Assembly: GCA_014860585.1 (NCBI GenBank)
Contig: JACZJL010000005.1
Location: 1 to 39,507, forward strand
Direction: 5' to 3'
Source: Bacteroidales bacterium
GTDB taxonomy: Bacteria; Bacteroidota; Bacteroidia; Bacteroidales; 4484-276
Length of the DNA stretch: 39,507 nt
Shown in pieces: positions 1-39,507 of this stretch. Each line of letters begins with the position of its first letter. Position 1 is the first letter of the stretch. The notes under the pieces are model-generated. The model had not been told where the DNA came from. It worked only from the letters and a program-made list of their open reading frames with translations, and made no database searches. A program made the position numbers and the translations under genes.

Positions 1-66
1 CGCAGTTGCATGCTTGGTGGGTGTTTGATTCGATTCACGGGGTGAATCAGACAATTTAGCGATTAC
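1..66 (+). repeat. Right-end fragment of the dispersed stem-loop repeat (copy 0)
   Basis: The window opens inside the right end of a dispersed non-coding repeat. The box ATTCACGGGGTGAAT is at 33-47, preceded by the GGTGGGTGTTTGATTCG segment and followed by CAATTTAGCGAT. The same order occurs at 440-490, so two copies lie about 425 bp apart in the same orientation. The left part of this copy is outside the window. Confidence 0.75.
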
Positions 67-159
67 CTTCCCCCAACTCGGGATACCATTGCATGACTGG
101 CAGAAACAGATTTGCCTCAGGCTGGAGCTTAAGCGCAATGCCGGGAAAATTGTCTTTCC

Positions 160-515
160 AAAACCTTGATGCAAAGATCAATAAGGTAATAAGGTTTTGT
201 TTTTCAATTGAATACATCCTGTCTACTAAGGTTGGGTTTTTGGATAAGGTTTTCCTTCTCCGGAAAATCAACCTTCAAATGATGAAAACCTTATTTTCCT
301 TCTCCAACCTTAGTAGAATTGAGTAACCATCGGGAAATCAACCTTATTCACCTTATTTCCAGGGTTAAATACTGAGAATTTTCTAATGAAGAGCATTCAC
401 CCCGTGAATGGCTTGCAAAGCCCACCGCAGTTGAAATTTTGGTGGGTGTTTGATTCGATTCTCGGGGTGAATCAGGCAATTTAGCGATCACATCGCTTTG
501 AGCGATACAATCGCA
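160..515 (+). repeat. Dispersed stem-loop repeat, copy 1
   Basis: This non-coding unit is built of nested inverted repeats. An AAAACCTT/AAGGTTTT pair lies at 160-167 and 191-198. TACTAAGGTTGG (224-235) pairs with CCAACCTTAGTA (304-315) around an inner ATAAGGTTTT/AAAACCTTAT pair. ATTCACCCCGTGAAT (395-409) pairs with ATTCTCGGGGTGAAT (458-472, one mismatch), with CCCACC/GGTGGG inside. Small GCGAT/ATCGC palindromes follow to about 515. The first 49 bases are identical to copy 2 (6711-6759). The similarity to copy 3 extends further upstream (111-132 resembles 8814-8835). The short ORFs here are not conserved between copies and are not called. From 516 to the IS at 696 I see no gene. Confidence 0.85.
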
Positions 516-695
516 TAGCTGAACTCAAACCTGAACCGAGCGCTTGCCAACCCTCCGGGAGTCATCCGGGAACTATTTTTAAATCACAGTTAACCAACTA
601 CATAGCATGGATTTTCTTTCTGATTAATTCTCCTTTTTTTGTAAACGTTGTCAGGGGAGTAATTTTAATTTATTGATTTTTAACAAAAAAAATCA

Positions 696-722
696 GGTTA
701 TTTCTTTTTTTGAGGTGCTAAG
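696..722 (+). repeat. Left terminal inverted repeat of the ISL3 element
   Basis: Twenty-seven bases starting GGTTATTTC and ending GGTGCTAAG. They are the exact reverse complement of 2156-2182. The target duplication AAAAATCA abuts at 688-695. Confidence 0.95.
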
Positions 723-758
723 CGTATCTTTGCTTTATAAAAAAAAGCAAAAGATGCC

Positions 759-1151
759 ATGAAACGTAAATTAAAAGCAGAGCCAAATCCGTTAGAGATT
801 TTAGATCAGCTTTCCAAGATGTTGATCTCGGCGCACATTTTAAAGGACTTTCAAATGGAAGGAGTAAATGAGTTGAAAGACTCCTGGCAGATCGTACTTA
901 GAGAAAAGCCTGATCGAATTCCTGAAGAGCTCAAGGGACTTCCAGAAGAAGAAGTTGTGTTTGATGGGAACTGTAATCCGATAGAGGTGCTCAGCCATTC
1001 CTTTGTACTCAAGCCGGTTTACCTGCTGATTTATCGAAGACGGTGGAAGCGAAGTAACACCGACAAACACTTCAGCAATCAATATGATTTTCAGATGAAA
1101 GGATTGAAAATTGTTCCCGAACTGGGTATTTTTTTAAAAGAAGAAAATTGA
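759..1151 (+). CDS. Transposase N-terminal region (ISAon1-type orfA)
   Basis: This 130-residue ORF lies just inside the left end of the IS. It resembles the separately encoded N-terminal region of ISAon1-type ISL3 transposases. The recognisable part is the C-terminal half: a basic YRRRW motif, then a segment ending FLKEEN, which in this family precedes the DDE ORF. The expected role is binding the terminal inverted repeats. The ORF ends in TGA at 1149-1151, and orfB is open from 1138 in the +1 frame, so the two parts overlap by about 14 bases. They may be joined by frameshifting or made as two translationally coupled proteins. The family assignment comes from motif memory and from the orfB neighbour. 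Confidence 0.8.
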   Translation: MKRKLKAEPNPLEILDQLSKMLISAHILKDFQMEGVNELKDSWQIVLREKPDRIPEELKGLPEEEVVFDGNCNPIEVLSHSFVLKPVYLLIYRRRWKRSNTDKHFSNQYDFQMKGLKIVPELGIFLKEEN

Positions 1152-2160
1152 AGATCACCCTGTAAACATCAGCACCATTGCCCGGGTTTGGGACATAAAA
1201 CCCAAGACGCTTTACGGATGGTATCGCAACCACCTGAGTGGATTTGACCAGGTGGTTACTGATGGCAGCTGGGGTTCATGCAAGATTGAGTCGGTTGATC
1301 AGCAAACCGGAGAGGTCACTCAAAAACCGGTTTACATTGTCAAGGCAGAAAACGTAGGCCAGGTGATGGCCATAGACGATAAGCAGATCGGAAGAGATAT
1401 GTTCACCATCATGTCCAATCAACAAACCGGCAAGATAGCCCTGCTCGTTGAAAGTCTCAAGGTGGATGAACTCAAAGAGGCTGCTGCGCATTTGGGCACT
1501 GCCGTAGAAAAAGTAAAAACAATCAGCAGCGATATGAGCCCTTCATACCTGAGATTTAATCGTGACATTTTCACCAACAGTCAACAGGTGGTAGACAAGT
1601 TCCATGTCATCCGTCATGTGCTTGATGCCGTTCAGGCTGTGCGTATAAGAATAAAGAATAACCTTCTGGCAACACTGCCAAAGCGAAGAAAAACACAAAG
1701 TGCAATCTCCCAAACCGACCATCAGGTGCTAAGCGATCTGGAACTGCTTAAACGAACTCAATACCTGCTTACACAAAATCAGAACAAATGGAATTATGAT
1801 CAACAAAGCCTGATGCAAGAACTTTTCACACGATTCCCCGAAATCAAAATAGCCTACATGATTAGTCAGGAATTTATCAAATGGTACAATAAATCCAATG
1901 GCCGATTACATCGTATTATCATCGAAACCAAACTCTTTGAATGGTATGAAAAAGTTGAAGAAAGCTATATCAAAGAACTCATCTCTGTGGCAAACCTGAT
2001 CGATCGCCATGAGGAACTAATCATCAACTATTTCCAAAAAGGAATAACCAATGCAAAAGCAGAAAGAATCAACGGTCAAATCCAACAATTCATCTCCCAA
2101 AACTATGGAATCAGAGACAAAGAATTCGTACTATACCGAATCTCTAAATACTTCTCTTAG
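1147..2160 (+). CDS. ISL3-family DDE transposase (orfB)
   Basis: This is the catalytic part of the transposase. Read from 1147, it begins IEDHPVNISTIARVW and then KTLYGWYRNHLSGF, a helix-turn-helix-like lead-in usual for this family. The catalytic acidic residues appear as AIDDKQIG, SSDMSPSY and NAKAERING, with VVDKFHVIRHVLDAVQ between the second and third. This matches the DDE_Tnp_ISL3 layout. The frame has no ATG near its beginning. The choices are an ATT at 1147 that overlaps the orfA stop (ATTGA), a GTG at 1252 that would remove the lead-in, or a +1 frameshift from orfA. I chose 1147 to keep the conserved lead-in. The TAG stop (2158-2160) is within the right inverted repeat. Confidence 0.88.
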   Translation: MEDHPVNISTIARVWDIKPKTLYGWYRNHLSGFDQVVTDGSWGSCKIESVDQQTGEVTQKPVYIVKAENVGQVMAIDDKQIGRDMFTIMSNQQTGKIALLVESLKVDELKEAAAHLGTAVEKVKTISSDMSPSYLRFNRDIFTNSQQVVDKFHVIRHVLDAVQAVRIRIKNNLLATLPKRRKTQSAISQTDHQVLSDLELLKRTQYLLTQNQNKWNYDQQSLMQELFTRFPEIKIAYMISQEFIKWYNKSNGRLHRIIIETKLFEWYEKVEESYIKELISVANLIDRHEELIINYFQKGITNAKAERINGQIQQFISQNYGIRDKEFVLYRISKYFS

Positions 2161-2182
2161 CACCTCAAAAAAAGAAATAACC
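2156..2182 (-). repeat. Right terminal inverted repeat of the ISL3 element
   Basis: It is the exact 27-base reverse complement of the left end. The orfB stop codon lies inside it, and the second copy of the target duplication AAAAATCA follows at 2183-2190. Confidence 0.95.
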
Positions 2183-2326
2183 AAAAATCACCAGTCACAT
2201 GAATTTACCGTTATGTTTGCTATCTTAAACGATGATTCGCAATTCTTAAAAAAATGGATTCAATTTACAGTATTTCAAATCTACAGTTCATCTGGTACAT
2301 ATTCGGGGTAATTACAAACAGTTAAA

Positions 2327-2360
2327 CCTGGTTTTTTCAGGTAAAACCGTTTTTTTTTAT
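2327..2360 (+). terminator. Possible intrinsic terminator
   Basis: CCTG/CAGG and GGTTTT/AAAACC arms (2330-2335 and 2343-2348) precede a run of T from 2350. It sits between the IS and the gene at 2448, so it could end read-through from the IS or from older upstream transcription. The stem is AT-rich and weak. Confidence 0.35.
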
Positions 2361-2447
2361 CCAATCTCCCACTTTTTACTGGCTATAGAAAAGATATTCA
2401 ATTTGATATTGGAGTTGCTAAATTATTAATTACCAAATTTTTATCCT

Positions 2448-3944
2448 ATGAAAATTAAAAAATGTACACTGTTGATGGTGTTTGTGACTTCGTTTTTAAT
2501 GGTTTCAGCGCAGGGGGTAAGCGTTGAGCCGAATACAAACATTAAGGTACTTGCGGGTACCACACTGAAGGTTGCAGGTGGCGACCTGCTTTTAAAATCG
2601 GATGCCACCGGCGATGCAACGGTAATTGCCTTTGGCTCGGTGACCCATGGCGCCGGCGGCAAAGCCATTGTGCAACGGTACATGCCCGGCGATGCAAATG
2701 CCTGGCACATGATCAGCGCACCGGTAAACGCCATGGCCATTACAGCCAGCGACTGGGCGCCTGATACCGATGAAGACCTCTACCTCTGGTACGAGCCATC
2801 ACCGGGAATCTGGGTAAACTTTAAAAACCAATCTTCGGGCAACAGCGGCGATCTGCCCTATTTTGATGTGGCAAATGGCGGCAATAATTTTAACACAGGG
2901 CAAGGCTACATTGCCAACTACCACACCGCCGACCTCACCAAAAATTTCGAGAGCAGCGGGCTGAACACCGGCGACATCGACATCACCCTGAACAAAAGCG
3001 GGATTAAAAGCTGGGATTGGAGCGCAGGCCTGAACCTGATCGGAAATCCTTATGCCTCAGGACTTGACTGGAGTGAAGTAGTCAAAGAAGGTATTGTCAG
3101 CGAAGTGTGGGCACAGGTTTATAATGCCAACAAAGACGGCGGTGCAGGCTACGAGCCCGTAAACGGACCCATCGCCTCCGGGCAGGGCTTCTTCGTTCAG
3201 GCGGTTAACAATGAAGGGGTGCTGGCGTTACAGCCCTCACAGCAGGTGCATGCCACTACCCAAAATTTCATGAAACAGGGAGAAGATAAATTGATATTGC
3301 GTCTGGCAGGGGGAGCATACTTTGACGAAACAACGATTTTGCTCAACGAAGCCTCGGCGCCGGAACATGATTTTTTTGATGCTTCCAAATATTTCAGTTT
3401 CGACCCGCAGGTACCGCAGCTTTATTCACTGGCCACCGATGGCTGGAATCTGGCAATCAACTCGATGGATGCCATATCGGAAGCCACGGTTGTTCCGCTC
3501 TCCATAAAAGTGGAGGGAAGCAGCATCATGTCTGTTCAACTCACCGAAACAGAAGGCACATTTGAGGGGCAGGAAATCATCTTGCACGATGTCCTCACCA
3601 ATACGCTGCACAAACTCAGTGAAGAGCCCACCTACAACTTCATGGCAAATGCCGGTGACAACCCCGACCGCTTTTTGTTGAAGTTTGGGTCGGTGGGCAT
3701 TGAAGATTTGTCCGGCAATGATGAGCTAAACGCCTGGATGCTATACAACCTGCTCTACATCCTCAATCCCGATACTCCCAAAGCAACGGTTGAGCTTTAC
3801 AACCTCCAGGGGCAGGTGATTGTGCGCAAAGTGATCGGGCAGGGACTGCAAAGCATCCCTGTAAAGGTTGCCACCGGAATTTACATGGTGGTGATGCGGA
3901 CTAACCACACGGTGGCCATGCGGAAATTATTTATTCAACAATAA
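2448..3944 (+). CDS. T9SS type A sorting domain surface protein
   Basis: This 498-residue secreted protein has a Sec signal peptide (about residues 1-21, cleavage after VSAQ). A long beta-rich body follows, without a catalytic motif I can name, including the recurring Bacteroidota phrases WHMISAPV and LNLIGNPYASGLDW. The last 80 or so residues form a type A T9SS C-terminal domain: NPDTPKATVELYNLQGQ, then GIYMVVMRTN, then MRKLFIQQ. It would be exported through the outer membrane by T9SS and the C-terminal domain removed on the surface. It is the first gene of a four-gene plus-strand group, with the next start 16 bp after its stop. The body may be a beta-helix or beta-sandwich adhesin; its function is unknown. 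Confidence 0.85.
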   Translation: MKIKKCTLLMVFVTSFLMVSAQGVSVEPNTNIKVLAGTTLKVAGGDLLLKSDATGDATVIAFGSVTHGAGGKAIVQRYMPGDANAWHMISAPVNAMAITASDWAPDTDEDLYLWYEPSPGIWVNFKNQSSGNSGDLPYFDVANGGNNFNTGQGYIANYHTADLTKNFESSGLNTGDIDITLNKSGIKSWDWSAGLNLIGNPYASGLDWSEVVKEGIVSEVWAQVYNANKDGGAGYEPVNGPIASGQGFFVQAVNNEGVLALQPSQQVHATTQNFMKQGEDKLILRLAGGAYFDETTILLNEASAPEHDFFDASKYFSFDPQVPQLYSLATDGWNLAINSMDAISEATVVPLSIKVEGSSIMSVQLTETEGTFEGQEIILHDVLTNTLHKLSEEPTYNFMANAGDNPDRFLLKFGSVGIEDLSGNDELNAWMLYNLLYILNPDTPKATVELYNLQGQVIVRKVIGQGLQSIPVKVATGIYMVVMRTNHTVAMRKLFIQQ

Positions 3945-3960
3945 CCAAAAAAGAAATAGG

Positions 3961-4203
3961 ATGAAAACAATACTAAAATTTGTCACGATAGCTGTGTTCT
4001 TCATGATGTTACATTGCGGATTGGATGCCTTTGGGCAGAATCCGCCACCACCGCCCCCGGGTGGCGGTGGCGCAGGTGGCGCCGGCAATGTGCCCGGCGG
4101 CGGTACACCAATAGGGAGTGGTATAACCATTATGTTACTCCTGGGTGCAGCATACGGAAGCAACAAACTTTTACAATTAAACAAAAATGAAAACAACAAT
4201 TAA
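3961..4203 (+). CDS. Small Pro/Gly-rich secreted protein with C-terminal membrane tail (PID-CTERM-like)
   Basis: This 80-residue protein has a signal peptide (about residues 1-26, ending DAFGQ), a PPPPPP plus GGGG linker, the motif GTPIGSG, a hydrophobic segment ITIMLLLGAAYGS, and a short tail with one basic residue pair region (NKLLQLNKN). This tripartite C-terminus (PI-x motif, transmembrane helix, polar end) resembles the short PID-CTERM sorting proteins of Bacteroidota, with G where the name-giving D would be. It therefore probably sits in an envelope membrane. It lies 16 bp after the T9SS protein and 34 bp before the FISUMP gene, so co-transcription is likely. The family name is tentative; the architecture is directly visible. 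Confidence 0.7.
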   Translation: MKTILKFVTIAVFFMMLHCGLDAFGQNPPPPPPGGGGAGGAGNVPGGGTPIGSGITIMLLLGAAYGSNKLLQLNKNENNN

Positions 4204-4237
4204 TATTCAAGTAATCACAAATAAAAATTTTGACAAA

Positions 4238-4390
4238 ATGAAAAATTTCAAACTTTTATTCTTAGCGCTAACTATGTTAGCAAGCTACACCCTAACAGCA
4301 CAAGTAGCGATCACCACCGATGGCAGCGATCCCGATGGTTCGGCCATGCTGGATGTAAAAAGTACAGATAAGGGAATGCTGCCCCCGCGT
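4238..4390 (+). repeat. Duplicated 5' gene segment (pairs with 5569-5721)
   Basis: The first 50 codons or so of the two FISUMP genes are closely similar at the DNA level, including an exact 19-base block ATCACCACCGATGGCAGCG followed by ATCCCGATGG. Further downstream the genes diverge, because the Ig-like insert is present in only one. This points to tandem duplication or local gene conversion of the export and N-terminal module. Confidence 0.7.
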
Positions 4391-5491
4391 ATGACTGAAG
4401 CCCAGCGCGATGCTATCGAAAGTCCGGCCACAGGTTTAATGATTTACAACACCACCACCAATTCGCTTGATTTTTTTAACACTGTAAAATGGATTTCAAT
4501 TACCGAAACCGGTATTGTAGCACAAAACCTGCCGCCCGTAGCTTCTAATGTAAGCTTTAGCGGAACTTTAGAAGTAGGCGAAACCCTCACCGGCGACTAT
4601 ACCTACAGCGATGAAGAAGATGATTTGGAAGGTACAAGCACCTTCAAATGGTACCGTGCAGATGATATATCGGGGACAAACCAGGTGGAAATTGGTGGTG
4701 CCAACGCACTCACTTACCAGCCTGTTACAGCCGATGCTGAAAAATATATTTCATTCACTGTAATCCCTGTAGCTCAAACTGGAGAAACAACAGGTGAAGC
4801 TGTAATATCAAATTACCAGGGCGGGGTTTTCGCTTGTGGTATAAGCCAAATAACCGACATTGATGAAAATGACTACAATACATTGCAAATAGGCACCCAA
4901 TGCTGGATGAAGGAAAACCTGAATGTGGGTGTAATGATTCATTCCACAACCGGTGGTACAAACAGCGATGGTAAACAAACAGATAACAGCACCTTAGAAA
5001 AGTACTGCTATTCTAACAATACTACAAACTGCAATACTTATGGTGGCCTTTACCAGTGGAATGAAATGATGCAATATGTTAATATAGAGGGTGCACAGGG
5101 AATATGCCCAGAGGGTTGGCATATTCCAACTGATGGAGAATGGACAGATTTGACAACCTATGTAAGTAACCAGGCGGAGTATTTATGTAATGATAATACT
5201 TCATACATTGCTAAAGCATTGTCAGTTGATTTATATTGGTTTAACTCGTCGATAACATGTGCAGTCGGTAATAATATTACTGCAAACAATGCATCCGGCT
5301 TTACGGCTATGCCTAGCGGTTATTTCCAAGGTAGCTTCAATCAGATCAATGCAAGGTCTGATATGTGGTCATCAACTGGGACAACCACTGACGCCTATGG
5401 TCGTACACTTGCATATAACCTTGACAGCCCACAAAAATACACCCACTCGAAAAGTATAGGGTTGTCTGTTCGGTGTTTAAAGGATAATTAA
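4238..5491 (+). CDS. Secreted FISUMP-domain protein with Ig-like insert
   Basis: The likely start is 4238 (MKNFKLLF..., signal peptide ending LTAQ), because the paralogue at 5569 begins in the same way. An in-frame ATG at 4187 would add 17 residues before the signal peptide and overlap the previous gene. The mature N-terminus is the common Bacteroidota module SAMLDVKSTDKGMLPPRM, about 75 residues. Next comes an Ig-like segment (roughly PPVASNVSFSGTLEVGETL to the FKWYRADD strand), then a C-terminal FISUMP domain (Fibrobacter succinogenes major paralogous domain) with GTQCWMKENLN, YGGLYQWNEMM and GICPEGWHIPTDGEW and ending SVRCLKDN. No T9SS C-terminal domain is seen. It is probably extracellular; the function of the domain is unknown. 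Confidence 0.88.
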   Translation: MKNFKLLFLALTMLASYTLTAQVAITTDGSDPDGSAMLDVKSTDKGMLPPRMTEAQRDAIESPATGLMIYNTTTNSLDFFNTVKWISITETGIVAQNLPPVASNVSFSGTLEVGETLTGDYTYSDEEDDLEGTSTFKWYRADDISGTNQVEIGGANALTYQPVTADAEKYISFTVIPVAQTGETTGEAVISNYQGGVFACGISQITDIDENDYNTLQIGTQCWMKENLNVGVMIHSTTGGTNSDGKQTDNSTLEKYCYSNNTTNCNTYGGLYQWNEMMQYVNIEGAQGICPEGWHIPTDGEWTDLTTYVSNQAEYLCNDNTSYIAKALSVDLYWFNSSITCAVGNNITANNASGFTAMPSGYFQGSFNQINARSDMWSSTGTTTDAYGRTLAYNLDSPQKYTHSKSIGLSVRCLKDN

Positions 5492-5568
5492 CCTTTTTCT
5501 ACTTTTTTTCCACGCAAGTCGGTTGGATATTTTTTAAATCAAATTTAAATATTTAGGAATCAGACAAA

Positions 5569-6561
5569 ATGAAAACATTCAAACTATTATTCTTAGCAGT
5601 AGCCATGTTAGCAAGCTACACTTTAACGGCCCAGGTAGCCATCACCACCGATGGCAGCGATCCCGATGGCTCAGCCATGCTCGATGTGAAAAGTACCGAC
5701 AAGGGGTTTTTGCCGCCACGGATGACGCAGGCACAGATAGAAGCTATTGCCACACCAGCCAATGGCCTGATTGTTTTTAATACAACCGACGAAAAACTCT
5801 ATGTTTTTATGGAATCGGAAAATGTCTGGAAAGAGATCAATTATGGTACAGGAACGATATCACCGCCATTTGCATGTGGGCAAAACCTCATTGATCCACG
5901 CGACAGCAAAAGCTACACAACCGTATTAATTGGCACACAATGCTGGATGGCGCAAAACCTGAATATTGGATTGAGGATAAATGTTAGTGTTGAGCAATCG
6001 CAAAACACACCGGCAGAAATAATCGAAAAGTACTGTTACGGCGACAATGAAAGCAACTGCGATACCTACGGGGGGCTGTACCAATGGGCAGAGATGGTAC
6101 AATACCTGAATGGCGCCACAAACGGTATAAGCTGGGATCCGGTACCAACAGGAAATGTGCAGGGAATTTGTCCCGCAGGCTGGCACTTACCCACCGATGC
6201 CGAGTGGACAGCCTTAACCACCTATGTGAGCAGCCAGTCCGGATATTTATGCAACAGCAATACAAGCTTTATAGCCAAAGCCCTGGCTGCCACTACCATT
6301 TGGAACAGTTCATCAAACACCTGCGCGGTGGGCAACAACCTTTCAGCTAATAATGCTACCGGTTTTACAGGTCTTCCGGGCGGCTTACGCGTCACCAATG
6401 GAACGTTCAACAACCTTGGCATCACCGGCTACTTCTGGAGTTCCTCCGATGGCTCGTCGACGGAAGCCTGGGACCGGTCCCTGGGCTATAGCAGCGCCCT
6501 CGTCTTCCGAAACAGCTACGGTAAGGGTTATGGTTTCAGTGTTCGTTGTTTGAGGGATTAA
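5569..6561 (+). CDS. Secreted FISUMP-domain protein
   Basis: This 330-residue paralogue of the preceding gene starts 77 bp after it. The signal peptide (MKTFKLLFLA..., ending LTAQ) and the SAMLDVKSTDKGFLPPRM module are almost the same as in the first copy. The Ig-like segment is absent, so the N-terminal module runs directly into the FISUMP domain through a short Gly/Ser/Pro linker. The domain shows GTQCWMAQNLN, CYGDNESNCDTYGGLYQW, GICPAGWHLPTDAEW and a final SVRCLRD. The conserved cysteines suggest a disulfide-stabilised, C-type-lectin-like fold, which is an inference. A hairpin with a T-run follows at 6588. Confidence 0.88.
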   Translation: MKTFKLLFLAVAMLASYTLTAQVAITTDGSDPDGSAMLDVKSTDKGFLPPRMTQAQIEAIATPANGLIVFNTTDEKLYVFMESENVWKEINYGTGTISPPFACGQNLIDPRDSKSYTTVLIGTQCWMAQNLNIGLRINVSVEQSQNTPAEIIEKYCYGDNESNCDTYGGLYQWAEMVQYLNGATNGISWDPVPTGNVQGICPAGWHLPTDAEWTALTTYVSSQSGYLCNSNTSFIAKALAATTIWNSSSNTCAVGNNLSANNATGFTGLPGGLRVTNGTFNNLGITGYFWSSSDGSSTEAWDRSLGYSSALVFRNSYGKGYGFSVRCLRD

Positions 6562-6587
6562 TTGACTATTTGACTATTTTATTATTT

Positions 6588-6611
6588 GCCGCGAAGCGGC
6601 CGAAATTTTTT
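6588..6611 (+). terminator. Intrinsic terminator after the FISUMP genes
   Basis: GCCGC (6588-6592), GAA loop, GCGGC (6596-6600), then CGAAATTTTTT. It is a short GC-rich stem followed by a T-run, 26 bp after the stop codon at 6561. Confidence 0.65.
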
Positions 6612-6671
6612 GAATGAAAAACAGGAAACGTTGGGGCGCCCGGAATGTGGTTGGTTTTTTCACTTTACAAA

Positions 6672-6697
6672 CTGTCAGGAGCTGCACACACTGACAG
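6672..6697. other. CTGTCAG/CTGACAG hairpin
   Basis: A seven-base perfect inverted repeat, CTGTCAG (6672-6678) and CTGACAG (6691-6697), precedes repeat copy 2. It resembles the stem of the gap terminator (24617-24647) and the hairpin at 34989-35021. There is no T-run, so its role is unclear. Confidence 0.45.
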
Positions 6698-6710
6698 GTT
6701 ATTGGATTCT

Positions 6711-7016
6711 AAAACCTTGATGCAAAGATCAATAAGGTAATAAGGTTTTGTTTTTCAATAGAATATATCCTCTCTACTAAGGTTAGGTTTTAGGATAAGG
6801 TTTTCCTTCTCCGAAAAATCAACCTTCAAAATTGAAAACCTTATTTTCCTTCTCCAACCTTAGCAACCATCGGGCATTCCAACCTTATTAGAAGAGCATT
6901 CACCCCGCGAATGGCTTGTAAATTCCACCGAAGTTGCAGTTTTGGAGGGTATTTGACTCGATTCACGTGGTGAATTGGATACTATTGTAAAAGTCGCATT
7001 GAGTAATACTATCGCT
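6711..7016 (+). repeat. Dispersed stem-loop repeat, copy 2
   Basis: Its first 49 bases are identical to copy 1. CTAAGGTT (6777-6784) pairs with AACCTTAG (6856-6863). The terminal boxes ATTCACCCCGCGAAT (6898-6912) and ATTCACGTGGTGAAT (6961-6975) pair with two mismatches. The unit is shorter than copy 1 because the segment between the AACCTTATT box and the GAGCATTCAC box is reduced. The remainder of 6562-7147 holds no gene that I can support. Confidence 0.85.
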
Positions 7017-7147
7017 AATCCGGTAGGCAGAACCTTCTGAAACAGATTCGTTCAGGCTCCTTAGCCAAAGGCTGTTGAGGACAACATTTCAGCTTAAATC
7101 CTGTCTTTTAAGGCAATCCTTGTTTTGAACCGGTTGATCAAAACTAT

Positions 7148-8080
7148 TTAATGGAAACCTAATACAGCGAGGCGTGTTCCCAGCAGTTTGTGGTACTTCA
7201 CTTTCATTTCATCTGACAGGAAACTGATATCAATCAATTCCTTCCATTTTGGCGCAGCTGAGGAGACTGACCCAAGGACTAGGTCGATACTTTTCGAAGT
7301 CAGCCCACATCTTACTTTACCAAAATAGTCGATCAGAATACTGCGGGTCAGGCGTTTCTTTTTCCCTTGCACCGGTAAAGCAATTTCTTCGCCCTGTTTC
7401 TTAAATTCAATGGTTGTATTGACCAGATCGTAACATGGCGAGAGCGTTACCTTCCCCTCCCGTGTAATGATAGAGAAATTCTTCAGGTGCATATCTTCGT
7501 TGCCGACCAGGAAATTGAAGACCGTAAGTTTAAAAAGTGTCAACTTCTCGATTGCCGGGAAGGTGCAGAAATCATCAATGATAGTCACAACTTTTTCCAT
7601 ATTATAGTCATACTTGGTTTCCCGGCTCATACCAGCCAACTGTGCAAAATCTTCAACAGGGACTTTATCGCTCTGCCCTCTTCTGTCGAATCGCTTGATA
7701 AAATAAGTCAACGAATGATCTTTTGACCAGATTAACCCATGTATTGGAACATCCAGGCCGGTTGCAGCGGCAAGTCTCATCGTCAGGTCTTCATTCTGTG
7801 GCATTTCGGGATAAAGATGATGCTGGGGTTTGAGAATGTATTTCCCCCTGGTGTCCACAATGTCAAATTTTCCGACTTTAATGTTCAATATAGCGCTCAA
7901 CTTGGGCTGTACTCCCTGAAGGGACATCTTTGAGGCACGGTTAAATGCCTCTATTCTCTGCTCTTCAGCAGTGTACTCAAGTTCTCTCAGCGCCTTCAAT
8001 CCGGGTGACAGAAGCCTGAGTCCGGCCTCACTATACAAATCATCTCCACAGGGAGCATATGTGATCGGGCAAATGTTCAT
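7148..8080 (-). CDS. hipT: HipT-like HipA-family Ser/Thr kinase toxin (C-terminal HipA domain)
   Basis: This 310-residue protein corresponds to HipA without its N-terminal subdomain. Visible kinase features are the Gly-rich loop MSLQGVQPKLS (residues 52-62), the ATP-binding lysine in YILKP (Lys84), the catalytic loop GNEDMHLKN (Asp196 and Asn201) and the metal-binding aspartate in CYDLVN (Asp218). The spacing matches Asp309/Asn314/Asp332 of E. coli HipA. HipA kinases phosphorylate glutamyl- or tryptophanyl-tRNA synthetase and stop growth. The ATG overlaps the stop of the hipS-like gene (ATGA), and the order hipB-hipS-hipT matches three-part HipBST systems. Ser53 is in place of the first autophosphorylated serine of the HipT loop; the second position is Gln55. 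Its substrate cannot be read from the sequence. Confidence 0.9.
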   Translation of the reverse strand: MNICPITYAPCGDDLYSEAGLRLLSPGLKALRELEYTAEEQRIEAFNRASKMSLQGVQPKLSAILNIKVGKFDIVDTRGKYILKPQHHLYPEMPQNEDLTMRLAAATGLDVPIHGLIWSKDHSLTYFIKRFDRRGQSDKVPVEDFAQLAGMSRETKYDYNMEKVVTIIDDFCTFPAIEKLTLFKLTVFNFLVGNEDMHLKNFSIITREGKVTLSPCYDLVNTTIEFKKQGEEIALPVQGKKKRLTRSILIDYFGKVRCGLTSKSIDLVLGSVSSAAPKWKELIDISFLSDEMKVKYHKLLGTRLAVLGFH

Positions 8081-8400
8081 TCCGTAATTTCATTAACCGT
8101 TACAACTCCTACCATGTCTTCTCCAACAGCCATCAATTGTGAGAAGTAATCGTTTTTATCAATTTTTTTAATCTTCAATAGCCCTTCCAACTGAACTCCT
8201 TCGGGCAATAACCCGTCAAAAAATGGAGGAAATTTGTTGAACCTGAAAGATTTCCCCCTGACCGGCATGGTTCGCGAAACTTCAAGACCGTTGTAACCAT
8301 CCAGATATTCGAACAGGTAATCCTGACCTTTCTCCATTTCGGTAAGGGTTCCGGCTTCGATGCCTTTTACATAAACCTTAGCTCTTCTCATTTTCAGCAT
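8077..8400 (-). CDS. hipS: HipS-like protein (HipA N-terminal subdomain)
   Basis: This 107-residue protein matches the first subdomain of HipA: the strand-rich start AKVYVKGIEAGTL, then LEVSRTMPV, then the conserved PPFFDGLLPEG, ending before the kinase core. In HipBST systems this part is a free protein and acts as the antitoxin, whereas in two-gene systems it is fused to the kinase. It overlaps hipB by about 23 bp (start at 8400; an alternative start is 8391) and hipT by 4 bp. The overlaps imply translational coupling and fixed stoichiometry. No frameshift scar is seen, so this is a real split gene and not a broken hipA. The antitoxin role is inferred from family knowledge. Confidence 0.87.
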   Translation of the reverse strand: MLKMRRAKVYVKGIEAGTLTEMEKGQDYLFEYLDGYNGLEVSRTMPVRGKSFRFNKFPPFFDGLLPEGVQLEGLLKIKKIDKNDYFSQLMAVGEDMVGVVTVNEITE

Positions 8401-8620
8401 TTTGTAAATTGTCCATCAGGGGACTTTTCAGAATTATCTTTATGTTCAACACTTTCAAAATCTTCAAAAGGGTAACAAGCCGGACAGATTCTTTCCCCTT
8501 CTCCACATCATAGATCACCGTTTTTCCTACACCTGAAAGATCTGCTAACTGCACCCGGCTTAATTTGGCAGCTTTCCTGTGCATCCTTATGGTTTGTGCA
8601 AGTTCTTGTGTCTGTTCCAT
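8378..8620 (-). CDS. hipB: HipB-like XRE-family antitoxin/repressor
   Basis: This 80-residue XRE helix-turn-helix protein runs from LAQTIRMHRKAAKLSRVQLA through the recognition region SGVGKTVIYDVEKGK to LLKILKVLNI, as in HipB. It is first in the hipB-hipS-hipT operon. HipB proteins bind palindromic operators over their own promoter and are strengthened by the kinase partner. Three accgc-N4-gcag-like sites lie upstream, one at the transcription start. The polar tail after residue 66 (MDNLQNAENEKS) may contact the partner proteins or be degraded by proteases; that is inference. Confidence 0.9.
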   Translation of the reverse strand: MEQTQELAQTIRMHRKAAKLSRVQLADLSGVGKTVIYDVEKGKESVRLVTLLKILKVLNIKIILKSPLMDNLQNAENEKS

Positions 8621-8625
8621 TTTTT

Positions 8626-8760
8626 ACTTCTATAGCGGCAAAATTAATCATTTTATTTAAAGAACTAACCTATTAGTAAATAATTACCGCCAAAGCAGCA
8701 AAATATAATGAAATAACTCCTTAGATTGAGCTAAATACCATGAAATACTGCTAAAGCGGT
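8626..8760 (-). promoter_or_regulatory. hipBST promoter with three operator-like sites
   Basis: On the minus strand a perfect Bacteroidota -7 box, TAATTTTG, is at 8646-8639, about 19 bp before the hipB ATG. Three related 14-mers flank it: ACTTCTATAGCGGC (8626-8639), ACCGCCAAAGCAGC (8686-8699, opposite orientation) and ACTGCTAAAGCGGT (8747-8760). The first overlaps the -7 box and the expected transcription start. The other two are exactly 61 bp apart and share accgc-N4-gcag. This layout fits autorepression by HipB with looping or cooperative binding. Confidence 0.65.
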
Positions 8761-8860
8761 AAAAATGGGATTTGTTTTGAGTAAGATCAGCAAATTAGAG
8801 TCAAAGAGATAGCTTTGGCTCAGGCTGGAACATAATCCAAACGATGGAGGATTTGGAGTC

Positions 8861-9236
8861 TAAAACACAGATTTAAAGATCAATAAGGTAATCCCAAAGG
8901 AATCCTCCAAAGGAGTCCTTCGGACCCTTGGGATAAGGTTGGCTTTTTAAAATCATGCTCTCTACTAAGGTTTTTTTAGAAAAAGGTTTTCTTTCACCGA
9001 AAAATGACCTTCAAAAGATGAAAACCTTATTTTCATCCTCAAACCTTAGTAGAATTTAGCAGCCATCGGGCATTCCAACCTTATTTCCTTATTTTCAGGG
9101 CAAAACGCTGCTAATAATTAAAAAATGAGCATTCACCCCGCAAATGGCTTGTAAATTTCACCACCGTTAATCGTTTGGCGGGTATTTGATTCGATTCACG
9201 GGGTGAATAAGATGATAGAGCGATGCTATCGCTTTG
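8861..9236 (+). repeat. Dispersed stem-loop repeat, copy 3
   Basis: It has the same organisation as copies 1 and 2. TACTAAGGTTT (8963-8973) pairs with AAACCTTAGTA (9041-9051). ATTCACCCCGCAAAT (9131-9145) faces ATTCACGGGGTGAAT (9194-9208), followed by GAGCGATGCTATCGC. A 42 bp hairpin is inserted at 8892-8933. It ends at the stop codon of the beta-propeller gene at 9238, between that gene and the hipB promoter, so it could act as a 3' structure for that gene. No gene is visible in 8621-9237. Confidence 0.83.
8892..8933. repeat. 42 bp hairpin inserted in repeat copy 3
   Basis: Copies 1 and 2 read AATAAGGTAATAAGG. In copy 3 the same bases are interrupted by 42 bp bounded by TCCCAA and TTGGGA, with inner CTCC-AAA-GGAG and TCC-TTC-GGA stems. 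It looks like a small palindromic element nested inside the larger repeat. Confidence 0.6.
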
Positions 9237-9237
9237 C

Positions 9238-11589
9238 TTAGTTTGCTATTATCCTGATTGATTTTGTCTTATATCCCATGGTCATCCTGCAAACATAAAC
9301 TCCCGGTTTTACCTTAAGTCCCCGACTGTCAATTCCATCCCAGACAACAGCAGAAGCACCTGCCTCATATCGTTGACTGCCAAAATCACGAATAATTTTC
9401 CCGTTGATATCATAAATGGCAAGGTGAACAAGCCCGGGCTCAGCTATTGAGAAATTTACTGAAGTAAAATCGGTAAAGGGGTTTGGATAATTTTCGATGA
9501 ACAATTCCGGTTCAACTGCAGCAATAGCAAGTTCCACACCGACAGTTGTTGTAACCACATACAGCACAGCAATTCCCCTGCTGGCACAACTGATCCAAAG
9601 TTCATAACCGTCATCCACAAGTTTTACTTCAATATCATAAATCTGGGCGTGGGGCAATCCTCCTGTTTGCGTTTGGGGAATGATGCCGAAGTTGGTTCCA
9701 TCGTACCAGCATAATCCATAAGTTGAGGTAGTTGTACTGCCAAAGTTGGCAAACCATAATCGCCCATCTGGGGTTACAACTAGTGGAGTAATGCTTTCCC
9801 CCGGGATTTGCGAATTGGACGGTGAGTAAAATTGATAGGCGCCATTGTTGGCATTCACTTTTGCAAGCCCCTGGTTTGTTCCTACCCATGCGTAACCATC
9901 GGGCAGCGGAACTACTGTGTTGAGAAAATCACTTTGCGGGTTAAGTTCCGAAAAATCATCTACCACTTTTGAAAAACTGTAAGTTCCATCAGTCCGCAAA
10001 GCCTGATAACCGGAACAAGCCCAAATCGTGCCGGGTCTCGTCGGGTCTACCCCGATGTTTGCACCCCAGCCTAAAAAGGGTACATCAATCCAGGAGTTTC
10101 CAGACAAGTATTTGAGGTTGTAGTATTCTCCAATGCTCCACAATCGCCCCTGGGAATCTTCCACCACTCCTTCGGAGCGATCGTTGGGATAATTGAGAGA
10201 AGTGTAATTGGTCCCATTCCAGGCATGCAGGTAATTAAACATAGGGTTGACGACGATGTGACCATTTGAAGGTCGTGAGTAGATTACTTCCGTGTTATCG
10301 GTCGGAAAAGGAAAAGGGAAACCTAAACCGTAATTGAGTTCGTTGTATCCGATCCATCTTGTTCCGTCGAATTTTTGAAACCCACCCACACCCGGGCCCC
10401 CATTGCCGGTCATCCATACATTTCCTTCGGCATCAATGCTGATGTCTTCAACCCAGTAATCAATCTGAGAGGAATTAGTAATCCTGTATCGTTGCCATTG
10501 ACCGGTTAAAACATCCCTTTTGGCAGCGCCACCAATTCCAGTTGTCCAAATGTTTCCATTATCATCCAGATCAACGGCGTAAGTATAAGCCCCATCTTTC
10601 CAGGCGCCTTTGCTTGTCCATGAAACGCCGTTAAAATGCCAAACTTCGCTGTTGCCGTCAACAAGCAAAGCGTTTTGGTTTCCATAGGCTTTGAAGGCCC
10701 ATATTTCGTTAAGAACTGAGGATACAGGCGGCTGGACCGGAGTTTGCCACTGACCGTTCTGGGTTTGATAATCGAGAAAGTAAAATGGAGCGATAGAGTT
10801 GAATCGTATCATCCACAAATTGTTTTGATCATCAACGCAATTATGCCCCGGCGATTTAACAAGCTCGCCCGGATTATAATCGAAAGTAAACAGCGTAAAT
10901 AGCTGGGCATTACTATCAAAAGCAATTACTCCGCCGGAAGCAGAAACCCAGACAGTATATCCGCCGCCTGGCTTTTCCTGTATCGAAACATTATCGCAAT
11001 TCGAAATAGTACCTGGCCAGTTATTTGAAGTGCTGCCGTAACCCCAATATCGCCACTGGTTAGTAGAAGGATTGTAATTGACGAGTCCTCCATTTCCCCA
11101 TGTTACCGAAACAACGGCAATCCACAACGACCCATCAGGAGCCATGGCAATTTCACGGCTGCGGCCACCCGGATGAACAGAATTGCCGGCGCCCCAAAAT
11201 TCAAAAGAGTCTGGTCCAATGGAAGGATCAAATTTTAACAATCCCCGCCAGTGCGCCATCCAAAGCACCCCATTGGCATCTTCAACAATATCGCTGATGC
11301 GTGAAGCCCCCACATCATTAATGTCCCCTATAACAGGATAATCAATATTCGAGTAGTTAATCCATCGGTTTTCAGTTTGCACGTACTTAGCAAAACCACC
11401 TTCCTCCCACCCGGGAGTGTAGCCTGCAATGTATGGATTACCATCATGATCGATCCAAATGGCTTCCACATAATCGCCTTGTATGCCCGTGTTGCCGGTA
11501 TTGTAATAGCGCCAGGAATATTGCTGCGACATCAGGGTTCCTGAGCACATGCTCAAAAAGATCGCCATTGACAGAAAATGTTGTTTCAT
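9238..11589 (-). CDS. T9SS-exported beta-propeller (Reg_prop-like) protein
   Basis: This 783-residue protein has a signal peptide (about residues 1-21, ending LMSQ), then repeated propeller-blade phrases such as DIVEDANGVLWMAHWRGLL, EIAMAPDGSLWIAV, DNGNIWTTG, DAEGNVWMTGNGG and TPDGRLWFAN. These are typical of two-component-regulator propeller repeats. The last 80 or so residues form a type A T9SS domain beginning NYPNPFTDFTSV and ending KTKSIRIIAN. No histidine kinase follows the propeller, so this is a free extracellular protein and not a hybrid sensor. It is a full-length paralogue of the gene at 13315. It lies 105 bp after the middle beta-propeller gene and may share its transcript. Confidence 0.85.
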   Translation of the reverse strand: MKQHFLSMAIFLSMCSGTLMSQQYSWRYYNTGNTGIQGDYVEAIWIDHDGNPYIAGYTPGWEEGGFAKYVQTENRWINYSNIDYPVIGDINDVGASRISDIVEDANGVLWMAHWRGLLKFDPSIGPDSFEFWGAGNSVHPGGRSREIAMAPDGSLWIAVVSVTWGNGGLVNYNPSTNQWRYWGYGSTSNNWPGTISNCDNVSIQEKPGGGYTVWVSASGGVIAFDSNAQLFTLFTFDYNPGELVKSPGHNCVDDQNNLWMIRFNSIAPFYFLDYQTQNGQWQTPVQPPVSSVLNEIWAFKAYGNQNALLVDGNSEVWHFNGVSWTSKGAWKDGAYTYAVDLDDNGNIWTTGIGGAAKRDVLTGQWQRYRITNSSQIDYWVEDISIDAEGNVWMTGNGGPGVGGFQKFDGTRWIGYNELNYGLGFPFPFPTDNTEVIYSRPSNGHIVVNPMFNYLHAWNGTNYTSLNYPNDRSEGVVEDSQGRLWSIGEYYNLKYLSGNSWIDVPFLGWGANIGVDPTRPGTIWACSGYQALRTDGTYSFSKVVDDFSELNPQSDFLNTVVPLPDGYAWVGTNQGLAKVNANNGAYQFYSPSNSQIPGESITPLVVTPDGRLWFANFGSTTTSTYGLCWYDGTNFGIIPQTQTGGLPHAQIYDIEVKLVDDGYELWISCASRGIAVLYVVTTTVGVELAIAAVEPELFIENYPNPFTDFTSVNFSIAEPGLVHLAIYDINGKIIRDFGSQRYEAGASAVVWDGIDSRGLKVKPGVYVCRMTMGYKTKSIRIIAN

Positions 11590-11694
11590 AGTGACTACTT
11601 ATAATTTTGATAAGATAACTTTAAGACCTGTAAATTAAGATACGATTAAAATTTTAAAAAGTATGATTTGATGCGTGGCCATTGGATTTGATTC

Positions 11695-13287
11695 TCACTT
11701 TATTAAGACCATTTTTTTAAATTCACGGAAATTATCAGTCTCTATTGAGTAAAAGTATGTTCCGCTTAATAGATTGCGGGCTATACCGGAATAACTGCTC
11801 GCATTGAATTCAACATTATGGGAACCAGCTGGTTTTTCTTCATTAACAAGTGTTGCTAACTCATTTCCAAGCACATCGTAAACTTTCAGTGTAACTAGGC
11901 CTGACACCGGCAATTGATAGCTGATCGTTGTGTTTTGATAAAAAGGATTTGGATAACTCTGCTCAAGGTTAAACTTTTCGGGAACTTCAAGTGATGATTC
12001 AGCAATCCCGGTAGGTAATGCCTGGGAATATTTTAAGACCGAATAATAAAACTGACCAACTGCATACAAACTCATATCACTACCCAGTGAAAGTCCCTTG
12101 CCAACGCCCGCATATAGATTTACGTCAGCAACCCATGGATTACTTCCATCAGAATCATACCTTACAGTTTCCAATCCATGATAAGTAGTTGAGCCGGAAA
12201 CCATTCCTATATTTCCGGTAACATAAATTTCGTCCTGTGGTCCGATAAGAGTGAAGTTGGGGAATTCTTCCCATAGAGAATTTAGCTTAAATCTGTTGTA
12301 CCAAAGGAGATTACCCTCCAGATCAAACTTTGCAGTGAGCCAACCTACGAAGAACTCACCCGGGAATGCACCAAATCCGGTGATGATTATATTTGATTGT
12401 GAGTCAATATTTAACAGTCTGCCATATTCGGCATTACCAAAGTCATAGAACTTTTGCCAAAGCAGATTACCAGAATAGTCGTATTTTATTAATCTGATAT
12501 CATTGTTCGTTCCAGTGTTAACATCATAATATGAGCCCGTTACGAAAACTCCACCGCTACCATCAACCTTAATGCCTTGTCCGGCTGCTCCCGGTTCCTC
12601 CCGTACCCATTGACGTTCACCTTCACTATTGTACATTACGGTAATCAATCCTCCGCTATTACCAGTCCCGGTGATAACAAGGTTGCCGGATTGATCCAGG
12701 TCCATACCTGTTGGAGTATGAAATCCGCCATTTTGGTCAAATGTATCAAACCACAACTCGGTTCCGTCAGGAGCATATTTGATAGTAACAAAATCGTGGG
12801 TTGCTGTGTACTGCCAGTCTCTACCCGTAACAAAAATATTTCCTGAATTATCGATGATGGAACGGACTGTAAATGCCCAGGTTCCCGAAATCAATTTATC
12901 CCAAAGTAAGTTTCCGTTAGTGTCATACTTTAGGGTAAGAAGGCCAACCTGAACTGGGTTGCTGCTATACGAGCGAGGGAAGCCTGTCACAATAACATTT
13001 CCGGATGGGTCTACCGAAAGCCAGGTGGCGTTCACACCCAGGTCTGGTATCGAGTAAAATCTTTCCCAAATCAAATTACCGTTTGTGTCGAATTTGGTAG
13101 TTATAATTTTTGTATGATCACCTGCATGCCCTGTTACAACTATCTTATCATTCTGATCAATGCCTATCATAGTTCCAACCGGGAAACCATCGAAGTTATT
13201 TAACACCCATTCTGTTGTAACCTGCTGAGCATTAGTAAAATTAACGAAAAGAATCAGTATTATTAAGGCATTGAATATTTTCTTCAT
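11695..13287 (-). CDS. T9SS-exported SBBP-type beta-propeller protein
   Basis: This 530-residue protein has a signal peptide ending TNAQ. At least seven repeats of about 50 residues follow, of the type TTKFDTNGNLIWERFY, then DPSGNVIVTGF. This is the SBBP (seven-bladed beta-propeller) repeat seen in many exported Bacteroidota proteins. The C-terminus is a type A T9SS domain with LEQSYPNPFYQNTTISYQLP, LKVYDVLGNELATLVNE and a final FKKMVLIK. It starts 27 bp after the stop of the 13315-15654 gene, so the two are probably co-transcribed. Ligand and function are unknown; the propeller suggests a binding scaffold. Confidence 0.87.
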   Translation of the reverse strand: MKKIFNALIILILFVNFTNAQQVTTEWVLNNFDGFPVGTMIGIDQNDKIVVTGHAGDHTKIITTKFDTNGNLIWERFYSIPDLGVNATWLSVDPSGNVIVTGFPRSYSSNPVQVGLLTLKYDTNGNLLWDKLISGTWAFTVRSIIDNSGNIFVTGRDWQYTATHDFVTIKYAPDGTELWFDTFDQNGGFHTPTGMDLDQSGNLVITGTGNSGGLITVMYNSEGERQWVREEPGAAGQGIKVDGSGGVFVTGSYYDVNTGTNNDIRLIKYDYSGNLLWQKFYDFGNAEYGRLLNIDSQSNIIITGFGAFPGEFFVGWLTAKFDLEGNLLWYNRFKLNSLWEEFPNFTLIGPQDEIYVTGNIGMVSGSTTYHGLETVRYDSDGSNPWVADVNLYAGVGKGLSLGSDMSLYAVGQFYYSVLKYSQALPTGIAESSLEVPEKFNLEQSYPNPFYQNTTISYQLPVSGLVTLKVYDVLGNELATLVNEEKPAGSHNVEFNASSYSGIARNLLSGTYFYSIETDNFREFKKMVLIK

Positions 13288-13314
13288 TTTAAAAATCTTT
13301 AATTAATTCAATTT

Positions 13315-15654
13315 TTACTTCAATAAAATCATTTTTCTGGTTTCAGAAAATGAAGTAGAAAGTCCGGTTTTGCTTTGCAAATCTGCGACAGACAATGTGT
13401 AAAAATAAATTCCACCTGCAAGCCCGGATGCATCAAAAGTGACTTGATATTCCCCGGCAGGTTTTGCTTCTTCAAGCAAAGAAGCAACTTCATTACCAAC
13501 AATATCAAATACCTTAATCGAGACGAATGCTTGCGCAGAATTTGAAAAAGAAATTGTTGTTGTTGGTTTGAATGGATTTGGATAGTTCTGTGAAAGCCTG
13601 AAACCTGCTGGTATTTCTTTTTCATTACGAATGCTCGTAGTTCCGTCTTTAACTGTTAAAACGGCAATTCCTCTCCCCAGGCAGCTCATCCATAATTCGT
13701 AACCTCCGGTTATTTCCTTTACTTCAAGGTCTTTGATGTTGCTGTTAGGCAAACCGCCCCATTGTGGTAATCCACCAGGCGAAGACGGAAAAATTTCAAC
13801 ATTTTCTCCATCATACCATAATAAGCCTGATTCATTTGATGGGTACTCGGAATCATATAGCATCCAAAGGCGTCCGTCGGGCGTGATTGTTAAAGGACGT
13901 ACATGCTCACCGGGAAATGGCCAGCCCTCATCGTACGACCAGGTTTGATATACACCAGTATTTGGGTCAAGACGGATCAAAGTGCTGCCGGTGCTTGTGA
14001 ATTGCGACCAGGTTCCAACCCATACAATGCCATTATCTTCGATGGCTAATCCGGTAAACCAGGCAGCAGAACCAGGAAAATCCTCTATGGCACGCGTGAA
14101 TGAAGTAATTCCATCAGTACGCAAAATCTCATTATCTGTCATTGCCCATATTGTTCCCGGCAAAATTGGATCAGTTATTATTTTACGCCCCCAACCAATG
14201 ATAGGAACAGTAATCCATTCAGGCACACTTTCATCATAATATCTTACATTATAATACTCGCCAAGGCTCCACAATCTGCCTTGCGAGTCTTCGACAAAGC
14301 CTTTGGAGTCTGTCATCAAATCTTCCAGGGCTATGTAATTATTGCCGTCCCAGGCATGTATTCCATGAAAAGTCGGATTGAACACCACATCGTCATTTGA
14401 TGGCCTGCTGTAAATGGCTTGGGTATTATCTGCCTGGTAAGGAAAAGGATAGCCCAAACCATAAGTAAAATCGTTAAAACCCGTCCATTTTTCACCATCA
14501 AATTTCTGAAAACCACCGACACCAGTTCCGGCATTTCCGGTAAACCATACATTTCCTTCATTATCAATAGAAAGGTCTTCAACAAAATAATCAATCTGTG
14601 ATGTGTTTGTTATCCGGTAACGTTGCCAGCTTCCGGTTTCAGCATCGCGTCTTGCTGCACCTCCAACTCCACAAACCCATACATTTCCCTGATTATCCGC
14701 ATCAATCGAAAGATTAAAATCACCCTGCCGCCAGGTTCCAAAGTTTTCCCAGGAAGTGCCGTCAAACATCCAGGATTCTCCGTTTGTGAGCACTAAAACA
14801 GCTTTCCCATTTCCAAAAGCCTTGAACGAATCAATGTAAAAACTAACATTTTCGTAAGGAGGCGTAGGATAAACCCACACGCCATCAGGTCGCTGGTATT
14901 CGAGGGTTTCCCAGTCACCATTGGATCGCATTCGAACTGCCCAGAAGTTTCCCACATCGTCAACACAGTCTTTTCCGGGTAATCCGGCCACATCTCCAAT
15001 AGCTGAAGGCAAATAGTCGGTTGTTTGGTTTGTTGTGCTGTTATAAACGAAAACCTGCCCGTAATAAATATCTGCCGACCACACCAGATAACTGCCGTCT
15101 GGTTTAGGCTGCACCGCAATCCTTAAATTGGCTCCCGGCCAGTAAGTCCATTCGCCGCTTGAAGGTTTGTACCGAACAAGCCCGCCACTTGAAAACCAAA
15201 CGGTGCTGTCAGGCGCTACATCAATGTCAGTAGTATAACCCATCAAGACAGAATTTGATGTTCCATAACTTTCGATCGATGAAACACCAACCTGTGGATC
15301 GAATTTAATTGCCCCGGTAAAATTTCCCATCCATAGGTTTTTATTAAAATCTTCGACGATGTCCAGTATTTGAACATCGCCATTGTCGAATGACCCTAAA
15401 ACCGGGTAATCAACATTTGAATAGTTTACCCATTTGTTTGCGGTATGATCGAACTTTGTAAAGCCACCCTCGCCCCAGTTTCCGGTGTTGGCAGCAATGT
15501 AAGGATCACCATTTCCATCAATCCAGAGTGCAGTTGCCTGATCTCCCTGTAAACCTGTGTTCCCGGGACGATAATATCGCCAGGAATATTCTGATGGTTG
15601 GCAAAACAAGAGGACGGGAAAAAAGATCAGTAAAGCCAGTGCAGCACTCTTCAT
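13315..15654 (-). CDS. T9SS-exported beta-propeller (Reg_prop-like) protein, paralogue of 9238-11589
   Basis: This 779-residue protein is co-linear with the 783-residue protein downstream. Shared phrases include YSWRYY, NTGLQGDQATALWIDGNGDPYIA, VWFTGNAGTGVGGFQKFDG and LPNSNIKDLEVKEITGGYELWMSC. It has a signal peptide (ending LLFCQ), repeated DGRLW/EGNVW propeller blades, and a T9SS C-terminal domain starting LSQNYPNPFKPTTTISFSN and ending FSETRKMILLK. The C-terminal domain differs more from its paralogue than the body does. It is the first gene of the minus-strand propeller group. No Bacteroidota -7 box stood out in the 135 bp upstream. Confidence 0.86.
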   Translation of the reverse strand: MKSAALALLIFFPVLLFCQPSEYSWRYYRPGNTGLQGDQATALWIDGNGDPYIAANTGNWGEGGFTKFDHTANKWVNYSNVDYPVLGSFDNGDVQILDIVEDFNKNLWMGNFTGAIKFDPQVGVSSIESYGTSNSVLMGYTTDIDVAPDSTVWFSSGGLVRYKPSSGEWTYWPGANLRIAVQPKPDGSYLVWSADIYYGQVFVYNSTTNQTTDYLPSAIGDVAGLPGKDCVDDVGNFWAVRMRSNGDWETLEYQRPDGVWVYPTPPYENVSFYIDSFKAFGNGKAVLVLTNGESWMFDGTSWENFGTWRQGDFNLSIDADNQGNVWVCGVGGAARRDAETGSWQRYRITNTSQIDYFVEDLSIDNEGNVWFTGNAGTGVGGFQKFDGEKWTGFNDFTYGLGYPFPYQADNTQAIYSRPSNDDVVFNPTFHGIHAWDGNNYIALEDLMTDSKGFVEDSQGRLWSLGEYYNVRYYDESVPEWITVPIIGWGRKIITDPILPGTIWAMTDNEILRTDGITSFTRAIEDFPGSAAWFTGLAIEDNGIVWVGTWSQFTSTGSTLIRLDPNTGVYQTWSYDEGWPFPGEHVRPLTITPDGRLWMLYDSEYPSNESGLLWYDGENVEIFPSSPGGLPQWGGLPNSNIKDLEVKEITGGYELWMSCLGRGIAVLTVKDGTTSIRNEKEIPAGFRLSQNYPNPFKPTTTISFSNSAQAFVSIKVFDIVGNEVASLLEEAKPAGEYQVTFDASGLAGGIYFYTLSVADLQSKTGLSTSFSETRKMILLK

Positions 15655-15789
15655 TCCATGAGTATTAAGAGATTAATTAAAAAATGCAAAAAATTTATTG
15701 CCCGGGATTCAAATGGAAACACAAATGCAATAATGTTGATTTTCTGTAAGTCACAATAAAAATTGGAACACTAACAATCTAAAATGATT

Positions 15790-16212
15790 TTAGTTCTTTT
15801 CAAATGTCAGGAGATCTGTTCCTCCATTGCCGACACTCACATCTTCCAGACGGATTTTCGCTGAGGCTTCCTCGATTACATGCCAGTCGTCATTCAATTC
15901 ATCAAAGGGTGATGTTGTGCCGAAATTGAGAATAAACTTCTTTTGGCTGTCATCGGTTCCGTTAGCATAACTCCCGGTGACTACCGAACTGCCTTTGGTG
16001 GCTGTCATTGTCCCGTTGTTAAAAGTAAAAATGTAATCGGTGAAATGATAGGTTTCGTCCGTGCCGCTATCGTTATACGTTGTAATTCTCCAGTTTCCAT
16101 TTTGAACGATAGCTGAAACATCCGGTTTTGACGAATCATCGTCTTTTTTACAAGAGGTTATTGTAAAAGATAGAACACCGAAAAGTACGATTGCTAAAAT
16201 GATTTTTTTCAT
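15790..16212 (-). CDS. Surface lipoprotein, lipocalin-like
   Basis: This 140-residue lipoprotein has the signal peptide MKKIILAIVLFGVLSF and the lipobox TITSC (lipid-bearing Cys21). The residues after the cysteine, KKDDDSS, are acidic like the lipoprotein export signal of Bacteroidota, which suggests surface exposure. The body (NGNWRITTYNDSGTDETYHF, FTFNNGTMTATKGSSVVTGSY) resembles small lipocalin-like beta-barrel lipoproteins. The binding partner is unknown. It reads away from the propeller genes and is separated from them by 135 bp. Confidence 0.75.
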   Translation of the reverse strand: MKKIILAIVLFGVLSFTITSCKKDDDSSKPDVSAIVQNGNWRITTYNDSGTDETYHFTDYIFTFNNGTMTATKGSSVVTGSYANGTDDSQKKFILNFGTTSPFDELNDDWHVIEEASAKIRLEDVSVGNGGTDLLTFEKN

Positions 16213-16310
16213 AGAAGTAAAGTTTTAAGTTTAGATTAATGATTTGAAGAGACTGGCCGGTGTTGTTGAAGGCTGTCCTCTCTGATTTGATTATAATTTG
16301 CTGATGAATG

Positions 16311-16517
16311 CTATTTTTTTGCCTTGCTGGTTGAAATACCAACCAGCGTATATAACGGACAAAAACCCACCATGCTTGTCAGCAAGAAAACGGCTGCAAG
16401 CACAAGCAAAGTGACACCGAAAGTGCCCGAAAACAATTCAGCGAAATAAAGGACTGCGAATAATAAAGCTAAAATCAGTCTGATAGATTTATCCAATGAA
16501 CCCATGTTTTTTGTCAT
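16311..16517 (-). CDS. YgaP-type (DUF2892) small membrane protein
   Basis: This 68-residue protein has two transmembrane helices (about residues 13-29 and 33-52). It starts MGSLDKSIRLILAL and contains FLLTSMVGFCPLYTLVGIST, the hallmark of the DUF2892/YgaP membrane domain. In rhodanese-linked YgaP the GFCPLY segment is conserved, but here no rhodanese domain is fused. The start could be Met1 (16517) or Met5 (16505). It is next to a Crp/Fnr regulator on the same strand, and its promoter carries a Crp/Fnr-like operator, so it is probably a direct target. Its biochemical function is unknown. Confidence 0.85.
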   Translation of the reverse strand: MTKNMGSLDKSIRLILALLFAVLYFAELFSGTFGVTLLVLAAVFLLTSMVGFCPLYTLVGISTSKAKK

Positions 16518-16557
16518 ATTTCTAAATTTTAAAAAAGTTAATTATTAAAAATCAGGA

Positions 16558-16601
16558 CAAAAGTACTGGGCTCTACTGCTCTGTGCAGTGACTAAAGTCA
16601 C
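16558..16601 (-). promoter_or_regulatory. Promoter of the YgaP-type gene with Crp/Fnr-like operator
   Basis: On the minus strand the -7 box TACTTTTG is at 16565-16558. Upstream is a perfect palindrome, GTGACTAAAGTCAC (16588-16601), with 5-4-5 spacing (GTGAC-TAAA-GTCAC), like FNR/DNR-type sites. Its centre would be about 43 bp before the expected start, near the class II activator position. The site overlaps the last codons of the Crp/Fnr gene. Confidence 0.6.
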
Positions 16602-17239
16602 CCGACCGTTAAAATCTCTATCTGGTCTCGATGCTGCCTGACTAAATTTTGACTTTCAAATTTCTTAATAAGCCGGCTGACAACCTCCCTGGCCGTACCC
16701 AACTCATTCGCAATTTCTTTATGGGAAATTCTTACCGGGTTTTTGCCTGTGATTTTCACTTTTTGCACCAGGTAGTCCATAAGCCGTTTGTCAAGCTTAA
16801 AATAAAGCATTCGATTGATGGCATCAATCAGTTCGCCATACCTGAGGTCGTATTGCTGATAAAATAGCAGGTTGATAGCCGGCATGGTTGTAACCCATTT
16901 TACAACTTTATCCGAAGGCAATAACAGCAAGGTACTGTCTTCCTCGGTAATTGCGAATATTCTGCTCGTTTCGTTTTTGAGGCTTGAGGCAAACGATACG
17001 ATGCAACTTTGTTCGGCTTTCATATAGTAAAGCAAAAGCTCTTTATCTTCAATTTGTGTAAAGACCTTAACCAGCCCTTTTAAGACAATAGGAATCACTT
17101 TAACGTGCTGGCCTTCGGTAATCAGCGTGGTGTTTGCCTTAAAGTGCCCTACGGTTGAAACTTCAAGGATTTCAGCAATGAGATCTGTCCCCAGGAAATA
17201 GAATTTGCTTTTGAAGAATTGAATTTCTGTCAAAGTCAT
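16598..17239 (-). CDS. Crp/Fnr-family transcriptional regulator
   Basis: This 213-residue protein has an N-terminal cyclic-nucleotide-binding fold (residues about 20-125, with LITEGQHVKVIPIVLKGLVKV) and a C-terminal winged helix (RISHKEIANELGTAREVVSRLIKKFE). The recognition helix carries E-x-x-S-R, as in FNR rather than CRP, which fits a TGA-containing half site. The N-terminal cysteines of oxygen-sensing FNR are absent, and the typical cAMP-binding RE residues are not obvious. The signal is therefore unknown; redox, nitric oxide or sulfur stress are possibilities. It probably activates the YgaP-type gene that follows. A -7 box TATCTTTG is upstream of its own start. Confidence 0.88.
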   Translation of the reverse strand: MTLTEIQFFKSKFYFLGTDLIAEILEVSTVGHFKANTTLITEGQHVKVIPIVLKGLVKVFTQIEDKELLLYYMKAEQSCIVSFASSLKNETSRIFAITEEDSTLLLLPSDKVVKWVTTMPAINLLFYQQYDLRYGELIDAINRMLYFKLDKRLMDYLVQKVKITGKNPVRISHKEIANELGTAREVVSRLIKKFESQNLVRQHRDQIEILTVG

Positions 17240-17276
17240 AGTGCTTTAATTTACACAATTGCAGGCAGTTTTCGCA

Positions 17277-17293
17277 GTCATCAAAGATATGAC
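17277..17293 (-). promoter_or_regulatory. Promoter of the Crp/Fnr gene
   Basis: TATCTTTG (minus strand, 17289-17282) matches the Bacteroidota -7 box and is about 42 bp before the start codon at 17239. It sits inside the inverted repeat GTCAT-N7-ATGAC, which could be a regulator site. That repeat does not match the operator of the downstream gene. Confidence 0.5.
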
Positions 17294-17362
17294 AAAAAAC
17301 AATCTCAGGTTAAGTTGTCTTTCATAAATTACCTGTTTTAGGAATTCCGGAAGTGAAGTTGA

Positions 17363-17926
17363 TCAGAGCAGATGATCAATCAGAATTTTCAAGCCAATAC
17401 CAAATAATATCAGACCCCCTATAAATTCGACTTTCCTTCCGAATTTCCCATTCACATTTTTGCCTACCAACATCCCTATCATCGATGCAAGGAAAGTAAC
17501 AAAACCAATGATCATTATAGCCATGTAGATGTTGGTTTCGATAAAGGCAAGGCTAACTCCGACAACCAAGGCATCAATGCTTGTTGCTATGGCCATGGCT
17601 AAAAGGAAAGAAAACACCAGGGGGTTGTATTTTTTCTCTTCCCCCTGCTTAAAAGATTCAACCATCATTTTAGTCCCAAGTGATGCAAGTAGTCCAAAAG
17701 CAATCCAATGATCATAAAAACTGATGTACCTCGTAACCTGCATCCCAGCAAGCCATCCTAAAAACGGAAGCAAAGCCTGAAAAAATGCCAAAACCTGTGC
17801 GATCCTTATACCTTGTCTGAATTTAATCCGTTCGATGGTCAACCCTGTAGAAATGGAAACAGCAAAAGTATCAACAGATAAACCTACTGCTATGAGCAAC
17901 ATTTCAAAATACAGCATGAAAATCAT
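17363..17926 (-). CDS. mntP: MntP manganese efflux pump
   Basis: This 187-residue membrane protein has six hydrophobic helices in two related halves. The diagnostic acidic motifs are GLSVDTFAVSIS in helix 1 and ATSIDALVVGVS in helix 4, both typical of MntP. It exports Mn(II) across the cytoplasmic membrane and prevents manganese toxicity. The length is normal for the family. The start may be Met1 or Met4 (MIFMLYF). The 104 bp upstream are too short for, and show no sign of, a yybP-ykoY manganese riboswitch. It stands alone between the Crp/Fnr gene and lspA. Confidence 0.93.
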   Translation of the reverse strand: MIFMLYFEMLLIAVGLSVDTFAVSISTGLTIERIKFRQGIRIAQVLAFFQALLPFLGWLAGMQVTRYISFYDHWIAFGLLASLGTKMMVESFKQGEEKKYNPLVFSFLLAMAIATSIDALVVGVSLAFIETNIYMAIMIIGFVTFLASMIGMLVGKNVNGKFGRKVEFIGGLILFGIGLKILIDHLL

Positions 17927-18030
17927 TTTAAAAATTTAAGCGAATTTCTATTTTCTCAAAAAAAGCAGACGTAAACCACTATATAAGCGCAAATTAATCT
18001 TCCAAGATCAGGTATGAAACAAATGGATGA

Positions 18031-18690
18031 TCACTCCTCAGTTGTTTCAATGGTTGCTATATCCCCATTAACTACTTCCTCATCATCTTTTTTATGGTTT
18101 GGGAAAAACTTCCTCTGGAAAAGGATCAGGATAAAAACTCCAATCGTGATCGATGAATCGGCAATGTTGAATACCGGCCGGAAGAAGATAAAATCCTCCC
18201 CACCCCATAAAGGAAACCAGTCAGGATAATGCCCCTGGATGATCGGAAAATACAGCATGTCCACCACTTTCCCATGTAAAAATGTAGCGTAGCCTCCGAT
18301 TTCAGGAAGGAGTGTGGCAACTGTATGATAAGAGGAGTTGCTAAAAATGAGCCCGTAAAAAGCGCTGTCGAGGATATTACCAATTGCGCCTGCCAGGATC
18401 AGCGAGATGCTCACAGTTAATCCGGTGTGTGCTTTCTGCCGGTTCAGGTTGTAGAGGTAATAACCAATAGCCGCAATAGCTAAAATACGGAACATGCTGA
18501 GGGCAAGTTTCCCAAATTCACCACCGAAAGTCAGGCCAAAGGCCATTCCTTCATTTTCGGTAAAATGAATGATAAACCAGTTGCTGATGATATTAAATTC
18601 CTGTCCGAGGGTCATATTGGTTTTAATCCAGAACTTGAGTGACTGGTCCAAAATCAGGACAATGCCTATTAAAAACAGAGATTTCTTCAA
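18031..18690 (-). CDS. lspA: Lipoprotein signal peptidase (signal peptidase II)
   Basis: This 219-residue inner-membrane aspartyl protease removes signal peptides from prolipoproteins after diacylglyceryl transfer. The conserved boxes are visible: FTENEGMAFG, GAIGNILDS (residues 101-109), the catalytic aspartates in KVVDM (Asp144) and FNIADSS (Asp168), and four transmembrane helices. It is longer than E. coli LspA (164 residues) because of a loop of about 30 residues (GLIFSNSSYHTVATLLPEIG) before the KVVDM box and an acidic C-terminal tail. Both are common in Bacteroidota. It lies downstream of ileS and the DksA-like gene, but a terminator-like hairpin at 18731 separates it from them. Confidence 0.95.
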   Translation of the reverse strand: MKKSLFLIGIVLILDQSLKFWIKTNMTLGQEFNIISNWFIIHFTENEGMAFGLTFGGEFGKLALSMFRILAIAAIGYYLYNLNRQKAHTGLTVSISLILAGAIGNILDSAFYGLIFSNSSYHTVATLLPEIGGYATFLHGKVVDMLYFPIIQGHYPDWFPLWGGEDFIFFRPVFNIADSSITIGVFILILFQRKFFPNHKKDDEEVVNGDIATIETTEE

Positions 18691-18730
18691 TGTTTTAAAA
18701 ATTTAGTGATCGCTAATGACCAATTAAAAA

Positions 18731-18763
18731 CCGGCAATCCTGGATCGGTGAAAGGATTGCCGG
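18731..18763 (-). terminator. Intrinsic terminator after the DksA-like gene
   Basis: An eleven-base perfect stem, CCGGCAATCCT (18731-18741) and AGGATTGCCGG (18753-18763), is followed on the minus strand by TTTTTAATT. It would end minus-strand transcripts coming from ileS and the DksA-like gene before lspA. Confidence 0.75.
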
Positions 18764-18806
18764 AAATAATCTGATTTAATTCCAAAATAATCTGGAGATG
18801 CTGCAC

Positions 18807-19229
18807 TTACTTTCTGGGTGAATATTGCTGCAGTTTAGCCTCCATGCTCAGTGTAGCATGAGGAACGCTTCTTAACCTTTCGGCTGAGATCAGCTTTCCA
18901 GTAGCACGACAGATGCCATAACTTCCGTTTTCGATCCGGATGAGGGCATTTTCGAGGTTCGATATAAACTTCTGCTGACGTGCAGCAAGCCGGCTGTTTT
19001 CCTCCTTCGATAGCACATTGTATCCCTCTTCGAGCACCTTGAAAGTGGGTGAAGTATCGTTGGTGTCATGTTCGTTGTTGTTGCTGTATGCCTCAGTCAG
19101 CAGCGCGAGATCGGCGCGGGCCTTGGCAAGTTTTTCCAAAATAATCTGCCTGAACTCTTCAAGTTCCTCCTGGTTGTAGCGGTTTTTGATAACATCCGGA
19201 GCATTGTTATCCACTCTGTTGTTCGCCAT
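18807..19229 (-). CDS. DksA/TraR-family transcription factor with reduced zinc finger
   Basis: This 140-residue protein is a DksA-like RNA polymerase secondary-channel factor. A long helical hairpin (residues about 20-100) has a tip HDTNDTS containing D55-x-x-D58-x-S, close to the D-x-x-D-x-A tip of E. coli DksA. The C-terminal globular part, YGICRATGKLISAERLRSVPHATL, follows the family, but only one of the four zinc cysteines remains (Cys107). This form is usual in Bacteroidota. It is expected to modulate transcription during the stringent response. It begins 52 bp after the ileS stop, so co-transcription with ileS is likely. Confidence 0.88.
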   Translation of the reverse strand: MANNRVDNNAPDVIKNRYNQEELEEFRQIILEKLAKARADLALLTEAYSNNNEHDTNDTSPTFKVLEEGYNVLSKEENSRLAARQQKFISNLENALIRIENGSYGICRATGKLISAERLRSVPHATLSMEAKLQQYSPRK

Positions 19230-19281
19230 AATTCTCTGTTTTTAAGATGAATACTCCTTATTAATATATTTTTATTCTATG

Positions 19282-22200
19282 CTAAACGGCTTTTTCCACC
19301 AAAACGTTTGTCCTGATTTCATCTCCCAATTCAACCTCAACGCTTGAATGGTTATTTATCGTCTCGACAAGGTCGAGTGACAAGGCTAAAGTTTCGGAGC
19401 AAATATAGTTGAAATTCTTTTTGATGGCATTTAAAATTTGATTATTCGTTTCTATTTTGAGGTAAATCTTGTCGGTAACCTCAAAATTCTGGTCTTTTCT
19501 AACGTTCTGAATGCGGTTAACCAGCTCACGAGCAATGCCTTCATCATGAAGTTCTTCGGTGATGGTGATATCGAGTGCAACGGTCAGGTTCCCATCCGAT
19601 GCCATCAACCATCCAGGAATATCCTGCGTACTGATCTCAACGTCTGAAACCAGGATTTCGATATCCTCACCATCAATATTCAGGTGATAATTCCCATTCT
19701 TTTCCAGGTCAGCGATCTGTGCATTGGTGAATTCCGAAAGGATGACGGCCAGTTTTTTCATCTGCTTGCCATACCTGGGGCCAAGTGCTTTAAAGTTCGC
19801 TTTGATTTTTTTGACCAGCATCCCGGAGTCATCGCTCATAAATTCGAGATCCTTCACATTGACCTCAGCCAGGACAAGTTTTTCGATGGCCTGAACCTGT
19901 GACTTGAAATGGTCACTCAGCACCGGGATCATAATTTTGTTCAAAGGTTGACGTACCTTGATTTTTGAGCCTTTGCGCAAGGAGAGCACCATGGAGGTGA
20001 TTTTCTGCGCCAGCTCCATTTTTTCTTCCAGGTCTTTATCAATCCATCTTTGGTCAGGTTTTACCATGTCCATGATATGCACCGATTCCAAACTATACCG
20101 ACGGGTCACATTGTTAAGATCAAGGAAAAGGCGGTCGGCAAAGAATGGTGCAATGGGTGAAATCATCACTGCCAGCGATTCGAGGCAGCGATACAGGGTT
20201 TGGTAGGCGGAGATTTTATCTGTCGAAAGCTCGCCTTTCCAGAAACGCCGTCTTGAGAGGCGCACATACCAGTTGCTGAGTTTGTAATCAACAAATTGCG
20301 AAATGGCACGTCCTGCACGGGTTGGCTCAAAGTCGTCAAAGGCTTCGTCAACCAGTAAGATCAGTGTGTTCAGTTCGGATAGTATCCAGCGGTCCAGTTC
20401 AGGACGCTGAGACATCAGGATTTCTTCCTGGTCGTAGGTAAAGCCGTCAATGTTGGCATAGAGGGCAAAGAAGGCGTAAGTATTGTAAAGTGTTCCGAAA
20501 AATTTACGTTGCACTTCGACAATTCCTTCGGTATCAAATTTCAGGTTGTCCCATGGTTGAGCATTCGTGATCATATACCACCGTGTGGCATCAGCACCGA
20601 ATTTGGCAATCGTCTCAAATGGATCGACGGCGTTGCCAAGTCGTTTTGACATTTTGTTACCGTTTTTATCCAGTACAAGCCCGTTGGAAACACAGGTTTT
20701 GTATGCCACCGAGTCAAACACCATGGTTGCAATGGCATGAAGCGTGAAGAACCAGCCCCTTGTCTGGTCCACCCCTTCGGCAATAAAATCGGCTGGGAAA
20801 TAATCATTCAGGTGGTCGCCCTTTTCAAAAGGATAATGGAATTGAGCATACGGCATAGCGCCCGAATCAAACCAAACATCAATCAGGTCGGGTTCACGGA
20901 ACATTTTCTGTCCACTTTCTGACACCAGGTATATTTCATCAATGTAAGGACGGTGGAGGTCAAATTTCTCGTAATTTTCGTTGGAGTTGTCTCCGGGAAT
21001 GTAATGTTCGTAAGGATTGGATTTCATGATTCCAGCCTGAACAGCTTTCTCAATCTCAGTTTTCAATTGTGCCACTGAGCCGATGCAGAGTTGTTCTTTC
21101 CGGTCTTCGGTAGTCCAGATGGGCAGCCCAACACCCCAGAAGCGCGACCTCGACAAATTCCAGTCCACCAGGTTTTCGAGCCAGTTGCCAAACCTTCCGG
21201 TTCCGGTGGATTTGGGTTTCCAGTTGATGGTGTTATTCAATTCAATCATCCGGTCTTTGAAATCGGTGGTCTTGATGAACCACGAATCAAGCGGGTAATA
21301 AAGGATTGGTTTGTCGGTGCGCCAGCAGTGCGGGTAGTTGTGGACGTATTTTTCAATTTTAAAGGCTTTGTTAGCCATTTTTAGCATTACCGAAAGGTCA
21401 ACATCGAGTACGGGACTCTCGTCAGTAGCTGTCAGGTCAAAATCATTTTTTACATACCTGCCTGCGTATTCACTGTAAAGAGGAACGTTTACAAAATTTT
21501 TGACAAAATTTTCATCGAGTTCTTCGATCGGGAAAAAGCGTCCTTTCAGGTCAACCATCGGGCGCTTGCTGCCGATTTTATCAATTAAGACCAAAGGGGT
21601 GATTCCTGAACTTTTGGCTGCACGGTCATCATCAGCGCCGAAGGTAGGGGCGATGTGTACCACACCTGTTCCGTCTTCAGTGGTTACAAAATCACCGGTG
21701 ATTACCCTGAATGCATCTCCGTCAGGCTTGATCCAGGGAATGAGTTGCTCATAACGAATATCTTTGAGTTTACTACCCGTGAACTCGTCAATGATCTCGA
21801 AAGGAACCAGTTTATCTCCGGGTTTATAATCATCTGGCGAAACATCTTTTGCCTTTTCATTGAAATAGCTGTTCAGCAGGTCTTTGGCCAGAACAACTGT
21901 AACTGGCAGACCTGTATAAGTATTGAAAGTACTGATTTTCAGGTAAGTGATATTTGCACCTACAGCCAGTGCGGTATTTGATGGCAAAGTCCATGGTGTT
22001 GTCGTCCAGGCAAGGATCGAAACCTGGTGGGTGTCGGTACCAAAAAGAAATGCTGATTTCTCATCCCTGATCACGGTAAACTGGGCGGTGATCGAAGTAT
22101 CTTTTACATCACGGTAGCAGCCCGGCTGGTTCAATTCGTGGGTACTCAACCCCGATCCTGCTGCAGGCGAGTAAGGCTGGATGGTGTAACCCTTGTAAAG

Positions 22201-22719
22201 CAGTCCCTTTTCATAGAGTTTCGAAAGGAGATACCAGACGGTTTCAATGTATTTGTTTTCAAAGGTGATATAGGGGTCATTCAGGTCAACCCAGTAACCC
22301 ATCTGCAGGGTCAATTCATCCCATAAGTCTTTGTATTTCATTACCTCGGTGCGGCATGAACGGTTGTATTCATCCACCGAGATTTTTTTGCCAATATCAT
22401 CTTTGGTAATTCCCATGGTTTTTTCAACGGCAATCTCAATCGGCAGTCCGTGGGTGTCCCAGCCTGCTTTGCGGGCAACATGATATCCTTTTAATGTTTT
22501 GTAGCGACAGAAAATATCTTTAATTGCACGGGACATCATGTGGTGAATGCCAGGTATTCCGTTGGCCGAAGGGGGGCCTTCGTAAAACACAAAACTTTCG
22601 CCGTTCTGGCGGTTTCTCAGACTTTTGTGAAAAATATCATTTGTCTCCCAGTAGGAGCGGATTTCCTTATCAATTTGGGTTAAGCTTAAGTTGCTGTATT
22701 CTTTGTACTTCGAATCCAT
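19282..22719 (-). CDS. ileS: Isoleucyl-tRNA synthetase
   Basis: This 1,145-residue class I synthetase charges tRNA-Ile. The N-terminal signature is GPPSANGIPGIHHMMSR (residues 48-64), where the HIGH motif appears as the GIHH variant. The second ATP-binding signature NKMSKRLGNAVDP is near residue 690. The editing domain lies between them (GTDTHQVSILAWTTTPWTLPSNTALAVG). A long C-terminal extension with anticodon-binding helices makes it about 200 residues longer than E. coli IleRS. The variant signature and length match the long, eukaryote-like IleRS type common in Bacteroidota. A -7 box TAGTTTTG is 37-44 bp upstream. Confidence 0.97.
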   Translation of the reverse strand: MDSKYKEYSNLSLTQIDKEIRSYWETNDIFHKSLRNRQNGESFVFYEGPPSANGIPGIHHMMSRAIKDIFCRYKTLKGYHVARKAGWDTHGLPIEIAVEKTMGITKDDIGKKISVDEYNRSCRTEVMKYKDLWDELTLQMGYWVDLNDPYITFENKYIETVWYLLSKLYEKGLLYKGYTIQPYSPAAGSGLSTHELNQPGCYRDVKDTSITAQFTVIRDEKSAFLFGTDTHQVSILAWTTTPWTLPSNTALAVGANITYLKISTFNTYTGLPVTVVLAKDLLNSYFNEKAKDVSPDDYKPGDKLVPFEIIDEFTGSKLKDIRYEQLIPWIKPDGDAFRVITGDFVTTEDGTGVVHIAPTFGADDDRAAKSSGITPLVLIDKIGSKRPMVDLKGRFFPIEELDENFVKNFVNVPLYSEYAGRYVKNDFDLTATDESPVLDVDLSVMLKMANKAFKIEKYVHNYPHCWRTDKPILYYPLDSWFIKTTDFKDRMIELNNTINWKPKSTGTGRFGNWLENLVDWNLSRSRFWGVGLPIWTTEDRKEQLCIGSVAQLKTEIEKAVQAGIMKSNPYEHYIPGDNSNENYEKFDLHRPYIDEIYLVSESGQKMFREPDLIDVWFDSGAMPYAQFHYPFEKGDHLNDYFPADFIAEGVDQTRGWFFTLHAIATMVFDSVAYKTCVSNGLVLDKNGNKMSKRLGNAVDPFETIAKFGADATRWYMITNAQPWDNLKFDTEGIVEVQRKFFGTLYNTYAFFALYANIDGFTYDQEEILMSQRPELDRWILSELNTLILLVDEAFDDFEPTRAGRAISQFVDYKLSNWYVRLSRRRFWKGELSTDKISAYQTLYRCLESLAVMISPIAPFFADRLFLDLNNVTRRYSLESVHIMDMVKPDQRWIDKDLEEKMELAQKITSMVLSLRKGSKIKVRQPLNKIMIPVLSDHFKSQVQAIEKLVLAEVNVKDLEFMSDDSGMLVKKIKANFKALGPRYGKQMKKLAVILSEFTNAQIADLEKNGNYHLNIDGEDIEILVSDVEISTQDIPGWLMASDGNLTVALDITITEELHDEGIARELVNRIQNVRKDQNFEVTDKIYLKIETNNQILNAIKKNFNYICSETLALSLDLVETINNHSSVEVELGDEIRTNVLVEKAV

Positions 22720-22755
22720 TTGGTTTGTTAATTAGGCCGTTTCAGAAAAATCCGG

Positions 22756-22763
22756 CAAAACTA
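22756..22763 (-). promoter_or_regulatory. -7 promoter box of ileS
   Basis: On the minus strand, TAGTTTTG (22763-22756) matches TAnnTTTG and lies about 37 bp before the ileS ATG. The -33 element is not distinct. Confidence 0.5.
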
Positions 22764-22837
22764 ACAAAATTTGAATTGGTGGAGCATTTCTTTCACTCCC
22801 AAACTGGAGCGGATGGGTTGAGGTTTCCGGCAGTCTT

Positions 22838-23359
22838 TTATTCCGGTAATCCGGCTATAAAGCTGGGGTTCAGTAAAATATTCTCCAGGATATTGCGTAA
22901 GGTCTCCTCCCCTGTATCACGTATAATCTCATTTACCAATCGTCTTTTTTCATCCGGCAGAATTTCGGCCTTGAGCGTTTTTACCAGGTTTTTGTACTGA
23001 AATCCTTTTAACTCATCATTCAGTGCATTCAGCACGACATTGAAATCCATTCCCGCTGTCAGGTTTCCTGATTTCCGGGGTGTACCCAAGACCTCAATTT
23101 CGGTAATTGAGGCTTCCAGGATTTCCCTTCCCAGCTTTTTGCAACTGTCGAGGTAAGCTGAATGTCCTGTGGTGTCGCGCAAGGACCAACTGTTGTATTC
23201 GTATTCCAGCTTTTCTATCTGCTTGATTTTCTGGCTGTCCTCACCGAAAATCCGGGCAAGCAGAATCATGGTATGGGTTTTCCATGCGGTCAGATCAAAA
23301 TTTTTATGATCAAGTTTTTCAATCTGGTGCTTTAGTAACTCAATTTGTTTTTCAATCAT
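22838..23359 (-). CDS. Hypothetical helical protein, 173 residues
   Basis: I do not recognise this family. The sequence has no signal peptide or membrane segment and is rich in charged amphipathic helices. Features that look conserved are FDLTAWKTHTMILLARIFGEDS near the N-terminus, WSLRDTTG in the middle, and a C-terminal helical part with DEKRRLVNEIIRDTGEETLRNILENILLNPS. It is probably cytosolic. It is upstream of ileS on the same strand (118 bp gap, with an ileS promoter box in between) and divergent from gap. The composition and uninterrupted frame support a real gene. Confidence 0.65.
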   Translation of the reverse strand: MIEKQIELLKHQIEKLDHKNFDLTAWKTHTMILLARIFGEDSQKIKQIEKLEYEYNSWSLRDTTGHSAYLDSCKKLGREILEASITEIEVLGTPRKSGNLTAGMDFNVVLNALNDELKGFQYKNLVKTLKAEILPDEKRRLVNEIIRDTGEETLRNILENILLNPSFIAGLPE

Positions 23360-23556
23360 AGCTTTAATTAAAAAAGGAGGTAAAGGTAATGCTTTTAAAC
23401 GATCATGTGATAAAACTTTCTCATAAATTAAGAGAATTTTAAAGACAATATTATTGATTAATAGGCATTTATAGTCATTTTTTCATTTTTTTATGCTGAA
23501 AATAGTACTTCAAAATAACAATTCCTTTCATCATCAGTTAATCAGTAGTGAAATTG

Positions 23557-23564
23557 TAATTTTG
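23557..23564 (+). promoter_or_regulatory. -7 promoter box of gap
   Basis: TAATTTTG at 23557-23564 is a perfect Bacteroidota -7 box, 26 bp before the gap ATG. Highly expressed glycolytic genes in this phylum often have this strong form. Confidence 0.65.
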
Positions 23565-23590
23565 CACCGAAATTAAAAAAAAAGAGATTT

Positions 23591-24595
23591 ATGACAAAAA
23601 TTAAAATTGGAATTAACGGTTTTGGCCGTATTGGAAGAAACGTTCTGAAACTTGCACTGGAAAGAGATAATATGGAGATTGTCGGAATCAACGACCTCAC
23701 AAGCACAAAAGTATTGGCTCACCTGCTCAAGTACGACTCCACCCAGGGTAAATTCAACGGAAAAGTTGAATTTGACGAAAACAATATAATTCTCAACGGG
23801 AAAAAAGTACCTGTTTTTGCCGAAAGAATGCCCATCAATATTCCCTGGTCTGTAACACCTGACGTTGTCATCGAAGGAACCGGAGTTTTCCGTTCGCGTG
23901 AAAGTAACAAAGGGGGCTATGGTGATCACCTGAAAAACGGCGCCAAGAAGGTAATCCTTTGCGTTCCGTCAAAAGACCAGATTGATGCTACCATCGTGCT
24001 TGGCGTCAATGATAGCGACCTAAAAGACAGTCATCAGTGTATCTCAAATGCATCCTGCACCACCAACTGTATGGCGCCTGTTGCCAAAGTACTTCACGAC
24101 AGGTTTGGCATCGAAAATGGATTTATGACCACTATCCACGCCTACACCAACGACCAGGTGATCCTCGATGGACCGCACAGTGATTTGCGTCGTGCCCGTT
24201 CGGCAGCATTATCACAAATCCCTACCACAACAGGAGCTGCCAAAGCGGTGGGTAAAGTAATCCCCGAACTCAATGGAAAACTCGACGGTCTGGCCATCCG
24301 CGTTCCCACGCCAACAGGCTCACTTGTCGACCTGGTATTGAATCTCAAGGTGGAAGCCACCAAGCAGGAGATCAACGCAGCCATTAAAGAAGCTGCCGAA
24401 GGTCCGATGAAAGGTATTTTGGAATATACCGAAGACGAAATTGTGTCGGTCGATATTATTCACAATCCGCACTCCTCAATTTTTGACGCTTCCAGTACTA
24501 TGGTAAACGGAAAAACAGTGAAAGTGCTTGCATGGTACGACAACGAATGGGGCTACTCAGCACGTGTGGTTGACCTGGTGAATAAGCTTTTCTAA
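23591..24595 (+). CDS. gap: Glyceraldehyde-3-phosphate dehydrogenase
   Basis: This 334-residue type I GAPDH is of normal length. It oxidises glyceraldehyde-3-phosphate to 1,3-bisphosphoglycerate with NAD in glycolysis. The Rossmann motif INGFGRIGRN is at the N-terminus. Asp35 in GINDLT indicates NAD preference. The catalytic cysteine is Cys156 in SNASCTTNC and the base is His183 in TIHAYT. The C-terminal signature WYDNEWGYSARVVDL is intact. It is the only plus-strand gene in the middle of the window, monocistronic, with a strong -7 box before it and a bidirectional terminator after it. Confidence 0.98.
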   Translation: MTKIKIGINGFGRIGRNVLKLALERDNMEIVGINDLTSTKVLAHLLKYDSTQGKFNGKVEFDENNIILNGKKVPVFAERMPINIPWSVTPDVVIEGTGVFRSRESNKGGYGDHLKNGAKKVILCVPSKDQIDATIVLGVNDSDLKDSHQCISNASCTTNCMAPVAKVLHDRFGIENGFMTTIHAYTNDQVILDGPHSDLRRARSAALSQIPTTTGAAKAVGKVIPELNGKLDGLAIRVPTPTGSLVDLVLNLKVEATKQEINAAIKEAAEGPMKGILEYTEDEIVSVDIIHNPHSSIFDASSTMVNGKTVKVLAWYDNEWGYSARVVDLVNKLF

Positions 24596-24616
24596 TGCAT
24601 TGAACATAAAAAACTA

Positions 24617-24653
24617 AACCTGACAGGTTTCGGAAATCTGTCAGGTTTTTTTT
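24617..24653. terminator. Bidirectional intrinsic terminator between gap and the sulfatase gene
   Basis: A perfect ten-base stem, AACCTGACAG (24617-24626) and CTGTCAGGTT (24638-24647), is followed by a T-run to 24653 on the plus strand. On the minus strand it is followed by TTTAGTTTTTT. It separates convergent gap and the sulfatase gene, whose stop codon overlaps the T-run. Confidence 0.85.
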
Positions 24654-26469
24654 ACAACCCCAGAAAGTATTTCTGGTAAACGGCAAAAAAAGAAAATGCC
24701 TGTTTCTCTGTGAAATCACCGGAAGGGAGTGTCATTAACTGCTTTCCTACATGGTCCCAGATAAATGTTCCTTCAGGTGTGATAAAACCAAAACCATCAT
24801 TGAATGCATAGTAAGCAAATGGTGTGTCATAGCTGCCAAGAAGGTTCCGGGAAAACCTGAATTCCTGGGCATCCGTTGAAAGTTGATACAACAAGGTTTG
24901 TGGAAGATCTGTCTGGCTTCCGATCTGGTCAATAGTGCCAGTTTTCTCCAACACTCCACCGATCCACAACATCGGGATGGAATATTTCTGGGGAGAAAAA
25001 TAAAGTGAATTCCCCGGATATCGATGACCATGATCGGCAATAAGCACAAACAAAGTGTTTTGATAAACAGGCTTTTGCTTTACATTTTCAAAAAACCATA
25101 CCAACCAGTGGTCGGTATATTGAATGCTCTTAATAAATTTCTCTTCTTCTGTTTTTACCGGGTAATCAAAATCTTCCGGAATATCAAACGGTTCATGACT
25201 ACTAAGGGTAAAAATCATTTTGAAAAATGGAGCCCTGGCTGTATCCATTTCTTCAAGAAGTCGCGAAAAAACATACTCATCATGAACACCCCATTTCGAT
25301 TTGATTTCACTACCCGTAAAGTCCTTTTCGGTAACCATTCTTTGGAATCCTGAATTGGTGAGATAGGCCTGCATATTCGAAAAGCTGGGATCTCCACCAT
25401 AATAAAAAGCTGAATGATAGCCCAATTCAGCAAGTGAATTTGTTAAAGTGGGCAACTTCGATACCTTAACAGTATTCTTTATAATAGCTTGATGGGATTG
25501 TGCAGGGAAACCACTCAAAATTGCCACAAGACCTTTATTGCTTCTGTCGCCTGAAGCATACATATTGGAAAAAAAAAGTCCATCGTTTGCAAGTAAATTG
25601 AAGCCTGGTGCAGCATTTGGCACCCCACCGGCCCTTTCAATGATTTTTGAAGTAAACCCCTCAAGCAGTATAAGCACAATGTTTGGGTGCTCACAGTTTA
25701 AAATCAATGGAGCCCGGGATTTTTCTTCCATCATCAATCCGAATGTTTTGACTGCGGTTTCATGTGGTATGATGTCGGGATACTTTTTATTCGAATCCCC
25801 AGCATTTAACAAACCATAGAAGAAATTCCATGCAGGATTGAGCGCTGCATGATTGCTAAAAACATGATGACTAAAATAAACTTTCGCCGGATTCATTGGG
25901 GCAATCCCAAATCCTCCCCGAATGGGAATAATTGCAACCCCTGAAATCAACAGGAATACCAGGGTTTGATAAAATTTTACCGGCTTGAATTCAATTTTTT
26001 GAACCAACATCCTGAAAAGCCAGTAAAATCCTGCAAATAATAGGGTTCCCATTAGGATTAAGAAAATGGTTGTTGAAACATTTTGTGAAGCCATCGCCTC
26101 AGCAGGAGTTTCCAGGTAAAAGAGTGGTGTTGCATCAATCCTGAATGACCAGTGACGATAAAGTTCCAAATCTGTAACGGTAATAAAAACTAAAACAAAT
26201 AGCATGATCAGTGTCAGCCATTTAAAAACAATTCTGGTGATCGGTGGGGAAAAGTAAAACACTCCGGTCACTAACGAGGACAGCAATAAAATATAACCGG
26301 TTACTGATGCATCCATCCACAAACCGTTAAAAAAAATACCACACCATTCCTTCATCAAAAACGATGAGGCCATCTGATGATGATAGATTAAAAAAGACAA
26401 CCTGGTGAATGAGAAAAATCCCATCCAGAAAATGCAATACCGCAACAAATAGATTAACCTACTTTTCAC
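24652..26469 (-). CDS. LTA-synthase-like membrane sulfatase (phosphoglycerol transferase family)
   Basis: This 605-residue protein has about five N-terminal transmembrane helices (residues 10-185) and an extracytoplasmic alkaline-phosphatase/sulfatase domain. Metal and active-site motifs are visible: NIVLILLEGF (Glu270), SGDRSNKG with Ser310 in the position where LtaS has its nucleophilic threonine, and IADHGH (Asp479, His480). In Gram-positive bacteria LtaS polymerises glycerol-phosphate. In Gram-negative relatives such enzymes transfer phosphoglycerol or phosphoethanolamine onto envelope glycans. The exact substrate here is unknown. It is convergent with gap and lies 83 bp after the LytTR regulator gene. 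Confidence 0.88.
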   Translation of the reverse strand: MKSRLIYLLRYCIFWMGFFSFTRLSFLIYHHQMASSFLMKEWCGIFFNGLWMDASVTGYILLLSSLVTGVFYFSPPITRIVFKWLTLIMLFVLVFITVTDLELYRHWSFRIDATPLFYLETPAEAMASQNVSTTIFLILMGTLLFAGFYWLFRMLVQKIEFKPVKFYQTLVFLLISGVAIIPIRGGFGIAPMNPAKVYFSHHVFSNHAALNPAWNFFYGLLNAGDSNKKYPDIIPHETAVKTFGLMMEEKSRAPLILNCEHPNIVLILLEGFTSKIIERAGGVPNAAPGFNLLANDGLFFSNMYASGDRSNKGLVAILSGFPAQSHQAIIKNTVKVSKLPTLTNSLAELGYHSAFYYGGDPSFSNMQAYLTNSGFQRMVTEKDFTGSEIKSKWGVHDEYVFSRLLEEMDTARAPFFKMIFTLSSHEPFDIPEDFDYPVKTEEEKFIKSIQYTDHWLVWFFENVKQKPVYQNTLFVLIADHGHRYPGNSLYFSPQKYSIPMLWIGGVLEKTGTIDQIGSQTDLPQTLLYQLSTDAQEFRFSRNLLGSYDTPFAYYAFNDGFGFITPEGTFIWDHVGKQLMTLPSGDFTEKQAFSFFAVYQKYFLGL

Positions 26470-26552
26470 AGATGATAAAATTAAGAAGCAAAAAAAACGA
26501 TTGCCTGTTTGGTATAAAGGTGTACATTACCGCTTCAATAAATGTTGTCAGT

Positions 26553-27311
26553 TTATATTCCCAATTTTTCTTTCAGCTTTTTTAGTCCGCTTTTACTTAC
26601 ATTGATCTCACGGTTGTTCTTCAGGATCAGCATGTAATTCTCCTTTGAGTAAGGTTCGATGGAGGCAATCTGGTCAATGGCGACGATAAATGAGCGGTGA
26701 ACACGGATAAAGTGGTTGTCAGGGAGATGATTCTCAAAATAGGTAAGTGGTTTTTGCTTCAGGTATCTTGCCCTGGCAGTGTGAATCTCTACATAATCGT
26801 CGGCAGCTTCAAGGAGTATGATTTCCTCAACCGGGATCACATCGAGCTTGCTGCCCGATTTAACCACAACCCTGTTTAGCATTTCATGGCCGGAGTCGAG
26901 TTCATTTTTGAGGAGATCCAGTTCACCCGAATCATGCTTACCGGCATTCAGCCTTTGTAATGCCCTGGCTATGGCTTCGTCAAACCGTTTTTGACTGTAT
27001 GGTTTCAGCATGTAATCCACTGCACTGTGCTCAAACGCTTTTAAAGCAAATTCGTCGTGAGCTGTTGAGAAGATGATAACCGGCGGATTGTCGAGAACTT
27101 CAAGCAATTCAAACCCATTAATCTTAGGCATTTGAATGTCAAGAAACACCAGGTCGGGTTTGAGTTCGTTGATGGATTTTAATCCGGCGAATCCGTTTTC
27201 ACACTCCTCCACCACCCGGATTTCGGGATGCTTTTCCATATATTTCAGGATAACCTTCCGGGCAAGTTCTTCGTCATCAATGATGATGGCTGTTATCTTG
27301 TCTTTTTGCAT
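26553..27311 (-). CDS. LytTR-family response regulator
   Basis: This 252-residue regulator has an N-terminal receiver domain with the acidic pair Asp12/Asp13, phosphoacceptor Asp58 (KPDLVFLDIQMP), Thr83 and Lys103. The C-terminal LytTR DNA-binding domain (about residues 146-252) contains LLEAADDYVEIHTARARYL and FIRVHRSFIV. LytTR proteins bind DNA through beta strands and commonly control envelope, polysaccharide or bacteriocin genes. The sensor kinase gene is upstream on the same strand (200 bp gap) and is the obvious partner. A LiaF-like gene begins the group. Confidence 0.93.
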   Translation of the reverse strand: MQKDKITAIIIDDEELARKVILKYMEKHPEIRVVEECENGFAGLKSINELKPDLVFLDIQMPKINGFELLEVLDNPPVIIFSTAHDEFALKAFEHSAVDYMLKPYSQKRFDEAIARALQRLNAGKHDSGELDLLKNELDSGHEMLNRVVVKSGSKLDVIPVEEIILLEAADDYVEIHTARARYLKQKPLTYFENHLPDNHFIRVHRSFIVAIDQIASIEPYSKENYMLILKNNREINVSKSGLKKLKEKLGI

Positions 27312-27511
27312 AACAGATCAGGCATTTTTATTTTGCAAATATTCCTTCGAGTCATTAATAAAACTGCAAATATCAGATAAATCACGATTCAATCAGACCA
27401 TCTCCATCCTGAAAAAAGATTTATATCCCAAAGGATAATTTCTGTTTCACACAGTTTAAGCATTTGAAATGCCTGATTAACTAAGAACGGCTTACCATTG
27501 TCATTCGAAAG

Positions 27512-28564
27512 TTAAGTTAAAACAGGTATTGTCAAATGGATTGTAAAATAATTTCCGGTTTTTTCGATATTTACCAGGTCGGTGCGATGGAAATGCAGCA
27601 TCAGTCGTTTTTGCACGTTGGCAATGCCAATGCCTTTTCCTTTTTTGGAAATGCTGCCCGGTGTGAAGTTATTGCTGATGCTGATACGCAGCCACTCATT
27701 TTCAGCACGGCACGTAGTTGTAACAGTAACCTGGTCTGTGCTTTCGTTCAACCCATGCTTGATGGCATTCTCGTAGAGTGGCTGTAAAATCATGTTAGGA
27801 ATTTTTCGGTCAAGACAAACCTCTTCCAATTCTTTTTCAATCACCAGCCGGTTTCCAAAGCGGATTTTCTCAATTCCGAGATATCTGTCAATATTTTCCA
27901 GCTCCTCCCTCAGGCTGATCTGCTCGTTTTCATTCCCCCTGACTGTATAACGAAGGAATTCTGACAATTCGACGATCATTTCTCTTGCTTTGTCAGTATC
28001 GGTAATCATTAGTGCATTGATGGAATTCAGGCTGTTGAACAGAAAATGAGGATTGATCTGTGATTTCAGCAGGTTGAGTTCCGATTCCTGGATGGCCTGC
28101 TTCAGTTGATTTTCCTGCATAAGCTTCTCATGATAATCACGGTAATAACTGATCAGGTAATAAACCATTACTATTACGGCATACAACAGAAAGCCATAAA
28201 CAAACCGCCATGGGATGGTCTGGTTGAGAAAATCGATGTAACCTGCTTTATTTTGAAAAATAGTAGAAAGGACGAAGTAGCCGCCAAAAAGCCACAAAAG
28301 CACCACCACGGCGCCGGCTACCAAATGGTCGGCCAGCACGAGGTGATACTTCTGTTCGCTTAACGTCAGGTGCTGCACGATATACCATGTTCCGATCCCT
28401 AAAAAAAACATGAGGACTGTATAAACGGCAGCATCGGCAAAGGCAACTCCCATCGGGTACCCGAAGAAAAAGGTCAAAATGATAAAATGAAACAAAAAAA
28501 TGATGGCAAACGATAGAAGGTAAACGATGAAATGCCTGCGCTGGGTAATAATTGGGTTAAGCAT
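27512..28564 (-). CDS. LytS/YehU-type sensor histidine kinase
   Basis: This 350-residue membrane kinase has four predicted transmembrane helices (within residues 10-142), a short coiled-coil linker, and a His_kinase core with LLKSQINPHFLFNSLNSINALM (phosphoacceptor His173). The ATPase domain has NMILQPLYENAIKHG (N box) and GKGIGIANVQKRL (G box). There is no periplasmic sensory domain of any size, so sensing is probably within the membrane, or through the LiaF-like partner encoded 60 bp upstream. It pairs with the LytTR response regulator downstream. Confidence 0.92.
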   Translation of the reverse strand: MLNPIITQRRHFIVYLLSFAIIFLFHFIILTFFFGYPMGVAFADAAVYTVLMFFLGIGTWYIVQHLTLSEQKYHLVLADHLVAGAVVVLLWLFGGYFVLSTIFQNKAGYIDFLNQTIPWRFVYGFLLYAVIVMVYYLISYYRDYHEKLMQENQLKQAIQESELNLLKSQINPHFLFNSLNSINALMITDTDKAREMIVELSEFLRYTVRGNENEQISLREELENIDRYLGIEKIRFGNRLVIEKELEEVCLDRKIPNMILQPLYENAIKHGLNESTDQVTVTTTCRAENEWLRISISNNFTPGSISKKGKGIGIANVQKRLMLHFHRTDLVNIEKTGNYFTIHLTIPVLT

Positions 28565-28624
28565 AATGGTTCAGGTTTTGCATGAGGAGATGGGTTTCCG
28601 TTCTCTTTTTTCCTCCAATGGTTT

Positions 28625-29344
28625 CTAATAGCTCTTCAGTTCTCCTCCTCCAAAAATAACAAGCCCTTTTATAGTAATCCGCTTTTTATTGCCCGTTGAC
28701 TCCTCCATGTTTTTATAGCGTTTATCGGAAAAACCGCCAAATACACTTACTACATCCATCCGGATTTCCCAATCCGGTGGCACAACCAATGTGGATCCGC
28801 CAAAGATGTAAAGCACTTCAAGGAAATTATCGTCTTCCGAAAGCTCAGCTTTGCTAAAGTTCAGCTCAGACCCGCCAAAGATGTTGGTGATCTTGCCCCC
28901 CCGGAAATTTTTTGTGGTGATCACTTTCTGGTTCCCCCCAAAGATGGCCACTTCATCAATAAATTCATCACTTTCTCCAACGGGTGTTCCCTTTTTTGGC
29001 CAGCCTGGTTCATCTCTTCTTTTAGCATTGTGTCCGAAAAGCAGTGAAGCTCCAATGATGATAAGCACTGTGGGCCACAGGATACTCCATACCGATACTG
29101 AAAAGTAATTCATTTTGGCGATCAGAAAAATGGCGCCGATGGCGATCAGAATCAATCCTGTGACCCGCTCTTTTGAGGTGAGTAAACTCACTACGCCAAT
29201 CCCGATCAGCAACATCTGCCAGGAGATGATATACAGTGAAATGTCATAAGGAATTACCTTCAGCGAATTGATGAGCAATAATACTCCGGCAGTGATAATC
29301 AGCACCGCCACTGCAACTGTTCTTGTTTGATTTTGTGTTGACAT
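28625..29344 (-). CDS. LiaF-like membrane protein (DUF5668 and LiaF C-terminal domain)
   Basis: This 239-residue protein has four short hydrophobic segments in the first 105 residues (LiaI/LiaF-like transmembrane region). The C-terminal LiaF-type beta-helical domain is marked by the repeats VAIFGGNQKV, NIFGGSELNF, YIFGGSTLVV, SVFGGFSDKR and VIFGGGELKS. In Firmicutes LiaF inhibits the LiaS kinase until cell-wall antibiotics appear. Here it precedes a LytS-like kinase and a LytTR regulator, so a similar inhibitor role is inferred. A -7 box TATTTTTG is 43-50 bp upstream. It is probably the first gene of a three-gene operon. Confidence 0.88.
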   Translation of the reverse strand: MSTQNQTRTVAVAVLIITAGVLLLINSLKVIPYDISLYIISWQMLLIGIGVVSLLTSKERVTGLILIAIGAIFLIAKMNYFSVSVWSILWPTVLIIIGASLLFGHNAKRRDEPGWPKKGTPVGESDEFIDEVAIFGGNQKVITTKNFRGGKITNIFGGSELNFSKAELSEDDNFLEVLYIFGGSTLVVPPDWEIRMDVVSVFGGFSDKRYKNMEESTGNKKRITIKGLVIFGGGELKSY

Positions 29345-29386
29345 GATGTTTTACTTTTAAAGTTTTACAATAAAAATTCGATGCAG

Positions 29387-29394
29387 CAAAAATA
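29387..29394 (-). promoter_or_regulatory. -7 promoter box of the LiaF-like gene
   Basis: On the minus strand, TATTTTTG (29394-29387) matches TAnnTTTG and lies about 43 bp before the start codon. It probably drives the LiaF-like, kinase and regulator genes. Confidence 0.5.
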
Positions 29395-29531
29395 ACCTCA
29401 GCAACCACATGAAATCAAGCTAAAATCGGTAAACCAACGATTTTTACCGGTGAATGTACGTATCAACAGGAGCAAAGTCAAGTAAGAGAAGTGCAAAAAG
29501 CAGGTTGAGCGTATTGAAAAATTTGGTCTTT

Positions 29532-30875
29532 TTACAGTCCTAATCCCCCTTTGCCGCGATAGAGCCTGAGCGGGCCATCAAGTTCGACCTTAAGTACAGT
29601 CATGTATTTATCGGAAAAATTTTCCGGAACATCAATGTAAACCAGGCCGGGCACAGCACTCCATGAGATTTTACCCACCATCTTCCAGTCAACAGGCCGG
29701 TCTTGCCCAACCACGCTGATGTTTCTGATATCGTTGAACAATCCTTTGATAACGACTTGTCCGATCGGATTTCCTGCCAAAAACAAAAAGACAGAAGTAC
29801 TGTCTTTGGAAATGGTGGTTGGTCCGTAAAAGTGTCCCAACGGCACTCCGGCAAGGGTATTAAAAATTGCCTCCTCATGCTTGCTTGTCCAGTTTCCTAA
29901 TTCAGTCAGAATATTGACCTGTTCTTCCGGAATGAAACCATCTTCCCTTGGACCAATGTCGAGCAGCAGGTTCCCACCATGGCTGATGGCATCAGCAAAA
30001 ATGGAAATAACTTCGTAAGGAGTTTTGAATGCCGTATCGCGTGGTTGCCAACCCCAGGAATCATTGGTGGTCATGCACAGTTCCCAGTAATCAAAATCAG
30101 GACGCGAAACCGGGAAGTTTTGCTCAGGAGTTTCATAATCGCCGAATCCCTGCAGCCTCCCATTGATGATCGCTCTGGGATTGTGATCCAGGATGGTTTT
30201 GCGTAGTTTCTCTGCCTGCCACTCCTCAGCCGAATGTTCCCAGTCGCCGTCGAACCACCACAAGTCGGGGTTGATCAGTTGCAGCAATTCATCCATCTGC
30301 CCCTGGTAAAAGGAAAGAAAACGATTCCACCTGGCCGGATCCTGTTTTGCATCGTAACGCGAAGAATCCCTTAGAAATCCGGGATAATCAGGATAAGACC
30401 AGTCAATCAGACTGTAATACAGCCCCGTTTTAATTCCTGCCTTGCGCAGCTCGTCAATAAAAGGGGTGAGCACATCGCGCCGGGCAGGTGATTGTCGCGG
30501 GATGCTCAAATCATTCATTTTTGTATCCCACAATGCCACACCGTCATGATGTTTGGATGTAATCACTGCGTACCGTGCTCCGGAACGCCTGACCAGAACA
30601 GCCCATGCTTTCGGATCATAGTCCGAGGCCGTGAACCCTCCGATCTGTTTCAAGTAATCATCATGTGAGATGCGCTTGTTGTGAAACGCCCACGATTCAC
30701 TCGTCCCCTGCACAGAATAGATACCCCAATGTATAAATATGCCAAGTTTGGCATCGGCAAACCATTGCATCCTCTCTGTTGATGGTGACTGAGGCCTGCA
30801 GGTAACGGATAAAAAAAATATCCCGAAAAACAGTAACCAGGTTTTCTTTTTAGATGAAAAACAACAATTTTTCAT
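29532..30875 (-). CDS. GH29 alpha-L-fucosidase
   Basis: This 447-residue exported glycoside hydrolase of family 29 removes alpha-linked L-fucose from glycans. The catalytic domain begins RMQWFADAKLGIFIHWG and includes YAVITSKHHDGVALWD, GLYYSLIDWS, and the nucleophile segment PDLWWFDGDW with Asp209 as the likely nucleophile. NLLLDIGPREDG closes the barrel and a C-terminal beta-sandwich follows. The N-terminus is a signal sequence; FLSVTC could be a weak lipobox (Cys26), so a lipoprotein is possible. No SusC/SusD pair or other glycosidases are nearby, so this is not part of a visible polysaccharide-utilisation locus. Confidence 0.93.
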   Translation of the reverse strand: MKNCCFSSKKKTWLLFFGIFFLSVTCRPQSPSTERMQWFADAKLGIFIHWGIYSVQGTSESWAFHNKRISHDDYLKQIGGFTASDYDPKAWAVLVRRSGARYAVITSKHHDGVALWDTKMNDLSIPRQSPARRDVLTPFIDELRKAGIKTGLYYSLIDWSYPDYPGFLRDSSRYDAKQDPARWNRFLSFYQGQMDELLQLINPDLWWFDGDWEHSAEEWQAEKLRKTILDHNPRAIINGRLQGFGDYETPEQNFPVSRPDFDYWELCMTTNDSWGWQPRDTAFKTPYEVISIFADAISHGGNLLLDIGPREDGFIPEEQVNILTELGNWTSKHEEAIFNTLAGVPLGHFYGPTTISKDSTSVFLFLAGNPIGQVVIKGLFNDIRNISVVGQDRPVDWKMVGKISWSAVPGLVYIDVPENFSDKYMTVLKVELDGPLRLYRGKGGLGL

Positions 30876-31150
30876 GATTGATAGTCCTTAAAATTGGTAA
30901 CGAAAGTAAAAATATTTTTGCTTTAGCTGAAAAATGCTTTTGATATTCGGAAAAATGAAGATTTTCATTAAATATTCTGACATTCTGGAACATGAGATTT
31001 ACTTTGATACTGGTTATCAGTTGTTTAAAAATGGAAATATTTTTTCTTACAATTGTTGCAGCAATTGTACTTTGAGGTAATATTGCACGTTTTTTTGTTA
31101 CATGTTTTTCAATATTAAGACATTAATAATCAACCTTTTAAAATATTTTT

Positions 31151-32425
31151 ATGAGCACTTTGCAAGAATTAAATTCACAAGACCTGATTCAAAGGGACTT
31201 ACAAGACGAAGATGAGCCTCCGAGCCTGCATGGGCTTTCAACATCATCAACCGACGAAACTGTTGAGGAAATACCCTTTTTAGCCCGTTCCACCGACGGG
31301 ATTCCACCCACCTCCATGCGTTTCTTAAAAGCATGGTTCCCCGAAGCCACAGTCAGCAATTGGAACGACTGGCGCTGGCAAATAAAAAACAGCATCACCA
31401 GACCAGAACAATTATCAAAATTATTGAGAGACTTTGACCCTCACGGCGCCGGTCAGACGCTTACGCGACTGCTTCCTCTGAGGATCACCCCTTATTATGC
31501 AGGGCTAATCTGGGAATCAACACCTGACAATCCATTAAGAAAATCTATCGTTCCGTCAGCATCAGAGCTGGTATTAAGCGAAGGTGAATCAGCCGACCCG
31601 TTGCATGAGGAAAACGATAGTCCAATCCCCAACCTCGTGCATCGTTACCCCGACAGGGTGCTGTTTCTCTCTACGGGTTTTTGTTCGGCTTATTGCCGTT
31701 ACTGTACCCGCACACACATGGTATCTAAAAAGGACAAGTGCCATACCGGTGTGAAAGCATGGGAACCGGGATTGAAATACATTGCTGATCATCCCGAAAT
31801 CAGGGACGTGCTGATCTCAGGCGGCGACCCACTCACTATGCCCGATTCTCATATCAAATACCTGCTGATGCGGCTGAGGGCTATACCCCATGTCGAAATG
31901 ATCCGCATCGGGACAAAAGTGCCGGTTGTTTTGCCCATGCGAATCACCAAAGCATTTGTCGCCATGTTGCGCAAGTTTCATCCCCTTTACATCAGCATCC
32001 ATTTTACTCACCCCACAGAACTGACTCCTGAAACGGCACTTGCCTGCCAAAGACTTGCCGATGCAGGAATACCACTCGGCAGCCAGACCGTTCTACTAAA
32101 AGACATCAACGACAATGTGGATACGATGAAAAGTTTGATGCAGGGGCTGCTGAAAATCAGGGTAAGACCTTATTATCTCTACCAATGCGACCCGATACAA
32201 GGCTCACAGCACTTTAGAACACCTGTGGAGAAAGGGCTGGAAATTATTCGCGGGCTCAGGGGCTACACCTCTGGTTATGCCATTCCTCATTATGTAATTG
32301 ATGCCCCCGGGGGTGGTGGAAAAATCCCACTCTTGCCTGATTATTTCCAGGGTTACAATGAGCATGACGATGTTGTGCTGAAAAATTACCAGGGGAAAAC
32401 GTTCATTTACCCCGATGCCCATTAA
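31151..32425 (+). CDS. kamA: Lysine 2,3-aminomutase (radical SAM, PLP)
   Basis: This 424-residue enzyme moves the alpha-amino group of L-lysine to C3, giving beta-lysine, with a 4Fe-4S cluster, SAM and PLP. The cluster cysteines are Cys178, Cys182 and Cys185 (CSAYCRYC). Lys391 in DAPGGGGK matches the PLP lysine. Asp347 (YQCDP) and Asp384 (VIDAPGG) match Asp293 and Asp330 of the clostridial enzyme at the same offset of 54. Those two bind the substrate epsilon-amino group and are replaced in glutamate 2,3-aminomutases, so lysine is the likely substrate. It has an acidic, Ser/Thr-rich N-terminal extension of about 45-50 residues. It is first in a tightly packed operon with two ATP-grasp ligases and a GNAT enzyme, and no fermentation genes. 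Confidence 0.93.
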   Translation: MSTLQELNSQDLIQRDLQDEDEPPSLHGLSTSSTDETVEEIPFLARSTDGIPPTSMRFLKAWFPEATVSNWNDWRWQIKNSITRPEQLSKLLRDFDPHGAGQTLTRLLPLRITPYYAGLIWESTPDNPLRKSIVPSASELVLSEGESADPLHEENDSPIPNLVHRYPDRVLFLSTGFCSAYCRYCTRTHMVSKKDKCHTGVKAWEPGLKYIADHPEIRDVLISGGDPLTMPDSHIKYLLMRLRAIPHVEMIRIGTKVPVVLPMRITKAFVAMLRKFHPLYISIHFTHPTELTPETALACQRLADAGIPLGSQTVLLKDINDNVDTMKSLMQGLLKIRVRPYYLYQCDPIQGSQHFRTPVEKGLEIIRGLRGYTSGYAIPHYVIDAPGGGGKIPLLPDYFQGYNEHDDVVLKNYQGKTFIYPDAH

Positions 32426-32434
32426 TCGCTTCAG

Positions 32435-33424
32435 ATGAAAATCGGACTAACTTACGACCTTAAAAACGTTTACCTCGAAAACGGGTATGCTGAAGATGAA
32501 GTAGCGGAATTTGACTCAGAAGAGACCATTGAGGGGCTCGAAAAAGCATTGCATGAATTGGGTCACTCCACCGAACGCATCGGACATATTAAGCAATTGA
32601 CGGAAGCCCTGGTCAACGGCGCCCGATGGGACCTTGTTTTCAACATTTGCGAAGGATTGCATGGCATTGGCCGGGAAGCACAGGTGCCGGCTTTACTTGA
32701 CGCCTATGGTGTTCCCTTTACCTTTTCAGATCCGCTGGTGTTATCGCTTACGCTCCATAAGGGAATGACCAAACGGGTAATTCGTGATGCAGGGATTCCA
32801 ACGGCCCCTTTTCATTTAATCGAAAACGTAGACGAAATAGCCAACTGTCCCCTCCCTTTTCCTGTGTTCATCAAACCTGTTGCTGAAGGTTCTGGCAAAG
32901 GAATCAGCGCCAAATCTGTTGTTTACGATTCAGAAACATTCGTCCATGAAAGCAAAGCGCTGCTTATGACTTATCGCCAGCCAGTGTTGGTTGAGAAATT
33001 ACTGACCGGTCGCGAATTCACTGTTGGCATTTTAGGAACCGGAAAAAAGGCCAGGATTGCCGGGGTAATGGAAGTAACGATCAGAAAGGAAGCTGAGGAA
33101 CAGACCTATTCGCGGTTTATCAAGGAAAATTATCATGGACGGGTTGATTACCAACTGGTTGAAGGTGAAACAAGATCCGTTTGTGAGCGGGTGAGCCTCG
33201 ATGCCTGGCGGGTATTAGGATGCCGCGATGCCGGCAGGATCGACCTGAAAATGGATGAAAACGGCATCCCTAATTTCATCGAAATCAATCCGCTTGCAGG
33301 AATCAACCATATCCATTCCGACCTCCCCATCATGATGTACATGCAAGGCTGGAGTTTTAAACAACTGGTCGGAGAAATCATTCAGTCGGCATCCGAACGA
33401 ATTCATTCAAAAGATAAAAAATGA
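32435..33424 (+). CDS. D-Ala-D-Ala-ligase-like ATP-grasp ligase (first)
   Basis: This 329-residue ATP-grasp enzyme starts 9 bp after kamA. Its catalytic features are Lys109 and Lys147 (FIKPVAEGSGKGI, flexible Gly loop 151-156), Glu187 and Glu194 (VEKLLTGREF), and the metal ligands Asp270, Glu283 and Asn285 (RIDLKMDENGIPNFIEINP). The fold is that of D-alanine:D-alanine ligase, which activates a carboxylate as acyl-phosphate and forms an amide. Its place next to kamA and beside a second, different ATP-grasp argues against cell-wall Ddl. Beta-lysine is a plausible amine or acid substrate, by inference. The stop overlaps the next ATG. Confidence 0.9.
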   Translation: MKIGLTYDLKNVYLENGYAEDEVAEFDSEETIEGLEKALHELGHSTERIGHIKQLTEALVNGARWDLVFNICEGLHGIGREAQVPALLDAYGVPFTFSDPLVLSLTLHKGMTKRVIRDAGIPTAPFHLIENVDEIANCPLPFPVFIKPVAEGSGKGISAKSVVYDSETFVHESKALLMTYRQPVLVEKLLTGREFTVGILGTGKKARIAGVMEVTIRKEAEEQTYSRFIKENYHGRVDYQLVEGETRSVCERVSLDAWRVLGCRDAGRIDLKMDENGIPNFIEINPLAGINHIHSDLPIMMYMQGWSFKQLVGEIIQSASERIHSKDKK

Positions 33425-34383
33425 AAGTTGTCATCACCTATAACAAACCCGGCGAAAACGCACTCGAGGACGAGCTCGATATTCTCCATGAAGTCAGTCT
33501 CGTTTCCGGTTGCCTTCTGGAGCTGGGTCATCAACCCGTGGAGCTGCCCATGACGCTCAACCTGGGTGAAGCCTATAACTTTTTAAAAAACGAACAGCCC
33601 GACCTGGTGTTCAACCTCGCCGAATCGCTCGAAAACCACGGCGCCATTGTTTATTTTGTCCCTGCTTTGCTTGATGTGCTGCAACTTCCTTACACCGGGA
33701 CTCCAACAGTTCCTATGTTCCTGACTGCGGGAAAAACCCTTACCAAGCAGATCCTGCTTGATACCGGACTACCTGCACCGGGAAGTTATCAACCATCGGA
33801 AGCTTCAACGCTTCCTGACGGGAAATTTATCCTGAAACCTTTGTGGGAAGAAGGATCGCTTGGCCTCGACGAAGATTCGGTGTTTGACATCCCCTGTGCT
33901 GATATTTCAGAAATTTTAAAACTACCCGAAGACAAATATTTCATCGAACCCTTTATTGATGGACGCGAGTTCAATGTTTCGATGCTTGCCGGTGATTATG
34001 AACCCCAGGTGCTTGCTGTGGCTGAAATCCGTTTCATCGACTATCCTGCCGGTAAACCCAAAGTGTTGGGCTATAAAGCCAAATGGAATGAAGACAGCTT
34101 TGAATACCTCAACACCGTGCGGACCTATGACCTGGGTGAGGGGGGATCAGCACTTTATGCCAGGCTGGCTGATATATCGGTAAAATGTTGGAAAGCATTA
34201 GGATTGAGAGGTTATGCGAGGGTCGATTTCAGGATGGATACACAGGGCAATCCCTTTATCCTCGAAGTGAATGCTAACCCCTGCATCACCCCCGGAAGCG
34301 GTTTTTACGCTGCCTGTGAGCAAGCCGGAATTACCTTTACACAAGCTGTTGAAAGAATTATAAAAGACGCCCTGAAAAGATGA
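33421..34383 (+). CDS. D-Ala-D-Ala-ligase-like ATP-grasp ligase (second)
   Basis: This 320-residue protein is another ATP-grasp ligase of the same superfamily but clearly different from the first. The motifs are FILKPLWEEGSLGLD (Lys139, Gly loop near 145-149), EPFIDGREFNV (Glu176), and RVDFRMDTQGNPFILEVNANPCITPGSG with metal ligands Asp269, Glu282 and Asn284. The Gly loop is shorter and more acidic than in the first enzyme, suggesting another substrate. Its ATG overlaps the previous stop (ATGA), and its own stop overlaps the next ATG. Two sequential ligases would allow a tripeptide-like or doubly capped product. Substrates are not identifiable from sequence. Confidence 0.9.
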   Translation: MKVVITYNKPGENALEDELDILHEVSLVSGCLLELGHQPVELPMTLNLGEAYNFLKNEQPDLVFNLAESLENHGAIVYFVPALLDVLQLPYTGTPTVPMFLTAGKTLTKQILLDTGLPAPGSYQPSEASTLPDGKFILKPLWEEGSLGLDEDSVFDIPCADISEILKLPEDKYFIEPFIDGREFNVSMLAGDYEPQVLAVAEIRFIDYPAGKPKVLGYKAKWNEDSFEYLNTVRTYDLGEGGSALYARLADISVKCWKALGLRGYARVDFRMDTQGNPFILEVNANPCITPGSGFYAACEQAGITFTQAVERIIKDALKR

Positions 34384-34871
34384 AATCAAACCAAAAAATA
34401 CATTTCCGCTACGAAATCAAAAACTCCGATCCGGCAACGATTGAGGAAATCGTCAGGTCAACAGGTTTTTTTTACGAACACGAAATACCTGTCGCCTGCG
34501 AACTGGCCGAAGAACGCATTGCCAAAGGGATTGAAAGTGGCTATCTGTTCGTTTTTGCCGAAATTGACGAAAAAGTGGTCTCTTACGCCTGCTACGGTTT
34601 AACCCCCTGCACGGTTGGCACTTATGATCTGTACTGGATCGTAACCCACAACGATTATCGCGGGAAAGGGGCCGGAGTCAGCGTGCTCAATGAAACGTTG
34701 CAACAGGTCAGGTTGTTAAATGGCCGAATGCTCATCGCCGAGACCTCTACCAAGGAGCAATACCAGCCGACAAGGGCGTTTTACGAAAAAAATGGTTTCG
34801 TTTGCGAAGCCCGGATCACCGATTTTTATGCCCCCGGAGATGGTAAGGCGGTGTATGTTTACAGACTGTGA
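34380..34871 (+). CDS. GNAT-family N-acetyltransferase
   Basis: This 163-residue protein has the GNAT acetyl-CoA motif A, WIVTHNDYRGKGAGVSVL (R-G-K-G-A-G at residues 94-99), and the C-terminal pattern RAFYEKNGF. It is the fourth gene of the kamA group and its start overlaps the previous stop. In methanogens the aminomutase AblA is paired with the acetyltransferase AblB to make N-epsilon-acetyl-beta-lysine, an osmolyte. AblB is longer, so this may be only a functional analogue. It could acetylate beta-lysine, the ligated product, or self-protect against it. The acceptor is unknown. Confidence 0.85.
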   Translation: MKSNQKIHFRYEIKNSDPATIEEIVRSTGFFYEHEIPVACELAEERIAKGIESGYLFVFAEIDEKVVSYACYGLTPCTVGTYDLYWIVTHNDYRGKGAGVSVLNETLQQVRLLNGRMLIAETSTKEQYQPTRAFYEKNGFVCEARITDFYAPGDGKAVYVYRL

Positions 34872-34988
34872 AAACCCTAACCTGCCAGGTTGAATTTGGC
34901 CTTTGCGTTGGCGACCTGTGTGGTTTAAAAAGTACTTTGAGTTAAAATTCATTGGGTTGGGAAAATTGAAGAATTGTAAACCAGGCAG

Positions 34989-35021
34989 CCTGACAATGGC
35001 GAGGTTCAACCTATTGTCAGG
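34989..35021. other. Hairpin between the GNAT and methyltransferase genes
   Basis: CCTGACAAT (34989-34997) pairs with ATTGTCAGG (35013-35021), and AGGTT-C-AACCT lies inside. The stem shares the CCTGACA core with the gap terminator, but there is no T-run. A short palindrome, AACCTGCCAGGTT, is at 34879-34891. It may partly terminate the kamA transcript or stabilise its 3' end. Confidence 0.55.
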
Positions 35022-35039
35022 ATATCAGGATATAGTTGT

Positions 35040-35879
35040 ATGCAGAGCAAAAATGTTCCAAAACAAATTAAAACAATGGACGATCTGGAAAAAAGCGTAG
35101 TTGAATCCCTTGATGGAGCGGCCAATCCCCGGCTTTATCCTTACCTGCCTTATATTTTGCAGGATGTTTGGGAATTGGGAACCGATCCCGGGATAGTCTT
35201 TGAACTTGTTCAACAACACATTCAGATAACACCGCTCAAAGTGCTTGACTTAGGCTGTGGAAAAGGGGCTGTCTCCATCAGGCTTGCCGAAGCGCTTGAC
35301 TGTTCTGTGCTTGGAATTGACGGCCTGCCTGAATTCGTAAGCGATGCGCAAAAATACGCCAGCAAACAAAATGTCACTGATAAATGCCGGTTTGAAACAG
35401 GTGATGCCCGCATCAAAGTGCTTGATTTGAAAGATTTTGACCTGGCCATCCTGGGAGCTGTCGGCCAGCTTTTTGGAGATATCCACCAAACCCTTACGAT
35501 AGTTGGGAGAACAATAAAACGTGACGGTTACATCATTCTTGACGATGGCTGGATCCCCAACGAATCATCAACAGAGTACAACCGGTGCCTGCGCAAATCT
35601 GAATTTTATCGTCAGATAAAAACTGCAGGTTTTGAAATTGTTGAGGAAAGGGGATTTGATCAGGGATTTATCGATGAGGCCAATCGTAGTATTTTCGAGG
35701 CCATAAAAAAAAGAATTGATGAGCTGATTCAAAGAGAGCCGGTAAAAAGAACTATTTTTGAGCATTATCTTGAAGTACAAAAACATGAAAATCAAATGAT
35801 GGCCACCGAAGTGATTTGCGCATTGTGGTTACTAAAAAAGATGGATGAACCAAACCTTACGGGGTTTTTAAAGGAATAA
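35040..35879 (+). CDS. Class I SAM-dependent methyltransferase (first)
   Basis: This 279-residue protein has a Rossmann SAM-binding domain with motif I VLDLGCGKG (residues 68-76), the acidic motif II GIDGLPEF and the motif FDLAILGAVGQ. A C-terminal helical region of about 60 residues (RIDELIQREPVKRTIFEHYLEV) is additional. It may methylate a small molecule, but no substrate motif is recognised. The start could also be Met13 at 35076 (MDDLEKS). It is 168 bp after the GNAT gene, with a hairpin between, and 2 bp before the next methyltransferase gene. Confidence 0.83.
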   Translation: MQSKNVPKQIKTMDDLEKSVVESLDGAANPRLYPYLPYILQDVWELGTDPGIVFELVQQHIQITPLKVLDLGCGKGAVSIRLAEALDCSVLGIDGLPEFVSDAQKYASKQNVTDKCRFETGDARIKVLDLKDFDLAILGAVGQLFGDIHQTLTIVGRTIKRDGYIILDDGWIPNESSTEYNRCLRKSEFYRQIKTAGFEIVEERGFDQGFIDEANRSIFEAIKKRIDELIQREPVKRTIFEHYLEVQKHENQMMATEVICALWLLKKMDEPNLTGFLKE

Positions 35880-35881
35880 AA

Positions 35882-36646
35882 ATGAAACAATGGTACGAGT
35901 CTTTATTTGAAAATTATGGCCGCAAGTACGACCAGGAGTGTTTTGTTCAGGGAACAACCGGGGAATGCGATTTCGTAGAGAAGGAAATCAATTTTGACAG
36001 AAGTATCAACATCCTCGACATCGGTTGTGGAACCGGGCGACATGCCATCGAGCTGACAAAGCGCGGTTACAAAGTAACAGGCATCGACCTGTCGGAATCG
36101 CAGTTGAGCAGAGCAAAAGAGAAAGCCATAGCAGAAAATCTGCACATCACTTTTTTGCAGCATGATGCCCGGAATTTACCTTTTACAGAGGAATTTGACC
36201 TGGCCATCATGCTTTGTGAAGGGGGCTTTCCGCTGATGGAAACCGATGAAATGAATTATCAAATTTTGCAAAATGCTGCCAAAGCGCTGAAAAAGTCCGG
36301 AAAATTTATTTTTACCACCCTGAACGGCCTGTTCCCGATCTTCAACTCATTCAAGGAATTTTACGACGCCAACCATCAGGAGGGTAATGCATCCTACGAA
36401 AGCCAGTCATTCGACCCGATGACCTTTCGCGATCATAACATCACGATCGTGGAGGATGACGACGGAAACAAAAAAGAGCTGGTTTGCAGCGAGCGCTACT
36501 ACATCCCGTCAGAGATCACCTGGCTGCTCAAATCGCTCGATTTTAGCAAAATAGATATCTTTGGTGGAAAACTAGGGGAATTCAGCCGGGACCACAAACT
36601 CACCACCTCCGACTTCGAAATGCTGGTGATTGCTGAAAAATTATAA
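35882..36646 (+). CDS. Class I SAM-dependent methyltransferase (second)
   Basis: This 254-residue methyltransferase has NILDIGCGTGRHAIEL (motif I, residues 43-58), GIDLSESQL (motif II) and FDLAIMLCEGGFPLME after the cofactor-binding strands. It is not closely similar to the preceding methyltransferase, so the pair is not a recent duplication. The start is 2 bp after the previous stop, indicating co-translation. It may act with the first methyltransferase on the same substrate. Whether the pair belongs to the kamA pathway is undecided. Confidence 0.85.
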   Translation: MKQWYESLFENYGRKYDQECFVQGTTGECDFVEKEINFDRSINILDIGCGTGRHAIELTKRGYKVTGIDLSESQLSRAKEKAIAENLHITFLQHDARNLPFTEEFDLAIMLCEGGFPLMETDEMNYQILQNAAKALKKSGKFIFTTLNGLFPIFNSFKEFYDANHQEGNASYESQSFDPMTFRDHNITIVEDDDGNKKELVCSERYYIPSEITWLLKSLDFSKIDIFGGKLGEFSRDHKLTTSDFEMLVIAEKL

Positions 36647-37138
36647 AACTTTCACTGGTGACCGGCTAAAATGTTTTTCCCCTGCGAGAAATATTTAATT
36701 CTATTTTATCTCATTATTTTTCAATACTTTATCCCTGTATGCTTGTGCATTCAGGCAGGCGCTAAGCGGAATTCGCCGTAGGCGATACAGTATTGTAGAA
36801 AAAAGTATACCACCAACTTAAAAATACCTCGTAGAGGTTAAAGAAATCAATGGTTTCGGAGTGATTGAATCATTTTACCCGGTCAGTAGTGATAAACTTT
36901 CTTTGATCATTTGATTGAAGAATGATATCCGGGAGCCCAAACTTTATCTGCAACCGTTTGTTTGTTGTTGATAGTTAAAACTTTTCATTTTATCACCTCT
37001 GTCTGAACCATTCTTTGACGCAAGGGTTTCCGTTGTTTTTTGGGTAGTTTATTATCAATCCTTTGATCGGCATTTACTCAACAGATAATCAATCAGAATG
37101 AATTTTTGGTGAAGCAGAATTCAAATTTTGAATTATTT
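36647..37138. other. Intergenic region with two GTA-centred palindromes
   Basis: There is no ORF that I can support here. The region holds two palindromes with a GTA centre: TCGCCGTAGGCGA at 36773-36785 and ACCTCGTAGAGGT at 36826-36838, 53 bp apart, each flanked by A-rich DNA. They look like small dispersed palindromic repeats. A promoter for the acyl-CoA dehydrogenase gene must be nearer its start, but none is distinct. Confidence 0.6.
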
Positions 37139-38656
37139 ATGGGTATGCTGAATATACAGGAAAAACCTTTCGACGTTTTTCTGAATGATCTGAAAGCCGG
37201 CATCAAAAACGTGTTTCATTTGCGCGGAGACGTAAATCATATTGCGCTTCAGCGCGGAATGCCGCCGTTTGTTTTGCGCGAGATCATGAGCTTAAATCCC
37301 TTGTCGGTCGGCATTCCGACCGCTTACGGAGGCAGGGGCAACAAGATGGAAGAGGGGCTTGCCATTCTTGAGGCGGCCTCTTACGAATCGCTGGCATTGT
37401 CGCTCACTTTCGGGATTAACCTCGCATTGTTTCTCCAGCCCGTGGCCAAGTATGGACAGGAAGAGGCCAGGTTGTCGGTGTTTGAGCGGTTTCTGCATCA
37501 TCAGAATATGGGCGGATTGATGATCACTGAACCCGGTTTTGGAAGTGATGCGCTGAACATGCAAACTTCCTACAGCGAGCACCAGGACAACTACAGGATA
37601 AAAGGACTCAAGCACTGGGCCGGACTGACCGGATGGGCTGAGTACTGGCTCCTCACCGCACGCGGGCTTAATAAATCAGGTGAACTGAGCAGGGATATCG
37701 ATTTCTTTATTTGTGACGTAAACAGTCCCGGACAGCAAATCGTTGTTGAGGAACTGTTCGCGAATCTGGGCCTTTACCAGATCCCATACGGCAGAAACCG
37801 CATTGATGTTGAAATTCCGAAAGTCCAGAAACTCGTTCCGGAAACCACCGGGCTGAAGATGATGCTCGACACCCTTCACCGCAGCAGGTTGCAGTTCCCG
37901 GGGATGGCACTGGGTTTTGTTCAACGGATGCTCGACGAATCATTGGCACACGTCAGGCAGCGGCACATCGGGGGAAAATCGCTGCTGAGCCACGACCAGG
38001 TGCAGAACCGCCTTACCATTCTCCAGGCCTATTACACCATTTGCACAGCCATGTGTGTGCATGTGGTAAAAATGGCGGACATCAAAAACGACCTTTCTTC
38101 AAGCGGGTTTCTGGCCAATTCGGTCAAATGTATTACCACCGACCTGATGCAGGAATCGGCGCAATCGGCCACCCAGCTATTCGGCGCCGGCGCTTACAAG
38201 CTGGATCATATCGCAGGACGCGGGATCATCGACAGCCGCCCGTTCCAGATTTTCGAAGGTTCGAACGATATTTTGTACACACAGATCACCGGCAGCCTGA
38301 TCAAAATGATGAAACAGGCCAAGGAAAGCAACTTATACCAGTTCCTGAAAAGCTTTGACCTGACTTCAAAATCAGCATCTTTCCTGAAGAAATTACTTGA
38401 TTTTGACCTTGATTTCGATCTTTCTCAACGAAAAATGGTTGAACTGGGAAAAGTCATCGGGCGAATCGTTACATCCGAAATGATCATCAACCTCGAAGAG
38501 ACAGGCTTCAGGAAAGACCTGATCAGCAATGGACTGGAGCTGCTCCATCACGAAATCACTTCTATATTGAGCGGTTTCAATTTCCCCAACCCGGCCATGG
38601 TGGTCGAAGATTACCAGGAAAACAGTTCATGGCGAAATTTCTTCCAATCAAAATAG
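37139..38656 (+). CDS. Acyl-CoA dehydrogenase family protein
   Basis: The protein has about 505 residues from ATG 37139 (MGMLNIQEKP). The frame is open upstream to a TTG at 37106, which I consider less likely. The fold is that of acyl-CoA dehydrogenase: GGRGNKMEEGLAILEAASYES, then GGLMITEPGFGSDALNMQTSY (flavin-binding middle region) and KGLKHWAGLTGWAEYWLLTARG. The C-terminal helix bundle carries the catalytic-glutamate-type segment QIFEGSNDILYTQITG. The C-terminus has about 120 extra residues beyond the usual 380-residue core. The substrate is unknown. It is 490 bp from the methyltransferase pair and is likely a separate transcription unit. Confidence 0.87.
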   Translation: MGMLNIQEKPFDVFLNDLKAGIKNVFHLRGDVNHIALQRGMPPFVLREIMSLNPLSVGIPTAYGGRGNKMEEGLAILEAASYESLALSLTFGINLALFLQPVAKYGQEEARLSVFERFLHHQNMGGLMITEPGFGSDALNMQTSYSEHQDNYRIKGLKHWAGLTGWAEYWLLTARGLNKSGELSRDIDFFICDVNSPGQQIVVEELFANLGLYQIPYGRNRIDVEIPKVQKLVPETTGLKMMLDTLHRSRLQFPGMALGFVQRMLDESLAHVRQRHIGGKSLLSHDQVQNRLTILQAYYTICTAMCVHVVKMADIKNDLSSSGFLANSVKCITTDLMQESAQSATQLFGAGAYKLDHIAGRGIIDSRPFQIFEGSNDILYTQITGSLIKMMKQAKESNLYQFLKSFDLTSKSASFLKKLLDFDLDFDLSQRKMVELGKVIGRIVTSEMIINLEETGFRKDLISNGLELLHHEITSILSGFNFPNPAMVVEDYQENSSWRNFFQSK

Positions 38657-38764
38657 CCGCCAGATAAATCCAAGCCATTCATCAGCATTGAACTTGCTCA
38701 CCATTTACGCAGACTGTTTTCCCCAATTAATTGTATTATTGCAACTGAAATTTACCGGACGCCA

Positions 38765-39507
38765 ATGTCACTCTTAAAAAACTTTTTCTCCTTCAGCAAG
38801 CACACAAAGCCGGTGGATTTGTCGGTGCTGAAGGCTGACATGCATTCTCACCTGATCCCGAACATTGACGACGGGTCCGATTCACTCGAAACTTCCATTG
38901 CACTGATCAAGGGAATGATGGAATTGGGATACACCAGGCTCATTACCACGCCCCACATCCAGGGCGAGTTTTACAAAAATTCAGCCAATACCATCCTCCC
39001 GGGGCTGGAGCAGGTAAAAAGGGAACTCATCAAACAAAACATCAGCATCGAAATGGAAGCCGCCGCCGAATACCTGATCGATGATAAATTCGGGGAAAAG
39101 ATCGAAAAGAAGCAGTTGCTTACTTTCGGTAAAAATTACCTCCTGGTCGAAATGTCCTATTTCAACGAACACCCCAACTGGAAAGATTACTTTTTCGATC
39201 TGCAGGTAGCCGGTTACAAGATCATCCTGGCGCACCCCGAACGCTATTCCTACTTTTTCAGGGACTGGCGGAAATACGAGGAACTGAAAGACCGCGGCGT
39301 ACTTTTCCAGATCAACATCACATCCCTGGCGGGGTATTACTCTGCCGAAGTGAAAAAAATGGCCGAGAAACTCATCGAAAACAACATGGTGGAACTGGCC
39401 GGAAGCGACCTGCACAACATGAACTACCTCGAAGCGCTGCGCAAATCACGCTATGAAAGGAGCCTCCGGGATTTGATCGGGTCGGGAAGGCTGATCAATG
39501 ATAAAAT
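38765..39507 (+). CDS. CpsB/YwqE-type PHP-domain protein tyrosine phosphatase (partial)
   Basis: The gene starts at ATG 38765 and runs off the window end after 247 codons, close to the usual full length of about 250. PHP metal-binding motifs are visible: KADMHSHLIPNIDDG (His27 and His29), TTPHI, AHPERY and GSDLHNM. CpsB/YwqE enzymes are Mn-dependent phosphatases that dephosphorylate the tyrosine kinases controlling capsule and exopolysaccharide synthesis. An adjacent capsule locus beyond the window end is possible. The minus-strand frame that overlaps it is a shadow. Confidence 0.88.
   Translation, partial: MSLLKNFFSFSKHTKPVDLSVLKADMHSHLIPNIDDGSDSLETSIALIKGMMELGYTRLITTPHIQGEFYKNSANTILPGLEQVKRELIKQNISIEMEAAAEYLIDDKFGEKIEKKQLLTFGKNYLLVEMSYFNEHPNWKDYFFDLQVAGYKIILAHPERYSYFFRDWRKYEELKDRGVLFQINITSLAGYYSAEVKKMAEKLIENNMVELAGSDLHNMNYLEALRKSRYERSLRDLIGSGRLINDK

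Follow-up and report, generated by a model that had tools for sequence, protein, structure and literature searches.

A conserved operon of a KamA-family aminomutase, two ATP-grasp ligases and an acetyltransferase: a candidate pathway of beta-lysine conjugation

What does a cell make with a putative lysine 2,3-aminomutase, two different ATP-grasp ligases and a small acetyltransferase that are encoded side by side? The question is raised by the genes kamA-lig1-lig2-gnat (Table 1) of a Bacteroidales bacterium; the window, i.e., the whole stretch of DNA analysed, comprises 39,507 nucleotides. By the ORF list of the window, the four genes form a single operon on the + strand with gaps of 9, -4 and -4 bp, and the tight packing described in the first-pass annotation is borne out by these coordinates. 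The operon is here read as a pathway of beta-lysine conjugation, leading to an amide or peptide and including an acetylation step. We put the probability of this reading at about 0.62. Genes of beta-lysine fermentation were not seen among the 18 window ORFs scanned with Pfam. The window has no Rfam match at the gathering score; the promoter/terminator scan yielded 15 versus 10.2 in shuffles and 8 versus 7.0 in shuffles and is not informative.

Table 1. The four genes of the operon (positions within the window)
Gene	Position	Strand	Length	Predicted product and features
kamA	31151-32425	+	424 aa	Predicted lysine 2,3-aminomutase, radical SAM; N-terminal extension with EPPS motif
lig1	32435-33424	+	329 aa	ATP-grasp ligase, D-Ala-D-Ala ligase superfamily
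lig2	33421-34383	+	320 aa	Second, different ATP-grasp ligase, same superfamily as lig1; 4 bp overlap with lig1
gnat	34380-34871	+	163 aa	Small GNAT N-acetyltransferase; 4 bp overlap with lig2

Whether the four families stay together in other genomes, a check named in the first-pass annotation, can be answered in the affirmative: all four are found in 58 of 80 named-genome loci that had been chosen by lig1 alone. By record title, the carriers belong to several phyla. Among 160 annotated loci there are 108 four-gene loci, a count that holds at least two genomes twice (L102/L181 and L125/L162), and in all 108 the four genes share one strand. Their order is not fixed. In a second Bacteroidota tier it reads lig1-lig2-gnat-kamA (21/26 fetched loci). 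Fusions into one frame also occur, of lig2 with gnat in 8 loci, of an acetylpolyamine-amidohydrolase-like domain with gnat in 8 loci (one genome counted twice) and of gnat with agmatinase in one. The set is not always complete. In 18 of the 80 named loci, several of which end at a contig edge, gnat was not recognised; room for it is available in L060, L083, L103, L108, L119, L120 and L128. The second ligase is missing in 7/80 and kamA in 6/80, and L060 and L061 lack kamA at the locus despite room.

The linkage extends beyond the locus. At E <= 1e-60, lig1 is present in 68 of 395 sampled genomes of the window's phylum and in 104 of 297 from the phylum to which L102 (according to its title a Desulfobacterales MAG) belongs. 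When the latter 297 genomes are sorted by lig1 and by a KamA of >= 475 bits, 95 have both, 9 lig1 only, 11 KamA only and 182 neither (Fisher p ~1e-53, uncorrected for kinship and with the 475-bit line set after viewing the list). The 25 lig1 genomes that show no kamA at the fetched ligase locus all encode a KamA-family protein elsewhere, in 21 cases with >= 475 bits. The earlier claim of a single pathway is thus supported by conserved order, shuffled order, gene fusions and genome-wide co-occurrence. A local accident of adjacency is ruled out by the conserved loci, the shuffled but preserved set and the co-occurrence of lig1 with KamA. The presence of KamA alone is no sign of the pathway: a family match at E <= 1e-60 is found in 103/104 genomes with lig1 and also in 89/193 without it (hand count), and nine relatives (L041-L049) have KamA without ligases in the fetched flanks. 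A search of plasmids returned 14 records with 27-30% identity in the best pieces; judged by genus, 13 are rhizobial.

KamA itself passes the KamA-family radical SAM model TIGR00238 with 355.4 bits (cut-off 199.2). Aligned to the lysine 2,3-aminomutase 2a5h, it displays the radical SAM motif CX3CX2C as C178/C182/C185, a PLP lysine (K391) and the two aspartates for the lysine side chain, D347 and D384. The phmmer alignment is ungapped over the relevant stretch with an offset of 54; Asp347, Asp384 and Lys391 therefore correspond to D293, D330 and K337 of 2a5h, its lysine-binding residues (D293, D330) and PLP lysine (K337). Equivalents of all three are found in the window KamA and in 147/147 ligase-linked KamAs, and so the earlier statement that the enzyme keeps both aspartates holds well beyond this genome. 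The radical SAM cysteines are seen in 145 of these 147; the remaining two are gapped at that place. Given the invariant aspartates, beta-lysine is the likely intermediate, as judged from the alignments; the aspartates alone are no proof that lysine is the substrate. Glutamate and arginine aminomutase were considered and rejected, with scores below the respective cut-offs (405.5 < 650; 371.7 < 600) and the Asp/Asp pair kept. Glutamate aminomutase has other residues in place of the two aspartates.

The enzyme is also not a typical AblA. It stays under the cut-off of the AblA equivalog TIGR03820 (446.6 < 525.4 bits), and N322 occupies the position of Cys268. The C-terminal cysteine tail CXCX2C, which together with Cys268 makes up the zinc-site motif of AblA-type LAM, is absent from the window KamA and from 147/147 ligase-linked KamAs; it is present in 4/7 unlinked ones. 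In a tree of 68 rows, which sampled 48 of 127 KamAs sharing the lig1 locus and 10 of 20 located elsewhere, the ligase-linked KamAs are not strictly monophyletic: there are 5 label changes, of which at least 3 are forced. The window KamA falls into a 35-row clade (100/100), separate from five ligase-free relatives (98/99); the ligase-free rows L046 and L047 are unplaced.

Both ligases contain Dala_Dala_lig_C (91.7 bits in lig1, 76.6 in lig2; cut-off 24). Their predicted structures match those of D-Ala-D-Ala ligases (Ddl), lig1 that of 4zqi (Z 30.7, 2.2 A over 289) and lig2 that of 8evy (Z 30.9, 2.6 A over 286), with other Ddl rows tied in either case. Like the Ddl family, they keep the ATP-grasp fold, the active-site Arg/Glu/Asn and the omega-loop Lys. 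Among 34 aligned lig1 sequences E25, K230, R268, E283 and N285 are invariant, among 33 of lig2 K221 and W222. Yet they are probably not Ddl enzymes. On TIGR01205 they reach 116.7 (lig1) and 85.1 bits (lig2), both under the cut-off of 245.65, and the Tyr216 of Ddl is replaced by E231 and W222, respectively; the omega-loop Lys-Tyr hallmark is K215-Y216 in E. coli DdlB. That either of them is the cell's own Ddl is ruled out by a distinct Ddl elsewhere in the genome (279.7 bits on the same model). The view that these ligases are distinct from the genome's own Ddl is supported by the separate gene, the missed cut-off and the lost tyrosine.

The last gene product is recognised as Acetyltransf_1 (41 bits) and belongs to the family of PDB 2r7h (E 4e-52 across 156 profile positions), the title of which, 'putative D-alanine N-acetyltransferase', is the depositors' name only.

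From these components a pathway can be drafted. KamA would convert L-lysine to beta-lysine, as its invariant lysine-binding residues suggest. Lig1 and Lig2 would act in turn, each using ATP to activate a carboxylate and couple it to an amine, and thereby build beta-lysine into a small amide or peptide; this role is suggested by the fold, by the conserved catalytic residues and by the linkage. The GNAT may acetylate an amino group, either on beta-lysine itself or on its conjugate; the acetyl group would cap the finished product or mask one amine for a time and so steer the ligase to the proper one. Elsewhere the set is joined by the two-domain GNAT/acetylpolyamine-amidohydrolase-like protein, which could remove or exchange the acetyl group; an amidohydrolase-type protein is encoded, for example, by Desulfatitalea alkaliphila (L124). 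A comparable logic has been proposed, in PMC2922099, for aminoacyl-tRNA-synthetase-like dipeptide pathways: a GNAT acylates lysine N6 and leaves the alpha-amine for condensation. The acylation of a lysine-type amine before condensation would be shared; the ligases are different, and the main text of the paper nowhere uses the term 'aminomutase'.

Arginine-decarboxylase genes lie beside the ligases in 13 loci, the kamA of those genomes being elsewhere. The pyruvoyl type is found in 67/104 lig1 genomes versus 72/193 without lig1 (p 1e-5) and, with the 13 adjacent cases removed, in 54/91 (p 5.6e-4). The window genome does not have it. An obligate link is ruled out by the 37/104 lig1 genomes that lack the gene. 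As ligation partner in part of the family, polyamines or other cationic amines are a weak lead. In the clusters printed for the second-tier loci and for the polyamine loci, the conserved flanks look by eye like housekeeping or transferase genes. The amidohydrolase loci show no recurring neighbour cluster; a hydrolase-like gene and others are found repeatedly upstream in 14 named Bacteroidales-type loci, which probably reflects shared ancestry. Judging by this setting, the product would belong to primary rather than secondary metabolism. A bolder version, rather doubtful as a whole, would be a widespread and so far undescribed pathway in the primary metabolism of sediment and anaerobic bacteria, yielding beta-lysine amides, possibly beta-lysyl-polyamines. 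Acetyl would be a protecting group: the GNAT would block an amine, the two Ddl-fold ligases would assemble the conjugate, and the acetyl group would be taken off again by an enzyme of the acetylpolyamine-amidohydrolase type.

Other readings have to be weighed. KamA and GNAT could form acetyl-beta-lysine, by the AblA/AblB logic, and the ligases could lengthen it into a peptide solute without net charge, after the fashion of N-acetylglutaminylglutamine amide (NAGGN). The wide distribution and the housekeeping-like look of the printed conserved flanks would suit such an osmolyte; it is nevertheless unlikely. Record titles of several carriers suggest lakes or groundwater, and no osmotic gene was spotted by eye in the printed neighbour clusters. 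The operon shares with the AblA/AblB pathway of N-epsilon-acetyl-beta-lysine an aminomutase and, by inference, a GNAT acting on beta-lysine, but it has two extra ligases, and its KamA lacks the C-terminal zinc region. Its gnat is no AblB: TIGR03827 leaves it unmatched at E <= 0.001 and finds nothing in the window genome. Plain acetyl-beta-lysine, an option of the first-pass annotation, is disfavoured because AblB is missing and the two ligases would stay unexplained. NAGGN synthesis combines ATP-grasp and GNAT enzymes to make a small capped dipeptide. The operon has the same combination; its precursor would be beta-lysine, however, and TIGR03103 is not among the matches listed for the window proteins (best 25 per ligase).

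Quite improbable is the attachment of beta-lysine to a macromolecule (an EF-P-like protein, lipid or peptidoglycan) with the ligases as modifying enzymes. The KamA relative EpmB serves EF-P beta-lysylation, and ATP-grasp enzymes can modify proteins. A KamA-family enzyme and the use of beta-lysine are indeed common to both systems. The operon's KamA, however, remains beneath the EpmB cut-off (TIGR03821, 253.5 < 369.3 bits), and the genome has no EpmA above cut-off; the best genX match, a 573 aa frame with 243.9 < 286.9, is probably LysS. Both ligase models, moreover, fit compact Ddl structures over almost their full length.

A secondary metabolite that contains beta-lysine and acts as a signal or like an antibiotic has very little probability. 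Antibiotics and their biosynthesis do feature both beta-lysine and ATP-grasp ligases, and one locus (L066) has an MFS transporter gene between lig2 and gnat. No conserved partner was recognised, however, as a tailoring or resistance gene, and the antibiotic-like compound proposed earlier is disfavoured because the printed conserved flanks look housekeeping-like by eye and the four-gene core is spread across phyla. That the ligases act on D-alanine and are linked to kamA incidentally is hardly credible: the Ddl fold (Z ~30) and the Ddl models as top NCBIfam scores of both speak for it, the separate Ddl, the replaced Tyr216, the co-occurrence of lig1 with KamA and the shuffled but preserved set against it.

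Beta-lysine conjugation thus remains the preferred reading. No description of the gene set was found in the open-access literature among the matches listed; the 2009 amidoligase survey, where the set is most likely to have been mentioned before, was outside that search. The products of these four genes, which have stayed together in many bacteria far apart in phylogeny, probably convert lysine to beta-lysine and couple the latter to further small molecules. The set would show what its carriers use beta-lysine for besides fermentation, osmolytes and EF-P, and it supplies enzymes that are open to direct testing. If the reading holds, ligases whose best models are named 'D-alanine--D-alanine ligase' need renaming. 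A metabolite so common yet unnamed would then mark a real gap in bacterial metabolism.

The operon encodes a KamA radical SAM protein (a predicted lysine 2,3-aminomutase), two ATP-grasp proteins of the Dala_Dala_lig_C family (Lig1, Lig2) and one GNAT protein. The tight packing described in the first-pass annotation is borne out, the intergenic gaps being 9, -4 and -4. Our preferred reading is a pathway of beta-lysine conjugation: KamA would form beta-lysine, Lig1 and Lig2 would condense it in two ATP-dependent steps, and the GNAT protein would cap or protect one amine. The gene set, its conservation, the KamA residues and the predicted ligase fold with its departures are read directly from sequence. 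PMC2922099 provides a parallel for the protecting group, there proposed for lysine N6 in dipeptide condensation.

Features of the window and of related loci
Sequence	Position	Strand	Feature
Window	1252-2160	+	ISL3-type transposase domain, ~29 kb away from the operon
Window	29532-30875	-	alpha-L-fucosidase gene (Pfam 284.6 bits), transcribed divergently from kamA
Window	31151-32425	+	kamA
Window	31151-31350	+	N-terminal extension of linked KamA; variable apart from the conserved [EDQ]PP motif
Window	32435-33424	+	lig1
Window	33421-34383	+	lig2
Window	34380-34871	+	gnat
Window	35040-36646	+	two SAM-dependent methyltransferase genes after gnat
L054	5680-8001		only a short 44-bit kamA-like frame with EPPS motif, upstream of a GNAT-amidohydrolase gene and lig1
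L148-L150, L182, L183, L185, L187-L189, L193, L194, L197, L199			ligase pair with pyruvoyl arginine decarboxylase, mostly with agmatinase; kamA elsewhere

A homologue of the first methyltransferase also follows gnat in the same-genus genome G002 (48.8% identity), where the fucosidase gene is kept upstream of kamA as well (73%); in L148 a methyltransferase adjoins lig2.

Among 59 genomes of relatives, the window's own included, 36 have a KamA-family match of some kind and 12 one of at least 498 bits. In 10 of the 11 non-window genomes at this level lig1 adjoins kamA; in the eleventh, G003, the contig stops behind kamA. The set is complete in six of the 11 (G002, G010, G033, G038, G023, G037), the contigs of G001, G007 and G054 end inside lig2, and gnat was not recognised at the kamA-lig1 locus of G028. 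Nine further KamA-family places in relatives (L041-L049) have no ligase within the fetched flanks, that of L045 lying on a contig of only 5.7 kb.

Beyond these relatives, named genomes scanned with the lig1 alignment yielded at least 569 confirmed relatives. Record titles of lig1 carriers include Bacteroidetes, Desulfobacterales, other Deltaproteobacteria, Acidobacteria, Planctomycetes, WOR-3 and Neomarinimicrobiota. The best 80 of these loci contain kamA in 74 cases, lig2 in 73 and gnat in 62; conserved co-occurrence, which the first-pass annotation had suggested looking for, was found in 58 of the 80, where all four families stand together, in several phyla by record title. At E <= 1e-60, lig1 is present in 68 of 395 sampled genomes of the window's phylum (own included) and in 104 of 297 of a second phylum, that of L102, a Desulfobacterales MAG by record title. 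Eighty sampled stretches comprise 26 loci of the window's phylum, L202, which merely extends a contig, and 53 places of the second phylum, picked by hand across the score range. The set is complete in the order lig1-lig2-gnat-kamA in 21 of the 26; the other five have lig1 alone. All four genes share a strand in 108/108 four-gene loci (160 loci annotated, at least two genomes counted twice: L102/L181, L125/L162). The lig1 relatives at L160, L161, L215, L216 and L218 lack lig2, gnat and kamA in the fetched stretch; their genomes each have KamA elsewhere, split over two contigs in G499.

The association holds genome-wide. In the 297 second-phylum genomes, lig1 and KamA of at least 475 bits (profile A1, a line set after the score list was viewed) occur together in 95, lig1 only in 9, KamA only in 11 and neither in 182 (Fisher p ~1e-53, odds ratio 175; shared ancestry is not corrected for). 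When every KamA-family match at E <= 1e-60 is admitted instead, a count by hand gives 103/104 lig1 genomes versus 89/193 without lig1. Twenty-six sampled loci lack kamA. A search of 25 of the corresponding genomes found a KamA-family gene elsewhere in every one; it scores at least 475 bits in 21, and the matches in G093, G131, G499 and G324 are weaker or split. The 26th, G084, has KamA (563.7 bits) on a different contig. Where kamA and ligases are separated, a small gene recurs beside kamA (14 loci, L236-L249); the L239 copy matches MerR_1 (29.1 bits), and a regulator is possible.

Both aspartates that bind the lysine side chain were said in the first-pass annotation to be kept, and so they are: since the alignment to lysine 2,3-aminomutase 2a5h is ungapped over the relevant stretch (offset 54), Asp347 and Asp384 correspond to D293 and D330, and K391 to the PLP lysine K337. 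These three positions are invariant across 147 linked KamAs (127 sharing a locus with lig1, 20 encoded apart from it in lig1-bearing genomes); 145 also have the cluster cysteines, and the other two have gaps at these positions. None of the 147 has the C-terminal CXCX2C tail, which occurs in 4/7 ligase-free relatives. Grouped by lig1 score, the [EDQ]PP motif is present in 89/94 KamAs at 400 bits or more, 1/4 at 300-400 and 2/29 below 300. It was not found in the seven ligase-free relatives tested, and is perhaps a docking motif. The L054 frame is possibly a shortened or interrupted kamA. The KamA tree places the window inside a 35-row clade (support 100/100), apart from a clade of five ligase-free relatives (98/99); ligase-linked KamAs together do not make one clade.

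Could the ligases simply be D-Ala-D-Ala ligases (Ddl)? Their predicted folds are of this kind. The predicted structure of Lig1 (pLDDT 90) best matches the solved Ddl enzyme 4zqi (Z 30.7, 2.2 A over 289, 26% identity), that of Lig2 (pLDDT 94; Foldseek also run) 8evy (Z 30.9, 2.6 A over 286, 25%). In an alignment with the genome's own Ddl, position E15 of Ddl is acidic in both (an invariant E25 in Lig1, the majority residue E18 in Lig2), and both retain the lysine of the omega loop as well as Arg, Glu and Asn of the active site, with roles that we take to be those in E. coli DdlB. The tyrosine following that lysine, however, is replaced, by E231 in Lig1 and W222 in Lig2. Against the Ddl model they score 116.7 and 85.1 bits, both below the cut-off of 245.65, which the genome's own Ddl, on a different contig, passes with 279.7. 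Lig1 and Lig2 are expected to act as carboxylate-amine ligases, but on substrates other than D-Ala-D-Ala. In L144 and L145 one frame encodes two ligase domains. Ddl-like ATP-grasp proteins (27-30% identity) are also found in plasmid records H1-H14, mostly rhizobial, including Sinorhizobium fredii NGR234 NC_000914.

As to the partner in the proposed beta-lysine conjugation, a polyamine is a lead, not a finding. In 13 second-phylum loci, picked from the low-scoring end, a pyruvoyl arginine decarboxylase adjoins lig1-lig2, with agmatinase in 11 and a deoxyhypusine-synthase family gene in five; each of the 13 genomes encodes KamA elsewhere, scoring at least 557 bits. Enrichment of the decarboxylase with lig1 is modest (67/104 genomes versus 72/193 without), and the gene is absent from the window genome. 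The window GNAT is a member of the 2r7h family; the depositors labelled that structure "putative D-alanine N-acetyltransferase". A fifth protein, GNAT plus a histone-deacetylase-type domain, occurs in 13 of the best 80 of at least 569 named loci and in 6/80 sampled stretches, the L173 instance being a weak match on the opposite strand. Its second half is nearest to acetylpolyamine amidohydrolases (9gkz 235 bits, 3q9b 223); two-domain HDAC6 constructs (at most 198.6, two stretches) and HDAC10 (94.7) match less well. Among relatives it lies between kamA and lig1 in G010 and on a separate contig in G037; the window genome yielded no full-length copy, just a stretch of the second half with 39% identity. 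Fusions join gnat to the amidohydrolase-like protein (8 loci), to lig2 (8 loci) and, in L112, to agmatinase (TIGR01230 220.8 over 174.3).

No description of the four-gene set was found in the open-access literature searched; the component families are of known kinds, and their combination appears to be new. The conserved flanking genes listed for further Bacteroidota loci resemble, as judged by eye, housekeeping genes, which suggests that the four-gene pathway belongs to primary metabolism.
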